Shown here: positions 1-64,000 of the stretch, one piece after another
Position numbering within the stretch: position 1 is the first letter of the stretch
Layout of the letters: each line of letters starts with the position of its first letter
Source: Flavobacteriaceae bacterium
GTDB lineage: Bacteria > Bacteroidota > Bacteroidia > Flavobacteriales > Flavobacteriaceae
NCBI GenBank assembly: GCA_029265595.1
Contig: JAJUIC010000001.1
Coordinates: 19,530-83,529 of the forward strand
Reading direction: 5' to 3'
DNA length: 64,000 bases
Translations under genes and position numbers: made by a program
The notes under the pieces: generated by a model
Seen by the model: the letters and a program-made list of their open reading frames with translations, nothing else
Told to the model about the DNA's origin: nothing
The model's database searches: none

Positions 1-249
1 AATTTCCGCCCGGGACTGGGCAATGGGCTTCCCCATTTCCTGAGTAATCATTTCTGCATACTCCTTCACATTATCATTTAGGTCTTCAGCCAGCCGAAGC
101 ATCAGCGAGGAGCGTTTTGCAAAAGTGGTTTGGCGCCAGGAGCTGAACGCTTCTGTTGCTTTATCCAGGACGGCGTCAATGGCCGATTGATCCATAGGTG
201 TATAGCGGCCAATTTCCTGTCCGGTATAAGGATTTTTAGATACTAACAT
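1..249 (-). CDS. Succinate-semialdehyde dehydrogenase family protein (partial, N-terminal 83 aa)
   Basis: The frame is open from an ATG at 249 to the left edge, so only the first 83 residues are visible. They begin MLVSKNPYTGQEIG and continue through a helical segment ending in GKPIAQSRAEI. This matches the N-terminal NAD(P)-binding lobe of the aldehyde dehydrogenase superfamily, most like NAD(P)-dependent succinate-semialdehyde dehydrogenases (oxidation of succinate semialdehyde to succinate). The catalytic Cys and Glu lie outside the window, so the substrate is inferred from N-terminal resemblance only. It is transcribed away from the Gre-like gene at 390. Confidence 0.75.
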   Translation of the reverse strand, partial: MLVSKNPYTGQEIGRYTPMDQSAIDAVLDKATEAFSSWRQTTFAKRSSLMLRLAEDLNDNVKEYAEMITQEMGKPIAQSRAEI

Positions 250-389
250 ACTTCTGTGATATTTAACTTTAAAGGTAAAAACTTGTGGTGGTGTTTAGAA
301 ACTTTCCGCCTGGAATCACCCTATTAAACTTTTCCCAATTCTTCTGTATTAAGAGGTTGGTTGGCTAATTTTATGGAAAAACCAAGTTT

Positions 390-848
390 ATGAGTGTCAA
401 TAAAGAAAAGGTCTTCTATAAGTGCCTGGACGAGGTGAACCGGCAAATTGAAAAACACCAGGCTAAATTAGATGAAATCAGCGGATACAATGAAGAAAAC
501 AATATGCATCCTGATTTCGATGAGTATGGAAACAAGGGAGAAATGTTCAACACTTATGAGCAGCATACCTCTTATCTGGATAACGCTCAGAAGATGAAGG
601 AGACGCTTGTCAATCTGGATACGGACCTGACCCACCGAAGTACGACTATCGGTCCTGGGAGCTTAGTGGAGACAGAGGAACATTATTACTATATCTCCGT
701 GCCCCTGGGAGAGTTGGAACTGGACGACGGGAGCCGGGTATACGCCATTTCCACGGAGGCTCCTATTTATCAGGAGCTTGAGAACCTCAGGGAAGGAGAT
801 CACTTTACCTTTGACGGAAAGGAGCACCGAATAGTCGGTATCTTCTAG
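390..848 (+). CDS. GreA/GreB-like transcription factor (short Bacteroidota type)
   Basis: A 152-residue soluble protein. Residues 1 to about 80 are polar, helical and likely coiled-coil. Residues about 88-152 form a small beta domain (PGSLVETEEHYYYISVPLG, then YAISTEAPIYQELENLREGD and a closing basic strand) that resembles the FKBP-like C-terminal domain of GreA/GreB. GreA/GreB rescue backtracked RNA polymerase. This short family is widespread in Bacteroidota and, from memory, is sometimes mislabelled as a 3-oxoacyl-ACP synthase; nothing here supports that label. An earlier ATG at 373 runs into a stop after a few codons, so ATG 390 is the start. Whether the coiled coil still enters the polymerase channel cannot be told from sequence. 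Confidence 0.6.
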   Translation: MSVNKEKVFYKCLDEVNRQIEKHQAKLDEISGYNEENNMHPDFDEYGNKGEMFNTYEQHTSYLDNAQKMKETLVNLDTDLTHRSTTIGPGSLVETEEHYYYISVPLGELELDDGSRVYAISTEAPIYQELENLREGDHFTFDGKEHRIVGIF

Positions 849-870
849 GATAGCTTAAAGAGAAGAGAGG

Positions 871-2916
871 TTATTCGGGGTATTCAATACGCAGGTGAAA
901 AATATTCTGAAGTTTTCGTTTCAGGACTTTTTTCACCTTTTGTATTTCCATAAAGGTGATGTCGGCATTGAGGAACTGCCCCTCCTCCATTTGTTTGTCG
1001 ATGATTTTCTCCACGAACTGATCGATGAGTTTGGTGGTGGGTTCCTTCAGGCTTCTGCTGGCTGCCTCTACGCTGTCACACATCATTAGGATAGCCGTTT
1101 CCTTACTGAAGGGAATGGGACCGGGATACCTGAAATCCTCCGGATTGACCTGGGCATCCGTCTCTTTGGCCTTCATATAGAAATAATAGACGGTGGTGGT
1201 ACCATGATGGGTGCGTATAAAATCGATGACACGGTCCGGAAGGTTCCGTTTCTTGGCAATTTCAATCCCATGAATGACATGTTCTATTATAACCTGCGCA
1301 CTTTCATGTGGAGACAATTCATCGTGTGCGTTGACATTGGTCGTCTGGTTTTCTGTAAAGAACGGCGCATTTTTCATTTTCCCGATATCGTGGTATAGAG
1401 CTCCTACCCGTACCAACATGGAATTTGCACCAATTTCATTGGCGGCAGCCTCCGCCAGGTTTGCCACATTGAGGGAGTGGTGAAAGGTACCGGGAGCTTT
1501 ATCTGACAGCTCCTTTAGCAATTTGGAATTGGTATCGGAAAGCTCCAGCAGAGACATATCCGACATGAGCCCAAAAATCTTCTCATAGGCATAGATCAGC
1601 GGCTGCACAAATAAAGTGGCAAGACCTCCCAGAAGGAACATCAGGAAAGTTTCAAACTGAATTTGTGCCACAGCGCCTTCCTGAATGATGGTGAAGGCGA
1701 AATAGGCAATAATATAGACCAGGGTTATCTGACCCACGGCGATGAATAAATTGGCCCGTTTGTAGAGCTGAGAAAAAGTAAGAATGGTCACTATTCCGGC
1801 AATAATCTGCAGGAACATATATTCATAACTGTCGGGAACAATAAAGCCCAGGAGCAGCACCGTGATGATGTGCGTGAGAAGTCCCAATCTGGAATCAAAG
1901 AAGGCCTTCAGAGTCAGCGGCAGAATACACAGGGGCACGACATAAACCAGGTTGACATTGAATCTCAGCACCAGGGTCGTTAGCAGGACCATTAAAAGGA
2001 GATTGAAGAAGATAAAAGTAACCTTGGTGTTGTTTTCATAAATATCGAAACGGTACTTGCGGATAAAAAGCAGCAGCATCAACAACGCCAAAAATACCAG
2101 GGTGCTATAGCCAAAAATAACCCAGTTGTAGCTGGCTTCACTCCACAGTTGGGACTCGTATTCCGTTTTAAGAGAATTGAGGATCCGGAGTTTGTTACCC
2201 TCCACCACCTCCCCCTTGGAGACGATGATGGTCCCGCGCTCCACACTGCCCCTGGTATAAGAAATCTGGTCGTACTTGCTCTCCAGTTCCCGAAGTGTCA
2301 GTTCCTCATTGTACCGTACATTTGGATATACATTGTTAAAGAATAGCTCTAATAAAGGAGCTCTATAATCTTGGAAATTAGTGCTATTAATGCGCTGTAT
2401 AATGTAATTTCGCAGCTGGTGCTGTTTCAGGATTTCACTATAAAGCACCTGGGTTACTTCATTGCCCTCTCGAAGGTAGATCATTTGCTCGGGGTCCTGC
2501 TCCTGACTCTCCTGTAACAGGCCCTTACTATAAATTTCGGAAGCCGTTACATCTACAAAATTCCAGAGTCGCGTACGCTGGTATTGCGGAATGGAATCCG
2601 GAAATACCACCGGAAATTCTTCAGCCAGATCTTGTTTAACGGAATCCACGGCGGTGGGATCATAATCATAATAGGGCATGTGTTCCTGCCGAATCTGGTC
2701 CCGTTCCTGCTGAATTTCTTCCGGGGTTTTGAGTATGGCAAAATCAAAGGGTGCGTACAGGTTTTCGTACTGCCAGGGTTTGCCTTTTGGAATCTCATAC
2801 TTGAACTTGCCTCCTTTAGGAAACAGGTACACGATCAGCACCGTCGTGAGAAGAAATAAAAATACTTTATAGAATAAGGCCTGGTTCTTATAAAGGTATT
2901 CTACGAACTGTTTCAT
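871..2916 (-). CDS. 7TMR-HD family membrane phosphohydrolase (PgpH-like)
   Basis: 681 residues. An N-terminal membrane anchor (about 15-33) is followed by an extracytoplasmic domain of about 220 residues (7TMR-HDED type). Then comes a block of seven hydrophobic segments (about 265-450) and a C-terminal cytoplasmic HD domain. The HD metal site is visible: HHSLNVA, then the HDIGK motif with H509 and D510, then HH in IRTHHGT. In Firmicutes, PgpH enzymes of this architecture hydrolyse cyclic di-AMP; this activity is inferred here. The gene is divergent from the thiolase and has a perfect -7 box upstream. It converges on the Gre-like gene with a gap of 22 bases. Confidence 0.88.
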   Translation of the reverse strand: MKQFVEYLYKNQALFYKVFLFLLTTVLIVYLFPKGGKFKYEIPKGKPWQYENLYAPFDFAILKTPEEIQQERDQIRQEHMPYYDYDPTAVDSVKQDLAEEFPVVFPDSIPQYQRTRLWNFVDVTASEIYSKGLLQESQEQDPEQMIYLREGNEVTQVLYSEILKQHQLRNYIIQRINSTNFQDYRAPLLELFFNNVYPNVRYNEELTLRELESKYDQISYTRGSVERGTIIVSKGEVVEGNKLRILNSLKTEYESQLWSEASYNWVIFGYSTLVFLALLMLLLFIRKYRFDIYENNTKVTFIFFNLLLMVLLTTLVLRFNVNLVYVVPLCILPLTLKAFFDSRLGLLTHIITVLLLGFIVPDSYEYMFLQIIAGIVTILTFSQLYKRANLFIAVGQITLVYIIAYFAFTIIQEGAVAQIQFETFLMFLLGGLATLFVQPLIYAYEKIFGLMSDMSLLELSDTNSKLLKELSDKAPGTFHHSLNVANLAEAAANEIGANSMLVRVGALYHDIGKMKNAPFFTENQTTNVNAHDELSPHESAQVIIEHVIHGIEIAKKRNLPDRVIDFIRTHHGTTTVYYFYMKAKETDAQVNPEDFRYPGPIPFSKETAILMMCDSVEAASRSLKEPTTKLIDQFVEKIIDKQMEEGQFLNADITFMEIQKVKKVLKRKLQNIFHLRIEYPE

Positions 2917-2935
2917 TATATCGAATGACTGACGT

Positions 2936-2943
2936 CAAATGTA
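2936..2943 (-). promoter_or_regulatory. -7 promoter box (TACATTTG) of the 7TMR-HD gene
   Basis: The minus strand reads TACATTTG, an exact match to the Bacteroidota -7 consensus TAnnTTTG, 20 bases upstream of the start codon. No clear TTG box is found at the -33 position, so this rests on one element. Confidence 0.4.
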
Positions 2944-3028
2944 CTAAAAATTGACTGTACCCCCATTGTACATTGATTAGTTCCTCTTAAATGTTTAAAT
3001 TCGCCATACAGGAACCAAACACAACAAT

Positions 3029-4207
3029 ATGAATAAAGAAGTGGTTATAGTAAGCGCAGCGCGCACCCCCATTGGAAGTTTTATGGGAAGTTTATCTTCT
3101 GTCCCGGCTACCAAACTGGGTGCCATTGCCATTAAGGGCGCCTTGGACAAAATCAATCTCAAACCTGACCTGGTGGAAGAAGTTTTGATGGGAAATGTCG
3201 TTCAGGCAGGTAACGGTCAGGCTCCTGCCCGGCAGGCGGCTCTTGGTGCCGGAATTCCTCATTCGGTACCCTGTACCACTGTAAATAAAGTATGTGCCAG
3301 CGGTATGAAAGCCGTCATGCAGGCTGCTCAGGCGATTCGTCTGGGAGATGCTTCTGTAGTGGTTGCCGGTGGAATGGAAAATATGAGTCTGATTCCCCAC
3401 TATGTTCATATGAGGCAGGGTCAGAAATTCGGGCCTGCAACTCTTGAAGATGGGATGCAGAAGGATGGATTGGTGGATGCCTATGATCACAATGCCATGG
3501 GCGTCTCTGCAGATTTATGCGCGCGGGAAAATAATATCTCTAGAGAAGAGCAGGATCAATTCGCCATTCAGTCTTATGAACGATCCAGGCGGGCCTGGGA
3601 AGCTGGAAAATTCGATCAGGAAGTGGTGCCGGTTGAAGTTCCTCAGCGCAAGGGGGATCCGATCGTTGTGAAGGAAGATGAGGAATACAAGAATATCCGA
3701 ATGGACAAACTCTCAGGACTTCGTCCTGCATTCTCCAAAGATGGAACCGTAACAGCCGCCAATGCCTCCACTATTAATGACGGGGCTGCTGCACTGGTTC
3801 TGATGAGCCGGGAGAAAGCTCAGGAACTGGGCCTGAAGGTGCTGGCAAGCATCAAGGGGTTTGCAGACGCCGCGGGAGAACCCCAATGGTTCACCACAGC
3901 TCCGGCCAAAGCCTTGCCAAAGGCTCTTGAAAAAGCCGGTGTAACTCAGGACCAGGTGGACTATTTTGAACTCAATGAAGCTTTTTCCGTAGTGGGTCTG
4001 GTGAACATTCAGCTACTGGGACTGGATCCTGAAAGAGTCAATGTGAATGGAGGAGCCGTTTCTCTGGGGCATCCCCTTGGATGTTCCGGAGCGAGAATCA
4101 TCATGAGCCTGATGAGCGTCCTGGACCAGAACAACGGAAAACTAGGAGCTGCCGCAGTCTGTAATGGCGGAGGTGGTGCATCGGCTATGGTTATTGAAAG
4201 AGCTTAA
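3029..4207 (+). CDS. Acetyl-CoA C-acetyltransferase (thiolase)
   Basis: 392 residues, the usual length of the biosynthetic thiolase family. It starts MNKEVVIVSAARTPIGSFMG. Catalytic residues are visible: nucleophile C89 in VNKVCASGM, the NEAF motif, H348 in GHPLGCSG and C378 in CNGGGG. These numbers coincide with the classical Zoogloea-type thiolase. It condenses two acetyl-CoA to acetoacetyl-CoA or runs the reverse reaction. The cytoplasmic enzyme is followed after 18 bases by the NlpC/P60-like gene on the same strand, which suggests co-transcription without an obvious functional link. Confidence 0.93.
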   Translation: MNKEVVIVSAARTPIGSFMGSLSSVPATKLGAIAIKGALDKINLKPDLVEEVLMGNVVQAGNGQAPARQAALGAGIPHSVPCTTVNKVCASGMKAVMQAAQAIRLGDASVVVAGGMENMSLIPHYVHMRQGQKFGPATLEDGMQKDGLVDAYDHNAMGVSADLCARENNISREEQDQFAIQSYERSRRAWEAGKFDQEVVPVEVPQRKGDPIVVKEDEEYKNIRMDKLSGLRPAFSKDGTVTAANASTINDGAAALVLMSREKAQELGLKVLASIKGFADAAGEPQWFTTAPAKALPKALEKAGVTQDQVDYFELNEAFSVVGLVNIQLLGLDPERVNVNGGAVSLGHPLGCSGARIIMSLMSVLDQNNGKLGAAAVCNGGGGASAMVIERA

Positions 4208-4225
4208 ACCTCTAACACCATTTAA

Positions 4226-4969
4226 ATGACATACGGAATATGCAATCTTAGCATGGTTGCACTCAGAAGAGAACCCGGTCATCAGTCTGAAATGATCAAT
4301 CAGGTTCTCTATGGGGAATCTTTTGAAATTTTGGAGCAGCAGAAAACCTGGTCTTTCGTAAAACTGCTGGCTGACTTATTTGAAGGCTGGATTGATAACC
4401 ATCAATTCCTTCCGGCCTCGGCCGATCAGTGTGGGATGGATCAGGAATTGCTCCTGTCAGCAGACCTGATGGAATTTGTCACTGACCCGCAGGAGCAGCT
4501 CATTCCCATTCCTATCGGGTCAGTTCTCAATACCCTGCCTGCCATCAACCATCGGTTTTTGGGGCGCCATACTTCAGGAAAAAAAGAGAAATCAAATCTT
4601 TTGCAAACGGCCTATTTGTATCTGAATGCTCCCTTTCTCAAAGGAGGACGAAGTCCTTTTGGGGTGGACGCGGACGGCCTGAGTCAGATGGTTTACCGGC
4701 TCAGTGGATATGATCTTCCCCGGGTGGCTCAGCTTCAGGCCCAGCATGGGGAATCCCTGAGCTTTATCGAAGAGGCTGAAGCTGGTGATCTGGCTTTTTT
4801 TGACAATGAGGAAGGGGAAATCAATCATGTGGGAATACTGATGGATGATAACCACATTCTACATGTTTCGGGAAAAGTCCGAATCGATCGGTTAGATCAT
4901 CTGGGAATCTACAATCCAGAGACCCGTCGTCATACCCATAAGTTGCGGCTGATCAAGAGGATTTTTTAG
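4226..4969 (+). CDS. NlpC/P60-like protein with SH3 domain, catalytic Cys missing
   Basis: 247 residues. The N-terminal part (about 1-65) is a bacterial SH3-like fold (MVALRREPGHQSEM, then FEGWIDNHQFLP). Residues about 125-247 are an NlpC/P60 (C40 peptidase) domain, recognisable from GRSPFGVDADGLSQMVYRL, GDLAFFDNEEG and INHVGIL. Family members normally have D-C-S-G at the first motif, with Cys as nucleophile. Here the codons at 4667-4678 give D-A-D-G, so residue 149 is Ala. H201 and H213 are kept. No signal peptide is evident. The fold suggests peptidoglycan-peptide binding, but hydrolysis by the normal mechanism is not possible. It lies 18 bases after the thiolase gene. Confidence 0.85.
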   Translation: MTYGICNLSMVALRREPGHQSEMINQVLYGESFEILEQQKTWSFVKLLADLFEGWIDNHQFLPASADQCGMDQELLLSADLMEFVTDPQEQLIPIPIGSVLNTLPAINHRFLGRHTSGKKEKSNLLQTAYLYLNAPFLKGGRSPFGVDADGLSQMVYRLSGYDLPRVAQLQAQHGESLSFIEEAEAGDLAFFDNEEGEINHVGILMDDNHILHVSGKVRIDRLDHLGIYNPETRRHTHKLRLIKRIF

Positions 4970-5005
4970 GAGGAGTCATACCGATGGAATCCTGAAAAAC
5001 AGCAA

Positions 5006-5038
5006 CAAAAAAACGCCCGGAACTTCCGGGCGTCTGTT
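5006..5038 (-). terminator. Bidirectional terminator between NlpC/P60-like gene and TPR gene
   Basis: An 8-bp GC-rich stem (ACGCCCGG at 5013-5020, CCGGGCGT at 5026-5033) is flanked on the minus-strand exit by a run of T (complement of 5006-5015) and on the plus-strand exit by a weaker T-rich tail. It can end the leftward gyrA-TPR transcript and probably also the rightward thiolase transcript. Confidence 0.8.
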
Positions 5039-5058
5039 TCTGATAAAGAAAAGAATTC

Positions 5059-6321
5059 TTATTGACCTGCAGCTTCTAAGTCAGCTACTTTTTGCTTCAT
5101 TTCTTCGGCTTTTTCGGGCTCGTTTATCTGATAATAAATGTTCATCATGGTTCGAGCTGCCTCAATGTTGTCCGGATTGTTCTCCAACACGACTTCCAGG
5201 TGAGGTAAGGCTTCCTGATAAATAGCCATTCGTTGTTTCCCCAGTTCGTCGTATTTTTTATTATCCGCAGCACTGGTGCCCAGGCTGTTCATCTCTTCCA
5301 CGATCGCCCGCTCTTCAGATAAAATAAGGAAGGCGATGTTGATACGGGCATTGGTCATTTGCGGATCCAGCTCTAATGCCTTCTCATAGTATTCGATGGC
5401 TTTCTCATTGTCTCCAAGCTCAGAAGTACTCACACCCAGGTTGTAATAAAGATTTGGGTTGTCAGGATCCTGCTGGACTACCTGCTCCATGATGTCGCGG
5501 TACTTCTGCATATCACCCATACGATAGTACATATCGGCTTCAGCCTGCATCAGGGCGATGTCATTGGGGTTTTCCCTTTTTGCATCTTCCATAGCAGCAA
5601 TAGCCTTCTCATCTTCACCTCTCTCAATGTAAATCAGAGCGGTGTTCTTGGCGATTTCACCTTTACGGGATTCGGTTACTTCTGTACGAGGGTTGGTGTG
5701 GGTTCCGGCTTTAACAAATAGATCCATCTGTTCGGCAGAAGGCATCAGTTCGTCTTCTCCGGTTTCCTTGTTCGTGGCCAGGTACTGGGTTGAAATCCCT
5801 GTAAAGCCAAGATCTTTTAGTTCCTCGTAGTAGTCAAGAGCCACATCGTAATTTCCTGCGTTGACCGCATTAGAGGCCGCATAATACAGGTAAATAGTAT
5901 CCTGCTTGTTCAGGTCATAGCTGGCATAGAGTTTTTCAGTTGCCGCCTCAAAATCCTGCGCATTCTGATCGCTGATCGCTGCATTAATAAGGGCATTACT
6001 CACAGTCTGAATGCCTGCATCGGCTTCTGCGTGACCCAGCTCTTTTGCCTTTTTAAAAGACTCTACGGCTGCCATCAGGTCCTGAGTGGGGACATTTTCT
6101 CCGTTCCCAACCAGTGCATATCCGCGGTATAGGTAAAAATCAGCCTGCTGGCTCTGATTGGCGCCATCCAAAGAAGCTTCCGCTTCCTGCAAATGACTCA
6201 TAGCTTCTTGATATTCACCTTTTTCAACCGCCTTTCCTGCACGCCTGATTTCTCTTTTTTGAGCAAATGCCACTACTGTAGTCAGGGCGAGCACTGCTGT
6301 CAAAATTCTAGTTTTCATCAA
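5059..6321 (-). CDS. Secreted tetratricopeptide repeat protein
   Basis: 420 residues with a Sec signal peptide (MMKTRILTAVLALTTVVAFA, cleavage before QKRE). The mature part is rich in helical pairs with TPR character, clearest at about 275-330 (NPNLYYNLGVSTSELGDNEKA, then YYEKALELDP). It is therefore periplasmic or membrane-associated and likely a scaffold; the partner is unknown. The gene starts 19 bases after gyrA on the same strand and is probably co-transcribed with it. A strong terminator follows. TPR proteins downstream of gyrA occur in other flavobacteria (from memory). Confidence 0.85.
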   Translation of the reverse strand: MMKTRILTAVLALTTVVAFAQKREIRRAGKAVEKGEYQEAMSHLQEAEASLDGANQSQQADFYLYRGYALVGNGENVPTQDLMAAVESFKKAKELGHAEADAGIQTVSNALINAAISDQNAQDFEAATEKLYASYDLNKQDTIYLYYAASNAVNAGNYDVALDYYEELKDLGFTGISTQYLATNKETGEDELMPSAEQMDLFVKAGTHTNPRTEVTESRKGEIAKNTALIYIERGEDEKAIAAMEDAKRENPNDIALMQAEADMYYRMGDMQKYRDIMEQVVQQDPDNPNLYYNLGVSTSELGDNEKAIEYYEKALELDPQMTNARINIAFLILSEERAIVEEMNSLGTSAADNKKYDELGKQRMAIYQEALPHLEVVLENNPDNIEAARTMMNIYYQINEPEKAEEMKQKVADLEAAGQ

Positions 6322-6340
6322 TTTTTGGTTTTTATTCTAC

Positions 6341-8866
6341 TTATTCTTCGGTGTTATTCTCAATAGTTGTGCCACCCTCATTCAGCTCAGGATCTATAGG
6401 GGTTTCGGCTATTTGATCTACCTCTTCCTCCTCGTTCATCACCTTGGCTACGGCCGCAATGGAGTCATTCCCCTTGAGGTTTATGAGTCGCACGCCCTGC
6501 GTGGCTCGTCCCATAACTCTCAATTCGGCAACAGACATCCGAATGGCCAATCCTGATTTATTGATAATCATTAAATCATCAGAATCAGTGACATTCTTTA
6601 TGGCTACCAAATTACCAGTTTTTTCGGTAACGGAAATAGTTTTAACGCCTTTTCCGCCCCTGTTGGTAATTCGGTAATCTTCCAATTTAGAGCGTTTTCC
6701 ATACCCGTTTTCAGAAACCACCAGGATATCGTCGTCAAAATCGCTGACAGCAACCATTCCTACTACTTCATCTTCAGGACCTTCCAGGGTGATTCCGCGG
6801 ACTCCGGAAGCGTTTCTTCCCATAGGACGGGTTTTGCTCTCTTCAAACCGGATGGCTTTGCCGCTCTTTACGGCCAGCATCACCTGGCTATCCCCGTTGG
6901 TGAGTCTGACCTCGAGCAGTTCGTCTCCCTCTCTAATGGTGATGGCATTGATGCCGTTGGCTCTTGGTCTGGAATATTGTTCCAGAGAGGTTTTTTTGAC
7001 CTGGCCTTTTTTGGTGGCCATAATCAGGTAGTGGTTGTTGATATATTCCTCATTCTTGAGATCCTGGGTACTGATGACCGCTTTTATGGAATCATCCGGC
7101 TCAATGTTTATCAGGTTCTGGATAGCACGGCCTTTGGAGGTGCGGCTCCCTTCAGGAATTTCATAGACCCGCAGCCAAAACACTTTACCTTTCTGGGTAA
7201 AGAACAATATGTACTGGTGATTGGTCCCTACAAAGAGGTGCTCCAGGAAATCTTCGTTTCTGGTAGTGGAGCCTTTCTGGCCCACTCCTCCCCTGTTCTG
7301 GGTTTTGTATTCCGTCAGGGAAGTCCTTTTAATATATCCGGCATGCGACAGGGTGATGACCACCTGCTCATCAGGAATCATATCCTCAATGCTGAAGTTT
7401 CCTCCGGCGTATTCGATATCGGTTCTTCTGGGGTCGCCGTATTTTTCCTTGACCTCCAGTAATTCTTCTTTGATGACCTCCATTCTGCGCTCTCTTCTGG
7501 CTAGAATGTCTTTCAGGTCCTCAATGGTTTTCATCAGCTCTTCGTATTCCGCCCGGAGTTTGTCCTGCTCCAGTCCGGTAAGCTGTCGCAATCGCATCTC
7601 TACAATGGCTCTGGCCTGAATATCGGTCAGTTCAAAACGTTCGATCAGTTTTGCACGGGCTTCATCGGCATTGCTGGAGCTGCGAATCAGGGCAATCACC
7701 TCGTCAATGTTGTCTGAGGCAATGATCAGTCCTTCCAGTATATGTGCCCGTTCTTCTGCTTTTCGAAGTTCGAATTCTGTTCTGCGTACCACCACCTCGT
7801 GACGGTGATCCACAAAATGAACAATCAGATCCTTCAGGTTCAGCATCTCGGGCCGGCCATTGACCAGCGCAATGTTGTTGACACTAAAGGAATTCTGCAA
7901 TGCCGTATGCTTATAAAGGGTGTTGAGCACGATATTGGGAATGGCATCCCTTTTCAGGACGTACACAATCCGCATTCCGTTGCGATCCGATTCGTCGCGG
8001 ATGGTGGAAATACCCTCCAGCTTCTTTTCATTTACCAGTTCAGCCGTTTTGCGAATCATTTCGGCTTTGTTGACCAGGTAAGGAATTTCCGTGACCACCA
8101 GGGCCTCCCGTCCATTAACTTCCTCCAGGGTCGCTTTGGCGCGCAGCACCACACGTCCGCGTCCTGTTTTAAAAGCTTCCCGTACCCCGTCATAACCATA
8201 GATGGTTCCTCCGGTTGGAAAATCCGGCGCCTTGATGTATTCCATCAGGCCTTCCACGTCAATGTCGTTGTCATCTATATAGGCAATGGTGCCGTCCACA
8301 ACCTCCGACAGGTTGTGCGGCGCCATATTGGTGGCCATCCCCACGGCGATCCCACTGGCACCATTGACCAGCAGGTTGGGAATCCGCGTTGGCAATACCA
8401 CCGGCTCTTTTAGGGAGTCGTCAAAGTTGAGTTGGGTGTCGACGGTCTCTTTATCAATATCAGCGAGCATATCTTCACTGATCTTTTTCATTCTGGCCTC
8501 TGTATAACGCATCGCGGCGGGACTGTCCCCGTCTACAGATCCAAAGTTACCCTGACCGTCTACCATGGTATAGCGCATGCTCCAGTCCTGAGCCATCCGT
8601 ACCATGGTGTCATAAACAGAAGAGTCCCCGTGTGGGTGATATTTACCCAGTACTTCTCCAACAATTCTGGCTGATTTCTTGTGCGCTCTGTTGGAAAGGA
8701 CTCCTAATTCATACATTCCATATAATACCCGCCGGTGCACCGGCTTCAAACCATCACGTACATCTGGCAGAGCACGTGACACAATGACCGACATTGAATA
8801 ATCAATGTAGGCCGATTTCATTTCATCTTCAATATTGATAGGAATTAATCTTTCTCCTTCCGCCAT
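6341..8866 (-). CDS. gyrA: DNA gyrase subunit A
   Basis: 841 residues. It is the breakage-reunion subunit of gyrase, introducing negative supercoils with GyrB. The N-terminal half carries the winged-helix and tower regions with active-site Tyr121 in RYTEAR; the C-terminal half (from about 500) contains beta-pinwheel repeats, and [10 protein letters not shown] is one late repeat. The quinolone-resistance segment reads [11 protein letters not shown]. Positions equivalent to E. coli S83 and D87 are S82 and D86, both wild-type. The C-terminal tail is acidic. The TPR gene follows after 19 bases. The gene is divergent from clpC across 252 bases. Confidence 0.98.
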
Positions 8867-9118
8867 AAATTCGATTATTTTGGTTCTAAAATCTAACGAG
8901 CCAATTTACGCATTTTAGCTGGGACTGGGGCCCTATAAGGGGATGTTTTCCCTGATTTTATTAACAAATCTTTACGGCGGGTTCGTTGATAAGTTCGTTA
9001 TATTTCTCCTTGTAAAAATCGAACTAATTTCGTCATTTAGCAGTATCTCATAATAAGGTATGGTTTTTGAAATTCCCTATGTGAGTACAAATCTATTAGT
9101 AGAGAAAGGAATTTAAGT

Positions 9119-11659
9119 ATGGATGATAATTTTTCCCCTAAAGTAAAGGATGTTATTGCCTACAGCAAGGAGGAAGCGCTGAGGCTTGGACATGACTTTA
9201 TCGGAACAGAGCATTTGATGCTGGGCCTTCTTCGAGAGGGAGAAGGAAAGGCAATAAATATTTTGAATGAAATGGAAGTGGATTTAGCTCATCTTCGAAG
9301 GAAGGTAGAGATTCTGAATCCTGCCAATCCCAATACCGTGGCCTCCAACGAAAAACGGAATCTGCATCTGACCCGTCAGGCTGAGCGCGCCTTGAAGACC
9401 ACCTTTCTGGAAGCCAAACTCTTCCAGAGTCCGTCGATCAATACCGCCCACCTGTTGCTGTGTATATTGAGAAACGAAAATGACCCCACCACCAAATTGC
9501 TCAACCGCATGAAAGTGGACTATGACGGGGTGAAGGAGGAATTCAAGCAGATGATCACTCAGGATGAAGACTTTAAGGACATCACCAGAGCCTCGTTTTC
9601 AGACGAGGATGCCACTGCAGATGATTCGGGTAAAAGTAATCCTTTTTCAGGTGCCTCCGGAAAAACCGGAAAGAAATCCAAGACTCCGGTCCTGGATAAC
9701 TTCGGACGCGATCTGACGGCGCTGGCAGAACTAGGAAAGCTGGATCCGGTAGTGGGTCGTGAGAAGGAAATCGAACGGGTGTCGCAAATTCTGAGCCGCC
9801 GCAAAAAGAACAACCCCCTGCTCATTGGAGAGCCGGGAGTGGGTAAATCGGCTATAGCCGAAGGCCTGGCACTTCGAATCGTAAAGCGCAAAGTATCCCG
9901 AATTCTATTTGACAAACGAGTGGTGACCCTGGATTTGGCCTCTTTAGTGGCAGGTACCAAATACCGTGGTCAGTTCGAGGAGCGCATGAAGGCGGTCATG
10001 AATGAACTGGAAAAGAATGATGACATCATATTGTTTATTGATGAGATTCATACCATCGTAGGTGCAGGTGGAGCTACCGGTAGCCTGGATGCCAGTAACA
10101 TGTTCAAGCCTGCGCTTGCGCGTGGAGAAATCCAATGTGTCGGAGCCACTACCCTGGATGAATACCGGCAGTACATTGAGAAGGACGGAGCCTTGGAGCG
10201 ACGTTTTCAGAAGGTGCTGGTGGAGCCCACAACGGTAGAGGAAACCATTCAGATTCTCAACAACATTAAAGACAAATATGAAGAGCACCACAATGTGGTG
10301 TACACCGATGAGGCGATTTTGGCCTGTGTGAACCTGACCAACCGGTATATGACTGATCGGTTCTTGCCCGACAAAGCCATTGATGCTTTGGATGAGGCCG
10401 GGTCGCGGGTGCATATTACCAACATTCAGGTTCCGGAAAAAATACTTCAGCTTGAGAAGAAGCTCGAAGAGGTACGGGAGTTGAAGAACGCCGTGGTGAA
10501 AAAGCAGAAATATGAGGAAGCTGCCAAGCTTCGGGACGACGAAAAAAATCTGGAAAAGGAACTGAGTATCGCTCAGGAGCGTTGGGAGGAAGAATCCAAA
10601 CTGCACCGGGAAACCGTTACAGAAGACAACGTGGCGGATGTGGTATCCATGATGACCGGAGTTCCGGTGAACCGGGTAGCACAAACGGAAATGAATAAAC
10701 TGGCTGAGCTCCCGGACCGCATTAAAGGTCGGGTGATTGGTCAGGATGCAGCGGTGTCCAAAGTGGTCAAAGCCATTCAGCGAAACCGTGCCGGACTCAA
10801 AGATCCCAACAAACCCATTGGATCGTTCATTTTCCTGGGGCAAACCGGAGTTGGTAAAACCCAGCTAGCCAAGATACTTTCCAAGGAATTGTTTGACTCT
10901 GAGGATGCCCTGATACGCATCGACATGAGTGAATATATGGAGAAGTTCTCTATCAGTAGACTGGTAGGAGCACCTCCGGGGTACGTGGGGTATGAAGAAG
11001 GTGGACAGCTGACTGAAAAAGTACGAAGAAAGCCCTATGCGGTAATCCTGCTGGATGAGGTTGAAAAAGCCCACCCTGATGTGTTTAATATGCTCTTGCA
11101 GGTACTGGATGACGGTTATCTCACTGACAGTCTTGGAAGACGTATTGACTTTAGAAATACCATCATTATCATGACCTCCAATATTGGAGCGCGAACCCTG
11201 AAGGATTTTGGTCAGGGAGTTGGATTCGGAACTGCTGCCCGACAGGCACAGGCCGATGAACATTCCCGAACCGTGATTGAAAATGCGCTGAAGAAAGCCT
11301 TTGCGCCGGAGTTCCTTAACAGGATTGATGATGTGGTGATTTTTAATCCTTTGGAGAAAGAACACATTCATCAGATTATAGAGATCGAACTCAAGCGTTT
11401 GTTCTCCAGAGTCGGAAGCCTGGGTTATCAGTTAACCCTGAGTGAGAAGGCTAAAGATTACATTGCTGAGAAAGGATTCGATCGCCAGTACGGAGCGCGA
11501 CCATTGAGCCGCGCGATCCAGAAGTACGTGGAAGATGTCCTGGCTGAGGAGATTATCACCTCCAAAATATCTGAAGGAGACAATATCTTTATGGACTTTG
11601 ACGAAGAGCAGAAGAAGCTGACGGTCGAGGTAGAGAAAGCCAAGGAAGCAGAATCCTGA
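9119..11659 (+). CDS. clpC: ATP-dependent Clp protease ATP-binding subunit ClpC
   Basis: 846 residues, class I Hsp100. The N-terminal Clp-N repeat domain spans 1 to about 145, followed by an acidic/Ser-rich linker (150-190). AAA-1 has Walker [10 protein letters not shown] at 237-245. The middle domain carries a UVR-type motif ([14 protein letters not shown]), and AAA-2 has Walker [10 protein letters not shown]. It unfolds substrates for ClpP and normally needs an adaptor such as MecA or McsB. A single promoter is expected in the 252-base spacer shared with gyrA, but no exact consensus box was found. A strong terminator follows. Confidence 0.96.
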
Positions 11660-11684
11660 ATCTGAGTTTTGATTCATAATGGTT

Positions 11685-11717
11685 AAAAAAGCTGCCCGAT
11701 AATCGGGTGGCTTTTTT
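11685..11717 (+). terminator. clpC terminator
   Basis: A long hairpin of AAAAAAGC, G/T-wobble pairs and GCCCGA, a three-base loop, and a GCTTTTTT tail forms at 11685-11717, 25 bases after the clpC stop. It is a classic intrinsic terminator. Confidence 0.85.
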
Positions 11718-11730
11718 ATTGAAGAAGAAT

Positions 11731-11770
11731 AAAAAGACACCGCCCCGTTAACTTCAACGAGGCGGTGTTT
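11731..11770 (-). terminator. Terminator of the SPFH gene
   Basis: The stem ACACCGCC (11737-11744) pairs with GGCGGTGT (11761-11768). On the minus strand the hairpin is followed by TCTTTTTATT. It lies about 44 bases beyond the SPFH stop and back-to-back with the clpC terminator. Confidence 0.8.
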
Positions 11771-11813
11771 AATTTTAGCAGCTCGCACAGTGCGAAGCTG
11801 ATATGTCTGAATC

Positions 11814-12629
11814 TTAGTTATTTCCCAGAATCAGGGGCAGTCCCTCATCTCCTGAACCAATTACCACCACTTTGGCGTTATCAGATCTGGAGAGTTCAAT
11901 GGTTGCCTGAATTCCCTTTTCTTTAAGAACCATGTCGGTTAGGGATTCGGCCAAAATACGGTTTGCAGTAGCCTTTCCTTCGGATTCGATTCGCTGGCGT
12001 TCGGCTTCCTTTTCAGCTTTTTCCAGACGGTATTCGTACTCCAGAGATTCTTGTTCCTGCCGTAGTTTACGTTCAATAGCATCCTTAATAGTCGGCGGCA
12101 GCGATACGTCTCTGACCAGCACTTCATTTACCTGTACATACTGGTCTTCTAGTAGCAAACGGGTCTCTTCAAAGATTTCCTCCTGAATTGCTTCTCGCTT
12201 ACTGGCATAGAGTTGTTCGGGAATGTACCGTCCTACCACACTCCTGGCTGCCGATCGAATGGCTGGCTGCAACACGCGTTGCACATAAGCCTCTCCCCGT
12301 TCACTGTGAAGCCGGCCAAGGTTATCGTAAGAGGGCTGAAACCACACGGTAGCATCCAGCTTAATTTCCAAACCGTTAGAAGACAACACCTGCATTTTTT
12401 CATCCAGGGATTGCTGGCGAACCTCATAAACGAATACGCGGTTCCACGGGGCTACCAGATGAAAACCCTCTCCCAGCGGAGGTTTATCGGTAACGACTCC
12501 TCCACCAAAGGTTTTGTAAAGGACTCCGGCCTCACCCGAACCAATGGTGACAGCCGATTTAGAAACAAGAATGATGAGCAGTACCACTCCTATGATAACG
12601 GGTAATCCAATTTTAGGTAATCTTTCCAT
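11814..12629 (-). CDS. SPFH/prohibitin family membrane protein
   Basis: 271 residues with one N-terminal transmembrane segment (about 10-28, VIIGVVLLIILVS) and then an SPFH/Band 7 domain (about 30-200) with the prohibitin-like signature VYEVRQQSLDEKMQVLSSNG. A basic/acidic coiled-coil follows (LEKAEKEAERQRIESEGKA). Prohibitin-type proteins form large membrane rings that modulate proteases. No FtsH or NfeD partner is adjacent. A perfect TATATTTG -7 box lies about 99 bases upstream of the start, giving an unusually long leader, and a terminator follows. Confidence 0.88.
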   Translation of the reverse strand: MERLPKIGLPVIIGVVLLIILVSKSAVTIGSGEAGVLYKTFGGGVVTDKPPLGEGFHLVAPWNRVFVYEVRQQSLDEKMQVLSSNGLEIKLDATVWFQPSYDNLGRLHSERGEAYVQRVLQPAIRSAARSVVGRYIPEQLYASKREAIQEEIFEETRLLLEDQYVQVNEVLVRDVSLPPTIKDAIERKLRQEQESLEYEYRLEKAEKEAERQRIESEGKATANRILAESLTDMVLKEKGIQATIELSRSDNAKVVVIGSGDEGLPLILGNN

Positions 12630-12727
12630 TTAAATGATTTCTTAATATTAAATTAATTTAGGCACTTCATCCTGATGGATATTTTTCAAAATGCTTATGA
12701 AAAATATATCAGCCGTACCCATTCCTG

Positions 12728-12735
12728 CAAATATA
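12728..12735 (-). promoter_or_regulatory. -7 promoter box (TATATTTG) of the SPFH gene
   Basis: Minus-strand TATATTTG followed by GC matches the TAnnTTTG consensus and is the same octamer as in the fabG and tRNA-Arg promoters of this window. No TTG is found at -33. A transcript starting here would have a leader of about 90 bases. Confidence 0.4.
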
Positions 12736-12854
12736 CGATGTTTAGCCGCATTTTTTGTTGGGATTTTCACGGAATTAAACTGGTCGCCTCCTTTTTCGAA
12801 AGTTTGCAGGTGTGTTAAGGGAAATGTAAGAGGAATGCGGGTGGGTGTGGGATT

Positions 12855-12896
12855 CAGAAAAATGAATCCCTGCAAGAAGAATTACCTGCAGGGATT
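12855..12896 (-). terminator. fabG terminator
   Basis: A 10-bp perfect stem (12865-12874 with 12887-12896; AATCCCTGCA / TGCAGGGATT) is followed on the minus strand by CATTTTTCTG. It lies about 50 bases beyond the fabG stop. Confidence 0.75.
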
Positions 12897-12944
12897 ATTA
12901 TAAAGACATTTGGCAGTAAATACTGCTGGGCCTTATTTAGAAGA

Positions 12945-13691
12945 TTAGGTATGCATGCCCCCATCCACGTGTATGACCTGTCCCGTAACGTATGAACTCA
13001 GGTCGCTTCCAAGATACACACAGGCATTGGCGACATCCTGGGGAGTTCCTCCTCGCTTGAGTGGAATGGCATCTCTCCAGCCCTCCACTACTTTAGGATC
13101 CAGTTTTCCGGTCATCTCAGTTTCAATGAATCCCGGAGCGATCACGTTGGTGCGAATGTTTCGCGATCCAAGCTCCAGGGCCATGGATTTGGAGAACCCG
13201 ATGATTCCGGCTTTGGATGCTGCATAGTTGGATTGTCCGGCGTTCCCCTGGACACCCACCACACTACTCATATTAATGATGCTTCCCCGACGCTGCTTGA
13301 GCATGGTGCGCTGCACGGCCTTGGTCATGTTAAAGATCGATTTCAGGTTCACCTCAATGACCTTATCAAAATCTTCCTCTGACATACGCATCAGCAGGTT
13401 ATCGCGGGTGATCCCGGCGTTGTTCACCAGAATGTCAATACTGTCAAATTCCTTTAGGACATTCTCAATGAGCTGCTGCGCCTGCTCGAAACTGGCGGCA
13501 TTAGATTGATATCCCATAGCCTTCACCCCCATGTCCCGGAGTTCTTTCTCAAGCTCGTTGGCAGCTTCTACAGAAGAACTGAATGTAAAAGCGATATTGG
13601 CGCCGTGCTGGGCAAAGGTCAGGGCGATTCCCCGGCCAATTCCTCTGCTGGCTCCGGTTATGATGGCATTTTTTCCTTCAAGTAATTTCAT
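12945..13691 (-). CDS. fabG: 3-oxoacyl-[acyl-carrier-protein] reductase FabG
   Basis: 248 residues, a short-chain dehydrogenase of classic FabG length. The NAD(P)-binding TGASRGIG motif is at 12-19 and NNAG at 90-93. The catalytic Ser is at 142/143, with Y156 and K160 in NYAASKAG. It reduces 3-oxoacyl-ACP in fatty-acid elongation with NADPH. It has its own promoter (TTTG, 18 bases, TATATTTG) overlapping the end of the sucD unit and its own terminator, so it is monocistronic. Confidence 0.93.
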   Translation of the reverse strand: MKLLEGKNAIITGASRGIGRGIALTFAQHGANIAFTFSSSVEAANELEKELRDMGVKAMGYQSNAASFEQAQQLIENVLKEFDSIDILVNNAGITRDNLLMRMSEEDFDKVIEVNLKSIFNMTKAVQRTMLKQRRGSIINMSSVVGVQGNAGQSNYAASKAGIIGFSKSMALELGSRNIRTNVIAPGFIETEMTGKLDPKVVEGWRDAIPLKRGGTPQDVANACVYLGSDLSSYVTGQVIHVDGGMHT

Positions 13692-13734
13692 GATAGTTCT
13701 TTGTCAATTATTTTTCGATTTCTCAAAGTGGTTT

Positions 13735-13764
13735 CAAATATAGCAAAACCTGTGAACGGCCAAA
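13735..13764 (-). promoter_or_regulatory. fabG promoter
   Basis: On the minus strand a -33 TTTG (13761-13764) and a -7 TATATTTG (13735-13742) are separated by 18 bases. This is a full match to the Bacteroidota housekeeping sigma consensus. The start codon lies 43 bases below the -7 box. Confidence 0.65.
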
Positions 13765-13765
13765 C

Positions 13766-13811
13766 AAAAAACCTTCTGAAGTTCCCTCACAACGAGGAAA
13801 ATCAGAAGGTT
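13766..13811 (-). terminator. sucD terminator
   Basis: The stem AACCTTCTGA (13770-13779) pairs with TCAGAAGGTT (13802-13811) around a 22-base loop, followed on the minus strand by TTTTTTGTTTG. It lies 22 bases past the sucD stop and is a strong intrinsic terminator. Confidence 0.85.
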
Positions 13812-13832
13812 CCTTAATGGAGGTTGCTGGGA

Positions 13833-14705
13833 TTATCCAAGCACTTCCTTTACTTTCTTTCCGATTTCTGCAGGGGAATCCACCACGTGAATTCCGCACT
13901 CTCTCATAATGGCTTTTTTAGCTTCTGCAGTGTCTTCGCTTCCTCCAACAATGGCACCAGCGTGTCCCATTGTTCTACCTTTAGGAGCTGTTTCTCCTGC
14001 AATGAAACCAACCACTGGTTTTTTATTTCCGGTAGCTCTCACCCAGTTAGCGGCATCCGCCTCAAGCTGACCTCCAATTTCTCCGATCATGACGATACAC
14101 TCAGTCTCCGGGTCATTCATAAGCAGTTCCACCGCTTCTTTGGTGGTGGTCCCGATAATAGGGTCTCCTCCAATTCCGATGGCTGTGGTAATACCCAGTC
14201 CCTGTTTCACTACCTGGTCCGCGGCTTCATAAGTCAGGGTACCGGATTTTGAAACGATTCCCACGCTTCCTTTCTTAAAGACAAACCCGGGCATAATTCC
14301 GACTTTGGCCTCCCCGGGAGTAATAACACCCGGACAGTTCGGTCCAATCAGGCGGCAGTCTCTGTCTTTAATGTAATGAGCCGCTTTAATCATATCGGCC
14401 ACGGGAATCCCTTCAGTAATGGTAATGATTACTTTAATTCCCGCATCCGCTGCTTCCATGATTGCGTCGGCAGCAAAAGCCGGCGGAACAAAGATAATAG
14501 ACACATCTGCTCCGGTCTTATCCACCGCTTCCTGAACAGTATTGAATACAGGTCGGTCCAGATGTTTTTGTCCCCCTTTTCCAGGAGTTACACCCCCGAC
14601 TACGTTGGTACCATACTCAATCATCTGTTCCGCGTGGAAAGTTCCTTCACTTCCAGTGAATCCTTGAACAACTATCTTTGAATCCTTATTGACTAAAACG
14701 CTCAT
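13833..14705 (-). CDS. sucD: Succinyl-CoA ligase [ADP/GDP-forming] subunit alpha
   Basis: 290 residues, normal length. It begins [21 protein letters not shown], the CoA-binding Rossmann domain. The phosphorylated histidine is H248 in [10 protein letters not shown]. With SucB it makes ATP or GTP from succinyl-CoA in the citric acid cycle. The beta subunit gene is not in this window, so the two subunits are encoded apart, as is common in flavobacteria. A TAATTTTG -7-like box lies at 14734-14741 on the minus strand, so it may be transcribed separately from the lpx operon. A terminator follows. Confidence 0.96.
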
Positions 14706-14775
14706 AATTGTTTTTTAATTTTTTTTGGAGTTACAAAATTAGGCTATTAAAGCTCAAACCTAAAGCTTTTCAATA

Positions 14776-15168
14776 TTAAATTGGCAGAAAGGAATCCAGG
14801 TTGTCGGGATGGTCGTCTGCCTGCTGACTCATTTGATGTCCCCGGTATAGTTTTCCGTCCTTTACCTCCCAGATGGCCATGAAATGGGCCATGGGAAGTT
14901 CTTCCTCATCATTCTCAATGGTTCTGACAAAATAGGTAAACCGGATACTGACCCTCTCCCCTTCTTCCAGAAGATGACTGGCTTCGAGTCTAAGGGAGGA
15001 ATAGGCCCTGGAAAGTTCTGTAGCCATGGCCTTGATGCTCTGATAATCCATTCGGTGAAATCCCGAACTGCTGTTCCAGAAAAGCACCGCATCGGGGTGT
15101 AAATACGAATCTACATCCGGAAACTCACTATAAAAATGTACGACAAGCTCTTTGAGGTTATGGTTCAT
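14776..15168 (-). CDS. NTF2-like / SnoaL-type small protein
   Basis: 130 residues with the layout of an NTF2-like alpha+beta cone: a helical start (LKELVVHFYSEFPDVDSYLHPD), a long helix, then beta strands ending in MAHFMAIWEVKDGKLYRGHQMSQQ. No catalytic motif is evident; such domains bind small ligands or act as isomerases. The start overlaps the end of the second lpxD gene by 11 bases, so it is translationally coupled to the lpx operon. Function is unknown. Confidence 0.75.
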   Translation of the reverse strand: MNHNLKELVVHFYSEFPDVDSYLHPDAVLFWNSSSGFHRMDYQSIKAMATELSRAYSSLRLEASHLLEEGERVSIRFTYFVRTIENDEEELPMAHFMAIWEVKDGKLYRGHQMSQQADDHPDNLDSFLPI

Positions 15169-16099
15169 TCCTGCGGATTTTTTCTAACAATTTAGGCAAT
15201 TGCCGTAAAAGAGCCAACTCTTTAAGGTACGCCCTTACGTCATTGGCCGGTGTGCCGCCATAAACCGTATCGGGCCGGGTTGATTTGGTGATCCCGGACT
15301 GCGCCTGGATAACGCTGCCCTGGGCGATGGTAATGGCACTTCGAACCCCCACCTGTCCCCACATGGTAACATTATCTTCTACCACAACCGCTCCGGCAAT
15401 ACCTACCTGAGCCGCAATAAGACAATTTTCTCCAATCACCGTATCATGGCCGATCTGAACCAGGTTATCAATCTTGGTTCCTCTTTTAATAAGAGTATCT
15501 CCGGTTACGCCTTTATCAATAGTAGTATTGGCTCCGATTTCAACATCGTCCTCTACCACTACCCGCCCTCCGGATAACAATTTATCATACCCCTCCTGGC
15601 GCCTTTTGTAATAGAAAGCATCGCCTCCGAGCACGGCCCCTGCATGAATGGTTACGTTATCGCCTATGACACAGTTGTCGTAAAGACTTACATTGGAATG
15701 AATCACGCAATTATCGCCAATCTGAACTTTGTTCCCGATAAAAACATTCGGCTGAATAATGGTGTTTTTGCCAATTCGGGCGGTTGGTGCAATGGCGTTA
15801 TCCGTACCTTCGAAAGGCTTGAAAAATTTGGTGAGTTTATTGAAATCCCTGAATGGGTCCTCTGAAATCAGCAGGGCTTTACCCTGAGGACAATCTACCT
15901 CCTTGTTGATCAGCACCACAGTTGCCGGGGAGCTGAGCGCCTTGTCATAGTACTTTGGGTGATCCACAAATACCACGTCTCCCGGACCAGCCACATGAAT
16001 CTCATTGATTCCATACACCGGGAAATCTGCATCACCCACAAATTTTGTGGCAGTGATGGTAGCAATTTGCTCCAAGGTGTACTTTTCGGGGAATTTCAT
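15158..16099 (-). CDS. Second LpxD-like UDP-3-O-acylglucosamine N-acyltransferase paralogue
   Basis: 313 residues of left-handed beta-helix: an N-terminal LpxD-like uridine-binding region (about 1-95) and then many hexapeptide repeats (IGKNTIIQPNVFIGNKVQIGDN). HDTVIGENCLIAAQVGIAG corresponds to the LpxD acyltransferase region. A second LpxD paralogue after efp is common in flavobacteria (from memory). The sequence differs clearly from the LpxD at 18904, so the acceptor or acyl chain may differ; its true substrate is not shown. It lies 56 bases after efp on the same strand. Confidence 0.85.
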   Translation of the reverse strand: MKFPEKYTLEQIATITATKFVGDADFPVYGINEIHVAGPGDVVFVDHPKYYDKALSSPATVVLINKEVDCPQGKALLISEDPFRDFNKLTKFFKPFEGTDNAIAPTARIGKNTIIQPNVFIGNKVQIGDNCVIHSNVSLYDNCVIGDNVTIHAGAVLGGDAFYYKRRQEGYDKLLSGGRVVVEDDVEIGANTTIDKGVTGDTLIKRGTKIDNLVQIGHDTVIGENCLIAAQVGIAGAVVVEDNVTMWGQVGVRSAITIAQGSVIQAQSGITKSTRPDTVYGGTPANDVRAYLKELALLRQLPKLLEKIRRNEP

Positions 16100-16155
16100 A
16101 ATTACTTGGTTAACTGGATGGAATGGTTGTACTGCGCGGGGAGTCTTCGGATGCT

Positions 16156-16722
16156 TTATTCCTTAATCCGTTCTTTATAGGTCCCTTTGTCTGTCTCCAC
16201 CCGGATCTTATCTCCTTCATTGATAAACAGCGGCACGTTTATTTCAGCTCCTGTTTCTACCGTTGCGGGTTTGGTCGCGTTGGTCGCCGTATTTCCTTTT
16301 ACTCCGGGCTCGGTATGGGTCACCTCCAGAATCACGCTGGCTGGCATTTCCACGGACAAGGGAAGATTGTCTTCGGTGTTAATCAAAACCGTCACCACTT
16401 CCCCTTCTTTAAGGAGTTCAGGAGTGTCCAGTGCACTCTCCAGCAGACGGATCTGACTGTAGTCATCCACGTGCATGAAGTGGTAAAACTCTCCGTCGTT
16501 ATACAGGTACTGAAACTTGTGGCTTTCCACACGGACTTCATCAATCTTGTGTCCGGCAGGAAAAGTATTTTCCAGGGTTTTTCCCGTAGTCACACTTTTT
16601 AAACGGGTCCGAACAAAGGCCGGCCCTTTCCCCGGTTTCACATGGAGAAATTCCACGACTTTATAGATGTCGTTATTCATTCTGATGCACAGACCATTTC
16701 TGATGTCACTGGTTGTTGCCAT
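16156..16722 (-). CDS. efp: Translation elongation factor P
   Basis: 188 residues, standard three-domain EF-P. The tip loop of domain I reads HVKPGKGPAFVR with K32 at the position that is modified in many bacteria. EF-P relieves ribosome stalling at polyproline stretches. It lies 10 bases after lpxA inside the lipid A operon, a conserved flavobacterial arrangement that couples a translation factor to envelope genes. No efp-modification gene is adjacent. Confidence 0.97.
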   Translation of the reverse strand: MATTSDIRNGLCIRMNNDIYKVVEFLHVKPGKGPAFVRTRLKSVTTGKTLENTFPAGHKIDEVRVESHKFQYLYNDGEFYHFMHVDDYSQIRLLESALDTPELLKEGEVVTVLINTEDNLPLSVEMPASVILEVTHTEPGVKGNTATNATKPATVETGAEINVPLFINEGDKIRVETDKGTYKERIKE

Positions 16723-16732
16723 AAGATGCTTG

Positions 16733-17518
16733 TTAATTTGAACTAAAATATCCTTTCATAATACCCCGCTGCGAATTTTTGATGAATTGCAGAATTTCGT
16801 CGCGCTCCTGAGTGGCCTCCATTTCAGCTTCAATGATGCTCACGGCCTGGGTATTATTGTAATTCTTTTGATAGAGGATTCGGTAGATGTTTTGGATTTC
16901 CCGAATCTGCTCGGTGGTGAATCCCCGCCGTCTAAGGCCAATGGAATTCACACCTACATACGATAATGGCTCTCTTCCTGCCTTTACAAAGGGCGGTACG
17001 TCTTTGCGCACCAGAGATCCGCCTGTTACAAAGGCGTGTTTCCCGATGCTGCAAAATTGTTGAACGGCTGCCATTCCGGCAAGTACCACATAGTCCCCTA
17101 CCACAATATGCCCTGCCAGGGTACTTTGGTTAGAGAACACACAGTTGTCCCCCACCACGCAGTCGTGGGCAATATGACAGTAAGCCATGATCCAGCAGTT
17201 GTTGCCAATGACGGTTTTCATCCGGTCACTGGTTCCTCTGTTAATGGTGACACACTCACGGATGGTGGTGTTGTCCCCGATAATGGTCAGGGTATCTTCG
17301 TCGTTGAACTTTTTATCCTGAGGAATGGCTGAAATCACGGATCCGGGAAAAATACTGCAGTTCTTGCCAATTCGTGCACCCTCCATAATGGTCACATTGG
17401 AGCCAATCCAGGTGCCTTCCCCGATAACCACATTGTTGTGAATGGTGGTGAAGGGCTCGATAACCACGTTTTTGGCAATCTTTGCGCCGGGGTGAACGTA
17501 TGCTAAGGGCTGATTCAT
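16733..17518 (-). CDS. lpxA: Acyl-ACP--UDP-N-acetylglucosamine O-acyltransferase LpxA
   Basis: 261 residues, hexapeptide beta-helix with a C-terminal helical tail (MEATQERDEILQFIKNSQRG). The catalytic base is H118 in MAYCHIAHDC, equivalent to E. coli H125. It transfers a hydroxyacyl chain from ACP to UDP-GlcNAc, the first step of lipid A synthesis. It starts 4 bases after lpxC/fabZ. Confidence 0.96.
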   Translation of the reverse strand: MNQPLAYVHPGAKIAKNVVIEPFTTIHNNVVIGEGTWIGSNVTIMEGARIGKNCSIFPGSVISAIPQDKKFNDEDTLTIIGDNTTIRECVTINRGTSDRMKTVIGNNCWIMAYCHIAHDCVVGDNCVFSNQSTLAGHIVVGDYVVLAGMAAVQQFCSIGKHAFVTGGSLVRKDVPPFVKAGREPLSYVGVNSIGLRRRGFTTEQIREIQNIYRILYQKNYNNTQAVSIIEAEMEATQERDEILQFIKNSQRGIMKGYFSSN

Positions 17519-17522
17519 AGTC

Positions 17523-18911
17523 CTATTTTTGTTTTACAATTTGGGCCATTAAAACGGCCTCGGTAACGAGTTTGCCGTTAGCGTAGGCATAGCCCTGCAT
17601 CTGGCAAATCCCCCTTCTGATCGGGGCGAGTAATTCAAGTTTAAAGATAAGGGTATCCCCGGGAACAACCTGACGTTTGAATTTCACGTTGTCTATCTTC
17701 ATAAAGAAAGTGAGGTAATTCTCCGGATCCGGTACCGATTTCAATGCCAGAATTCCTCCGGTTTGCGCCATGGCCTCTACCTGTAAAACCCCTGGCATCA
17801 CCGGCTTTCCGGGGAAGTGACCTACAAAGAACGGCTCGTTCATGGTCACGTTTTTCACCCCTACCACAGAGGAATCGGTCAGTTCCATAATTTTATCCAC
17901 CAGAACAAATGGCGGTCGGTGTGGCAAAACCTGCATGATTTCGTTGACATCCATCAGTGGCGGCTGCTCCAGGTCAAATTTAGGAACATTGTTGCGACGC
18001 TCGGCGCGGATAATCTTGGATAGCTTTTTGGCAAAGGAGGTGTTGATTTTATGACCGGGTTTGTTGGCAATCACCTTGCCTTTGATTCGGGTACCCACCA
18101 GGGCCAGATCCCCTATCACATCCAGCAGTTTGTGCCGGGCCGCTTCGTTAGGGTAATGGAGGGTCAGGTTGTCCAGGATGCCGTTGGGCTTCACCGAGAT
18201 GGAGTCCTTCTTGAATGCTTTTCTGAGTTTCTCCATGGTCTCCTGACTGAGCTCCTTATCAACGTACACAATGGCGTTGTTCAGATCTCCTCCTTTTATA
18301 AGGCCGTGATCCAGCAGGGCTTCCAACTCGTGTAGGAAGCTGAAGGTTCTGGCATTGGCAATTTCGTCTTTAAATTCAGAGAGGGAGTTAATGGTGGCAT
18401 TCTGGGTTCCCAGTACCTTGGTTCCAAAATCAACCATAGTAGTCACCTGATATTCGTCTGCAGGCATGACCAGCAGTTCGCTTCCGGTAGCTTGATCTCT
18501 GTAGCAAATCACTTCCTCCACTACATATTCCTCGCGCTCGGCATCCTGTTCCGTAGTTCCTGCTTCTTCCAGGGCCTGCACAAAATATTTAGAGGAACCG
18601 TCCATTATAGGAGGCTCCGGGGCATCCAGTTCGATAATGACATTGTCCAGATCCATTCCCACGCAAGCCGCCAGGACATGTTCTGAGGTGTGGATGCGAA
18701 CCCCATTTTTTTCAAGGTTCGTTCCTCGCTGAGTGTCAACTACAAAGAGTGCATCGGCTTCAATAACCGGCTTGCCCTCCAGGTCCTTTCTTACAAAAGT
18801 AAAACCGTTGTCCACAGGAGCCGGTTTGAACGTGAGAGTGACTTCATGCCCAGTATGAAGACCCACCCCATGCAAAGAAACTTCCTTCTTAATGGTTCGC
18901 TGTTTAGCCAT
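17523..18911 (-). CDS. lpxC-fabZ: Bifunctional LpxC deacetylase / FabZ dehydratase
   Basis: 462 residues. Residues 1 to about 310 are LpxC, UDP-3-O-acyl-GlcNAc deacetylase, with the zinc-site region HTSEHVLAAC and the later GHKIN segment. Residues about 315-462 are FabZ, with HRPPFVLVDK, the active-site His in VGHFPGKP and Glu in LQVEAMAQ. FabZ dehydrates 3-hydroxyacyl-ACP in fatty-acid synthesis, so one protein ties lipid A commitment to chain elongation. The fusion is characteristic of Bacteroidota and Chlorobi. The start overlaps the end of lpxD by 8 bases. Confidence 0.97.
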   Translation of the reverse strand: MAKQRTIKKEVSLHGVGLHTGHEVTLTFKPAPVDNGFTFVRKDLEGKPVIEADALFVVDTQRGTNLEKNGVRIHTSEHVLAACVGMDLDNVIIELDAPEPPIMDGSSKYFVQALEEAGTTEQDAEREEYVVEEVICYRDQATGSELLVMPADEYQVTTMVDFGTKVLGTQNATINSLSEFKDEIANARTFSFLHELEALLDHGLIKGGDLNNAIVYVDKELSQETMEKLRKAFKKDSISVKPNGILDNLTLHYPNEAARHKLLDVIGDLALVGTRIKGKVIANKPGHKINTSFAKKLSKIIRAERRNNVPKFDLEQPPLMDVNEIMQVLPHRPPFVLVDKIMELTDSSVVGVKNVTMNEPFFVGHFPGKPVMPGVLQVEAMAQTGGILALKSVPDPENYLTFFMKIDNVKFKRQVVPGDTLIFKLELLAPIRRGICQMQGYAYANGKLVTEAVLMAQIVKQK

Positions 18912-19932
18912 CAGTGTTTGATTTTTTTTCCAATTGAGTTATACGATCTACTATTTTAGGCAGATTTCTAAAATGAACATATGCTTTGTTGAAATCCCCG
19001 TATGCCAGGGCCGGTGTGCCCTGCAATACTTCGTCATCATTTACATTGCGACCGATTCCGGTCTGGGCCTGTATCTTGACCCGGTCACCGATGCTAATGT
19101 GTCCCGCGATACCAACCTGCCCGCCAACCAGACAATTCTTGCCAATTTTGGCAGAACCCGCAATCCCGGTTTGAGCGGCTATGGCTGTATTTTCTCCAAT
19201 TTCAACATTGTGAGCGATCTGGATCTGGTTGTCCAATTTGACTCCTTTTCCGATTCGGGTGGATCCCAGGGTGGCACGATCAATGGTGGTGCCCGCTCCT
19301 ATTTCCACATAATCCCCCACAATAACATTTCCGGTTTGAGGTACTTTCTTGTACACCCCTTCGGTATCCGGAGAAAAACCAAAACCATCTCCTCCGATTA
19401 CCACGCCGCTGTGAAAGATGCAATGATTCCCGATAACCGATTCCGAATATATTTTCACTCCCGCAAACAGCACTACATCATCACCAATGACTACATTGTC
19501 TCCGATAAAAGTGTTAGGGAAGATTTTGACATTATTTCCAATCCGGACATTCTCTCCGATGTACACAAAGGCACCCACATAGACGTCCTCTCCGTATTTC
19601 GCAGAATCAGAGATATAACTGGGTTGTTCAATCCCGGTTTTATGAAGTTTTACCTTGTTGTAATATTCCAGCAACCTGGAAAAGGCCTCATAGGGGTTTT
19701 CGACCTTGATCAGGGTGGGAACAATTTCTTTGTCGGTTACAAAGTCTGTTCCTACGATCGTGATCGAGGCCTGGGTGGAATAAATATGGGATTTGTATTT
19801 TGGATTTGCCAGAAAGGTAATGGAACCCGGAGTCCCCTCTTCAATCTTGGCCAACTTATCAACCTCCACATTGGGATCACCTTCAATATCCCCTCCTAGT
19901 ATACCGGCTATTTGCTGTGCTGTAAATTTCAT
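18904..19932 (-). CDS. lpxD: UDP-3-O-(3-hydroxyacyl)glucosamine N-acyltransferase LpxD
   Basis: 342 residues. It has an N-terminal uridine-binding domain (to about 100), a hexapeptide beta-helix (VRIGNNVKIFPNTFIGDNV) and a C-terminal helix. The catalytic His region reads IQIAHNVEIGEN. It N-acylates the LpxC product, the third lipid A step. Its length and motifs fit the canonical LpxD better than the paralogue at 15158. It lies 24 bases after the HD phosphohydrolase gene and leads the lpx genes. Confidence 0.95.
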   Translation of the reverse strand: MKFTAQQIAGILGGDIEGDPNVEVDKLAKIEEGTPGSITFLANPKYKSHIYSTQASITIVGTDFVTDKEIVPTLIKVENPYEAFSRLLEYYNKVKLHKTGIEQPSYISDSAKYGEDVYVGAFVYIGENVRIGNNVKIFPNTFIGDNVVIGDDVVLFAGVKIYSESVIGNHCIFHSGVVIGGDGFGFSPDTEGVYKKVPQTGNVIVGDYVEIGAGTTIDRATLGSTRIGKGVKLDNQIQIAHNVEIGENTAIAAQTGIAGSAKIGKNCLVGGQVGIAGHISIGDRVKIQAQTGIGRNVNDDEVLQGTPALAYGDFNKAYVHFRNLPKIVDRITQLEKKSNTDG

Positions 19933-19956
19933 TCTGGCAAAAGTAAAAAAAATGTG

Positions 19957-21186
19957 TCAATCTTTAGGTTTGGGATAGCATATATAAAATTTGGTCACAG
20001 GACTGGCAAGGGCTTTCAGGTTAAAATGATCCGAAGCTTCCACAACATCTCTCACGTTTCCATTCTTATACAGAATTTTAATCCCCTCCTCCTCCATGCG
20101 GTAGGCCGTGTTGGTGATGTCTCCGGAAAAGACAAAATAGCCGGCCTCATGGGGTGTTAAATCATATTTTGCAGCAAGCTGGTGCCGGTGTGAGGCCAAG
20201 GCTTCCTCAGAAGGCGGCTCCTTACTGATGACGACTTTTAGTAAATCGCGATTCAAAATCATCCTGGAAAGGGTGCTCAGTACAAAATCCTCATGGTGAC
20301 TCCATTGTTTCATAGCCGCCAGGACATCGGAGTCATCCAAACTGGCGAAGGTTTCGAGAATTTCCGGAGTGAAATCAGCTTCGGTGACTTTTGTTTCCAG
20401 AAAATACTCCAGGGCATTGCCCAGATAAAGCTGGTGACCGGCACCGAAAAGCTCCTTGGCGCGCTTGAGGACCCGGATCAGCAATTGTTCAGCAGCTACT
20501 CCCGTTTTGTGCAAATACACCTGCCAGTACATCAGACGGCGGGCCAGTAGAAACTCTTCGACGGAATATATCCCCTTTTCCTCTACCATCAGCTCATCGT
20601 TCATGACATTGAGCATGCTGATCAGGCGTTCACTATTGATATTTCCTTCCACTACCCCGGTGTAGAAACTATCGCGCTTGAGGTAGTCCAGGCGGTCCAT
20701 ATCCAGCTGGCTGGAAATCAGCTGGCAAAGAAAGATGCGGGGGTACTCCCCTTTAAAAATGGCAATGGCCAAATCCAGCTTCCCATTGAATTCTTCATTT
20801 ATTTGGTTCATGAACAAAATGGAGAGCCGCTCATGGCTGACGCCTTCCACAATACTGTGTTCCATGGCATGGGAAAAGGGACCGTGACCCACATCGTGCA
20901 GTAAAATGGCAATATACAGGGCCTCCTCTTCTTTTGGTGAAATCTCCACTCCCTTAGCTCGCAGTACCCGAACCGCACTCTGCATCAGGTGCAGACATCC
21001 CAGGGCGTGGAGCAGACGCGTATGGTGGGCGCCGGGATAAACCAAATAAGAAAGACCCATTTGGGAGATTCGGCGAAGGCGTTGAAAGTACCGGTGTTCA
21101 ATAATATCGAAAATCAATTCGCTCGGGATGGTAATAAACCCGTAAATTGGATCGTTCAGTATTTTCAGTTTGTTTCTTGGAACCAA
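19957..21186 (-). CDS. HD-domain phosphohydrolase (dNTPase-like)
   Basis: 409 residues. The HD metal site is visible: HHTRLLHALG, then LLHDVGHGPFSHAMEH with H97 and D98, and the downstream LDMDRLDYLKRD. The pattern is that of the SAMHD1/dGTPase-like HD family, which hydrolyses nucleotides; the substrate here is unknown. No ATG fits the conserved N-terminus (KLKILNDPIYGFI). The start is taken as TTG 21186, 26 bases below a perfect TATCTTTG box. It heads the lpxD operon and is divergent from porX. Confidence 0.88.
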   Translation of the reverse strand: MVPRNKLKILNDPIYGFITIPSELIFDIIEHRYFQRLRRISQMGLSYLVYPGAHHTRLLHALGCLHLMQSAVRVLRAKGVEISPKEEEALYIAILLHDVGHGPFSHAMEHSIVEGVSHERLSILFMNQINEEFNGKLDLAIAIFKGEYPRIFLCQLISSQLDMDRLDYLKRDSFYTGVVEGNINSERLISMLNVMNDELMVEEKGIYSVEEFLLARRLMYWQVYLHKTGVAAEQLLIRVLKRAKELFGAGHQLYLGNALEYFLETKVTEADFTPEILETFASLDDSDVLAAMKQWSHHEDFVLSTLSRMILNRDLLKVVISKEPPSEEALASHRHQLAAKYDLTPHEAGYFVFSGDITNTAYRMEEEGIKILYKNGNVRDVVEASDHFNLKALASPVTKFYICYPKPKD

Positions 21187-21211
21187 ATTATTTTTTTAAA
21201 TTAAACAATTA

Positions 21212-21219
21212 CAAAGATA
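21212..21219 (-). promoter_or_regulatory. -7 promoter box (TATCTTTG) of the HD gene / lpx operon
   Basis: Minus-strand TATCTTTG matches TAnnTTTG exactly. The HD gene starts 26 bases below, so the leader would be short, about 18 bases. The -33 region shows no clear TTG. The box lies immediately upstream of the porX start codon on the other strand. Confidence 0.5.
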
Positions 21220-21224
21220 CATAT

Positions 21225-22775
21225 ATGGATAACATTAAAATACTATGGGTTGATGACGAAATTGATCTGTTGAAGCCACATATTCTTTTTTTAGAAGAAA
21301 AGGACTATGAAGTCTTTACGGCCAGAAGTGGCACGGAAGCGCTGGAGGAAATTGACAAGGAGAATTTCGACATCGTGTTTCTGGATGAAAACATGCCGGG
21401 GCTGACGGGGCTGGAAACCCTGCAGGGAATCAAAAGTAAAAATGCGGCCCTGCCCGTGGTGATGATTACCAAGAATGAGGAAGAATCCATTATGGAGGAT
21501 GCCATTGGATCCAAGATCACCGACTACCTGATCAAACCCGTTAATCCCAACCAGATTTTACTGAGTATCAAAAAAAATCTGGATCACTCGCGTCTGGTCT
21601 CCCAGAAAACGACCTCCAATTACCAGCAGGAGTTTCGCAAGATCGCCATGGATCTTGCCATGGTCAATTCCTATGAGGACTGGGTAGAGCTGTATCAAAG
21701 ATTAATTTATTGGGAACTTGAGCTGGAAAACATCGAGGACCCGGGAATGTTCGATATTCTGGAGTCTCAGAAAACGGAAGCCAATTCGCAGTTCTTCAAA
21801 TTTATTTCGAAAAACTATGCCTCCTGGTTCGAGGAAGACGCTGATGCGCCCATTATGTCCCATACCCTGTTTCGGGAGAAGGTAATGCCGCAGCTGAGCA
21901 AAGACCAGCCCACCCTGCTGGTGGTTATCGACAACCTGCGTTACGACCAGTGGAAAGCCTTTGAGCCGGTTATCAATAATTACTACAAGAAGCAATCCGA
22001 GGAGGCTTTCTATAGCATTTTACCCACGGCTACGCAATATGCCCGCAATGCCATTTTTTCCGGACTCATGCCCAGTGAAATGGAACGCCTATATCCGGAT
22101 TTATGGAAAAACGATACGGATGAAGGGGGAAAAAACCTTTATGAAGAAGAATTTCTTCAAAGACAGCTTAAAAGGCTGGGAGCGGATATCAAGTATGAAT
22201 ACCACAAGATCAGTAACCTGCGCGCCGGGAAAAAACTAGTCGAGAATTTCCGGAGCCAGAAAGAAAATGACCTGTGCGTGGTGGTATACAATTTTGTGGA
22301 CATGCTCTCGCATGCTAAAACAGAAATGGAAGTCATAAAAGAGCTGGCTTCCAACAATAAATCATATCGGTCCCTGACCCACAGCTGGTTTAAGAACTCT
22401 CCACTGCTGGAAATTATTCAACAGGCCCAGGTAATGGGGTTCAAGTTAATCATGACCACTGACCACGGCACCATTAACGTGAAGAATCCCTCTAAAGTGA
22501 TCGGAGATAAGGAGACGAGCCTGAATTTGCGCTACAAGACGGGTAAGAGCCTTACCTATGACAATAAGGATGTGCTGGCGGTAAAGGATCCCAAAAAGAT
22601 TCATCTGCCGAGCATTAATATGAGCAGTTCTTTCATATTCGCCAAGGGGGATTTGTTTTTTGCTTACCCCAACAACTACAACCATTATGTGAGTTATTAC
22701 AGGGATACCTTTCAACATGGTGGGGTTTCTATGGAAGAAATGATTATTCCTTTCAGCGTTTTAAACCCCCGATAA
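21225..22775 (+). CDS. porX: PorX-type response regulator with PglZ domain (type IX secretion control)
   Basis: 516 residues from ATG 21225; an upstream in-frame extension to 21147 would overlap the HD gene and begin before any fitting sequence. The receiver domain (1 to about 125) has acidic pocket D10/D11, phosphoacceptor D54 in VFLDENMPG and K104 in LIKPV. Then comes a helical linker and a PglZ/alkaline-phosphatase-like domain (about 215-516) with VVIDNLRYDQW, the ILPTATQYARN nucleophile region and TTDHGTINV metal ligands. PorX, partnered by PorY, controls the type IX secretion system, and its PglZ domain has reported nucleotide phosphodiesterase activity. PorY and the T9SS core genes are not here. 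Confidence 0.95.
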   Translation: MDNIKILWVDDEIDLLKPHILFLEEKDYEVFTARSGTEALEEIDKENFDIVFLDENMPGLTGLETLQGIKSKNAALPVVMITKNEEESIMEDAIGSKITDYLIKPVNPNQILLSIKKNLDHSRLVSQKTTSNYQQEFRKIAMDLAMVNSYEDWVELYQRLIYWELELENIEDPGMFDILESQKTEANSQFFKFISKNYASWFEEDADAPIMSHTLFREKVMPQLSKDQPTLLVVIDNLRYDQWKAFEPVINNYYKKQSEEAFYSILPTATQYARNAIFSGLMPSEMERLYPDLWKNDTDEGGKNLYEEEFLQRQLKRLGADIKYEYHKISNLRAGKKLVENFRSQKENDLCVVVYNFVDMLSHAKTEMEVIKELASNNKSYRSLTHSWFKNSPLLEIIQQAQVMGFKLIMTTDHGTINVKNPSKVIGDKETSLNLRYKTGKSLTYDNKDVLAVKDPKKIHLPSINMSSSFIFAKGDLFFAYPNNYNHYVSYYRDTFQHGGVSMEEMIIPFSVLNPR

Positions 22776-22831
22776 TAAAATTGTAAAGGGTTTCGTACAT
22801 TTGCTAGTAATAAATTGATCAGAAAAAGTCC

Positions 22832-23236
22832 ATGGTGATTCAATACAACTTATCGGAATTAGACGCGGCAGCCCGGCGGATTGTGGAGGCAGCCTCCTTT
22901 AGAACGCTTCTGTTTGTGGGAGAAATGGGCGCGGGTAAGACCACCCTGATTAAGGCACTGGTAAAAGCCCTTGGAAGTGAGGATCGGGTATCCAGTCCGA
23001 CTTTTTCCCTGGTTAATATTTATCAGAGCCCAAACGGGACTATAAATCACTTCGATTTTTACCGATTGGAGGAACCTGAGGAGGCCCTGGATATAGGTTT
23101 TGAAGAATATCTGGATGGGACGGACTGGAATTTGATTGAATGGCCTCAAAAAGTAGCGCATTACATCCCGCAGAATCACCATATTCTGGAAATTTCGACC
23201 CATGGAAAAAGTGAAAGAAAGTTAAAATTAAGTTAA
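22832..23236 (+). CDS. tsaE: tRNA threonylcarbamoyladenosine biosynthesis ATPase TsaE
   Basis: 134 residues, usual length. Walker A GEMGAGKTT is at 30-38. The switch-like SSPTFSLVNIY motif and the NLIEWPQ segment are typical. TsaE acts with TsaB and TsaD to form t6A37 in ANN-decoding tRNAs. It lies 56 bases after porX on the same strand, and this porX-tsaE-ald order is recurrent in flavobacteria (from memory). Confidence 0.95.
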   Translation: MVIQYNLSELDAAARRIVEAASFRTLLFVGEMGAGKTTLIKALVKALGSEDRVSSPTFSLVNIYQSPNGTINHFDFYRLEEPEEALDIGFEEYLDGTDWNLIEWPQKVAHYIPQNHHILEISTHGKSERKLKLS

Positions 23237-23446
23237 ATAAAACTTAAAGCTCAAATAAATTGTTTAAATATATTGAAGGCGACAATGTTGTAATAAATCA
23301 GATTAACGGACTGATTCTACGACATCATTGTAAATTCATTTTATAAAACGAGAGATAGAAGAAGTTGCTTTAAGACTTTTAAGCTTCGAACATTTTTATT
23401 TTTAGCAGAAAAAAGGGCGCAAAAGTACAATTAATGTATTAATTTC

Positions 23447-23472
23447 TTGCACTTAAATCTGTTGTAGGTTTG
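23447..23472 (+). promoter_or_regulatory. Candidate promoter for the small peptide and downstream genes
   Basis: A perfect -7 box TAGGTTTG (23465-23472, followed by C) is preceded by TTG at 23447-23449. The 15-base spacer is shorter than the usual 17-23. It sits 41 bases upstream of the 48-residue peptide start and after 210 bases without a gene, so it would drive the peptide, the membrane protein and perhaps ald. Confidence 0.5.
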
Positions 23473-23512
23473 CTTCAGTTAAACATCGAAACAACCATCA
23501 AAAGCAATAAAA

Positions 23513-23659
23513 ATGAAAATCAAAGCATTTATCTTCGCAGCATCAATTTTAGGAGCAACTTATTTTGTAACTTCCACTCCTGAAAACAACGTCAAAGACA
23601 ATGACATCCAAAAGACAGCTGTCGATAAAAGAAAAATCCGCATTCCTCGTATGGGGTAG
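23513..23659 (+). CDS. 48-residue small protein with N-terminal hydrophobic segment
   Basis: The frame from ATG 23513 to TAG 23657-23659 gives a hydrophobic N-terminus (MKIKAFIFAASILGATYFV) that looks like a signal peptide or membrane anchor. A polar tail follows, with VDKRKIRIPRMG at the C-terminus. It lies behind a plausible promoter. Its last 59 bases overlap, in another frame, the first 20 codons of the membrane protein at 23601. Similar short proteins ending in a basic KRK-x-P-type tail seem to occur at this place in other flavobacteria (from memory). No function is known. Confidence 0.6.
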   Translation: MKIKAFIFAASILGATYFVTSTPENNVKDNDIQKTAVDKRKIRIPRMG

Positions 23660-24194
23660 TGTCATAGCGGTACTGATTGCCGTATCGCCTTATATATTTT
23701 ATCTTTATGAGATTTTCCCAGACGGTCGGTTCTGGGAAAATGCTCTATTTACGTATGAGAGTAAATTCTACGAGGATGTTCAGACGGCCATGTGGACTTA
23801 TCTGGGCAAGATAACCCCACTTATGCTGCTGCTCATCTGGTTTTTTACCTGCAAGCACTGGTGGTACCATGCCATCCTGGTTCCCATCGTTATGTATGCC
23901 TTCCAGCTGTTTGTGGCTTTTACTGATGACTTTTATGGGGAAGGAGCATATTCTCTGGATACCAATGGACTGATTTATCTTGCTCCCTTCTTTATAGTCA
24001 TACTTTCCATAGTTTACCTGATCCGAATCAAAGTTTTTGACCGGATTTACGGTATAGACCTGACGGAAATCGAACGGGAAAATCTCAAACCCTTCTCCCC
24101 TTTCTCCGATAAAGAACACCAGGAAATCGAACAGTTTCGAAAAGAAGTTGATAAAGAAAAGAGTGCTCAGGAAGATTACTACGTCAAGCTCTAA
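23601..24194 (+). CDS. Conserved flavobacterial multi-span membrane protein
   Basis: 197 residues starting MTSKRQLSIKEKSAF. Hydrophobic segments are at about 14-35, 62-80, 85-108 and 125-145, giving roughly four membrane spans, and a charged C-terminal tail follows (KPFSPFSDKEHQEIEQF). I recognise it as a family conserved across Flavobacteriaceae between tsaE and alanine dehydrogenase, without known function. ATG 23601 lies inside the preceding small ORF; no later start would keep the first membrane span, so the overlap is likely real. Confidence 0.8.
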   Translation: MTSKRQLSIKEKSAFLVWGSVIAVLIAVSPYIFYLYEIFPDGRFWENALFTYESKFYEDVQTAMWTYLGKITPLMLLLIWFFTCKHWWYHAILVPIVMYAFQLFVAFTDDFYGEGAYSLDTNGLIYLAPFFIVILSIVYLIRIKVFDRIYGIDLTEIERENLKPFSPFSDKEHQEIEQFRKEVDKEKSAQEDYYVKL

Positions 24195-24245
24195 GATTAT
24201 GATCTGAAAAAATAGGCGCAAACAGAGCCATCTATAGTTCAATAT

Positions 24246-25445
24246 ATGGGCAAACAACTATTTCCATTTACCCGAGAGCAATTAATTCCGCAGGAAGAAA
24301 CCCTGGAAGTATACAAGCAGCAGGGAAAGTTGTTTATTGGCATACCCAAAGAGAATTCTTATCAGGAGCGGCGCGTGTGTTTGACGCCGGATGCAGTGGC
24401 GGCCCTAACTGCGCATGGTCATCGGGTGATTGTGGAGGCTGGGGCTGGTGAAGCTGCCGGTTTTAGTGACCGGGAGTATTCAGAAGCCGGTGCGGAGGTT
24501 ACGGGAGATACTAAAAAGGTTTTTTCCTGTCCGATGATCCTGAAGGTGGAGCCACCTACCCTGAAAGAGCTGGATCTGGTGAACCTGCAAGCTACCATAA
24601 TTTCAGCCCTTCAGCTAAAGACCCAGAACAAGGCCTACTTTGAGAAATTAGCCAATAAGCGGGTTACCGCGCTGGCTTTCGAGTTTATAAAAGATGCGGA
24701 AGGAACGTACCCCGCCGTACGCGCTCTGAGTGAAATAGCAGGAACGGCAGCCATATTAATTGCCTCAGAACTAATGAGCAATCACAAGGGAGGAACGGGG
24801 TTGATGTTTGGAAATATCAATGGGGTGCCACCCGTTGAAGTGGTCATTCTGGGAGCCGGAACGGCCGGTCAATTTGCTGCCCGATCAGCCATGGCTATGG
24901 GTGCCAGCCTAAAGCTATTTGACAATTCCCTTACCCGGCTTCGCAGCGCACAACAAATTTTAGGACGGCCTCTGTATACCTCTACCCTTCAACCCAGGAC
25001 ACTTCTGGAAGCCGTAAAGAACTGTGATGTTCTCATCACTGCTGTACGGGGAAAGAATCGGGCGCCTATCCTGGTAACGGAAACCATGGTGGAAAACATG
25101 AAAAAAGGAGCCGTTATTATAGATGTCAGTATTGATATGGGAGGATGTGTGGAATCCAGTGAAGTCACTACGCACGAGAAACCAACATTTGTCAAACACG
25201 GGGTGATTCACTACTGTGTTCCCAACATTCCATCCCGTTATGCACAGACAGCCTCCCTCTCCATCAGTAATATTTGCACCCCTTATCTTCTGCATATTGC
25301 TGAACAGGGGGGGCTGGAAAATACCTTGAGGTATGACCGGGGATTGAGAAATGGTTTGTACTTTTACCACGGAGTTCTGACCAATAAATCAATTGCTGAC
25401 TGGTTTGATCTCCCCTACAGGGATATCAATCTTTTAATTTTTTAA
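24246..25445 (+). CDS. ald: Alanine dehydrogenase
   Basis: 399 residues, about 25 longer than many homologues because of an N-terminal extension (1-27). The AlaDh/PNT N-domain begins FIGIPKENSYQERRVCLTP. The NAD-binding Rossmann motif is VVILGAGTAGQFAARSA, and the RYAQTASLSISN segment belongs to the C-terminal part. It interconverts L-alanine and pyruvate plus ammonia with NAD. It lies 52 bases after the membrane protein gene and 7 bases before the next gene. Confidence 0.9.
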   Translation: MGKQLFPFTREQLIPQEETLEVYKQQGKLFIGIPKENSYQERRVCLTPDAVAALTAHGHRVIVEAGAGEAAGFSDREYSEAGAEVTGDTKKVFSCPMILKVEPPTLKELDLVNLQATIISALQLKTQNKAYFEKLANKRVTALAFEFIKDAEGTYPAVRALSEIAGTAAILIASELMSNHKGGTGLMFGNINGVPPVEVVILGAGTAGQFAARSAMAMGASLKLFDNSLTRLRSAQQILGRPLYTSTLQPRTLLEAVKNCDVLITAVRGKNRAPILVTETMVENMKKGAVIIDVSIDMGGCVESSEVTTHEKPTFVKHGVIHYCVPNIPSRYAQTASLSISNICTPYLLHIAEQGGLENTLRYDRGLRNGLYFYHGVLTNKSIADWFDLPYRDINLLIF

Positions 25446-25451
25446 AATCCG

Positions 25452-25829
25452 ATGAAATTTCTTCACCGCCTGGGGTATTACCTCGGAGGATTCGCCATAG
25501 GTCTGGTATTTTTGTTTTTCTTTTTAGGAGGAAAGCGTGCACGATGCGATTACGGACCCACGGACCGGGTGTTAAAAAACATCCGCATTAAAGAAAGAAG
25601 CTACTCAGGAGAAGCGCTCAGTACCATGGCAACGCATCAAATCGATTCTGCACAGATTGCCAATATTCTCAACCGGGGAAAAGTGGATTTTGACCGGACT
25701 CCCCGAGGCCTGGATTCCTGTAAAACCTATTACATAAGCGGAGCGGCGAAAGACCGTCCCGTGGAACTTGTGGTGGAAAATTGTGATTCGATTGCGACGA
25801 TTCTGGAATTGAACTTGCTGGAAGAGTAA
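25452..25829 (+). CDS. DUF4258-like small membrane-anchored protein
   Basis: 125 residues. One N-terminal membrane span (about 8-27, YYLGGFAIGLVFLFFFLGG) is followed by a compact domain with paired Cys (DSCKTYYISGAA, then VVENCDSIATILEL) that resembles DUF4258-type proteins. It starts 7 bases after ald and is probably in the same operon. Function is unknown; the two Cys could form a disulfide if the domain is periplasmic. Confidence 0.7.
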   Translation: MKFLHRLGYYLGGFAIGLVFLFFFLGGKRARCDYGPTDRVLKNIRIKERSYSGEALSTMATHQIDSAQIANILNRGKVDFDRTPRGLDSCKTYYISGAAKDRPVELVVENCDSIATILELNLLEE

Positions 25830-25928
25830 AATCCAGTTGATACCCATAAAAAGCCCTGGATACACTGACTGTTTCCGGGGTTTTCTTGTACTAAATGGTA
25901 CGAGGATCGCAATGTTAAAAGAGGGGGG

Positions 25929-26378
25929 CTATAAAATCTGCGCGGCGTGATCTTTGGTTTTTACCTTCCCGATCACTTCGGTGATAATTCCGCTTTCGTC
26001 AATAACAAAAGTGGTGCGATGAATGCCTTCATACTCTCTTCCCATGAATTTCTTTGGCCCCCAAACTCCGTAAGCATTAATAACTTCTTTATCCTCGTCT
26101 GCTAAAAGTGGAAAAGGCAATTCTTTCTTTGTTTTAAAATTGTTCTGGCGCCTTTGTGAATCTGCACTGACGCCCACTATTTCGTAACCTTCCTGTTGAA
26201 AGCGCTGGTAATTATCTCGCAGGTTACAGGCCTGAGCGGTGCAACCCGGTGTACTTGCCTTAGGATAAAAGAATAACACCAGTTTCTTCCCCCGGTAATC
26301 TTCCAGGGTTCTCAGCACGCCATCCTGATCCTTAACTGAAAATTCCGGAGCTTTGTCTCCGGCCTTTAATGTCGTCAT
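25929..26378 (-). CDS. bcp: Thioredoxin-dependent thiol peroxidase (Bcp/PrxQ)
   Basis: 149 residues, peroxiredoxin of the BCP/PrxQ class. Peroxidatic C46 and resolving C51 sit in KASTPGCTAQACNLRDNY, five residues apart as in E. coli Bcp. It reduces hydroperoxides using thioredoxin and is cytoplasmic, without a signal peptide. It is convergent with the DUF4258-like gene and divergent from nth (gap 24 bases). Confidence 0.95.
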   Translation of the reverse strand: MTTLKAGDKAPEFSVKDQDGVLRTLEDYRGKKLVLFFYPKASTPGCTAQACNLRDNYQRFQQEGYEIVGVSADSQRRQNNFKTKKELPFPLLADEDKEVINAYGVWGPKKFMGREYEGIHRTTFVIDESGIITEVIGKVKTKDHAAQIL

Positions 26379-26402
26379 AATTATTAAATTTGTGTAAAGT
26401 TA

Positions 26403-27077
26403 ATGATAATGACCAAGAAGGAAAAAGTCCAGTTTGTAATCGACACGCTCGAAGAGCTCTATCCCCACCCCCCAATTCCACTGGACCACAGAGATCCCTA
26501 CACCCTGCTCATCGCCGTTTTGTTGTCAGCGCAGTGTACCGACGAGCGGGTCAATCAAATCACCCCACTTTTGTTTGCCAGGGCCGATAATCCTTATGCG
26601 ATGGTAAAGATGTCAGTGGATGAAATCCGGGAGATTATAAAGCCTGTGGGCCTCTCCCCCATGAAATCTAAAGGTATTCACGGTCTGTCGGAAATCCTGA
26701 TAGAAAAGTATAACGGAGAAGTTCCTGCTGATATGGAAGCTCTGGAGTCCCTTCCGGCGGTGGGACGTAAGACTGCCAGTGTAGTCATGGCACAGGCCTT
26801 TGATATACCCGCATTTCCAGTAGATACCCATATTCACCGTCTGATGTACCGCTGGAACCTCTCAAATGGAAAAAGTGTGGTGCAAACCGAAAGAGATGCC
26901 AAACGGCTGTTTCCCAAAGAGCTTTGGAATAAACTACATCTACAAATTATTTATTACGGCCGGGAATATTCTCCTGCCCGAAGCTGGGATCTGGAAAAAG
27001 ATGTCATTACCCGAACCATCGGAAGAAAAAGTGTCATAAAGGACTACCTGGAAAAACAACAAAAGAGGAAAAAATAA
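26403..27077 (+). CDS. nth: Endonuclease III lacking the 4Fe-4S cysteines
   Basis: 224 residues. The helix-hairpin-helix reads LESLPAVGRKTASVV with catalytic Lys K123, and catalytic Asp D141 lies in FPVDTHIHR. It removes oxidised pyrimidines and nicks the abasic site. The C-terminal part, where E. coli Nth has four cluster Cys, reads YYGREYSPARSWDLEKDVIT and has none; the only Cys is C45. The start is ATG 26403, with ATG 26409 as an alternative. A TAAATTTG box lies at 26385-26392, giving a very short leader. Confidence 0.92.
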   Translation: MIMTKKEKVQFVIDTLEELYPHPPIPLDHRDPYTLLIAVLLSAQCTDERVNQITPLLFARADNPYAMVKMSVDEIREIIKPVGLSPMKSKGIHGLSEILIEKYNGEVPADMEALESLPAVGRKTASVVMAQAFDIPAFPVDTHIHRLMYRWNLSNGKSVVQTERDAKRLFPKELWNKLHLQIIYYGREYSPARSWDLEKDVITRTIGRKSVIKDYLEKQQKRKK

Positions 27078-27161
27078 CCCCCGGCAGGCTCCTATGGAGC
27101 TACAAGGGGCGTGCTTGATATTTTATCCTTCCGGTTTACGGAGCCGGAACGGAAAATTAAT

Positions 27162-27365
27162 TTACCTACTTTCCCGGATTATTTCCCGGTGACGAAATAA
27201 GGTGAGCTTTTTCTTAGCCGCTTTTAAACTGAGCACTTTCCTTCGTTTAGGAATCGATTCAGGGAATCGTTCCCCTGAGATCATTTTTGATAGCGTTTGT
27301 TTTTCTCTTGGTTGCAGTGCTGATAAATGAGGCTCTAACAAATTGTATAAGGTCCTGGCATCCAT
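27162..27365 (-). CDS. Small basic hypothetical protein (67 aa)
   Basis: 67 residues, strongly basic towards the C-terminus. It begins MDARTLYNLLEPHLSALQPREKQTLSKMISGE and continues with KRRKVLSLKAAKKKLTLF. The amphipathic helix followed by a short linker and a Lys-rich helix resembles short uncharacterised proteins seen in flavobacteria. It converges on nth across 84 bases containing two hairpins (GCTCC-TAT-GGAGC near 27090, TTCCGG/CCGGAA at 27129-27149). It may be real; the length alone does not prove it. Confidence 0.45.
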   Translation of the reverse strand: MDARTLYNLLEPHLSALQPREKQTLSKMISGERFPESIPKRRKVLSLKAAKKKLTLFRHREIIRESR

Positions 27366-27509
27366 ATTCTTTCTGTCTTTATCCTAAATATAAGGAAAAT
27401 TGAGCCAGTAACAACTTACAAGCCAATGGATTATAGTCGTTATAACATTAATTAATAGAGTCTTAGGAACTAGAAGGGTGGCTCTTCAACCTACTGCCTC
27501 TAAAATAAC

Positions 27510-27580
27510 AACGGGTTTACCTTAGCTTATCCTCTTTTAAAAGAAGCATTGGAGCTGCGGGAAACCCGTTACTTAAATAA
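27510..27580. repeat. Inverted repeat enclosing a smaller palindrome
   Basis: AACGGGTTT at 27510-27518 pairs with AAACCCGTT at 27572-27580 across a 53-base loop. The loop itself holds the palindrome TCTTTTAAAAGA flanked by AGCTT/AGCT-like arms, so a branched RNA structure is possible. No poly-T tail follows directly, so it is not a simple terminator. Confidence 0.4.
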
Positions 27581-27705
27581 ATAAAGAAAGAAGATGGCTC
27601 ACCTATCCTCCGGCGGAAAAGTCCCCCCAGATTTTTTCACAACCCCAAAAGATTGATGAGCATCTTCCTTGAAAAAGAAGTTTCAGATGTTACTGAACGC
27701 TTTCC

Positions 27706-27870
27706 TTATGCAAAAATCTGATTGTACAGACTTTGCAGCAATAAAACTACAGCGGTGGTAGATGCCAAAGCGATAAAGCCAAGCACAACAGCTATAATTG
27801 ATTTTTGAACAAAACTCATGTCCTGAGTTGATGAATGGATGTTCTGCCAAATAGTAGTAATTGTATTCAT
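27706..27870 (-). CDS. Single-span membrane miniprotein, copy 1 (54 aa)
   Basis: ATG 27870 to TAA 27706 gives a 54-residue protein: a polar N-terminus with IWQN, then FVQKSIIAVVLGFIALAS and a hydrophobic continuation, one transmembrane helix. It is homologous to the 49-residue product at 28268-28417: both share IWxN, an aromatic residue followed by (V/L)Q(K/R), II, VL, FI and LA in the same spacing. Conservation between two copies is the main evidence that both are translated. There is no Shine-Dalgarno sequence, which is normal here. Function is unknown; small membrane regulators and type I toxin-like peptides share this size. Confidence 0.55.
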   Translation of the reverse strand: MNTITTIWQNIHSSTQDMSFVQKSIIAVVLGFIALASTTAVVLLLQSLYNQIFA

Positions 27871-28267
27871 ATGCTATGCTTTTTTTCAGGCAGTAAGCCC
27901 TTCGGTTGATTTTATACAGCAATAATAAGAAGGAGAAGTCTTACGGAAAGAAAAAAAACGATGACTGGCTTCTTTATTCGTTAAAAAAGAATATCAGACG
28001 GTGGTATAAAGAAATGTCCTACAGCGCTTTAAGGTTTTTTAACAAGAGGAAGAGGAAACCAGGACAAAACGGAAGATTTTCCTCTCAAAGGTTGCGTTAA
28101 ATTAAGGAAAGACTTCCATGGGGAGTGTTCACTGAGCTACCTCAAGGCTACTATCCTTCACGGGCAAAGCTTTTTAAAAATGGAGTTATGGGTCAAAAAT
28201 TGGACATAACAATTCTGCATTCCTTCTTTGAGAATGTTCGAAATCCTGCTACACCCGCTCAACCTCA

Positions 28268-28417
28268 TTAGGCCAATCCCAGGATCAGAAACACAGTAGC
28301 GGCACCAGCTGCTAAGATAATGAATGCCAGTACGATACTGATAATGGCCCGTTGAAGCCAGTTAAACTCTACGATGTAGTCGAGATAGTTCCTCCAAATT
28401 TCCTGAAGCATATTCAT
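28268..28417 (-). CDS. Single-span membrane miniprotein, copy 2 (49 aa)
   Basis: ATG 28417 (or ATG 28411) to TAA 28268 gives 49 residues: MNMLQEIWRNYLDY, then WLQRAIISIVLAFIILAAG and a short hydrophobic end. It has one transmembrane helix with basic residues at its N-side. It aligns without gaps to copy 1 through the helix. It lies on the same strand, about 400 bases upstream of copy 1. A near-consensus TAAATTTTG (one base too long) is found about 60 bases upstream on the minus strand. Function is unknown. Confidence 0.55.
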   Translation of the reverse strand: MNMLQEIWRNYLDYIVEFNWLQRAIISIVLAFIILAAGAATVFLILGLA

Positions 28418-28762
28418 AGTAATAGGGTTTTAAAGGCGATAACAAAAGGTTATCTGAACACGTCCTTAAAGTACAAAATTTATAAACATCTGACAACTAA
28501 ATGTTTAAATAAATTTAAGCCGGAATCTTTGGCAGTTTTATCCTGTTTTTTTATGCCTGTGGAAGGAGGTCGATTTTTATAAATTATGCCATTTTTCTCC
28601 GTCATCCCTCAAGTGTACACTGCGCCATACCACCTATTCAAAAAATGATGGCAGAATCACACCTGAGCGGCCAAAGATTTAGCCATGCAATCCTTTCCAC
28701 TGACGGGCTAGAAGTAACATCCGTTGGGAAATTTTGATTAAATTCGTGAAAAATGATATAAC

Positions 28763-30961
28763 ATGAAATTTAGGAGAAACCACCACAGAGGATTGACCCT
28801 GGCCGGAGCCCTGGCAGCCGGATTGGCAATGGGGTGCGGTACTGGGGAAACAACTTCTGCTGTATCCCCTGGCGATACGCAAAACACTCAAACAGTTATG
28901 GAAGAAAACCCGCTACTACAAGAATGGGAAGGACCTTATGGAGGAGTGCCGGCCTTTGACAAAATGGAGCTTACAGATCTGGAGCCAGCTATGGAGCAGG
29001 CCATGGCCATGCACCTGGAAGAATTAGATGAAATTGGTCGGATGACCAGTACGCCCACTTTTGAAAATACCATTATTCCTTATGAAAAATCTGGTGAGGA
29101 ACTTAGCCGGGTTTTTACCTATTATGGTATCTGGAGCAGCAATATGTCCTCTCCGGAATTTAGGGAGATTCAACAGCGGTTGGCTCCTAAGATATCCGAT
29201 TATAGTTCTGCCATCCTTCAGAATGAAGCTTTGTTTAACCGGATCAAGGCCGTTTATGAGGCTTCGCTGGAAAACCCATTACCGGCTGACCAGCAGCGTA
29301 CCGTTCAACTGATTTATGAAGGCTTTGCACTGGAAGGTGCAGATCTGGATCCGCAGGCTAAGGAACGTTATGCGGCCATTAATAAGGAGCTCTCTCAGTT
29401 GTACACCCAGTTCTCGAATAACGTTCTTGCGGACGAGGAGAATTATGTTGTGTATTTCTCGGAGGAACAAACCAGTGGCCTTCCGGAGTCTTATCTGACT
29501 TCGGCTGCAAAAGCGGCTGCAGAAAGAGGAAGAGACGGAATGTATGCTGTGCTCAATACCCGTTCCTATATGGACCCTTTTCTGACCTTTTCAGATGAAC
29601 GGGAATTGCGTAAAGAGGTTTGGGAAAATTATTATTCCAGAGGGGACAACAATGATGAATTCGACAACAAACGAATCATCGAGCAAATCCTAAAGCTACG
29701 GGATGAGCGGGTGGGACTCCTGGGCTTCGAGAATTATGCCCAGTGGAGATTGCAAAACAGAATGGCCAAAACTCCGGAAAATGCCATGAATCTAATGAAA
29801 GCTGTCTGGCCAGCTGCCCTGGAGCGCGTGGAGCAGGAAGTAGCCGATATGCAGGCCATCGCGGATGCGGAAGGAGCTGGTATCACCATTGAGCCCTGGG
29901 ACTATCGCTATTATGCCGAAAAGGTACGCCAGCAGAAATACCAGTTGGATTCAGACCAGATCAAGCAATACCTTCAACTGGACAAACTGACCGAGGCGAT
30001 CTTCTTTGTGGGAGGGGAACTTTTTAATTTTGATTTCACAGAGGTTCCCGCCGGGAGTGTTCCAGTCTTCCATGAAGATGTGAAGGTCTGGGAAGTAACA
30101 GATAAAGATTCTCAGGAACATATTGGACTCTTCTATCTGGATCCCTTCGCCCGAACCGGAAAACGTTCTGGAGCCTGGGCTACCACCTATCGAAGCCATA
30201 CCAACCTTGGGGAGGAAGAAACAGTTCTGGCCTCTAACAACTCCAACTTTATCAAACCAGCTCCCGGTGAGCCCGTTTTGGTTTCGTGGGATGATGCAGA
30301 AACCTTCTTCCACGAATTCGGACACGCGCTTCACTTTTTGGCTTCAGAGGTGAAATATCCCACCTTAAATGGAGGTGTACGCGATTATACCGAGTTCCAA
30401 TCTCAGCTTTTAGAGCGTTGGCTTGCTACCGATCCGGTTATTGATCAGTTCCTGGTACACTACCAGACGGGAGAACCCATTCCTGATGAATTGGTGGCGA
30501 AGATTAAAGAAACTTCGACCTTCAATCAGGGATTTGCAACCACAGAATTTCTGGCCTCTGCCCTGATGGATATGATTTTACATACTACAGATCCAGAGGA
30601 AATCGACATGGATACTTTTGAGCAGGAAACTCTGGAATCTTTGGGTATGCCTTCAGAAATCGTGATGCGTCACCGCACGCCTCATTTTGGCCACGTGTTC
30701 TCCGGCGAAGGGTATGCAACCGGTTATTACGGATACCTATGGGCAGATGTACTGACTTCTGATGCCGCAGAAGCTTTTGCAGAGGCACCAGGTGGTTTCT
30801 ATGATGAAACAGTGGCAGGTAAACTGGTAAAGTACCTGTTTGCACCCCGTAATGCCATTGATCCGGCAGAAGCATACCGCATGTTCCGCGGAAGAGATGC
30901 CTCTATTGATGCATTGATGCGAGACCGCGGGTTCCCGGTTCCTTCAGAGGGAGGAAACTAA
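28763..30961 (+). CDS. dcp: M3 family zinc peptidase lipoprotein (peptidyl-dipeptidase Dcp-like)
   Basis: 732 residues. The N-terminus (GLTLAGALAAGLAMGC, Cys25) looks like a lipoprotein signal, with a slightly atypical lipobox. The rest is an M3 thimet-oligopeptidase fold. The zinc motif HEFGHALH is at 517-524, and the conserved HTxPHFGHVFSGEGYATGYYGYLWADV-type region lies near the C-terminus. It cleaves dipeptides or short oligopeptides; anchoring suggests a periplasmic site, unlike cytoplasmic E. coli Dcp. It is monocistronic, with a terminator just beyond. Confidence 0.92.
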   Translation: MKFRRNHHRGLTLAGALAAGLAMGCGTGETTSAVSPGDTQNTQTVMEENPLLQEWEGPYGGVPAFDKMELTDLEPAMEQAMAMHLEELDEIGRMTSTPTFENTIIPYEKSGEELSRVFTYYGIWSSNMSSPEFREIQQRLAPKISDYSSAILQNEALFNRIKAVYEASLENPLPADQQRTVQLIYEGFALEGADLDPQAKERYAAINKELSQLYTQFSNNVLADEENYVVYFSEEQTSGLPESYLTSAAKAAAERGRDGMYAVLNTRSYMDPFLTFSDERELRKEVWENYYSRGDNNDEFDNKRIIEQILKLRDERVGLLGFENYAQWRLQNRMAKTPENAMNLMKAVWPAALERVEQEVADMQAIADAEGAGITIEPWDYRYYAEKVRQQKYQLDSDQIKQYLQLDKLTEAIFFVGGELFNFDFTEVPAGSVPVFHEDVKVWEVTDKDSQEHIGLFYLDPFARTGKRSGAWATTYRSHTNLGEEETVLASNNSNFIKPAPGEPVLVSWDDAETFFHEFGHALHFLASEVKYPTLNGGVRDYTEFQSQLLERWLATDPVIDQFLVHYQTGEPIPDELVAKIKETSTFNQGFATTEFLASALMDMILHTTDPEEIDMDTFEQETLESLGMPSEIVMRHRTPHFGHVFSGEGYATGYYGYLWADVLTSDAAEAFAEAPGGFYDETVAGKLVKYLFAPRNAIDPAEAYRMFRGRDASIDALMRDRGFPVPSEGGN

Positions 30962-31290
30962 TCATTCATTGATAAAATAAGAGGCCGTCTCCCGTAAAAT
31001 GGGGCGGCTTCTTTGTTTTAAGGAACTATAAACCACTTTCTTGTTTATCGCTCTTGATTTAAAGCATCCAATTTTTTCTAAAAATGGAGAGAAAGAATAT
31101 CGGGTGTCATGGCTGCAATCCGACTCTCACTATGATATACTGGAATACACGATTGTGGGGTATTATAGAATGATCCGTCTGCTGATCCAAAGACCAAACC
31201 TTTATCTCCTGGCGATTATTTTTAGGAGTTATTCAAAAGAGATTGGAAGGTTCTTTAGTTTTGAAACTGGGTTCTTCAGTAGAAAAAAGA
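30962..31290. other. Spacer downstream of the M3 peptidase
   Basis: 329 bases. It holds the M3 gene terminator at 30979-31019. An open frame (31041-31466) starts with TTG and runs antisense into the DUF2891 gene; it is rejected. Nothing else is recognised. Confidence 0.6.
30979..31019 (+). terminator. M3 peptidase terminator
   Basis: An imperfect GC-rich stem (AGGCCGTCTCCC with GGGGCGGCTTCT) is followed by TTGTTTT, 20 bases after the stop codon. The stem has mismatches, but the position and tail fit. Confidence 0.7.
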
Positions 31291-32427
31291 TTATTGCGCG
31301 TGATTCAAGGCATAAAGCGCAAAACTGCCCAACCAATGTCCTCCTTCATACGTGTCTCCTACTAAATTTGGAAAGGAATAAGACAGATGGTGATCTGCGA
31401 CTTTTCTTAAATGAACATACTCAGGATATTGATTGGCCAGGCCGTATAAAATCCAGGCCCTGTTGAAATTCAATCCATCCAAATGAACCAGCTTTCCGTC
31501 TGAGCGGTCGGACACCTCGCCTGGTTCCAGATTAAAAGATTTGTTTTTTAGTTGAGGCATAAAATCGTCCATCCACAGGCCGAAAGCATTCTTAGGAAGA
31601 ACCCTTCGCATAATATCGATCTCGGCCAGACATGGGGAAAGAAAATCAAAACCGCTGGGCTCCCATTCCAAAGGACAGTTATCATCGTGCAGATAGAAAT
31701 CTCGGGCTCTGCTTTTAATCAAATCCAGTAACGCTTCATTTCCCGTAGCCTGAGCGTAGTCAAAAGCAAGAGCCATGGCAAAGGCTGTATTGGTGTGCTC
31801 CCCTACCCTTATGGGGTAATTGAGTTTGGGAAGAAACTCCATGAACAGCTGGACGATACGATCCGTAAGCGGTTGCAGGGTTTCCTCTAATTCTTCAGCC
31901 AAAGGATCATCCCATTGATGTAATTCAGTGGCAAGCTGTAGCAGCCACGCCCATCCATAGGGACGTTCCCAGGTATCACTATGGGGACGGTTGAAATAAG
32001 CAACCTCCACTCTTACATTTTCTGGAGTAATGGTAGTCTTTAGGTATTCCCTGATTTGGTCGGCACGGTCAAGCTCCGGAAATTGACGAAGCAGGCTGAT
32101 AAGAGCCCAGTGACCGTGAACGGAAGAATGCCAGTCAAAGCAGCCGTAGAAAATGGGGTGCAGGTCCCGGGGGCTTTCAAGATCTCCCTCATTTCCCAGT
32201 ACCTGATTAAGCTTATTGGGATATTCGGTTTCAATACAATCCAGGGGGAGCTGAGCAAGTTTATTGGCTTCATCCAGATTTAGCCGGATCCGCTGTGTGG
32301 GTTCATCTGGCATTTGTAAAAACTCAGAAACTGTATCGCCTTGTGGCGACTCTTCAACTTCTTTAGTTCGGGAGTCATTACAGCTCCACATGAAAACCAA
32401 TGCCGATACCAATAGTACTTTTCTCAT
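31291..32427 (-). CDS. DUF2891 family lipoprotein
   Basis: 378 residues. Lipoprotein signal MRKVLLVSALVFMWSC, Cys16. The body matches DUF2891: LHPIFYGCFDWHSSVHGHWAL, RPYGWAWLLQLATELH and GEHTNTAFAMALAFDYA, an all-helical toroid-like fold related to glycan-processing enzymes in appearance. The activity is unknown. The preceding ORF on the same strand ends one base before its ATG (TGA-C-ATG). Confidence 0.87.
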   Translation of the reverse strand: MRKVLLVSALVFMWSCNDSRTKEVEESPQGDTVSEFLQMPDEPTQRIRLNLDEANKLAQLPLDCIETEYPNKLNQVLGNEGDLESPRDLHPIFYGCFDWHSSVHGHWALISLLRQFPELDRADQIREYLKTTITPENVRVEVAYFNRPHSDTWERPYGWAWLLQLATELHQWDDPLAEELEETLQPLTDRIVQLFMEFLPKLNYPIRVGEHTNTAFAMALAFDYAQATGNEALLDLIKSRARDFYLHDDNCPLEWEPSGFDFLSPCLAEIDIMRRVLPKNAFGLWMDDFMPQLKNKSFNLEPGEVSDRSDGKLVHLDGLNFNRAWILYGLANQYPEYVHLRKVADHHLSYSFPNLVGDTYEGGHWLGSFALYALNHAQ

Positions 32428-32876
32428 GTCAGGAAGCTTTACGTGTAATTGATGCCGGAGTCACCTCATTGTAGAATCTCTCACAGCCAAGCTGATCAGG
32501 CCACGGGTAACAATAGGTGGAAACAACAAGCCCGGAATTTCGGCAGGCAGACCCGGTCGATTTCGAATCCATACCGCAAGCTGGGGTTAATCGAACCTTG
32601 CCTTCACCCATAAATAAGGAAAATATTCGACCATCCCTTCTCATTAGATTGAAAAGCGGCAGCGTTTTCACGCATGTTATAATTCTCCCCAGAAGTGTCG
32701 ATGCTGCTACAGCTAAAGAAAATAAGATGGTGGTAGGGTTTAACGGGTGTTTTGGCCCGGTCACCATCCTTTCCTTAGCGCATAATAATGTCGAACCCAC
32801 AGGATTAACAAGGTAATTTACCAGCATTCAAAGAATCTTTCTTTAAAAGTAGTAAAATTATTCCTTGTCAAATTCC
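32428..32876. other. 449-bp stretch with two opposed doubtful ORFs
   Basis: A minus-strand ATG frame (32429-32827, 132 codons, five Cys) ends one base before the DUF2891 start codon. A plus-strand GTG frame (32517-32816, 99 codons) opposes it. Neither product resembles a family I know; the minus frame has a hydrophobic patch (TTILFSLAVAASTLLGRII) but no clear domain. The minus frame is the better candidate because of the TGA-C-ATG junction. It could also be decayed DNA or an RNA locus. Confidence 0.3.
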
Positions 32877-33740
32877 TTATAAAGATTTGTTTAGCATCTT
32901 TTCCCGGTAGTAGTGTAGTAATCCATCAATGGGGCGTCGCACAAAATTCCCGATCTCCAGATGGTAGGGCTTGGCACAGTCCCTTATAATGTCCTGAGAG
33001 AAATAGGCAATGGATCCTATAAAATGTACCGGTACCTTTTGCGCCTGCTTGAAGCACAATACGCGGTGTTCGATGAAATTTTTCATTCCCTCGTCTATCA
33101 GGGAATAAAAGTAACCGTTTCGCTCCTGAGTAAAGATGAACTCGGCAAAAGAAGCCAGATACGAATTGGGGTTCTCTTTCTTATACAGGTTCTCTTTTAT
33201 AACGTCCGGAGTCAAATCGAATTGCTTTTCAAACTCCTCAGCCAGTCCCTGTGGCATTTTTTTGTAAAAATAATCCCGGATCAGACGCTTCCCGAAATAA
33301 TTTCCACTGGCCTCATCCATAAGGATATACCCAAGAGAATCCACCGCTGTGCTGATGTTCTGGCCATCGAAATAACAACTGTTAGACCCGGTGCCCAGGA
33401 TACAGACAATTCCTGGCTCGGTTGTTGCTGCATATACGGCAGCGACCATATCTTCCTGAACCAATACTTCGGTAGAGTTTTCGAAGAATTGTTCCAGAAT
33501 AGTTTGTAAGATTTTAGTCGGGCCCGGAGTTCCGCAACCCGCACCATAAAAATGAACGCGTTCGACCTTTTCCTTCACACCGTAAAGGTCTTCGTTTTCC
33601 CTGATACGCTGCTCCAGGACTTCCGTCTTGAAGACAGCGGGATTCAGGCCTTTTGTTCTGGTTTTAAAAACTTGTTCCCCCTGCGAATTCAGTAATATCC
33701 AGTCACATTTGGTGGAACCTCCATCTGCTATTAGAATCAT
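32877..33740 (-). CDS. BadF/BadG-type sugar kinase (N-acetylglucosamine kinase-like)
   Basis: 287 residues of the ASKHA ATPase fold: phosphate-1 loop ADGGSTKCDW at 5-14, phosphate-2 motif ILGTGSNS near 115, and DEASGNYFGKRLIRDY. Members of this short family phosphorylate GlcNAc, glucosamine or MurNAc. It lies downstream of pfkA-gap but after a terminator, so it may be transcribed separately or by read-through. The substrate is not shown by the sequence. Confidence 0.85.
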   Translation of the reverse strand: MILIADGGSTKCDWILLNSQGEQVFKTRTKGLNPAVFKTEVLEQRIRENEDLYGVKEKVERVHFYGAGCGTPGPTKILQTILEQFFENSTEVLVQEDMVAAVYAATTEPGIVCILGTGSNSCYFDGQNISTAVDSLGYILMDEASGNYFGKRLIRDYFYKKMPQGLAEEFEKQFDLTPDVIKENLYKKENPNSYLASFAEFIFTQERNGYFYSLIDEGMKNFIEHRVLCFKQAQKVPVHFIGSIAYFSQDIIRDCAKPYHLEIGNFVRRPIDGLLHYYREKMLNKSL

Positions 33741-33760
33741 TTGTAGCTTGATTATTTAGT

Positions 33761-33788
33761 AAAAAACCCCTGCTGTTGCGCAGGGGTT
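33761..33788 (-). terminator. gap terminator
   Basis: The 10-bp stem AAACCCCTGC pairs with GCAGGGGTTT around a 6-base loop, followed on the minus strand by TTTTTTACT, 20 bases past the gap stop. It separates pfkA-gap from the BadF-type kinase. Confidence 0.85.
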
Positions 33789-33807
33789 TCGAAAGTATGA
33801 TAAATAT

Positions 33808-35809
<2,002 letters not shown>

Positions 35810-35814
35810 TGACC

Positions 35815-35846
35815 CAAATCTAAGTCTTTTGAAGATTATAAACCAA
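35815..35846 (-). promoter_or_regulatory. pfkA-gap promoter
   Basis: On the minus strand a -33 TTG (35844-35846) and a perfect -7 TAGATTTG (35815-35822) are spaced by 21 bases. The -7 box ends 5 bases before the ATG, which predicts transcription starting at or next to the start codon. Confidence 0.55.
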
Positions 35847-35880
35847 TTTACACAAAAACTAAATCGTTTGCGGTTGATAA

Positions 35881-35911
35881 AAAAGAAAAATGCCCTTAGA
35901 AAGAGCATTTT
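35881..35911 (-). terminator. Terminator of the leftward starch operon
   Basis: AAAATGC (35887-35893) pairs with GCATTTT (35905-35911), with an inner CTT/AAG pair, and is followed on the minus strand by a T-rich TTCTTTT tail. It lies 22 bases past the GH13 stop and isolates the sugar locus from pfkA. Confidence 0.7.
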
Positions 35912-35932
35912 GTAACAGATTTAAGAACGCAT

Positions 35933-37387
35933 TTAATTATTTATCAAAATTTTATATTCCCATGCGTCCAACTCCAGCGAAGCTTCCGGAGTGAGTTTTA
36001 CTGGCTGCCCTGCCATGTAGTCGTCAAAGGATCCTTCGAGTTCCAGACTAAAAGGCGTCCATTGATCGCTCATATTGGCTACAAATATAAGGCGTTCTCC
36101 TCCTTTTTCCCGCTCGAAAGCCAGAATTTTATCATCCTGGGTGGATTTCAGCCTATTATAAGAGGCAGCCTCCTTTCCTCCGTGCAGGGCCTTGGAACTA
36201 TTTTTTAACCTGCCCAGCTCCACCAGCAATGGCCACATTTCTCCCCGGGTTTTGGGAATGCTGTCTTTTTCAAAGAACTTCAGGCGGTGATCCAAGTCAT
36301 ATTCCATCCCGCTGTAGATTAAGGGCATCCCGGGTATGGTATAGCTCATGGCAACGAAAGTTTCTGAGGCATCTCCCATCCGCTCCCGGATGGTTCCTGC
36401 CCAGGAGTTTTCGTCGTGATTGGTCACAAAGTTCATTAGAAAATCATCCTTTTGATATGTGGTATCAATCTTCTTCATATAGTCATCCCATGCTTGGACG
36501 GTAATCTCCCCCTGAGCCAGCTGGTTCATCAGGTGATGGCCTTCCCAGTTGTAACCCATATCAAAAGCCTTGTGAAACAGCGATTTCTTTTCTGATTCGG
36601 CCAGCATAAAAAGAGGTTTGTGCTCCTCCAGTGCCGCTACCGCCTCCTCCCAGAAAGCAGTCGGTACTTCTCCGGCTACATCCGCCCGGAATCCGTCAAT
36701 ATTAAATTCCGTGACCCAATACTCCATCTCCTCCTTCATAGCCTCCCAGAGGTCCTTATTATCGTAATTAAGATCAGCCACATCCGTCCATCCCCAGGAT
36801 TCACCGGTGCCCGGATCGATGGGATCTATAATCTCCCCTGCTGCATTTGTGGTGTAGTACTCCGGATGCTCCTCCAGCCAGTGATGATCCCAACCGGTGT
36901 GGTTGGCCACCCAGTCCAGAATCACATACATCCCGTTCTGGTGAGCCGTTTCCACCAGCGTCCGGAAATCCTGCTCATTGCCAAACTCCGGATTGATGCC
37001 CCGGTAATCTGCAATGGCATAATAACTTCCCAGGTACTTTTCTTTTTCCTGAGGATCGGTTATATCCTCTATACTCAAATCCGGGGTGGCTTTTCGTTTC
37101 ACCATGGATATCGGGTGAATGGGCATCAGCCAGATAATTTTTACTCCCAGTTCCCGAAGCTGCGGAATATCCTGGGTAAAAGATGCAAAATCTCCCTTGG
37201 CGGAATACTGGCGAATGTTCGCTTCATAGATGACCGCCGATTCCATCATCTGGTCAGAGACCGGTGGCAAACCTTCCTGAGTGGTTTCCCGGGTCTGCGT
37301 GGATTCCTTTTCTGCGTTTTTGCAGGAATAGAAAAGCAACATGGCGGCTGCCATGAGTAATGAAATTTTCCTGAAACTGGTTATCAT
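35933..37387 (-). CDS. GH13 alpha-amylase lipoprotein
   Basis: 484 residues with a lipoprotein signal (LLMAAAMLLFYSC, Cys22). It is a (beta/alpha)8 GH13 enzyme with the catalytic triad D236 (GFRADVAGE), E264 (MLAESEKK) and D325 (VTNHDENSW). The first conserved region is LDWVANHTGWDHHWL. A short beta-sandwich C-domain follows. It cleaves alpha-1,4-glucans at the outer membrane or in the periplasm. It is the last gene of the leftward operon, 80 bases below the GH13 gene at 37468. Confidence 0.92.
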   Translation of the reverse strand: MITSFRKISLLMAAAMLLFYSCKNAEKESTQTRETTQEGLPPVSDQMMESAVIYEANIRQYSAKGDFASFTQDIPQLRELGVKIIWLMPIHPISMVKRKATPDLSIEDITDPQEKEKYLGSYYAIADYRGINPEFGNEQDFRTLVETAHQNGMYVILDWVANHTGWDHHWLEEHPEYYTTNAAGEIIDPIDPGTGESWGWTDVADLNYDNKDLWEAMKEEMEYWVTEFNIDGFRADVAGEVPTAFWEEAVAALEEHKPLFMLAESEKKSLFHKAFDMGYNWEGHHLMNQLAQGEITVQAWDDYMKKIDTTYQKDDFLMNFVTNHDENSWAGTIRERMGDASETFVAMSYTIPGMPLIYSGMEYDLDHRLKFFEKDSIPKTRGEMWPLLVELGRLKNSSKALHGGKEAASYNRLKSTQDDKILAFEREKGGERLIFVANMSDQWTPFSLELEGSFDDYMAGQPVKLTPEASLELDAWEYKILINN

Positions 37388-37467
37388 AATTTTGATTTTT
37401 TCTTAAAGGCTAATGCTAAGCAGGCACAATTTTCAGGCCGACCCGGCCTTTTTCGAGTTGGGTCCTT

Positions 37468-39306
37468 TTAATTTTTAAGTTCTATAACCATAGGGGTTTT
37501 GCCCTTCACCTTTAGGGAAGTCTGAAGATTCAGGGACCGGCCGGTGAGCACATCCTTCCCCGTAGTGGCGGATCCGAGGCCTTCGGAAAACCGCTCCATC
37601 TCGAGCTGCTGCGCCTGTGGGCTGTTGTTGAGCACCACCATCACCGTTTGCTCCTGCCCGATTCGAAAATACACATAAACATTATTTTCCGGCAGATAAT
37701 GAAGCAGTCTTCCCGAGTGGAGGGCGGTAGTGGTTTTTCTGTAATTCAATAACTTTTTGGTAAAGGAGTGAAAAGCTTCCTGCTGGCTGGTGCGACCTTC
37801 CCGGGTAAAAGCATTTTGGGTGTCCGCAGCCCATCCTCCGGGAAAATCCCTTCTGATATCTCCATCTCCTTTGCTTTTCTCTCCCCGCATGCCGATTTCA
37901 TCTCCGTAATAAATCTGAGGAATTCCTCGGGTGGTGGCCACCAGGGTGAGCGCCAGTTTATAGGCCCCCAGGTCCTGATCGTACAGTTCATGAAAGCGCT
38001 GGGTATCATGATTCCCCATAAATACCAGCAGGTTGTCAGTATCGGCATATAAGAAATCATTGGTGAAATTCTCATAAGCCCGGATCATTCCGCTCCCCCA
38101 GTCCGCTTCGTGCTCATGGAACATCAGCCCGATGGCATCATGCAAGGTGAAATCCATCACAGAAGGCAGGCCGGAGTTATAACTCTGAATGGCTCCTATG
38201 GGAGAGTCTTTCTGCCAGTAGGAAATCTGAGCCTGATCGTGCATCCACACCTCCCCCACTATATTGAAATTGGGGTATTCATTCATGATGGCCCGGGTCC
38301 AGGTCGCGATCGCCTCCTTGTCATTATAGGAATAGGTATCCACCCGGAATCCATCCAGCCCCGCATATTCGATCCACCAGATGGCGTTTTGAATCAGGTA
38401 ATTTAAAACCAGGGGATTGCGCTGGTTCAGATCCGGCATGCTGGAAACAAACCAGCCATCCACGCAGTACTGGTGATCAATGTGGGAAGCATTATGGTCA
38501 AACTGCGTGGTCATGCGGTAATTTGAATTCTCATATCCGGGCCATTGATTCAGCCACTGGTAGGTAGGCAAGTCTTTCACCATCCAATGTTCCGCCCCCC
38601 AGTGGTTGGTCACATAATCCATAATGAGTTTCATGCCTCTTTTGTGCATTTCCTCTGCCAGTCGCCGATAATCCTCATTACTGCCATAGCGGGGATCAAT
38701 GCGGTACACATCACTCTGGGCATAGGTGTGATAGGAATAGGTGGCATCGTTATCTTCCAGAAGCGGCGTACTCCAGATGGCCGTGACCCCCAGGTCCTCC
38801 AAATAATCCAGATGATCAATTATCCCTTGTATATCTCCTCCGTGACGTCCACCTTGTTTGGATCGATTCGCTTTTTCGGTCAGCTCGGGATGGGAATCAT
38901 TGGAAGGATCTCCATTGGCAAAACGATCCGGCATAATAAGGTAAATCACATCGCTGGAATCAAATCCTTCCCGCTCAGCCGATCCCTCCTCCCGTTCCAG
39001 GATCGGATAGGAATGGGAAAACGCTTCCCCTGCTGCGTTGGAAAAATCAAACCGGAGGTTCCCCGCGGGCAAATCTGCGGTATTGACCGTGACAAAAAGA
39101 TAGTTGGGGTTTTCGGTTTTAACCACCCCCAAAATTCGGGCTCCCTCTGACACCTGGACCTGGTGCTGGGCAATATCCGGCCCGTAAAACATGATCTGCA
39201 GGGATTCCAGGTTCATTCCACTCCACCAGTTGGGCGGCTCTACCCTCTCTATCTGTGCCTGCAGGTTAAAACTCAGCAGGCACAGCAACAGCATTCGGAT
39301 TTTCAT
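37468..39306 (-). CDS. Periplasmic GH13 maltodextrinase / neopullulanase (SusA-like)
   Basis: 612 residues. The signal peptide is MKIRMLLLCLLSFNLQA, with cleavage before QIERV and no lipobox. An N-terminal beta-sandwich of cyclomaltodextrinase type (about 20-115, VEPPNWWSGMNLESLQIMFYG) precedes the GH13 barrel with D323 (GFRVDTYS), E352 (VGEVWMH) and D434 (MGNHDTQRF). By analogy to SusA it degrades imported malto-oligosaccharides in the periplasm. It lies one base after the GH65 gene, in tight coupling. Confidence 0.92.
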   Translation of the reverse strand: MKIRMLLLCLLSFNLQAQIERVEPPNWWSGMNLESLQIMFYGPDIAQHQVQVSEGARILGVVKTENPNYLFVTVNTADLPAGNLRFDFSNAAGEAFSHSYPILEREEGSAEREGFDSSDVIYLIMPDRFANGDPSNDSHPELTEKANRSKQGGRHGGDIQGIIDHLDYLEDLGVTAIWSTPLLEDNDATYSYHTYAQSDVYRIDPRYGSNEDYRRLAEEMHKRGMKLIMDYVTNHWGAEHWMVKDLPTYQWLNQWPGYENSNYRMTTQFDHNASHIDHQYCVDGWFVSSMPDLNQRNPLVLNYLIQNAIWWIEYAGLDGFRVDTYSYNDKEAIATWTRAIMNEYPNFNIVGEVWMHDQAQISYWQKDSPIGAIQSYNSGLPSVMDFTLHDAIGLMFHEHEADWGSGMIRAYENFTNDFLYADTDNLLVFMGNHDTQRFHELYDQDLGAYKLALTLVATTRGIPQIYYGDEIGMRGEKSKGDGDIRRDFPGGWAADTQNAFTREGRTSQQEAFHSFTKKLLNYRKTTTALHSGRLLHYLPENNVYVYFRIGQEQTVMVVLNNSPQAQQLEMERFSEGLGSATTGKDVLTGRSLNLQTSLKVKGKTPMVIELKN

Positions 39307-39307
39307 T

Positions 39308-41635
39308 TTAATGGTCTTTTTTATTTAGTTCCACGTTTACTTCTTCCCCCGGTTCCACGGTGAAGACTTCCAGTCCTACCGCGAGTTTTTCCGGCTCGTT
39401 CCCTTCGACACTAATAGTGGCTTTGGATTTATCTACCTTCACTTTAAGGATATTACCTCTGTAATTGATTTTAAAAGAATAAGACTCCCATTGATCGGGA
39501 ATGATGGGATTGAACTGCAGGACTGGATTCTCCGTTCGCATTCCGCCAAAACCCTCCACGATACTGAGCCAGCTGCCGGCCATACTGGTAATATGGCAAC
39601 CTTCCTTTACCTCGTGGTTGTAGTCGTCCAGATCGAGCCGGGCCGTTCTTAGGTAGAACTCATAGGCCTGATCCACCCGGCCGAGTCGAGCGGCCAGTAT
39701 GCTGTGGATACATGGGGAAAGGGAGGATTCATGAACGGTCATGGGTTCGTAGAAGTCAAAATGTCTCTCCAGGGAGTCTGTGGAAAACCTGTCGGGAAAG
39801 AAATAGAAGCCCTGCAGGACATCCGCCTGTTTGATAAAACAGGACCGCAGGATACGATCCCAGCTCCAATGCTGATTGATGGGCCGCTCCTCTGGCGGCA
39901 GCTCCGATGCGGCCATGAGCTCCTTGTCTAAGAACCCATCCTGTTGCAGGTAAATTTCCCGCTCCTTGTCGTAGGGGAAATACAAATTCTGCAGGATTTC
40001 CTTCCACTGTTCGGATTCCTCAGATCGAAGTCCGGTGACTTCTACAATTCGCTGGTAATCCTTAGGGTAGTCCCTTTTGATGATATGTAAAAAAGCGCGG
40101 GTGGCGGCCATGGAAAACTGAGCCATGTAATTGGTGTACCAGTTGTTATTCACATTGTTTTCATATTCATTGGGACCGGTCACCCCCAGAATCATATATT
40201 TCTGAGCCTGCTGGCTATAAGTGACGCGTTGGGCCCAGAAGCGGGAAATGGCGATCATGACCTCCAACCCCTTCTCTACTATATACTCCATTTCTCCCGT
40301 ATACTGGTAATACCGAATCATAGCCATAACCATGGCTCCATTGCGGTGGATTTCTTCAAAGGTGATTTCCCATTCATTATGGCATTCTTCTCCATTCATG
40401 GTAACCATCGGATACAGGGCAGCACCTCCGGTAAAGCCCAACTTTTCAGCATTCTCAATGGCTTTTTGCAGGTGATTGTACCGGTAAACCAACAGATTGC
40501 GGGCCACAGACTGATCTTTGGTGGCCATATAAAATGGAAAACAAAAGGCTTCCGTATCCCAATACGTACTGCCTCCGTATTTCTCCCCGGTAAATCCTTT
40601 TGGGCCTATATTCAGCCGGGGATCTTTGCCCGTATAGGTCTGGTTTAACTGAAAGATATTAAACCTGATTCCCTGCTGTGCTTTGAGATCTCCCTCAATG
40701 GTGATGTCGGCCATTTCCCAAATTGCTGCCCATGCCTCCTCCTGCTCCTGCAACAGGTCATCAAAACCAATAGACGCCGCTTCTGAGGCGACCTTTCCAG
40801 CCACAGTAACCAGCTCGTTTTTGGGATGGTTCAAATCGGTGACATAGCCTCCGAATTTCTCCAGCCTGAGGTGCCTTCCACTACTGGAGGACAGCTTGTA
40901 GGTAAAACCAATCCGTTCCTTTTCCACCTTTACCTGCGGCTGCCCCTCAACCGGCTGGCCGCCTTGAAACATTTTGGTTTCCATAAAAGTACAGGCATGG
41001 AAATTGGTTTTATGGGTGCGTGCGGTAATGAAGGCCTGATTCTGGTGATGGCTCACATCCAGGGTTTCCCAGAACTTCTCGTCCCAATTGGCATCCATGT
41101 TGGTAATTCCGCTATCGAGATAAGGCGTGATTTCCACCTGGGCCTCCCCTTTAACAATATCGACCTCATAGGATATGGCGCCCAGTTCCTCGCGCCTCAG
41201 GGACAGAAAACGTCTGGCCCGCACCGCTATTTCGATTCCGTCTGGGAGCACGGCGTAAAAAGAGCGCCTGAGGTACCCCTCTTTCATATAGAGTACCTGC
41301 TCATACTCACGGACCTCCTCACAAGTCACAAGATCTAGCGCCTGTCCGTTGATTTTTACGTCAATGCCGATCCAATTGGGTGCATTGAGAACTTTGGCGA
41401 AATATTCGGGATAGCCGTTTTTCCACCAGCCGACCCTGGTTTTGTCCGGATAATAAACGCCTCCAATATAACTTCCCTGCAGGCTTGGTCCGGAATACTG
41501 CTCTTCAAAATTAGCCCGTTGTCCCATCACCCCGTTTCCAAGGCTGAATAAACTCTCTGAGGACTCCACCCGGGAAGGATCGAAACCCTTCTCGATGATG
41601 TTCCAGGCATCCGGTAAAATATAATCTTGATTCAT
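39308..41635 (-). CDS. GH65 maltose/alpha-glucoside phosphorylase
   Basis: 775 residues without a signal peptide, so cytoplasmic. It has the N-terminal beta-sandwich, linker helix and (alpha/alpha)6 barrel of GH65. The catalytic acid region ECHNEWEITFEEIHRNGA lies near residues 418-435 (W422, E423), as in maltose phosphorylases. GGSTYWDTEAFCFPFY and MTVHESSLSPC are further family motifs. Maltose phosphorylase is the best guess because pgmB and a maltose-type MFS importer are adjacent; trehalose or kojibiose phosphorylase remains possible. It starts one base after pgmB. Confidence 0.92.
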   Translation of the reverse strand: MNQDYILPDAWNIIEKGFDPSRVESSESLFSLGNGVMGQRANFEEQYSGPSLQGSYIGGVYYPDKTRVGWWKNGYPEYFAKVLNAPNWIGIDVKINGQALDLVTCEEVREYEQVLYMKEGYLRRSFYAVLPDGIEIAVRARRFLSLRREELGAISYEVDIVKGEAQVEITPYLDSGITNMDANWDEKFWETLDVSHHQNQAFITARTHKTNFHACTFMETKMFQGGQPVEGQPQVKVEKERIGFTYKLSSSSGRHLRLEKFGGYVTDLNHPKNELVTVAGKVASEAASIGFDDLLQEQEEAWAAIWEMADITIEGDLKAQQGIRFNIFQLNQTYTGKDPRLNIGPKGFTGEKYGGSTYWDTEAFCFPFYMATKDQSVARNLLVYRYNHLQKAIENAEKLGFTGGAALYPMVTMNGEECHNEWEITFEEIHRNGAMVMAMIRYYQYTGEMEYIVEKGLEVMIAISRFWAQRVTYSQQAQKYMILGVTGPNEYENNVNNNWYTNYMAQFSMAATRAFLHIIKRDYPKDYQRIVEVTGLRSEESEQWKEILQNLYFPYDKEREIYLQQDGFLDKELMAASELPPEERPINQHWSWDRILRSCFIKQADVLQGFYFFPDRFSTDSLERHFDFYEPMTVHESSLSPCIHSILAARLGRVDQAYEFYLRTARLDLDDYNHEVKEGCHITSMAGSWLSIVEGFGGMRTENPVLQFNPIIPDQWESYSFKINYRGNILKVKVDKSKATISVEGNEPEKLAVGLEVFTVEPGEEVNVELNKKDH

Positions 41636-41636
41636 A

Positions 41637-42302
41637 TTAGTCCGTTAAAATGTGTTGGTTAATAAATTCGGTGTTTATCTGCGAAAAATCAGAAAAAACA
41701 TAATCGGCCTTTCCAAGGATGTTCTGGTCTCCAATTCCCACGCAACGCATCCCCGCCCGATTGGCCGCTTCCACTCCTGCCTGTGCATCTTCAAAAACCA
41801 GACATTGATCGGGAGCCACTCCTAATTTTTCGGCCGCTATTAGAAACACTTCAGGATGCGGCTTGGCTTTGGTGACATCATTTCCATCGACAATGGCTGA
41901 GAACATCCCGTCGATCTTTAATCCTCTGAGAATGGCTCTGGCATTTCTACTGGCTGATCCCAGTGCGAAAGGGACCTGGTGCTGGTGCAAATAATCCAGA
42001 ATCGGCTGCACCCCGGGCAGGAGGTCCTCCTGATTAAGATTGGAAATAAGCTCCAGGTAATGTTCATTTTTCGAGCGCATGAGCGCTTCAAATTCCGGCT
42101 GACTCACCTGAATGTTTCCCCAGCCCAGAATCTGGTTGAGGGAATGCACCCGGCTGACGCCTTTTAATTGTTCGTTTTGCTCCAGAGTGATGTCAAAACC
42201 CAGATCATTGGCCATTTTCCGCCAGGCGATATAATGAAAACGCGCAGTATCTACAATGACTCCATCCAGGTCGAATATCACAGCTTTTAATTTATTCATC
42301 AT
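41637..42302 (-). CDS. pgmB: Beta-phosphoglucomutase
   Basis: 221 residues, HAD superfamily with cap. The nucleophile and acid/base D11 and D13 lie in FDLDGVIVDTA. RVHSLNQILG and ALGSASRNAR are typical of beta-PGM. It converts beta-glucose-1-phosphate, the GH65 product, to glucose-6-phosphate. The start overlaps the MFS stop by 4 bases (ATG 42302, or ATG 42299), and GH65 follows one base later. This context makes the assignment firm. Confidence 0.94.
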   Translation of the reverse strand: MMNKLKAVIFDLDGVIVDTARFHYIAWRKMANDLGFDITLEQNEQLKGVSRVHSLNQILGWGNIQVSQPEFEALMRSKNEHYLELISNLNQEDLLPGVQPILDYLHQHQVPFALGSASRNARAILRGLKIDGMFSAIVDGNDVTKAKPHPEVFLIAAEKLGVAPDQCLVFEDAQAGVEAANRAGMRCVGIGDQNILGKADYVFSDFSQINTEFINQHILTD

Positions 42303-43651
42303 TTTTCTTGTAAAACAGGTTCATCAACATCGTCAATCCGCAAGGTTAAAAAAGCCGCAATGAGCAGGGCCACGCCACTGGTAACCAGGGCGTAGATCGG
42401 ATTGCCTCCATAGAAGTATTTGACCATTGGGCCACCAATAAAAGCATTGACAATCTGCGGCAGGACAATGAAGAAATTGAAAATGCCCATATACACGCCC
42501 ATCTTCCGGGCCGGAATGGATCCCGCCAGGATGGCGTAGGGCATCGAGAGAATACTGGCCCATCCGATACCCACTCCAATCATGGAAAGGATCAGCCAGT
42601 TTTCATCAGGCATGATATAAATGGACAGCAGCCCCAGCGCCCCAATTAGAAGGGATACAAAGTGGGTCTGCTTCCGCCCGATTTTTAAGGCAATGGCCGG
42701 TAGGAAAAAAGCAAAGATGGCGGAAACCCCGTTGTAAATTCCAAAAAGAATCCCCACCCAGTCCCCGGCATTCTGATAGGTCTCACTGCTGTTGTCTGAT
42801 AAGGGCAGGCCATAGATGTGATGCGCCACGGCCGGAGTGGTGAAAACCCATAAACCAAAAAGGCCGAACCAGGAAAAGAATTGTACCCAGCTCAGCTGCT
42901 TCATGGTATGTGGCATCTTTTTGAAGTCCGAGAAAATATCCAGCAAACTGGACTTTTCCTCAGGCTCCGGCAATACACCTGTGTGATCATCCATTTGATC
43001 CAGTTCCTGTGGGGTGTATTCCCTGGTGGTGGACACCGTTACCAGAATACTGATAATCAGAATGGCAGCACCTATGACAAAGGAAAGGGTCAGGTGCAGT
43101 GGCACCTCTCCAATCACGGCCTGATTGCTGATCCCCAGCCAGTTGGCCAGGACATAAGGCAGCCAGGAACCTATGACCGCCCCAATCCCTATGAGGACCG
43201 TCTGAACACTGAATCCCAGGGTGCGCTGATCGGAAGGTAAATTATCCGCCACCAGTGCCCGAAAGGGTTCCATGGCCACATTAAAGGAAGCGTCCATGAT
43301 AAAGAGCATTCCGGCTCCCACCCAAAGGGCTGGCAGGACCGCCACGAACCAATCGGCATTCGGCATCAAGATCAATCCCACTGCAGCCATAAGGGCTCCG
43401 GCCAGAAAGAACGGACGGCGCCTGCCCATTCGGGTCCAGGTGCGGTCACTATAATATCCGATAATTGGTTGAACGATGAGACCGGTCAGGGGTGCCACTA
43501 ACCAGAAAAAGGAAAGCTCGCTGACATCGGCTCCGAAGATTTGAAGGATTCGGCTGGCATTGGCGTTTTGAAGGGCGAAGCCTAACTGAATTCCAAGGAA
43601 TCCGAAACTCATGTTCCAGATCTCCCAAAAGGACATGGATCTTTTTTGCAT
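42299..43651 (-). CDS. MFS transporter, maltose/oligosaccharide importer type
   Basis: 450 residues with 12 predicted membrane spans and a long central loop (about 205-245). N-terminal motifs (FWEIWNMSFGFLGIQLGFALQNANASRILQ, in pieces, and DRTWTRMGRRRPFF) are those of the SLC45-like sugar transporter group found in Bacteroidota starch loci. It likely moves maltose or maltodextrin across the inner membrane to the GH65 enzyme. It overlaps pgmB by 4 bases. A perfect TATGTTTG box lies about 88 bases upstream of its start. Confidence 0.88.
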   Translation of the reverse strand: MQKRSMSFWEIWNMSFGFLGIQLGFALQNANASRILQIFGADVSELSFFWLVAPLTGLIVQPIIGYYSDRTWTRMGRRRPFFLAGALMAAVGLILMPNADWFVAVLPALWVGAGMLFIMDASFNVAMEPFRALVADNLPSDQRTLGFSVQTVLIGIGAVIGSWLPYVLANWLGISNQAVIGEVPLHLTLSFVIGAAILIISILVTVSTTREYTPQELDQMDDHTGVLPEPEEKSSLLDIFSDFKKMPHTMKQLSWVQFFSWFGLFGLWVFTTPAVAHHIYGLPLSDNSSETYQNAGDWVGILFGIYNGVSAIFAFFLPAIALKIGRKQTHFVSLLIGALGLLSIYIMPDENWLILSMIGVGIGWASILSMPYAILAGSIPARKMGVYMGIFNFFIVLPQIVNAFIGGPMVKYFYGGNPIYALVTSGVALLIAAFLTLRIDDVDEPVLQEK

Positions 43652-43739
43652 ATCGTGTATAGGTTACGATAAGCACATTGACTTATCAAAACTTGTTTAT
43701 TGGGAAGTAGAAATACAAGCTTTGACTCTTAAGTCGAAA

Positions 43740-43747
43740 CAAACATA
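43740..43747 (-). promoter_or_regulatory. -7 promoter box (TATGTTTG) of the leftward starch operon
   Basis: Minus-strand TATGTTTG matches TAnnTTTG, between the LacI gene and the MFS gene. No TTG stands at -33. It would start the MFS-pgmB-GH65-GH13-GH13 transcript with a leader of about 80 bases. Confidence 0.4.
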
Positions 43748-43815
43748 AGGAGAAAAAATGTAACTGGTTTAAAAAGTTTTCTCCTGCCCGACCTTTTCAG
43801 GCAAAACGATAAGGT

Positions 43816-44835
43816 TTACAAGCTCGATTCCCGCTCCACCAGACTCGTATGTATCATTTGAGTTTTATAAGGTTCTTCTTCACCCGGATCAGCCTCCAGG
43901 CGGTTAATCAGCAGGTTTGCGGCTTTCTCCCCCATTTCTGCGCCGTGCTGATTGATGGTTGTGAGGCTGGGTATGAACCGGGCCGACAGGCTCCCATCGG
44001 AAAAGCTAACCACGCGGACCTGATCCGGAACTTTCACTCCCATTTTGTGCAGTGCCCGGATGGCACTTGTTGAAAACTCCTCGTTCACCCCGAATATGCC
44101 ATCCATCTTTTGCTCGCGAAGAAACTGCGCAATCTGCTCCTCGCTGCGATCCATGTCCTCAATCTTCAACACCAGTTGCTCATCAACCGGGATGCCACAG
44201 GACTCCAAAGCCTTTCGATACCCCTGGGTTCGCAGCTTTCCCACACTGACATAATCCACCGTGGTAATAATCCCTATTCTTCTGCACCCACGCTCCAGCA
44301 AGTGTTTTACTGCCATACAGGCCCCTTCTTCATCATCAATAATGACCTTGTCACATTCAACCTCCTCCACAATTCGATCAAACAGGACCATGGGCATTCC
44401 CTGGTGGATCACTTCCTTTAAATGGTGATAATCACCCCGCTGCTGGGTCTCCTTGGCAACCGCCACGATAAACCCATCGGTACTTCCACCGGCCAGCATC
44501 TCCAGGTTCATCACCTCATGATCAAAAGAGTTATTGGATACACAGATGATCACGTTATACCCCTGTTCATGAGCAACCTTTTCAATTCCGGCGATCACCG
44601 TGGCATAAAAATGATGTACGATTTCCGGAATCAGTATCCCAATGGTCCGGGTCTTCCGGTTTTTCAGACTCAGTGCAATGTTATTGGGACGGTAGTTATA
44701 GAGCTTGGCAAAAGCCTTGATCTTTTGCCGGGTGTCCTCACTGATTTCTGTTTTATCACGAAGGGCCTTCGACACGGTGGAAACCGATACGTCGAGTTCG
44801 CGGGCGATCTGTTTGAGTGTGAGCTTTGGTTTCAT
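43816..44835 (-). CDS. LacI-family transcriptional regulator of the starch locus
   Basis: 339 residues. The helix-turn-helix at 5-24 reads TLKQIARELDVSVSTVSKALRD, followed by the hinge helix NNIALSLKNRKTRTIGILIPE and a periplasmic-binding-protein-like sensor domain (60-339). LacI-type regulators of maltose loci respond to maltodextrins. The gene is at the centre between the leftward operon and the SusCDE operon, 216 bases from susC, and a LacI-type palindrome lies in that spacer. Repressor or activator role is not shown. Confidence 0.92.
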   Translation of the reverse strand: MKPKLTLKQIARELDVSVSTVSKALRDKTEISEDTRQKIKAFAKLYNYRPNNIALSLKNRKTRTIGILIPEIVHHFYATVIAGIEKVAHEQGYNVIICVSNNSFDHEVMNLEMLAGGSTDGFIVAVAKETQQRGDYHHLKEVIHQGMPMVLFDRIVEEVECDKVIIDDEEGACMAVKHLLERGCRRIGIITTVDYVSVGKLRTQGYRKALESCGIPVDEQLVLKIEDMDRSEEQIAQFLREQKMDGIFGVNEEFSTSAIRALHKMGVKVPDQVRVVSFSDGSLSARFIPSLTTINQHGAEMGEKAANLLINRLEADPGEEEPYKTQMIHTSLVERESSL

Positions 44836-44928
44836 GACGGTTTCCGATAAAATTAAGCAAAAATTCGAAATCAGGCCAAAAGATTTTAAGAAAACGATCC
44901 GGGGAACAATTTGAAAAAGTTTTCAACA

Positions 44929-44941
44929 CGAAAACGTTTGC
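44929..44941. promoter_or_regulatory. Candidate LacI-family operator
   Basis: CGAAAACGTTTGC at 44929-44941 contains the palindrome AAACGTTT (44932-44939) around a central CG, the common core of LacI/GalR-family operators. It lies between the regulator start (44835) and susC (45051), about 110 bases before susC. A second related half, GAAAACGATC, begins near 44892. Confidence 0.5.
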
Positions 44942-45050
44942 AAGCCAGTGAGAGTAAAGGATTCTCATTTTCAATACCTTATTTTCTGTAACTTGGACTC
45001 GGAAGTAGAATTACAGGCAGAAATGCAGTTCAATTTAATTCGTATAATTT

Positions 45051-47978
45051 ATGAGAACAATAATTAAAAGCACATTGCTGCTGATCTTTTTGATGCCAAT
45101 GAGCTTTTTTGCGCAGTCCAGTCTCAGCGGTACCGTTACCGAGGGGGCCACTGGAATGCCCATTCCGGGGGTGAATGTCCTCATTGAGGGCACCACCACC
45201 GGGACGACAACCGACTTTAACGGAGAATTTACACTTACAGGTGTGGCCGAAAACGATGTCGTTTTGTTTAGCTACCTGGGATTTGCCACCTATGAGCTTG
45301 TTTATGCGGGCCAGGATCAGGTAGAGATTGCTCTGGAGCCGGACCAGGCTGTATTGGATGAGGTCGTACTGATCGGTTATGGATCCACTACCCGGCAGGA
45401 TGCAACCGGGGCAGTGGAACAGGTCAGTCCGGAGGAATTTAACCGGGGTGCGATCGTTTCGCCTGAGCAGCTCTTATCCGGAAAATCCGCCGGGGTACGC
45501 ATTACCTCCGGAAGCGGTGCTCCGGGAGGAGGTTCTGAAATCAGAATTCGGGGAGGATCTTCCCTGTCAGCCAACAACTCTCCGCTTATTGTGGTGGACG
45601 GTCTTCCACTGGACCAGCGCGGGGTGCAGGGCGTTCGCAACCAACTCAACGCGATTAACCCAAATGAGATTCAGGATTTTGTAGTACTCAAAGATGCATC
45701 AGCTACCGCTATTTACGGATCCAGGGCCTCCAACGGAGTGATTCTGATTACCACTAAAAAAGGAAACAAAAACAGTCCTTTGCAATTTGAGTATGATCTA
45801 AAAGCCTCGGTAGGAACCATAACCGATAAAGTAGATGTACTGGATGCCGATCAATTTCGAAACATGATAGAATCCACCCCGGGTACCAATCCGGATCTAC
45901 TGGGAGATGCCAATACCGATTGGCAGGATCAGATTTACCAGACTTCTGTGGGGGCAATTCACAACCTCACCGTGTCCCAGGGGTTCGATAACTTCTACTA
46001 CAGGGTGAACTACAACAACACCTCTCAAACCGGTCTACTCAAGACGGATCTTTACGAGAGAAATGCCCTGAATCTGGCCCTTAATGCGGATTTACTGGAT
46101 AACGATTTAAAACTTACCCTGACGGCCAAGGGAAGTATAGACGGGAACCGTTTTGCAGATGAAGGAGCCATTGGAGCTGCCATCAACTTCGACCCTACCC
46201 ATCCGGTTTATGATGCGGACAGTCCTTATGGAGGTTATTACGAGCATCGGATGGCCAATGGAGTTGCCATGCAACAGGCCACCCGGAACCCTCTGGCCCT
46301 ACTAAGACAGTACAACGCTCGTGGCGAGACCAAGCGGGTCATTTCCAACTTTAATGTGGATTATCGCCTGCCCTTTCTGGAGGGACTTCGATTTAATATG
46401 AATGCGGGAGTTGATTATGCCGATAATGACGGATACAATTTCCGGCCGCTGGAATCCGCCGTGGTCCTTCAGGATATAGCCGATGAAGAAGAGTACTGGG
46501 GCTTTGACCGCAACACGCTCTTGGATTTCTATTTCAACTATAAGACTCATGTTGATGCGCTCGATACCCAGGTAGACCTAACAGCAGGTCACTCCTATCA
46601 GGAGTTCTATACGTCCAGTCAGCGACGCTACACAGATCAGGACGTGGAAGGAAACTGGTATCTGGACAACAATAACATCAACCGCAACTCTCTGGAGTCC
46701 TATTTTGCACGTGCCAGTTTTGATATTGCGGATCGGTATTTGATCTCAGCGAGTTTCCGTACCGACGGATCCTCCAGGTTTAGTCAGGAGAACCGCTGGA
46801 GTAACTTCCCGGCTTTATCGGTGGGATGGAAACTTCATAATGAGGGATTCCTGAGGGATTCCCGGAATCTTTCGGAACTGAAGCTTCGAGCAGGTTACGG
46901 GGTAACTGGAAACCAGGAGATCGGATCGAATTACGGTTATCTGGGGTACTACACCCCCAGTATCAGTGGGGCGAGCTACCAGTTTGGAAACCGCTTTTAC
47001 AGAACCATTCGTCCTGAAGAATACGATCGCAATTTGCGATGGGAAGAACTGGAGACCTATAACGTGGGACTGGATATCGGGTTTTTCGACAACCGTCTAA
47101 CCGGTACTGTTGATGCCTATTATAGGACCACCGACGGGCTTCTTGCAGAAGTACCCGTTCCGGCAGGATCCAACCTTTCCGACCGGCTGATTACCAACGT
47201 AGGAGAAACCACCAGTAAGGGTATTGAATTCGCCGTTAATGCAGATATCATCCGGGGGGACAACCTTAACTGGAGTATGAACTATAACATGACGTTCCAG
47301 GATCTGGAAATTACCAAACTGGCTCTGGGAGATGACCCGAACTTCTTTATTCCACAGGGAGGAATCAGTGGAGGTGTCGGAAACATGATTCAAATCTGGA
47401 AGACCGGAATTGATCCTTCCACTTTCTTTGTTTACCGGCAGGTATACAGCCCGGAGGGACATCCCATTGAAGGAGCTTATGTGGATGTAAATGGAGACGG
47501 ACAAATTACGGAGAGCGACCGGCAGCCCTATAAAAAGGGAACACCGGACTTCTTTATGGGTCTGACCAATAACCTGAGCTACGGAAACTTTGATTTGAGC
47601 TTTACCTTCAGAGGAAGTTTCGGAGGTTATATGTATAACAACGCCCAGTCAGGAACGGGATTCCGAGGCGCCGGTACCGTCACCCCACAGCCTTACTATT
47701 CCAACCTGAGCAGCAATTTCCTGGAGACCGGTTTCAACGACAACCAGTTTTTCTCTGACTACTATGTTCAGAGCGCCGATTTTGTGAAACTCGACAACGT
47801 ATCCATCGGATACCTCATTCCGGGGGAAAAGGTAGATTTCAGGGCTTCTCTAACGGCAACCAACGTGCTGACCATCACCAATTACGATGGATTGGATCCG
47901 GAGATTGCCGGTGGTATTGACAATAACTTCTATCCCCGTCCAAGAACTTTTACCCTTGGCTTGAATCTTCAGTTTTAA
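45051..47978 (+). CDS. SusC/RagA TonB-linked outer-membrane transporter
   Basis: 975 residues. A signal peptide (to about FFA-QSS at 21) precedes a carboxypeptidase-D-like N-terminal extension (SLSGTVTEGATGMPIPGVNV, in pieces, and TTDFNGEFTLTG). Then come the plug domain (LDEVVLIGYGSTTRQDATGA and IRIRGGSSLSANNSPLIVVDG) and a 22-strand barrel ending in RPRTFTLGLNLQF. It imports oligosaccharides using the proton motive force through TonB. The stop TAA overlaps the SusD start (TAATG). The operator-like palindrome is upstream. Confidence 0.96.
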   Translation: MRTIIKSTLLLIFLMPMSFFAQSSLSGTVTEGATGMPIPGVNVLIEGTTTGTTTDFNGEFTLTGVAENDVVLFSYLGFATYELVYAGQDQVEIALEPDQAVLDEVVLIGYGSTTRQDATGAVEQVSPEEFNRGAIVSPEQLLSGKSAGVRITSGSGAPGGGSEIRIRGGSSLSANNSPLIVVDGLPLDQRGVQGVRNQLNAINPNEIQDFVVLKDASATAIYGSRASNGVILITTKKGNKNSPLQFEYDLKASVGTITDKVDVLDADQFRNMIESTPGTNPDLLGDANTDWQDQIYQTSVGAIHNLTVSQGFDNFYYRVNYNNTSQTGLLKTDLYERNALNLALNADLLDNDLKLTLTAKGSIDGNRFADEGAIGAAINFDPTHPVYDADSPYGGYYEHRMANGVAMQQATRNPLALLRQYNARGETKRVISNFNVDYRLPFLEGLRFNMNAGVDYADNDGYNFRPLESAVVLQDIADEEEYWGFDRNTLLDFYFNYKTHVDALDTQVDLTAGHSYQEFYTSSQRRYTDQDVEGNWYLDNNNINRNSLESYFARASFDIADRYLISASFRTDGSSRFSQENRWSNFPALSVGWKLHNEGFLRDSRNLSELKLRAGYGVTGNQEIGSNYGYLGYYTPSISGASYQFGNRFYRTIRPEEYDRNLRWEELETYNVGLDIGFFDNRLTGTVDAYYRTTDGLLAEVPVPAGSNLSDRLITNVGETTSKGIEFAVNADIIRGDNLNWSMNYNMTFQDLEITKLALGDDPNFFIPQGGISGGVGNMIQIWKTGIDPSTFFVYRQVYSPEGHPIEGAYVDVNGDGQITESDRQPYKKGTPDFFMGLTNNLSYGNFDLSFTFRGSFGGYMYNNAQSGTGFRGAGTVTPQPYYSNLSSNFLETGFNDNQFFSDYYVQSADFVKLDNVSIGYLIPGEKVDFRASLTATNVLTITNYDGLDPEIAGGIDNNFYPRPRTFTLGLNLQF

Positions 47979-49591
47979 TGAAACAAAAAAACGACAACAT
48001 GTTTAGTAAAATAAAATCTTTCGCTGTCATTCTCCTGGGCCTGTTGGTTTTGGCCGGATGTGAGAACGAGCTGGAACTGACTCCTGAGGATCACCGTCAG
48101 GGCGCGGGAGAGCTCTTGCAGGATGCCAAGGGCTATAAAGAGTTCCTGGCAAAATTGTACGCCGGGCTGGCGGTCTCCGGACAACAGGGGCCGGCTGGAG
48201 ACCCGGACCTGGTGGGACTGGATGAAGGTTTCTCCCAGTATCTGAGACTGTATTGGATGCTTCAGGAAATACCCACCGATGAAGCCGTACTGGGCTGGAA
48301 TGACGAAGGTATTCCCAGTTTAAATTATCAGAACTGGACCTCCGGGAACCCCTTTATCCGAACCATGTATTCCAGAATTATGTATCAGGTGGCCCAGGCC
48401 AATGAGTTTATTCGGAAGACCGATGCCGGAGCGCTTGATGCCAATGGTGTTCCTGAAGCAGACCGTGGTACCATAGCGGAATTTCGTGCGGAAGCCCGTT
48501 TCCTCAGAGCTTTGAGCTACTACCATGCCCTGGATTTGTATGGGAACCCTCCTTTTGTAACAGAAGAGGATGAAATTGGAGCTTTCCTACCCGAGCAAAT
48601 CAGGCGCCCGGAATTATTCGACTACATAGAGGCTGAACTTCTGGCGATCGAGCCGGAGTTGGCGGCTCCCGGTCAGAATGAATACGGGCGGGCGGATCAG
48701 GCAGCTGTATGGACGCTTCTGGCCAAGCTGTACCTTAATGCTGAAGTTTATACCGGCAGCGATCGTTATGCAGATGTCATCACCTATACCGATAAAGTCA
48801 TAAATTCAGGATACAGCCTGGTGGATGATTATCAGAAATTATTCCTGGCCGATAATGATGTGAATGGCGCGCAACAGGAAATAATATTCCCCATCCGCTT
48901 TGACGGAATCCATACCAACTCCTACGGTGGAATGACCTTTATTATTCACGCAGCGGTTGGGGGCGACATGGATCCTGCGGACTTTGGGGTGAACTCCGGA
49001 TGGGGAGGTCTTCGAACCACTCCTGAGTTTGTGAGCCTCTTCCCGGGAGGAGCAGATTCTGAAGATGCCCGGGAAATGTTCCATACGGAAGGGCAAAACC
49101 TCGAAATTCCCCAGATGGAGAACTTCGCCAATGGTTATGCGATCCGTAAATTTAGAAACGTGACCGTAGATGGGCAGCAGGGAAGTGACCGTACGGGGGA
49201 ACACGTCGATAATGATTTTCCCATGTTCCGACTGGCAGATGTCTATTTAATGTATGCTGAGGCTACGCTTCGCGGAGGAGGTGGAGACCAGGGGCGGGCC
49301 CTAAACTACGTCAACGAGTTGCGCCAGCGGGCCTATCCCAGTGGAGGAACCATAAACGCATCTGAACTCACGCTGAATTTCATCCTGGATGAGCGTGGCC
49401 GGGAATTGTATTGGGAGGCGCACAGAAGAACGGATTTAATTCGATACAACCAATTTACGGAGAACGGAATCTGGGCCTGGAAAAACAACGTGCCTCAGGG
49501 AAGTCCGACTCCGGCCTATCGCAACCTCTATCCCCTACCCGCTTCGGACTTAGGAGTGAACACCAATTTGGAACAGAATGCAGGATATTAA
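47978..49591 (+). CDS. SusD/RagB outer-membrane glycan-binding lipoprotein
   Basis: 537 residues from ATG 47978; ATG 47999 is equally possible. Lipobox VLAGC with Cys28 (or 21) gives an outer-membrane lipoprotein. The all-helical SusD fold is shown by AEFRAEARFLRALSYYHALDLYGNPPFV (in pieces), the TPR-like helices and the C-terminal FILDERGRELYWEAHRRTDLIRY motif. It caps the SusC pore and delivers maltodextrins. It is coupled to susC by start/stop overlap and is followed by susE. Confidence 0.95.
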   Translation: MKQKNDNMFSKIKSFAVILLGLLVLAGCENELELTPEDHRQGAGELLQDAKGYKEFLAKLYAGLAVSGQQGPAGDPDLVGLDEGFSQYLRLYWMLQEIPTDEAVLGWNDEGIPSLNYQNWTSGNPFIRTMYSRIMYQVAQANEFIRKTDAGALDANGVPEADRGTIAEFRAEARFLRALSYYHALDLYGNPPFVTEEDEIGAFLPEQIRRPELFDYIEAELLAIEPELAAPGQNEYGRADQAAVWTLLAKLYLNAEVYTGSDRYADVITYTDKVINSGYSLVDDYQKLFLADNDVNGAQQEIIFPIRFDGIHTNSYGGMTFIIHAAVGGDMDPADFGVNSGWGGLRTTPEFVSLFPGGADSEDAREMFHTEGQNLEIPQMENFANGYAIRKFRNVTVDGQQGSDRTGEHVDNDFPMFRLADVYLMYAEATLRGGGGDQGRALNYVNELRQRAYPSGGTINASELTLNFILDERGRELYWEAHRRTDLIRYNQFTENGIWAWKNNVPQGSPTPAYRNLYPLPASDLGVNTNLEQNAGY

Positions 49592-49607
49592 AATTAACAC
49601 CATCAAA

Positions 49608-50738
49608 ATGAAAAAACTACCGATATTTTTAATTGCTTTTGTTGCGCTGCTGGGCCTGAATGCTTGCTCCAGTGATGACGATGTGGTCTTTATTGCGCAA
49701 CCTGACATGGAGGGAATTGCTTTTTTGAATACATTTTCCTCTAACTATATTTTGACACCTGCTACCGGAACCAACGTTGCAGAGCGCTTTGTGTGGAATC
49801 AGGTGGATGTGGATGTACCCACTAATATTCAGTATGAGGTTCAGGGATCCCCCAGTGCTGATTTTGAAGAAATTACAGTTATGGGGAGTACCTCGGATAA
49901 CAACCTGGCGGTGACCGTAAAACAAATGCTGGATTTGGCAGGGGAAGCCGGGATTGACAGTGACCCCGAGACCGAAGCTCCCAATACCGGGACCCTGTAT
50001 TTTCGGGTGGTAGCCTCAGTAGGAACCGGAGGGGATCTGGCTCATACCTCTGAGCCCCAGGCCCTGACCGTTACCTTGCCTGAAGGTGGAGACGATGGAG
50101 GTATTACCTACCGTAATTTCTACCTGGTTGGAGATGTAACTGCCGCAGGATGGAGTGAGAATAATAACAATACTCCCCTATTCAGAGATGCGGAAAATTC
50201 GGACCTATACCACTTCACCGGACGCTTTGCCGGCGGGGATGACCTGGAAGGATTTAAATTGCTGGAGATTCTAGGAAAGTGGCAGCCGCAATGGGGTACT
50301 GACGGCTCGGGCAACCTTACCAATAATGAACTTTATGGCGAGGATCCGATAGCGTTCGCTGTAGAGGAAGATGGATATTTTACTCTCACGGTGGATGCCG
50401 ATGAGATGACCTATTCTTTTGAGGAGTACGATGCCAGCGAGGCAGAAACCTACGCAAGTATTGGAATAGTGGGAGATGCTACGCCAGGCGGATGGGATGA
50501 CGATACCATGCTGACTCAGACGGAGTTTGATCCGCACCTGTGGTATGCCGCAGATGTGGCACTGGCTGAAGGGGAACTTAAGTTCCGCGTGGACGGCGAG
50601 TGGGCCATGAACTGGGGAGGTACTACCTTCCCTAGTGGAGAAGGTGTTTTTGACGGTGGTAATATTCCAGCAGAAGAAGGTGTCTATACTATCTGGTTCA
50701 ATGATATTACCAAACGGTATATCCTGATTGCGCAGTAG
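49608..50738 (+). CDS. SusE/SusF-family starch-binding outer-membrane lipoprotein
   Basis: 376 residues from ATG 49608 (MKKLPIFLIAFVALLGLNAC, Cys20). An upstream ATG at 49578 would remove the signal layout. After an Asp-rich linker comes an Ig-like SusE domain (about 30-150). Two starch-binding modules follow: YRNFYLVGDVTAAGWSENNN from about 165 and IGIVGDATPGGWDDDTM from about 290, each with the aromatic/GGW-type glucan face. It retains starch at the cell surface. A strong terminator follows, before the amylase gene. Confidence 0.9.
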   Translation: MKKLPIFLIAFVALLGLNACSSDDDVVFIAQPDMEGIAFLNTFSSNYILTPATGTNVAERFVWNQVDVDVPTNIQYEVQGSPSADFEEITVMGSTSDNNLAVTVKQMLDLAGEAGIDSDPETEAPNTGTLYFRVVASVGTGGDLAHTSEPQALTVTLPEGGDDGGITYRNFYLVGDVTAAGWSENNNNTPLFRDAENSDLYHFTGRFAGGDDLEGFKLLEILGKWQPQWGTDGSGNLTNNELYGEDPIAFAVEEDGYFTLTVDADEMTYSFEEYDASEAETYASIGIVGDATPGGWDDDTMLTQTEFDPHLWYAADVALAEGELKFRVDGEWAMNWGGTTFPSGEGVFDGGNIPAEEGVYTIWFNDITKRYILIAQ

Positions 50739-50756
50739 ATAAGGCTTAAAATAGCG

Positions 50757-50786
50757 AAAGGGCTGTCGTGCGGCAGCCCTTTTTTA
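50757..50786 (+). terminator. Terminator between susE and the GH13 amylase gene
   Basis: GGGCTGTC pairs with GGCAGCCC (one G-T pair) around a GTGC loop, followed by TTTTTT. It ends only 13 bases before the start of the amylase gene at 50799. It may reduce rather than abolish amylase transcription, because no promoter fits downstream. Confidence 0.8.
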
Positions 50787-50798
50787 ATACTTTAAATT

Positions 50799-52241
50799 AT
50801 GAGAGAAAAAACATTAATGCGGTTTGTGATTGTCGCGATATTAAGCCTTGCATGGGCGTGTTCCTCCGACGATCCCCAGGAATCCGATCCGGATCCCACT
50901 TTGCCCCCCACTCCACCCGGTAGTAAATACCAGCCGCTGGATTTAACCGCGCTGGACAATGGACAGGGGGTGATGATGCAGGCCTTTTACTGGGACGTGG
51001 AGCCTCGCCACCAGTGGTGGAATACCATTAAGCCAAAGATTGGGGAATGGGCGGATGCAGGAGTGGATCGCATCTGGCTTCCGGTAGCCACCAAAGGACA
51101 ATCGGGCGGGTATTCCATGGGATATGACCCCAGTGATTACTTTGATTTTGGAGAGTATGATCAGCATGGCACCATTCCCACCCGAATGGGAACCCGGGAG
51201 GAACTGGAAGCCGTTATTGCCCAGGCGCACGCCAAAGAGGTGGAAGTAATAGCCGATATTGTGCTGAATCACAATTCGGGAGGAGGACTGCAATACAACC
51301 CATACCGGCATAAGCAGACCTACACCCTGTTTAATGAAGACCATGGAAATGCTTCGGGGAAATTCAACAGGGATTTTGAACACTTTCATCCCAATGCGAT
51401 TCACGAGCGGGATCCGGAGGCCATGTTTTTTGAAGAGCAGGACCTTTGCCACGATCATCCCCATGTGCAGAATTGGCTGTGGAAAAGCGAGGAGTCGGTG
51501 GCAAAATATTATAAGAACGTGATGGGGTTTGATGGGTGGCGTTTTGATTATGTCAAGGGTTTTGAACCCTGGGTGATCAGAGAATGGATGAAGAGTGTGG
51601 GTGGATATGCTGTGGGAGAGTTGTGGGAAGGCAATGGAGCCGTCCTGGCTCAGTGGGTGGAAGAAACCGGAATTGCAGCCTTTGACTTTGCGGCTTTCTA
51701 TAAAATGGAAGAAGCCTTTGACCGTCACAATGACCTGAGGTATCTGGATCGAGATATGCTACGAAAGACGCATCCGCAGCTGGCCGTTACTTTTGTTGCC
51801 AATCACGATACCGAAAAAGACGAGCACCCGGACAACCGGATTTCAAAAGCGAATAAAATGAAATCCTATGCCTATATCCTCACCCACGATGGGTATCCAA
51901 CTATTTTCTATCTCGATTATGAAGATCAGGACTTCAGCGAGGAACTCCGCCAGCTCATGTTAATCCATGGAAGTTTAGCCACTGGAGAGGTCGAAGTGCT
52001 TTATGTAGATCAGGACGAGTATGTAATGAGGCGCAGTGGCGGCCCAGGCAATCCGGGCCTCATTCTATATATGAACATCGGAAACAATATCAAAAGACGA
52101 AGTGTCCAGAGCCTGTGGAATGATCAGCCGGTAATGGATTATGCGGGTCAAACTTCTTATACCAGCACTTCCGATGTATCTGGGAAAGTCATGCTGGAAG
52201 CTCCGGCAAAAGGATATGCCATCTACAGTGTGATGGAGTAA
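50799..52241 (+). CDS. GH13 alpha-amylase lipoprotein (plant/bacterial-like)
   Basis: 480 residues with lipoprotein signal IVAILSLAWAC, Cys21. The barrel begins GVMMQAFYWDVEPRHQWW, typical of small GH13 alpha-amylases. The triad is D250 (GWRFDYVKG), E274 (VGELWEG) and D337 (VANHDTEKD). The calcium-site region VIADIVLNHNSGG is also present. By context it plays the surface-amylase role of SusG, but its sequence class and smaller size differ from SusG. It lies behind a terminator. Confidence 0.92.
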   Translation: MREKTLMRFVIVAILSLAWACSSDDPQESDPDPTLPPTPPGSKYQPLDLTALDNGQGVMMQAFYWDVEPRHQWWNTIKPKIGEWADAGVDRIWLPVATKGQSGGYSMGYDPSDYFDFGEYDQHGTIPTRMGTREELEAVIAQAHAKEVEVIADIVLNHNSGGGLQYNPYRHKQTYTLFNEDHGNASGKFNRDFEHFHPNAIHERDPEAMFFEEQDLCHDHPHVQNWLWKSEESVAKYYKNVMGFDGWRFDYVKGFEPWVIREWMKSVGGYAVGELWEGNGAVLAQWVEETGIAAFDFAAFYKMEEAFDRHNDLRYLDRDMLRKTHPQLAVTFVANHDTEKDEHPDNRISKANKMKSYAYILTHDGYPTIFYLDYEDQDFSEELRQLMLIHGSLATGEVEVLYVDQDEYVMRRSGGPGNPGLILYMNIGNNIKRRSVQSLWNDQPVMDYAGQTSYTSTSDVSGKVMLEAPAKGYAIYSVME

Positions 52242-52260
52242 TCAGCCAAAACAGGTGGGA

Positions 52261-52283
52261 GCAGTCCCCTTTGCAGGGACTGC
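52261..52283 (+). terminator. Possible terminator after the amylase gene
   Basis: GCAGTCCC pairs with GGGACTGC around a 7-base loop, 20 bases after the stop. The tail is only moderately T-rich (CTTGCCTTACTGCTTTC), so it may be a weak terminator or a 3-prime stabilising hairpin. Confidence 0.55.
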
Positions 52284-52317
52284 CTTGCCTTACTGCTTTC
52301 ACTTTCCATTTTAAACC

Positions 52318-52698
52318 TTAAGTTTGAGGTGGTGCGTAGGTCACCAGGTCAATCCCAATTCCATTGGGATCCATAATAGCAAAGTGCCGATCCCCCCAGG
52401 GTTCGTCCCGTAGGTCAATATGGATTTCGACTCCCTTTTGTTGGAGCCTATGATACCAGGCATCCACATCTTCTACTTCTATGGTCAGATAGACCCCTTG
52501 ATTCTGAAAAGGTTTTTGAAACAGGGGCTGCTGAGAGGCATGCTCGGGAATTAAAAAACTGATTTCAGCTTCCTGGCCTGGGGTGTGCAGTAATAGATAA
52601 AAATCATTCTCGAAAGAAACTCCAAATCCTAACACCTCCGTGTAAAAAGCTTTGGATTCCGATAATTTTGGTGTAATCACACCTGCGTTTAATTTCAT
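52318..52698 (-). CDS. VOC (glyoxalase/bleomycin-resistance fold) family protein
   Basis: 126 residues from ATG 52698; the longer frame to 52758 has an uncharacteristic N-terminus. Paired beta-alpha-beta-beta-beta modules: KLNAGVITPKLSESKAFYTEVLGFGVSF and VYLTIEVEDVDAWYHRL, ending in FAIMDPNGIGIDLVTYA. The motif D-P-N-G-x-x-x-(D/E) with a terminal acidic residue is a likely metal-site fragment. Substrate is unknown. It runs in the same direction as the AraC gene, which lies upstream across a 112-base gap. Confidence 0.85.
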   Translation of the reverse strand: MKLNAGVITPKLSESKAFYTEVLGFGVSFENDFYLLLHTPGQEAEISFLIPEHASQQPLFQKPFQNQGVYLTIEVEDVDAWYHRLQQKGVEIHIDLRDEPWGDRHFAIMDPNGIGIDLVTYAPPQT

Positions 52699-52810
52699 TT
52701 TTTTGATTTTGGTTAAACATGTTACCACCTTAAAGGTGGAGCCTTTTAAATAGGTCACGCTGCAAAATTGGAAAATAATAACTTTGGAGGATTGTAAAAA
52801 TCGGACAACC

Positions 52811-53608
52811 TTAATCTCTGGTGGCCTTTAGAGGGGTAGAACCGTAGAAATTTTTAAAGTCTTTAATTAAATGCGGCTGATCGTAATAACCCAAATCGGT
52901 AACTTCTCCCGGATTCTGGGAAGAAGTTTCCTGAAGCAGCTTCTGAAACCGCACCACTTTACTGAAAGACTTGGGGCTGGCCCCTATGTAGTGATCGAAC
53001 ATCCTGCGCATTTGTCTTGGGCTTAGACCTGTGTCTAAATCCCTTTCTATACGCAGCAGGCCGTTGCATTGAACGATTTTGCCAAGGGCGCGGTACACAC
53101 GTGGATCAAGGTCAATTACTGCCTGAGATAAGCACTGTAGAAATAGCCGGTCCAGTTCCAGGAGAATGTGCCGGGTCGAGAGCGAGGGCTTAAAATGTCT
53201 CTCAATGGCACTTGAAAGCGATGGCACTACCAGGTGTAAGGCTTCGGAGCGATCCAGCAGTTCACTGGCTTTCACAGGAAAAAGTTGCGGGAACATCCCC
53301 GGGAGAAATCGGACGCCAACATAACGAAACGTGTTTTCAAGAGCAAAGTCCGTAAAGGTTTTACAAAAACCGGTGACGGCATTCTGCTGTGGATCGTCCA
53401 GATTGAAATAGATATCCATACATCCATCAGCCACCACACGGTACCTGAACCCCCGGGATAAAGCTTGGGTGCTCTCCAGGAGCCAGTAGCAGTGAATGTA
53501 GGGCTGGAGTCTAAGGTGCGGCTTAAATTCGGTATATACCACTTCTCCCCCATTAGAGGAAACCGTTGGTTGTATCGGATGATAGTCTTTGACAGTTAAT
53601 TCCTGCAT
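52811..53608 (-). CDS. AraC-family transcriptional regulator
   Basis: 265 residues. An N-terminal sensing part (EFKPHLRLQPYIHCYWLLES) is followed by a C-terminal double helix-turn-helix at about 165-262 (LSPRQMRRMFDHYIGASPKSFSKVVRFQKLL in pieces, then YYDQPHLIKDFKNFYGSTP). The layout matches AraC proteins with a DUF6597-type N-terminal domain. It likely controls the nearby VOC gene or itself. No effector is suggested. Confidence 0.9.
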   Translation of the reverse strand: MQELTVKDYHPIQPTVSSNGGEVVYTEFKPHLRLQPYIHCYWLLESTQALSRGFRYRVVADGCMDIYFNLDDPQQNAVTGFCKTFTDFALENTFRYVGVRFLPGMFPQLFPVKASELLDRSEALHLVVPSLSSAIERHFKPSLSTRHILLELDRLFLQCLSQAVIDLDPRVYRALGKIVQCNGLLRIERDLDTGLSPRQMRRMFDHYIGASPKSFSKVVRFQKLLQETSSQNPGEVTDLGYYDQPHLIKDFKNFYGSTPLKATRD

Positions 53609-53676
53609 AGGTCCTGCTGCAGTTTATGCTCCTGGTTTCGAAATTTAAAAATAGAGAAAATTCAGTCCCTTAGAAA

Positions 53677-54417
53677 CTACCTGGGGATATTCATCCATTT
53701 TGGCTTCTGAGTCTCCGGGTTGTTGAAAACGTGCTTAACACTGTCATAGGCCAATCCCAGAAGAAGAAGGATCGCCGGGATTAAAAAGACATACAGTCCC
53801 ATATAGGGATAGAAAAAGCCTCCGGTGGTGCCACCCAAAAAGAAATAAATAATGATACGCAGGCGAAGCCTGATAGTGGTAGCCAGGCGCTTTCGCTGTT
53901 TACGGGTTTTGTAAAAGAACCACTGTGAGAGTTCTATTCCCAGGTCTGTGAAGAGTCCGGTGAGGTGGGTAGTTCGAACAATGGCATCAGAAATTAAGGT
54001 GACCAGAGAGTTCTGTAATCCCATGGCAAACAAAAGAATATAAGCGATGAGATTAAAATCAATCTCCAGGAGCCGATACCCCATAAGCGCTACCACAAAT
54101 AATAGAGCACTCTCAATGATAACCGGCAGAATGTAAATATAACGATCGGACTTCCTTTTTAGCAGTTCGACAAGTAAGTTCGATACAAAGGATCCGAGCA
54201 GGAAGCAAAGAATGTAAAATAAGTAGATGAAAGCCCCCTTTACCTCGGGCGAGTAAAACCCTTCAATAAAAAATGCAAAATGCCCCGTCACATTAGTAGT
54301 AAGCTGCTGTACCGCCATAAATCCCGCCACGTTCACCAGACCGGCTACGAAGGAGAGTAAGGAGGCAATCTGCTTGTTGTGTTTAAGGGTACGGAGTTTT
54401 CCTCGGTGTCTGAACAT
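53677..54417 (-). CDS. YoaK family (DUF1275) membrane protein
   Basis: 246 residues, about six membrane spans. The first reads LLSFVAGLVNVAGFMAV, followed by TGHFAFFIEGF and LVTLISDAIVRTTHLTGLFTDLGIELSQWF, the usual DUF1275 signature with TGL. The function of this family is not known. A TAATTTTG box on the minus strand at 54478-54485 could be its promoter. Confidence 0.88.
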   Translation of the reverse strand: MFRHRGKLRTLKHNKQIASLLSFVAGLVNVAGFMAVQQLTTNVTGHFAFFIEGFYSPEVKGAFIYLFYILCFLLGSFVSNLLVELLKRKSDRYIYILPVIIESALLFVVALMGYRLLEIDFNLIAYILLFAMGLQNSLVTLISDAIVRTTHLTGLFTDLGIELSQWFFYKTRKQRKRLATTIRLRLRIIIYFFLGGTTGGFFYPYMGLYVFLIPAILLLLGLAYDSVKHVFNNPETQKPKWMNIPR

Positions 54418-54534
54418 TTTACTGAAGACCGGTTTTTGCGTGCATATCAGGTATTAACTGAATGGGTTTAAGGTCTCCAAAATTATGAAATTGGGGTGAG
54501 ATTGCTCCTGCTGATCCTTATAATCTGCGAACTG

Positions 54535-54894
54535 CTACCTTTCGGGCTCCCTCTTATAATCTGTAAGAAAGTAATTTAAGGCGGCCATGGAGAGCATCCC
54601 AAGGTGAAAAGCCAGGGTGCGTTTGTCTTTTCGGATGGTTTTTGAAAATGTCAAAATCGACAATCCCGCCAGAAATCCCATATCAGCCTTCTGATGGTTT
54701 TCAAAGGGAATCACTCTGGCCAGTCCATAAGGAGTATCGGTCAGTGCATTGGTAGCGAGAAAGCCCGTAGACAATGCCTGGTAGGTTCTGGCCGCTTCAT
54801 CATTAATTCCGAAAGCGACGGGGCCCATTACCTGCATTCCGGTATAGGCATAGTCAATTAAGGCGTGTTGGGAAGGACTTATTGGTTTTTCCAT
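54535..54894 (-). CDS. Small integral membrane protein (SPW-repeat-like)
   Basis: 119 residues with about three hydrophobic helices. It begins MEKPISPSQHALIDYAYTGMQVMGPVAFGI, which recalls SPW-repeat membrane proteins, where an H-A-x-x-D-Y start precedes spans. NHQKADMGFLAGLSILTFS and LGMLSMAALNYFLTDY follow. No activity is known. A perfect TAGATTTG box lies at 54918-54925 on the minus strand, 24 bases above the start, in support of the gene. Confidence 0.65.
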   Translation of the reverse strand: MEKPISPSQHALIDYAYTGMQVMGPVAFGINDEAARTYQALSTGFLATNALTDTPYGLARVIPFENHQKADMGFLAGLSILTFSKTIRKDKRTLAFHLGMLSMAALNYFLTDYKREPER

Positions 54895-55054
54895 TGCGAT
54901 GATTTTTCTGTTTTACTCAAATCTACTGATTTTCAGGTTATTGAGCCTTTAAAATTCCAGCAAAGCTTTGTTAACTATGGCTTAAACCTACTTGACTCAA
55001 GAATGTGGTAGGAGGTTGTTACCCGGATGGTTAGGCTCCCATGCTGATTTCTTT

Positions 55055-55062
55055 TACTTTTG
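55055..55062 (+). promoter_or_regulatory. -7 promoter box (TACTTTTG) of the flavin enzyme gene
   Basis: TACTTTTG matches TAnnTTTG, 43 bases above ATG 55106. It supports that start over the earlier in-frame codon at 54992, which would lie above the box. No TTG is seen at -33. Confidence 0.4.
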
Positions 55063-55105
55063 TTTTAGTTATACTATTGTTGAATCACACCTGGACCTCC
55101 CCCTT

Positions 55106-56116
55106 ATGACAGTACTGGATTTCGAACCCATTCAGCATGCAGATTTTGACCAGGCCCAATTGCCTGAGGAAGTACTTCGGTGGATTGCGCAGCATAACCT
55201 GTGGAATATATGGGTGCCGAAGGCCTTTGGCGGGCAGCAGCTAACCCTAAGTCAGGGGCTGCAGGTTCAAAAAGAACTGGCCCGATTTGATGGAAGTCTC
55301 GGCTGGACCCAAACTCTTTGTAGTGGGGCCAATTTTTTCATAGGGAATCTTCAAAAAGAGGTCATAACAGAAACTTTCGGGACTTATGGTAACAGGATTT
55401 GTCTGGGTGGAAGTGGAATGCCCACCGGTGAGGCTCAAAAGGAAGGGGACCACTACAGGATCACCGGCAACTGGAAATACGCTACCGGAGCTCCTCATCT
55501 TACCCATTTTACCTTGAATGCACGGGTGGTGGAAAATGGAAAAGCGGTCCTCTCAGCAGATGGGAAAGAGGTGGTTCAGTCATTTCTGTTATCGAGAAAC
55601 CAGGTGAAGCTGATTCGGGACTGGAATACGATGGGCCTGAAGGCCACTGCCAGTCATTCCTTTAAAGTGGAAGATATTCTGGTGCACCAGAGCCACTCCT
55701 TTATTTACAACGAAACCTACCTCCCCCAGCCTATTTTCAAGATTCCATTTCCGATTTTTACAGACCTCACCCTGTGGGTAAATTATCTGGGGATGGCCCA
55801 GCATTTTCTCCAAGAGGCCAAAAGTACCGGTTTGCAACTGGACTTTAGCAGATTGGAGGGGGTACTCATGGCTGCTGACAGCGCTATTGACCAGTTTGCC
55901 TCGGAGGTGGAGGCGACCCTTGAAAAAGGAGGATCCTTTTCAAAGGAATTTACCAGTGAGGTGCATGAAGCCGGAGCCAGCTCGGTGAGACACCTTACCA
56001 GCTGCCTGATCGCGCTTTATCCAAAACTGGGAATGCGAGCCTGCAGTACAAGTCAACCCCTGAACAAAATATTTAGAGATTATTTTACTGCTACCCAGCA
56101 CATTAATTTTCTGTAG
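55106..56116 (+). CDS. Acyl-CoA dehydrogenase-fold flavin enzyme (monooxygenase-like)
   Basis: 336 residues from ATG 55106. Helical N-domain with LWNIWVPKAFGGQQLTLSQGL and DGSLGWTQTLCSG, a beta domain with GSGMPTGEAQKEGDHYRITGNWKYATGA (in pieces), and a C-terminal helical domain ending in FRDYFTATQHINF. These are acyl-CoA dehydrogenase-fold traits, and the spacing (GWTQTLCSG, GNWKYATG, terminal R-D-x-x-T-x-x-Q-H) is closer to group D flavin monooxygenases such as DszC/HpaB relatives. It is shorter than most members (380-400). Substrate and partner reductase are unknown. It converges on the cassette at 56138. Confidence 0.75.
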   Translation: MTVLDFEPIQHADFDQAQLPEEVLRWIAQHNLWNIWVPKAFGGQQLTLSQGLQVQKELARFDGSLGWTQTLCSGANFFIGNLQKEVITETFGTYGNRICLGGSGMPTGEAQKEGDHYRITGNWKYATGAPHLTHFTLNARVVENGKAVLSADGKEVVQSFLLSRNQVKLIRDWNTMGLKATASHSFKVEDILVHQSHSFIYNETYLPQPIFKIPFPIFTDLTLWVNYLGMAQHFLQEAKSTGLQLDFSRLEGVLMAADSAIDQFASEVEATLEKGGSFSKEFTSEVHEAGASSVRHLTSCLIALYPKLGMRACSTSQPLNKIFRDYFTATQHINFL

Positions 56117-56137
56117 TGGAATTTCCGGAATCCGGCC

Positions 56138-57034
56138 TTAATCCACTTCTTTAATAATGAAAAACCCATCATTGCCCTGGGATTGATACAGGGGCATGAA
56201 AATCGTAGCATCCCATCGGCTTCTGATTTCTTTGCCATTTTGAAGTGCCAGTAACTGGTCATCCTGAATTTGCTCAAAATTCTCGAAACCAGGACGCATT
56301 TCAAAGGAATCCCCTTTTTCCAGACCGTGCCGGTGGATGATTTCGAAGGTTTTCTGTCCTTCCGGATATTGGCGGGCAAAGACTTCATAACAACCCGGAT
56401 AACAGGAAAGACCCTCCAACTCCAGGTCACAGGCCTTCTTCAGGGCCAGCCAGATCAGGCTCTCCTGATTTCTCTGGGTTTCTTCTGCCTCGTGTTGTCC
56501 CCCTTCAAAGGTAAATCCGGTAAGACCGTTCTTGCTGAAGTATTTATCTATGGAGCCATCCACGATGTCGCTAAAGCCCTTGACGATATACACCGGAAAG
56601 CGATGGGCAAATTCGTTGTTACCGCCTACATCCTGCACGGAGATATAAGGCAAACTGCTGGAAGAGGTGGTATGACAATCCACAAAATAGCGCTGGGGAT
56701 ATTTATCGGGCCCGTAGTCCTTTAGGATCTGGATGATTTCCTGCATCTCCTTTTCTTCGTGGGTGGTAGGATCCCTTTGAAGTTTTTCATCGGTCCATGT
56801 ACGGTTTAGATCCTCATCTATAAAACGCTGGTTTTGCTGAAGCCCTTCCTGATTCCCCGCAATCCCGATAAAGGTTCCTTTCATGCGAGGTTTTTTCTCT
56901 TCCAGTTCCCTGAAAACCTCTTGCAGGGCCCGAACGCCACTGGGCTCATTTCCATGAACCCCTGCCGTTATCAGCAGCAGGGGCCCTCCTTTTTCTCCTT
57001 CATATTTGCCTAACATTCTCGGAACCCGTTCCAT
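56138..57034 (-). CDS. Aspartoacylase / succinylglutamate desuccinylase family zinc hydrolase
   Basis: 298 residues from ATG 57034; the longer frame to 57187 overlaps the upstream gene and looks unrelated. M14-related fold with zinc ligands H27 and E30 in TAGVHGNEPSG, H121 in FVDCHTTSS, and the conserved NR pair in EDLNRTW (R78). FEGGQHE supplies a likely catalytic Glu. Family members cleave N-acyl or C-terminal amino-acid amide bonds. It starts 16 bases after the ATP-grasp gene and is the last gene of the three-gene cassette with the DUF1704 peptidase. Confidence 0.87.
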   Translation of the reverse strand: MERVPRMLGKYEGEKGGPLLLITAGVHGNEPSGVRALQEVFRELEEKKPRMKGTFIGIAGNQEGLQQNQRFIDEDLNRTWTDEKLQRDPTTHEEKEMQEIIQILKDYGPDKYPQRYFVDCHTTSSSSLPYISVQDVGGNNEFAHRFPVYIVKGFSDIVDGSIDKYFSKNGLTGFTFEGGQHEAEETQRNQESLIWLALKKACDLELEGLSCYPGCYEVFARQYPEGQKTFEIIHRHGLEKGDSFEMRPGFENFEQIQDDQLLALQNGKEIRSRWDATIFMPLYQSQGNDGFFIIKEVD

Positions 57035-57050
57035 AATACTCCTTTTTAAA

Positions 57051-58100
57051 TTAAACCATGGTCGCCAGTACGCGGTTGGAAATCTTTCCCTTATAGAGTC
57101 TTTTATACTCCATCTTCTTTTCAATGGAATCAATGACCACATCAGAGAAATCGGGCAGGCCAATTTCATTAAAGTGATCCAGCCCACCAGGGCTCAGTAC
57201 ATTGATTTCAATAAGCTTGTCCTTAACAATATCAAGACCCACGAAAAAGAGTCCATCCCTGATGAGTTTGGGAGCTGTTATTTCAATAATCCGCTTCATT
57301 TCATCGGTTAAAGGACTACTATCCGCCGTTGCTCCCTGAGCGAAGTTACTTCTGAATTCTCCTTCTCCCAGAACCCGCTTGATAATGCCGTATTTCCCAT
57401 CTTTTTCCATGACCCGGCCATTCATAAGGAGGACTCTTACATCTCCCTCAGTCCCCGCAGGCAGATACTCCTGAGCAATGATATAGCCCTTGTTGGAGAG
57501 GTTGGTGAGAATCTGGTTGAGGTTCTTTTCATTCTTGTCTATGAAATACACATCTCTTCCACCCGAACCCTCCAAGGGTTTTAAAATCATCTTTTTCTTC
57601 TTCTGTTCGTAGAATTCCATGATTTCCTCCTTGTCCCGGGTAATAATGGAAGGTGGCTTTATTATACTGGGTAATTCTTCAAAATAGAGTTTGTCGATAA
57701 AGGCATGAGAAAGGGCATAGGCGTCATTGAGAACAAGCACCCCGGCTTGTTGCATCATTCTTCCGAAAGCGACTCCCGCCTGCTCTGCCCACTGACGGTC
57801 CGAACCTTCCTCTGTGGGGTTGTTCCGGATAAAGAGTACATCGAGATCTGTGGCGATGATTTTTTGTTTTTTTGCCCTTTCACTCTGGAGGACCTCAAGA
57901 AAATGCTGCGGAGAATCAATCTCGGCATTTTTGGGTATATAGGTGCTGATAATGGACAAAGGTTTGTCGTGGGCGAAGCTGAAGTCCCCCACTCCCATCA
58001 CGTAAACTTCATGCTTGCGTCTGCGCGCTTCGTGCATGAGATAAACGGTAGTACCACAAGTCTCTGTGGAGATGGAATTAATAACAAAGCATATTTTCAT
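57051..58100 (-). CDS. Glutathione-synthetase-like ATP-grasp ligase
   Basis: 349 residues. An N-terminal Rossmann-like domain (MKICFVINSISTETCGTTVY) precedes the ATP-grasp fold: K174 in ILKPLEGSGG, the hinge region IAQEYLPAGTEGDVRV at 208-223, D290 in VGLDIV, and metal ligands E298 and N300 in IEINVLSPGG. It is like GshB/RimK-type ligases that join a carboxylate to an amino group with ATP. No GshA is adjacent, so glutathione itself is not implied. The start overlaps the DUF1704 stop by 4 bases; the aspartoacylase-type gene follows. Confidence 0.88.
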   Translation of the reverse strand: MKICFVINSISTETCGTTVYLMHEARRRKHEVYVMGVGDFSFAHDKPLSIISTYIPKNAEIDSPQHFLEVLQSERAKKQKIIATDLDVLFIRNNPTEEGSDRQWAEQAGVAFGRMMQQAGVLVLNDAYALSHAFIDKLYFEELPSIIKPPSIITRDKEEIMEFYEQKKKKMILKPLEGSGGRDVYFIDKNEKNLNQILTNLSNKGYIIAQEYLPAGTEGDVRVLLMNGRVMEKDGKYGIIKRVLGEGEFRSNFAQGATADSSPLTDEMKRIIEITAPKLIRDGLFFVGLDIVKDKLIEINVLSPGGLDHFNEIGLPDFSDVVIDSIEKKMEYKRLYKGKISNRVLATMV

Positions 58101-59977
58101 TCGCGTATCATTTGTGAGAGGCTGATGCCGTCCCGGATTTTCTGTAATCGTGTTTGAGTTTCTTCTGATTTTAAATAGCGTGGAATCAGGTTGGTGTCTT
58201 TCATCACGCCTCGTTCTTTGAGCTCCCGGATTACGGGAAGATGTTTTAATGCAAATTTTCCAGAAAACAGAATTTCAAGTTCTCCACCTTTTTGCAGGTA
58301 TTCCCGGAGCTGTACCAGGCCCCGGAGGTATATCACATCTTTAGTAAAGCCGCCACCTTGCAGGATTCTGGAGGTGGTATTAAAAGCTCTAAGGTCGCTA
58401 AAGCCGTATTGGCGGTGCAGAAGTCGGAATATCTCCTGAAAGTCAGCCCCGTCCAGGCGGGCAGCAGCAGCTACCACTCTTCCGGCAAGGGTGCGCATTC
58501 GGTTGGCCGTTAATCCGTTTACCAGATACTCAGCCAGCACCGCAATCCCCTCCTGAAGTGCGTCGTAATCGGTGAGACCCGTGGAAAGCATCCGCAGCGG
58601 ATGTTGTATTCCATTGTAATAGGTCAGCACATGAGTACCCACTTCGTGCTGGACCAGTGCTTTGGTCTCCGTGGGAGCCATTTTATAGTCGCTTGGGATA
58701 TACAACTCACCCTGAGAAACCATCAGGATATTGACATCATCCCGGACATGAATCCGGGAATAGAAGTTTCCGTCCTGCTCTTTAAAATATTCGAATTCCT
58801 CCTGGGCCAGATTCTTGAAATCCTGAGCATCCATCTGGTAGTGAACAGGGTCTAAAGGGTCCTCTTCCTGTACTTCATCAAGCAGTTGTTGGGCCTGCTG
58901 CTGCAGCTCCCTTTCGATCCCATCATACAACATCAAGCTATTGTAAAAGAAATGAGGTGTCCCTCGGTCCGTTAGCATACTTATCTGCATTTCCAACTCT
59001 TCGCGTTTTTCTCTAAAGAGAAAAGACAGGGCAGGGTCATCCACTTCCTCTATTTTTAGATTATAGAGTTCCCTCTTTAGAACATCAGGATCAATGGGCA
59101 GCAACCGGTAGTGGTAATTGAGCAATTTCTCATAGTTGCTTTTGAAGAAGGTTTCCTTGACTTGCCGAATGTTGGAAGGAGAAATAAGCCACAGAAATTG
59201 ATAGGAGGTTTCTATGTGTGACAGAGCCTTGTCAATCTCCAGCACCTTTTCCCTAAGCTTTTTCTGTCCCAGAGCCCTGTAACTTTCTACCCCGCTACTG
59301 GTTTGAACCCGAATAAATTCAAAGATGGTTTTATGTAGAACCAGCACCAGGTCATCCTTGAAGCTTCTGAAAAATACCGGGTACTCCTCCCCTTCATTGT
59401 TGCGATACAGCGGCGGAATTTGTAGACCCAATAGCAATATACCGGCATCTTTGAGTTCGTTGACTTCCAATAATGGAAGCTCGCCCTCCCCCTGTCGTTG
59501 TTCCGTATCTTCTATATTGGTTTCAGAAAACGACAGGCCCTGATATTTGGCCGTCATTTTCTCCAGTTCCTCCTTGAATACTTTAATGGTAGTTGGTAAT
59601 TTAGTGGCAGGTCCTTTCAAATTAAACGAACTACTGCCCTGTGGCCCGGCATAAAGCTCCAGTAACAGAAATGTCTTGAATTTACTAGCCATCGCATCTC
59701 CCAGACTGAACATCAATTGTCGGTACGCTTCGAAGTCTTTGTTGCCCAAAATAAGAAAGGAAGCCTCACTCAAAACAAACCGAATGGTCGCTTTATCCTG
59801 ATCGGTATCTTCCTTTAGCCGATAAACTACCAGATATGGGAGTTCTTCACTCATGTGCAGGTAGCCGCCACCCGGTAAATGCCGTTCCACCTCCCCTTCT
59901 TCCTGAAGTTCCCGAAGAATTTCAGAAATGGGGGTCTCCCCTATGACTGAATCTCTGTTATCGGTACTAACTTCCAT
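58097..59977 (-). CDS. DUF1704 (QEGLA-motif) zinc metallopeptidase
   Basis: 626 residues. Zinc motif HEVGTH at 444-449, followed by QEGIA at 475-479 where E476 is the likely third ligand. This is the flavohemoglobin-expression-modulating QEGLA-motif family. The N-terminal third is a separate region with EDTDQDKATIRF and other strands. A eukaryotic relative of DUF1704, MATCAP, removes C-terminal tyrosine from tubulin (from memory), which suggests a carboxypeptidase-like role here. It heads a leftward cassette with a 4-base overlap to the ATP-grasp gene. No promoter box was found upstream. Confidence 0.88.
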   Translation of the reverse strand: MEVSTDNRDSVIGETPISEILRELQEEGEVERHLPGGGYLHMSEELPYLVVYRLKEDTDQDKATIRFVLSEASFLILGNKDFEAYRQLMFSLGDAMASKFKTFLLLELYAGPQGSSSFNLKGPATKLPTTIKVFKEELEKMTAKYQGLSFSETNIEDTEQRQGEGELPLLEVNELKDAGILLLGLQIPPLYRNNEGEEYPVFFRSFKDDLVLVLHKTIFEFIRVQTSSGVESYRALGQKKLREKVLEIDKALSHIETSYQFLWLISPSNIRQVKETFFKSNYEKLLNYHYRLLPIDPDVLKRELYNLKIEEVDDPALSFLFREKREELEMQISMLTDRGTPHFFYNSLMLYDGIERELQQQAQQLLDEVQEEDPLDPVHYQMDAQDFKNLAQEEFEYFKEQDGNFYSRIHVRDDVNILMVSQGELYIPSDYKMAPTETKALVQHEVGTHVLTYYNGIQHPLRMLSTGLTDYDALQEGIAVLAEYLVNGLTANRMRTLAGRVVAAAARLDGADFQEIFRLLHRQYGFSDLRAFNTTSRILQGGGFTKDVIYLRGLVQLREYLQKGGELEILFSGKFALKHLPVIRELKERGVMKDTNLIPRYLKSEETQTRLQKIRDGISLSQMIRE

Positions 59978-60222
59978 ATAAGTTTTTTTGGACTTTATAC
60001 AATTAAGAAAGAAGCCTATTTGGCCCCTCTTGTAAAAGTAAAATTTAATTTCAACCCAATAGAATCAAGGGCTGAGCCTTAAGTGAATATTAGCAATACT
60101 TTAACCACAAGCAACAAGGGCAAGGGATTTTCGATAGTCTAGGATCGTTATAAAAGGATCTGCGGGGGCCAAAGTGAAATATGGAAGAGGAATATCCGAA
60201 TGGTTAATGTGCAAATTGACCA

Positions 60223-60265
60223 ATAAAAAAACCCTAACCACTTGCGATTTAGGTGATCAGGGTTT
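60223..60265 (-). terminator. tRNA-Arg terminator
   Basis: AAACCCT (60229-60235) pairs with AGGGTTT (60259-60265), with further CCTAA/TTAGG-like pairing inside, and the minus-strand exit is TTTTTTTATT. It lies 6 bases past the tRNA 3-prime end. Confidence 0.8.
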
Positions 60266-60270
60266 AAAAG

Positions 60271-60344
60271 TGATCACGCCAGGATTCGAACCTGGGACCG
60301 TCTGCTTAGAAGGCAGATGCTCTATCCAGCTGAGCTACGTGACC
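60271..60344 (-). tRNA. tRNA-Arg (anticodon TCT)
   Basis: 74 bases on the minus strand. The acceptor stem GGTCACG/CGTGATC (one G-T pair), D-stem GCTC/GAGC, anticodon stem TCTGC/GCAGA and T-stem CCAGG/CCTGG with TTCGAAT loop all fold. The anticodon loop CTTCTAA gives TCT, reading AGA/AGG as arginine. CCA is not encoded. A full promoter is upstream and a terminator downstream, so it is a solo transcription unit. Confidence 0.97.
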
Positions 60345-60356
60345 ATTTTTGCGGTG

Positions 60357-60386
60357 CAAATATAGCGAGCTTTTCAAAAAACACAA
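60357..60386 (-). promoter_or_regulatory. tRNA-Arg promoter
   Basis: On the minus strand a -33 TTG (60384-60386), a 19-base spacer and -7 TATATTTG (60357-60364) fit the consensus exactly. The -7 box ends 12 bases before the mature tRNA 5-prime end. Confidence 0.8.
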
Positions 60387-60566
60387 CCAATAGTCTTGAT
60401 TTATTTTAAAGAAACATTTTTATGTATATCGAGAAATCACCTAATGTTTTGTCATGCACCTAATTAGAAGGAAACTCTTAGCCAAAACTTTTATAGTCCG
60501 TTAGAGCATTTTTACCACCAATCCCTATTTGGCAAATCAAAAACCTGACAATATCATTACAGAAGG

Positions 60567-60598
60567 TTTGCAGGTATCACAATTAGCAGTTAAATTTG
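60567..60598 (+). promoter_or_regulatory. Promoter of the GldL-like miniprotein
   Basis: TTTG (60567-60570), a 20-base spacer and TAAATTTG (60591-60598) match both consensus boxes. Transcription would give a leader of about 72 bases to ATG 60676. Confidence 0.6.
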
Positions 60599-60675
60599 AG
60601 TGACACCTGGTTAAAACTTGGGATTTGCACTCAGCATGAAATCAGGATGACGTGCATCCACCTAACAATTGAATT

Positions 60676-60870
60676 ATGGACAAGAAAAATAGGTTATTGT
60701 TCAAATTGCTTGGCATGGGGCTAATAGCTATTGTGATTGGGGCTAATCTGAAAATCAATGGTAACCCTAATGCCCATTATACTTTGTTTACCGGCTTGAT
60801 TCTTGAACTGGGATCAATACTAGGTTTGATCCTGTACAATCTGTCCAAATTGAAATCGATATTAAAGTAG
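60676..60870 (+). CDS. GldL-like two-span membrane miniprotein (64 aa)
   Basis: 64 residues with two hydrophobic helices (about 10-27 and 36-55) and basic ends. The first span reads LGMGLIAIVIGANLKI (K26) and the second LFTGLILELGSILGLIL (E44). The pattern G-A-x-x-K-I in the first span and G-L-x-x-E in the second is the one of GldL, the T9SS/gliding motor protein, whose conserved Glu in the second span is needed for proton use (from memory). GldL itself is about 200 residues with a long cytoplasmic tail, which is absent here. A perfect promoter supports expression. Function is unknown. Confidence 0.6.
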   Translation: MDKKNRLLFKLLGMGLIAIVIGANLKINGNPNAHYTLFTGLILELGSILGLILYNLSKLKSILK

Positions 60871-61016
60871 GCTTTAGAAGCTGGTGGTTACTGTAATTGA
60901 GTTTTAGCTTCAAGACAAAAGTGATGTGCAAGGCTTCCTTCTCAAACTGGAATACATAGCGCTATCCAAGAGGATACGGGAATAGAGAATATGTTTAAAT
61001 TTCCCGGAGTAAAATC

Positions 61017-62528
61017 TTACTCCTTTAAAAGGAAATCAAAAATGAAATTCAATGGTGCATGCTCCTTGTCTTTATATTGTTTAATGGTTGGGATTACCTC
61101 ATAATGGGGAATCACTCCGCGTCCAAAGGGAATTTTTTCCTCTACGTTCAGTTTGAATTGAAGAGCAGGAATTTCTACCTGAATCTTCGAATGTGGTAGT
61201 ACATATTCTTCTCTATATCCGCTGGTGTTCCCATAATACCCTCCACCGGTTTCCTGACCCACAAAAACACCTATGTTCTGAGAATAAGCCATACTGGCAA
61301 ATTCACTTCCACCGGAATACGTCCCGGGTCCGATTATAATGAAGATGTTTTCACCCTGGTATTTGTATTTCGGTTCTTTTGAGTAAGCCATTAATCCGTG
61401 TCCGAAAAGTCCGTTTCTACGTCGGATGCCGCCGTCTGCCATTTTTTTGGTGGTGAAGAGTCTTTCTAGAAGACCGAAGGTTTTTAAGGTTATTGGCTCA
61501 TCTACTCTATTGTCTAAAAAGGATTTCTGAGCTTTGGCCATTACGGTGTGATACTTTTGATAATTATTTCCAATATAAGAATATAAGTGTCCCTCATTCC
61601 CTTCATCTCCCCCATCATTTTTACTGACATCAATGATGATTGTCTCGATCTTTTTCTCTGCTATAGTTTTAAAGCTCTTCTTTAGAAAGTTCTTCAGTGT
61701 CCTATGGTTCGACTGGATTTGTATCCGGCTGTTGGAGAACGTGTTAATGGATAAAACTGCTACTGAATCTCTCAGAATTTGAAACTCTAGAGGAGCAATG
61801 ACTGAGGCTGCTGATGGCTCTCTCTTGCCGTATCTTTCTTCTATTTTTCGGTTGATCTGCGGTAACGTGAGAGGCTCCAGTCGAAAGGTGGAATCCTGAC
61901 CTTCCATTTCTACCTCAAAGGAATCTACCTCTCCGTAATAGTAGTAGTAATTCAAGGCAAAATCGAAATGGTCAAGGTAAAAGTATTTTGTCAGTTGAAT
62001 GTTTCCATCACTGGCATATAAGGTTCCCAACTTTGAGATAATTTCATCTGGCGTCTCTCCATTTATCATCTTGATTTTCCTAAATTTGACTTTTTCAGAA
62101 GAAAAACTCAAGTCCTCCGTTACGTAAAGATCTGTTCCTAAAAACTTAACCATCAATGGCAGGAACGTAGCTTTTTCCCTTATTCCGTTGTTAATAGACT
62201 GAGGTAAAACAAGAGCGGTATGAGCTTCTTTTGACATGGAGATTAAGGGAGCTATCGCCTTGTGGAATTCCAGAACATTCATGTCCCGATTAATTTTTGA
62301 TTTAGCTCGGGCGAAAGCACCATCAAAACTGTCTTTCGAAGTGTACCAGTACAACCCCGTATGATACTTCTCCAGGCCCTGTTTCAGAAGTTCGAAATCC
62401 AGCAGTAACGAATCTTTTTCAATAAGAGGAAAACCGCCATATTGCTGGGCGTGGCCTGCTGAACTTGAAAATACCAATAGAAAAAGGAAAACGAGGATAA
62501 AATTTGCTTTCAATAAGGCTTTGATCAT
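61017..62528 (-). CDS. S41 family secreted peptidase
   Basis: 503 residues from ATG 62528, chosen because it gives a clear signal peptide (LKANFILVFLFLLVFSSSAGHA, cleavage before QQYGG); an in-frame ATG at 62642 would place a hydrophobic stretch before it. Central beta-rich region, then the S41 catalytic part: TIIIDVSKNDGGDEGN, and GPGTYSGGSEFASMAYSQ with the nucleophile near S405. S41 enzymes are periplasmic processing proteases. Its substrate is unknown. It is transcribed alone, divergent from the HAD gene. Confidence 0.85.
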   Translation of the reverse strand: MIKALLKANFILVFLFLLVFSSSAGHAQQYGGFPLIEKDSLLLDFELLKQGLEKYHTGLYWYTSKDSFDGAFARAKSKINRDMNVLEFHKAIAPLISMSKEAHTALVLPQSINNGIREKATFLPLMVKFLGTDLYVTEDLSFSSEKVKFRKIKMINGETPDEIISKLGTLYASDGNIQLTKYFYLDHFDFALNYYYYYGEVDSFEVEMEGQDSTFRLEPLTLPQINRKIEERYGKREPSAASVIAPLEFQILRDSVAVLSINTFSNSRIQIQSNHRTLKNFLKKSFKTIAEKKIETIIIDVSKNDGGDEGNEGHLYSYIGNNYQKYHTVMAKAQKSFLDNRVDEPITLKTFGLLERLFTTKKMADGGIRRRNGLFGHGLMAYSKEPKYKYQGENIFIIIGPGTYSGGSEFASMAYSQNIGVFVGQETGGGYYGNTSGYREEYVLPHSKIQVEIPALQFKLNVEEKIPFGRGVIPHYEVIPTIKQYKDKEHAPLNFIFDFLLKE

Positions 62529-62690
62529 GCTTGGTTCAATGGGCGGTTCGAAATAAAGAGGTTGAAAGGCCAGCAGTACCCCTAAAATAGAAATATTTTT
62601 GATACTCCATGGGACATGTTTAATCTTCTGGTAATGGTCCATGTTCTTTAACCTCCTGCTAATTGCGTATCTTGCAGAAAAAATTGTTCT

Positions 62691-63506
62691 ATGGATTTAT
62701 CAGGAGTGAAACTCGTGGTGACGGATATGGATGGCACCCTACTGAATGCTAAAGGGGAGCTCAATGAGGAGTTTCCGGAAATTTTTCATCAGCTAAGAGA
62801 AAACAATATCAAATTTGCCGTGGCCAGTGGGCGCCAGTACTACAGCCTGGTTAAAAAGTTTCGTCCTGTCCTGGATGATTTGATCTTCATTGCGGAGAAT
62901 GGAGCCATTGTAATGGAAAAGTCACAAGAGCGATTCTCTGTTCCCATGAAACGGGATAAAGCCATGGAAATCATCGAAGTTGTCAAGACCCTTGGTGAAA
63001 AATATCTCATCCTTTGTGGGAAAAAAGCGGCTTACATTGAAGATACCAACCCGGAGTTCATGAATCCATTTCTGCAGCACTACGATAAGTATGAAGTAGT
63101 GGATGATCTGACCAGGATAGAAGATGATGAAATCCTAAAGGTTACCATCTGCGACCTGGCCGGAGCAGAGGAAAATTCGCTTCCTCATGTCAAACATTTT
63201 GAGAGCGATTTGCAGGTGAAGCTATCAGGGGAAATTTGGATTGATTTTACAGATAAACAAGCTCAAAAGGGTAATGCCTTATCAAGGGTACAGGAGCATT
63301 ATGGTATCAGCCCACAAGAGACCATGGTATTTGGAGACTACTTCAATGATGTGGAGATGTTTTCTCAGGCTGCCTTTAGCTTTGCGATGGAGAATGCACA
63401 TGAGCAGGTAAAGCCCCATGCCAAATACCAAACCGCCAGCAACGAGGATGGTGGCGTGGAACAGATGTTGAAAAGGCTGCTGCAATCCGTAACAACCCGC
63501 AGTTAG
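62691..63506 (+). CDS. Cof-type HAD-IIB family phosphatase
   Basis: 271 residues. Motif I VTDMDGTLL gives nucleophile D12 and acid/base D14. The motif II/III Lys lies in DKQAQKGNALSRV, and motif IV is FGDYFNDVEMF. The C2b cap domain spans about 85-195. Such enzymes dephosphorylate sugar phosphates or pyridoxal phosphate; the substrate cannot be told. It converges on the EamA gene across 19 bases. Confidence 0.92.
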   Translation: MDLSGVKLVVTDMDGTLLNAKGELNEEFPEIFHQLRENNIKFAVASGRQYYSLVKKFRPVLDDLIFIAENGAIVMEKSQERFSVPMKRDKAMEIIEVVKTLGEKYLILCGKKAAYIEDTNPEFMNPFLQHYDKYEVVDDLTRIEDDEILKVTICDLAGAEENSLPHVKHFESDLQVKLSGEIWIDFTDKQAQKGNALSRVQEHYGISPQETMVFGDYFNDVEMFSQAAFSFAMENAHEQVKPHAKYQTASNEDGGVEQMLKRLLQSVTTRS

Positions 63507-63525
63507 TCCCCTCGGGGATCTCCGG

Positions 63526-64000
63526 CTAAGATATCGCAATGCTCAATAGTCCGATCATGATGATAATGATGCCGATCAGACGGTTTCGGAAGTTCTCCCT
63601 TTCCTTCATAAAGAAAAAGGCAAATAGAATGATGAATACGGAACTGGCTCTTTTAATAGAGATTACGTAAGGAACCAGAATGAACTGAATGGCGAACATC
63701 TGCGTGACCACACTGGTCGATTTGAAAAAGCCCACCATCAGAAGGGGCCAGCGACGATTCCTGATTTGCAGTAAAGGTTGCCTGGATTTCCACAGGACAA
63801 TCGGGATCAAATAGATCAGGATGACAAAGTCTTTGGTGAAAGCCCAATAAATCGGAGAGGTCTCCTCCACTCCTATTTTGTCAATATTGGAGGTGATACT
63901 CCAGATAAAAGCCACCAGGAGCATATAGCGCGATCCCTGATTGCGCAACAGGGAAACAAAAGGAGCAAAGAACTTTTTGGAGTCATCACTGATATTTGAA
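63526..64000 (-). CDS. EamA/DMT-family transporter (partial, C-terminal part)
   Basis: The frame is open from the right edge to the stop at 63526, giving at least 158 residues of the C-terminal half. Hydrophobic segments correspond to membrane spans of the second EamA repeat (MLLVAFIWSITSNIDKIGV, FVILIYLIPIVLW, FIILFAFFFMKER, LIGIIIIMIGLLSIAIS). EamA proteins export metabolites. The start lies outside the window. Confidence 0.85.
   Translation of the reverse strand, partial: SNISDDSKKFFAPFVSLLRNQGSRYMLLVAFIWSITSNIDKIGVEETSPIYWAFTKDFVILIYLIPIVLWKSRQPLLQIRNRRWPLLMVGFFKSTSVVTQMFAIQFILVPYVISIKRASSVFIILFAFFFMKERENFRNRLIGIIIIMIGLLSIAIS

Follow-up and report, generated by a model that had tools for sequence, protein, structure and literature searches.

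A YkfC-type gene lacking its catalytic cysteine

The window (the whole 64,000-nucleotide stretch of DNA that we analysed) comes from a Flavobacteriaceae MAG of 2.08 Mb that is 75% complete and divided into 210 contigs. Near one end lies an open reading frame that begins with ATG, contains no internal stops and encodes a protein of 247 residues, referred to here as the window protein. The gene, its neighbors and the residues discussed below are as follows.

871-2916, reverse strand: 7TM-HD protein (PgpH-type HD hydrolase), divergent; a neighbor of the NlpC gene from Flavobacteriaceae to several Bacteroidales
3029-4207, forward strand: acetyl-CoA C-acyltransferase (thiolase), its end 18 bases short of the NlpC start
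4226-4969, forward strand: Cys-less SH3b-NlpC/P60 (YkfC-type) gene, 247 aa, the window protein (ORF translation, Pfam, AF2 model)
4256-4402, forward strand: SH3b1 domain, residues 11-59 (Pfam SH3_16 / SH3_3)
4379-4381, forward strand: F52, replacing the SH3b Tyr that binds the substrate amine (BcYkfC Tyr118; 3h41 alignment, PMC2954226)
4631-4900, forward strand: NlpC/P60 domain, residues 136-225 (Pfam PF00877, 59 bits)
4634-4642, forward strand: F137 and K139, replacing BcYkfC Tyr226 and Trp228 of the S1/S2 pocket (3h41 alignment, PMC2954226)
4667-4678, forward strand: D148-A149-D150-G151, replacing D-C-S-G (sequence; 3h41 alignment; residue roles from PMC2954226)
4721-4726, forward strand: R166 (kept, = Arg255) and V167 (replacing Asp256) (3h41 alignment, PMC2954226)
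4826-4828, forward strand: H201 (= His291), invariant in 68/68 non-Cys orthologues (alignment)
4862-4864, forward strand: H213 (= His303), invariant in 68/68 non-Cys orthologues (alignment)

By sequence the protein belongs to the NlpC/P60 family, scoring 59.1 bits against PF00877 (cut-off 23), and SH3_16 matches residues 13-59 above its curated cut-off. The catalytic Cys-His-His positions, in contrast, are occupied by A149, H201 and H213. An earlier note on this DNA had reported D-A-D-G in place of D-C-S-G and the presence of both histidines; each observation holds, the codons at the first site being GAC GCG GAC GGC. A profile alignment to 3h41 pairs A149 with Cys238 and D150 with Ser239 of BcYkfC. 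Because its nucleophile is missing, the window protein is predicted to have lost YkfC-type peptidase activity on murein peptides. The only further NlpC/P60 protein that we found in the source MAG has an ordinary DCSG motif.

In almost all Flavobacteriaceae loci examined, the gene order is 7TM-HD, thiolase, NlpC, TPR, gyrA and clpC, with the thiolase adjoining the NlpC orthologue, and the 7TM-HD gene is next to the orthologue in several Bacteroidales as well. This retained order identifies the NlpC copies as true orthologues. The gene is nearly universal, with a match in 195 of 201 family genomes, a count that includes paralogues. PgpH-type proteins form a c-di-AMP phosphodiesterase family; from gene order alone, we would guess that this 7TM-HD protein, the oldest gene neighbor, is a partner of the window protein. 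Further upstream, a GreA/GreB-like ORF of 152 aa (390-848, forward strand) has no Pfam match; the congeners examined have it next to the 7TM-HD gene, and the other loci compared lack it.

Fold and predicted location

The AF2 model of the window protein has a mean pLDDT of 95.8, and its top Foldseek matches in the PDB (4r0k, 3npf, 3pvq and 3h41; TM-score by query 0.81-0.82) have the YkfC-type SH3b plus NlpC/P60 fold. The protein thus shares both domain arrangement and fold with BcYkfC (3h41) and the Bacteroides YkfC / dipeptidyl-peptidase VI structures (3npf, 3pvq/4r0k). No signal peptide was seen in it, and since the first SH3b strand of the model starts at residue 2, there is no room for one. 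We predict from the model that the protein is cytoplasmic. Most Cys-form orthologues also begin in this way, without a signal peptide. The chlamydial YkfC (CT127) is similarly a predicted cytosolic recycling peptidase with no signal peptide (PMC9928106), but it is active and, unlike the window protein, has its catalytic Cys172 and S1/S2 pocket conserved (PMC9928106).

Pocket residues vary around a retained core

The structure of BcYkfC with bound L-Ala-gamma-D-Glu identifies its substrate contacts (PMC2954226). The acidic Asp256 and the SH3b Tyr118 bind the free N-terminal amine of the substrate, and Asp237 and Arg255 maintain a network of internal hydrogen bonds (PMC2954226). We scored six pocket positions, namely Tyr118, Tyr226, Trp228, Ser239, Asp256 and the small residue 257. 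The complete YkfC recognition set (PYLWGG, DCSG, RDAS and the SH3b Tyr) is found in most Cys-form orthologues, and all six positions are kept in 76 of 107 Cys forms. In 56 of the 68 non-Cys forms, by comparison, three or fewer remain. From Cys to non-Cys forms, D167 falls from 92% to 18%, Y52 from 86% to 13%, S150 from 100% to 57% and W139 from 97% to 63%.

The window protein keeps one of the six positions. Although the rest of the domain had been thought intact, F52, F137, K139, D150 and V167 stand in place of Y, Y, W, S and D, so that the pair corresponding to Asp256 and Tyr118, which is present in most Cys orthologues, reads V167 and F52. What it retains is the core of the fold, consisting of D148, R166, H201 and H213 together with the GDL and FFD motifs. 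These four residues (= Asp237, Arg255, His291 and His303) are found in 100% of the 68 non-Cys forms. The earlier suggestion of a peptidoglycan-binding role is unlikely given the lost muropeptide-recognition residues and the absence of a signal peptide, while a regulatory or scaffold role may be considered as a candidate.

The few non-Cys copies with intact or near-intact pockets are all Ser forms (DSSG), one base from Cys; L167, L150, L131, L185 and L088 keep five or six of the six residues. As a group, Ser forms have more pocket residues left than Ala forms do (Mann-Whitney p 0.04, with relatedness ignored). Since intact pockets occur with this one-base change, the comparison fits an order in which the Cys would be lost first and the pocket decay later. 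One orthologue, L224, runs counter to this order, as its pocket is relaxed though the Cys is still there.

Recurrent absence of the cysteine in Flavobacteriaceae

The Cys is absent from all 12 genomes of the genus, which carry DADG, DSSG, DAGG or DASG. DADG, put forward as a possible signature of a subclade, was therefore rejected as a clade marker; the common feature is the missing Cys. Nor is this strain alone, as the 11 other congeners and 30 further genera also lack it. We scanned 400 family genomes with DNA patterns for the A, G, T or Ser (AGY) forms and for the Cys form, and found a non-Cys form in at least 42 of them, from 31 of 237 genera, and the Cys form in 245. Those genomes outside the scan patterns that were read had further non-Cys or Cys forms. 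No genome among the 400 carries both a Cys and a non-Cys form.

Among 199 distinct aligned orthologues, 131 have Cys and 68 do not (43 Ala, 21 Ser, 2 Gly, 1 Asn and 1 Asp). On an orthologue tree built without the active-site columns, parsimony requires 19 changes in the Cys trait, 12 of them on well-supported branches. These counts alone give no direction of change; because the Bacteroidales outgroup copies have Cys, with the single exception of L128, loss of an ancestral Cys is the likely one. This reconstruction puts the number of separate losses of the same Cys within Flavobacteriaceae at about a dozen or more. Any artificial clustering of relaxed sequences in the gene tree may hide losses rather than create them.

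Several individual records deserve mention. L175 (G121:C5:208627-209673) is a Cys form with DCSG and RNAA that is nested in a non-Cys clade, which implies either a set of neighboring independent losses or a regain of the Cys. Two records seem to be mistitled: L093, called a 'Chitinophaga pinensis' MAG, has a locus of flavobacterial type, and L068, called a 'Kordia' MAG, has a gene 96% identical to a Polaribacter gene. A search for viral relatives of the window protein found none.

Non-Cys copies evolve faster and remain constrained

No orthologue used here, Cys or non-Cys, has an internal stop. For pairs more than 80% identical, dN/dS is 0.014-0.118 among non-Cys forms and 0.019-0.137 among Cys forms. 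These values are rough, as many synonymous distances are near saturation, but close pairs agree (e.g. 0.053 for L040-L041); the window copy has no relative close enough for a value of its own. Sequence comparison thus places the family of non-Cys copies under purifying selection. Relative to the adjacent thiolase, the NlpC protein diverges 1.84-fold in Cys-Cys pairs, 2.50-fold in non-Cys pairs and about 2.1-3.7-fold between the window protein and its congeners. Non-Cys lineages evolve faster, the window lineage most of all, and constraint is relaxed but not absent. Overall, with conserved synteny, unbroken copies and dN/dS of 0.01-0.12, the gene does look like a pseudoenzyme under selection rather than a decayed gene, as the earlier note proposed.

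A likely correlation of cysteine loss with a YkfB-like gene

An intact YkfC that includes SH3b domains is also encoded in the source genome (L246, 11832-13049); it has a lipobox-like LLLVGC, DCSG and RDAS. This lipoprotein YkfC lies side by side with a dipeptide-epimerase-like gene on contig 107 (11832-14085, reverse strand). The YkfB-like neighbor has the MR_MLE fold; its closest resemblance is to DgcA and L-Ala-D/L-Glu epimerase, with scores under the curated NCBIfam cut-offs. Pairs of ykfB and ykfC were noted in Bacteroides and Gramella by Xu et al. (PMC2954226).

Across the 400 genomes scanned, a close relative of the YkfB-like gene occurs in 43 of 52 non-Cys and 66 of 256 Cys genomes. A likelihood test of the two traits on the gene tree preferred a model in which Cys loss depends on the YkfB-like gene, and with named genomes added it gave p 9e-10 (irreversible) and 3e-7 (reversible), although tests of this kind can be inflated by few events. 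Within the mainly-Cys clade, 10 of 13 separate losses occur with the YkfB-like gene, against a background of about 0.28 (p 4e-4). In the hold-out named genomes alone, the association with YkfB was absent (3/7 versus 11/31, Fisher p = 1); many of these genomes are small, possibly incomplete MAGs. An independent-pair test restricted to well-supported branches went in the expected direction without reaching significance (3.6 same and 0.2 opposite of 6). We regard the link as a likely correlation only, one that hints at redundancy of the peptidase step.

Two simpler explanations were set aside. Of 40 non-Cys genomes, 24 have a strong match to the lipoprotein YkfC, against 4 of 40 Cys genomes; this protein is thus associated with Cys loss, yet on its own is neither required for it nor enough. 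Nor does loss of the Mpl ligase of the recycling pathway discriminate, since Mpl-model ligases occur in 80 of 80 genomes; these matches include MurC, and none exceeds the Mpl curated cut-off.

The neighborhoods of the YkfB-like gene that we compared fall into several contexts, with no one common partner. At L251-L263 and L268-L270 the epimerase-like gene has no adjacent lipoprotein YkfC and often lies beside a PLP-enzyme-like gene (cluster c1); some of these c1 loci also have an M14-like peptidase (c9), both names coming from reading the sequences. Four small MAGs (L075, L085, L088 and L092) have the non-Cys form apparently without the epimerase.

Candidate roles of the Cys-less protein

We think that the window protein is probably a cytoplasmic YkfC-type (gamma-D-Glu-diamino-acid endopeptidase-like) pseudoenzyme in which catalysis has become dispensable and whose retention reflects a non-catalytic role. 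Where another route processes recycled muropeptides, their cleavage in the cytoplasm would no longer have been needed, and the intact lipoprotein YkfC with its adjacent dipeptide-epimerase-like protein could be this route in the source genome. The Cys would typically have changed to Ser or Ala, with decay of the pocket afterwards. The gene itself would be kept by a non-catalytic function, most likely the binding of a protein partner through a conserved surface; we rank partner binding first among the possible functions, ahead of a repurposed pocket and, after that, a muropeptide sensor. More tentatively, the whole orthologue family may have a second function that does not depend on the Cys and resides in a conserved surface or in the invariant Asp-Arg-His-His core; the peptidase could then be given up repeatedly in lineages that degrade muropeptides in a different way. 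If true, a moonlighting recycling enzyme would have been pared down, a dozen times or more, to its second function.

It is doubtful, though worth considering, that D148, R166, H201 and H213 form a repurposed site that works without Cys, either binding a new ligand or catalysing another reaction. The Asp, the Arg and both His are invariant in 68/68 non-Cys forms while the surrounding pocket varies, and RipD has lost its His positions too (PMC12067865), which indicates that the fold does not demand them. However, invariance alone is unremarkable, being shared by about 29 of the 247 positions among non-Cys forms; the network of Asp237 and Arg255 in YkfC may be structural, and the lining of the pocket differs between close relatives.

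As a sensor, the protein would, as proposed for RipD, bind peptidoglycan peptides in its pocket without cutting them, and would report cell-wall turnover. RipD (4jxb), the known NlpC/P60 pseudoenzyme, is a mycobacterial protein that is non-catalytic and binds peptidoglycan, with Ala83-Ser132-Glu144 in place of the catalytic residues (PMC12067865). In both RipD and the window protein, an NlpC/P60 domain has Ala where the catalytic Cys would be, but RipD is a cell-wall protein of a single lineage, whereas the window protein is predicted to be cytoplasmic, retains both His, carries an SH3b domain and belongs to a family with recurrent loss; it scores only 17.8 bits against the RipD model NF033743 (cut-off 215). 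A sensor would account for the retained fold and histidines and for the few DSSG copies with nearly complete pockets. The residues that recognize the free amine and gamma-D-Glu are nevertheless replaced in most non-Cys forms, the window protein included, and the intact-pocket cases look recent, leaving us to consider this role improbable.

That the gene is simply on its way out is very unlikely. The accelerated evolution of the window lineage, whose copy has too distant relatives to give a dN/dS, would agree with decay, but we rejected it for the family because the orthologues are free of stops, have dN/dS far below 1 and are retained through the genus and most of a larger clade. It is less plausible still that Ser or another residue acts as a replacement nucleophile and the proteins remain peptidases, as the 21 Ser forms are outnumbered by 43 Ala and 2 Gly forms, the window protein itself has Ala, and Ala and Ser alternate within one genus. 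A sequencing or assembly error, conceivable in a fragmented and incomplete MAG, can be discounted almost entirely: the congener genomes and those of 30 other genera independently lack Cys at the same position, and, where the earlier note reckoned with at least three base changes, three are needed from any Cys codon (TGY) to GCG and a further two from Ser to Asp.

A pseudoenzyme usually originates as a paralogue alongside an active copy. Here, a single orthologue, in constant gene order and under continued selection, has repeatedly lost the nucleophile, and we found no paper in the open-licence literature that describes this flavobacterial case. Automatic annotation of the gene as an active C40 peptidase would mislead in at least one in ten Flavobacteriaceae genomes. 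The repeated loss amounts to a natural replicate experiment on the other roles of a muropeptide-recycling enzyme.
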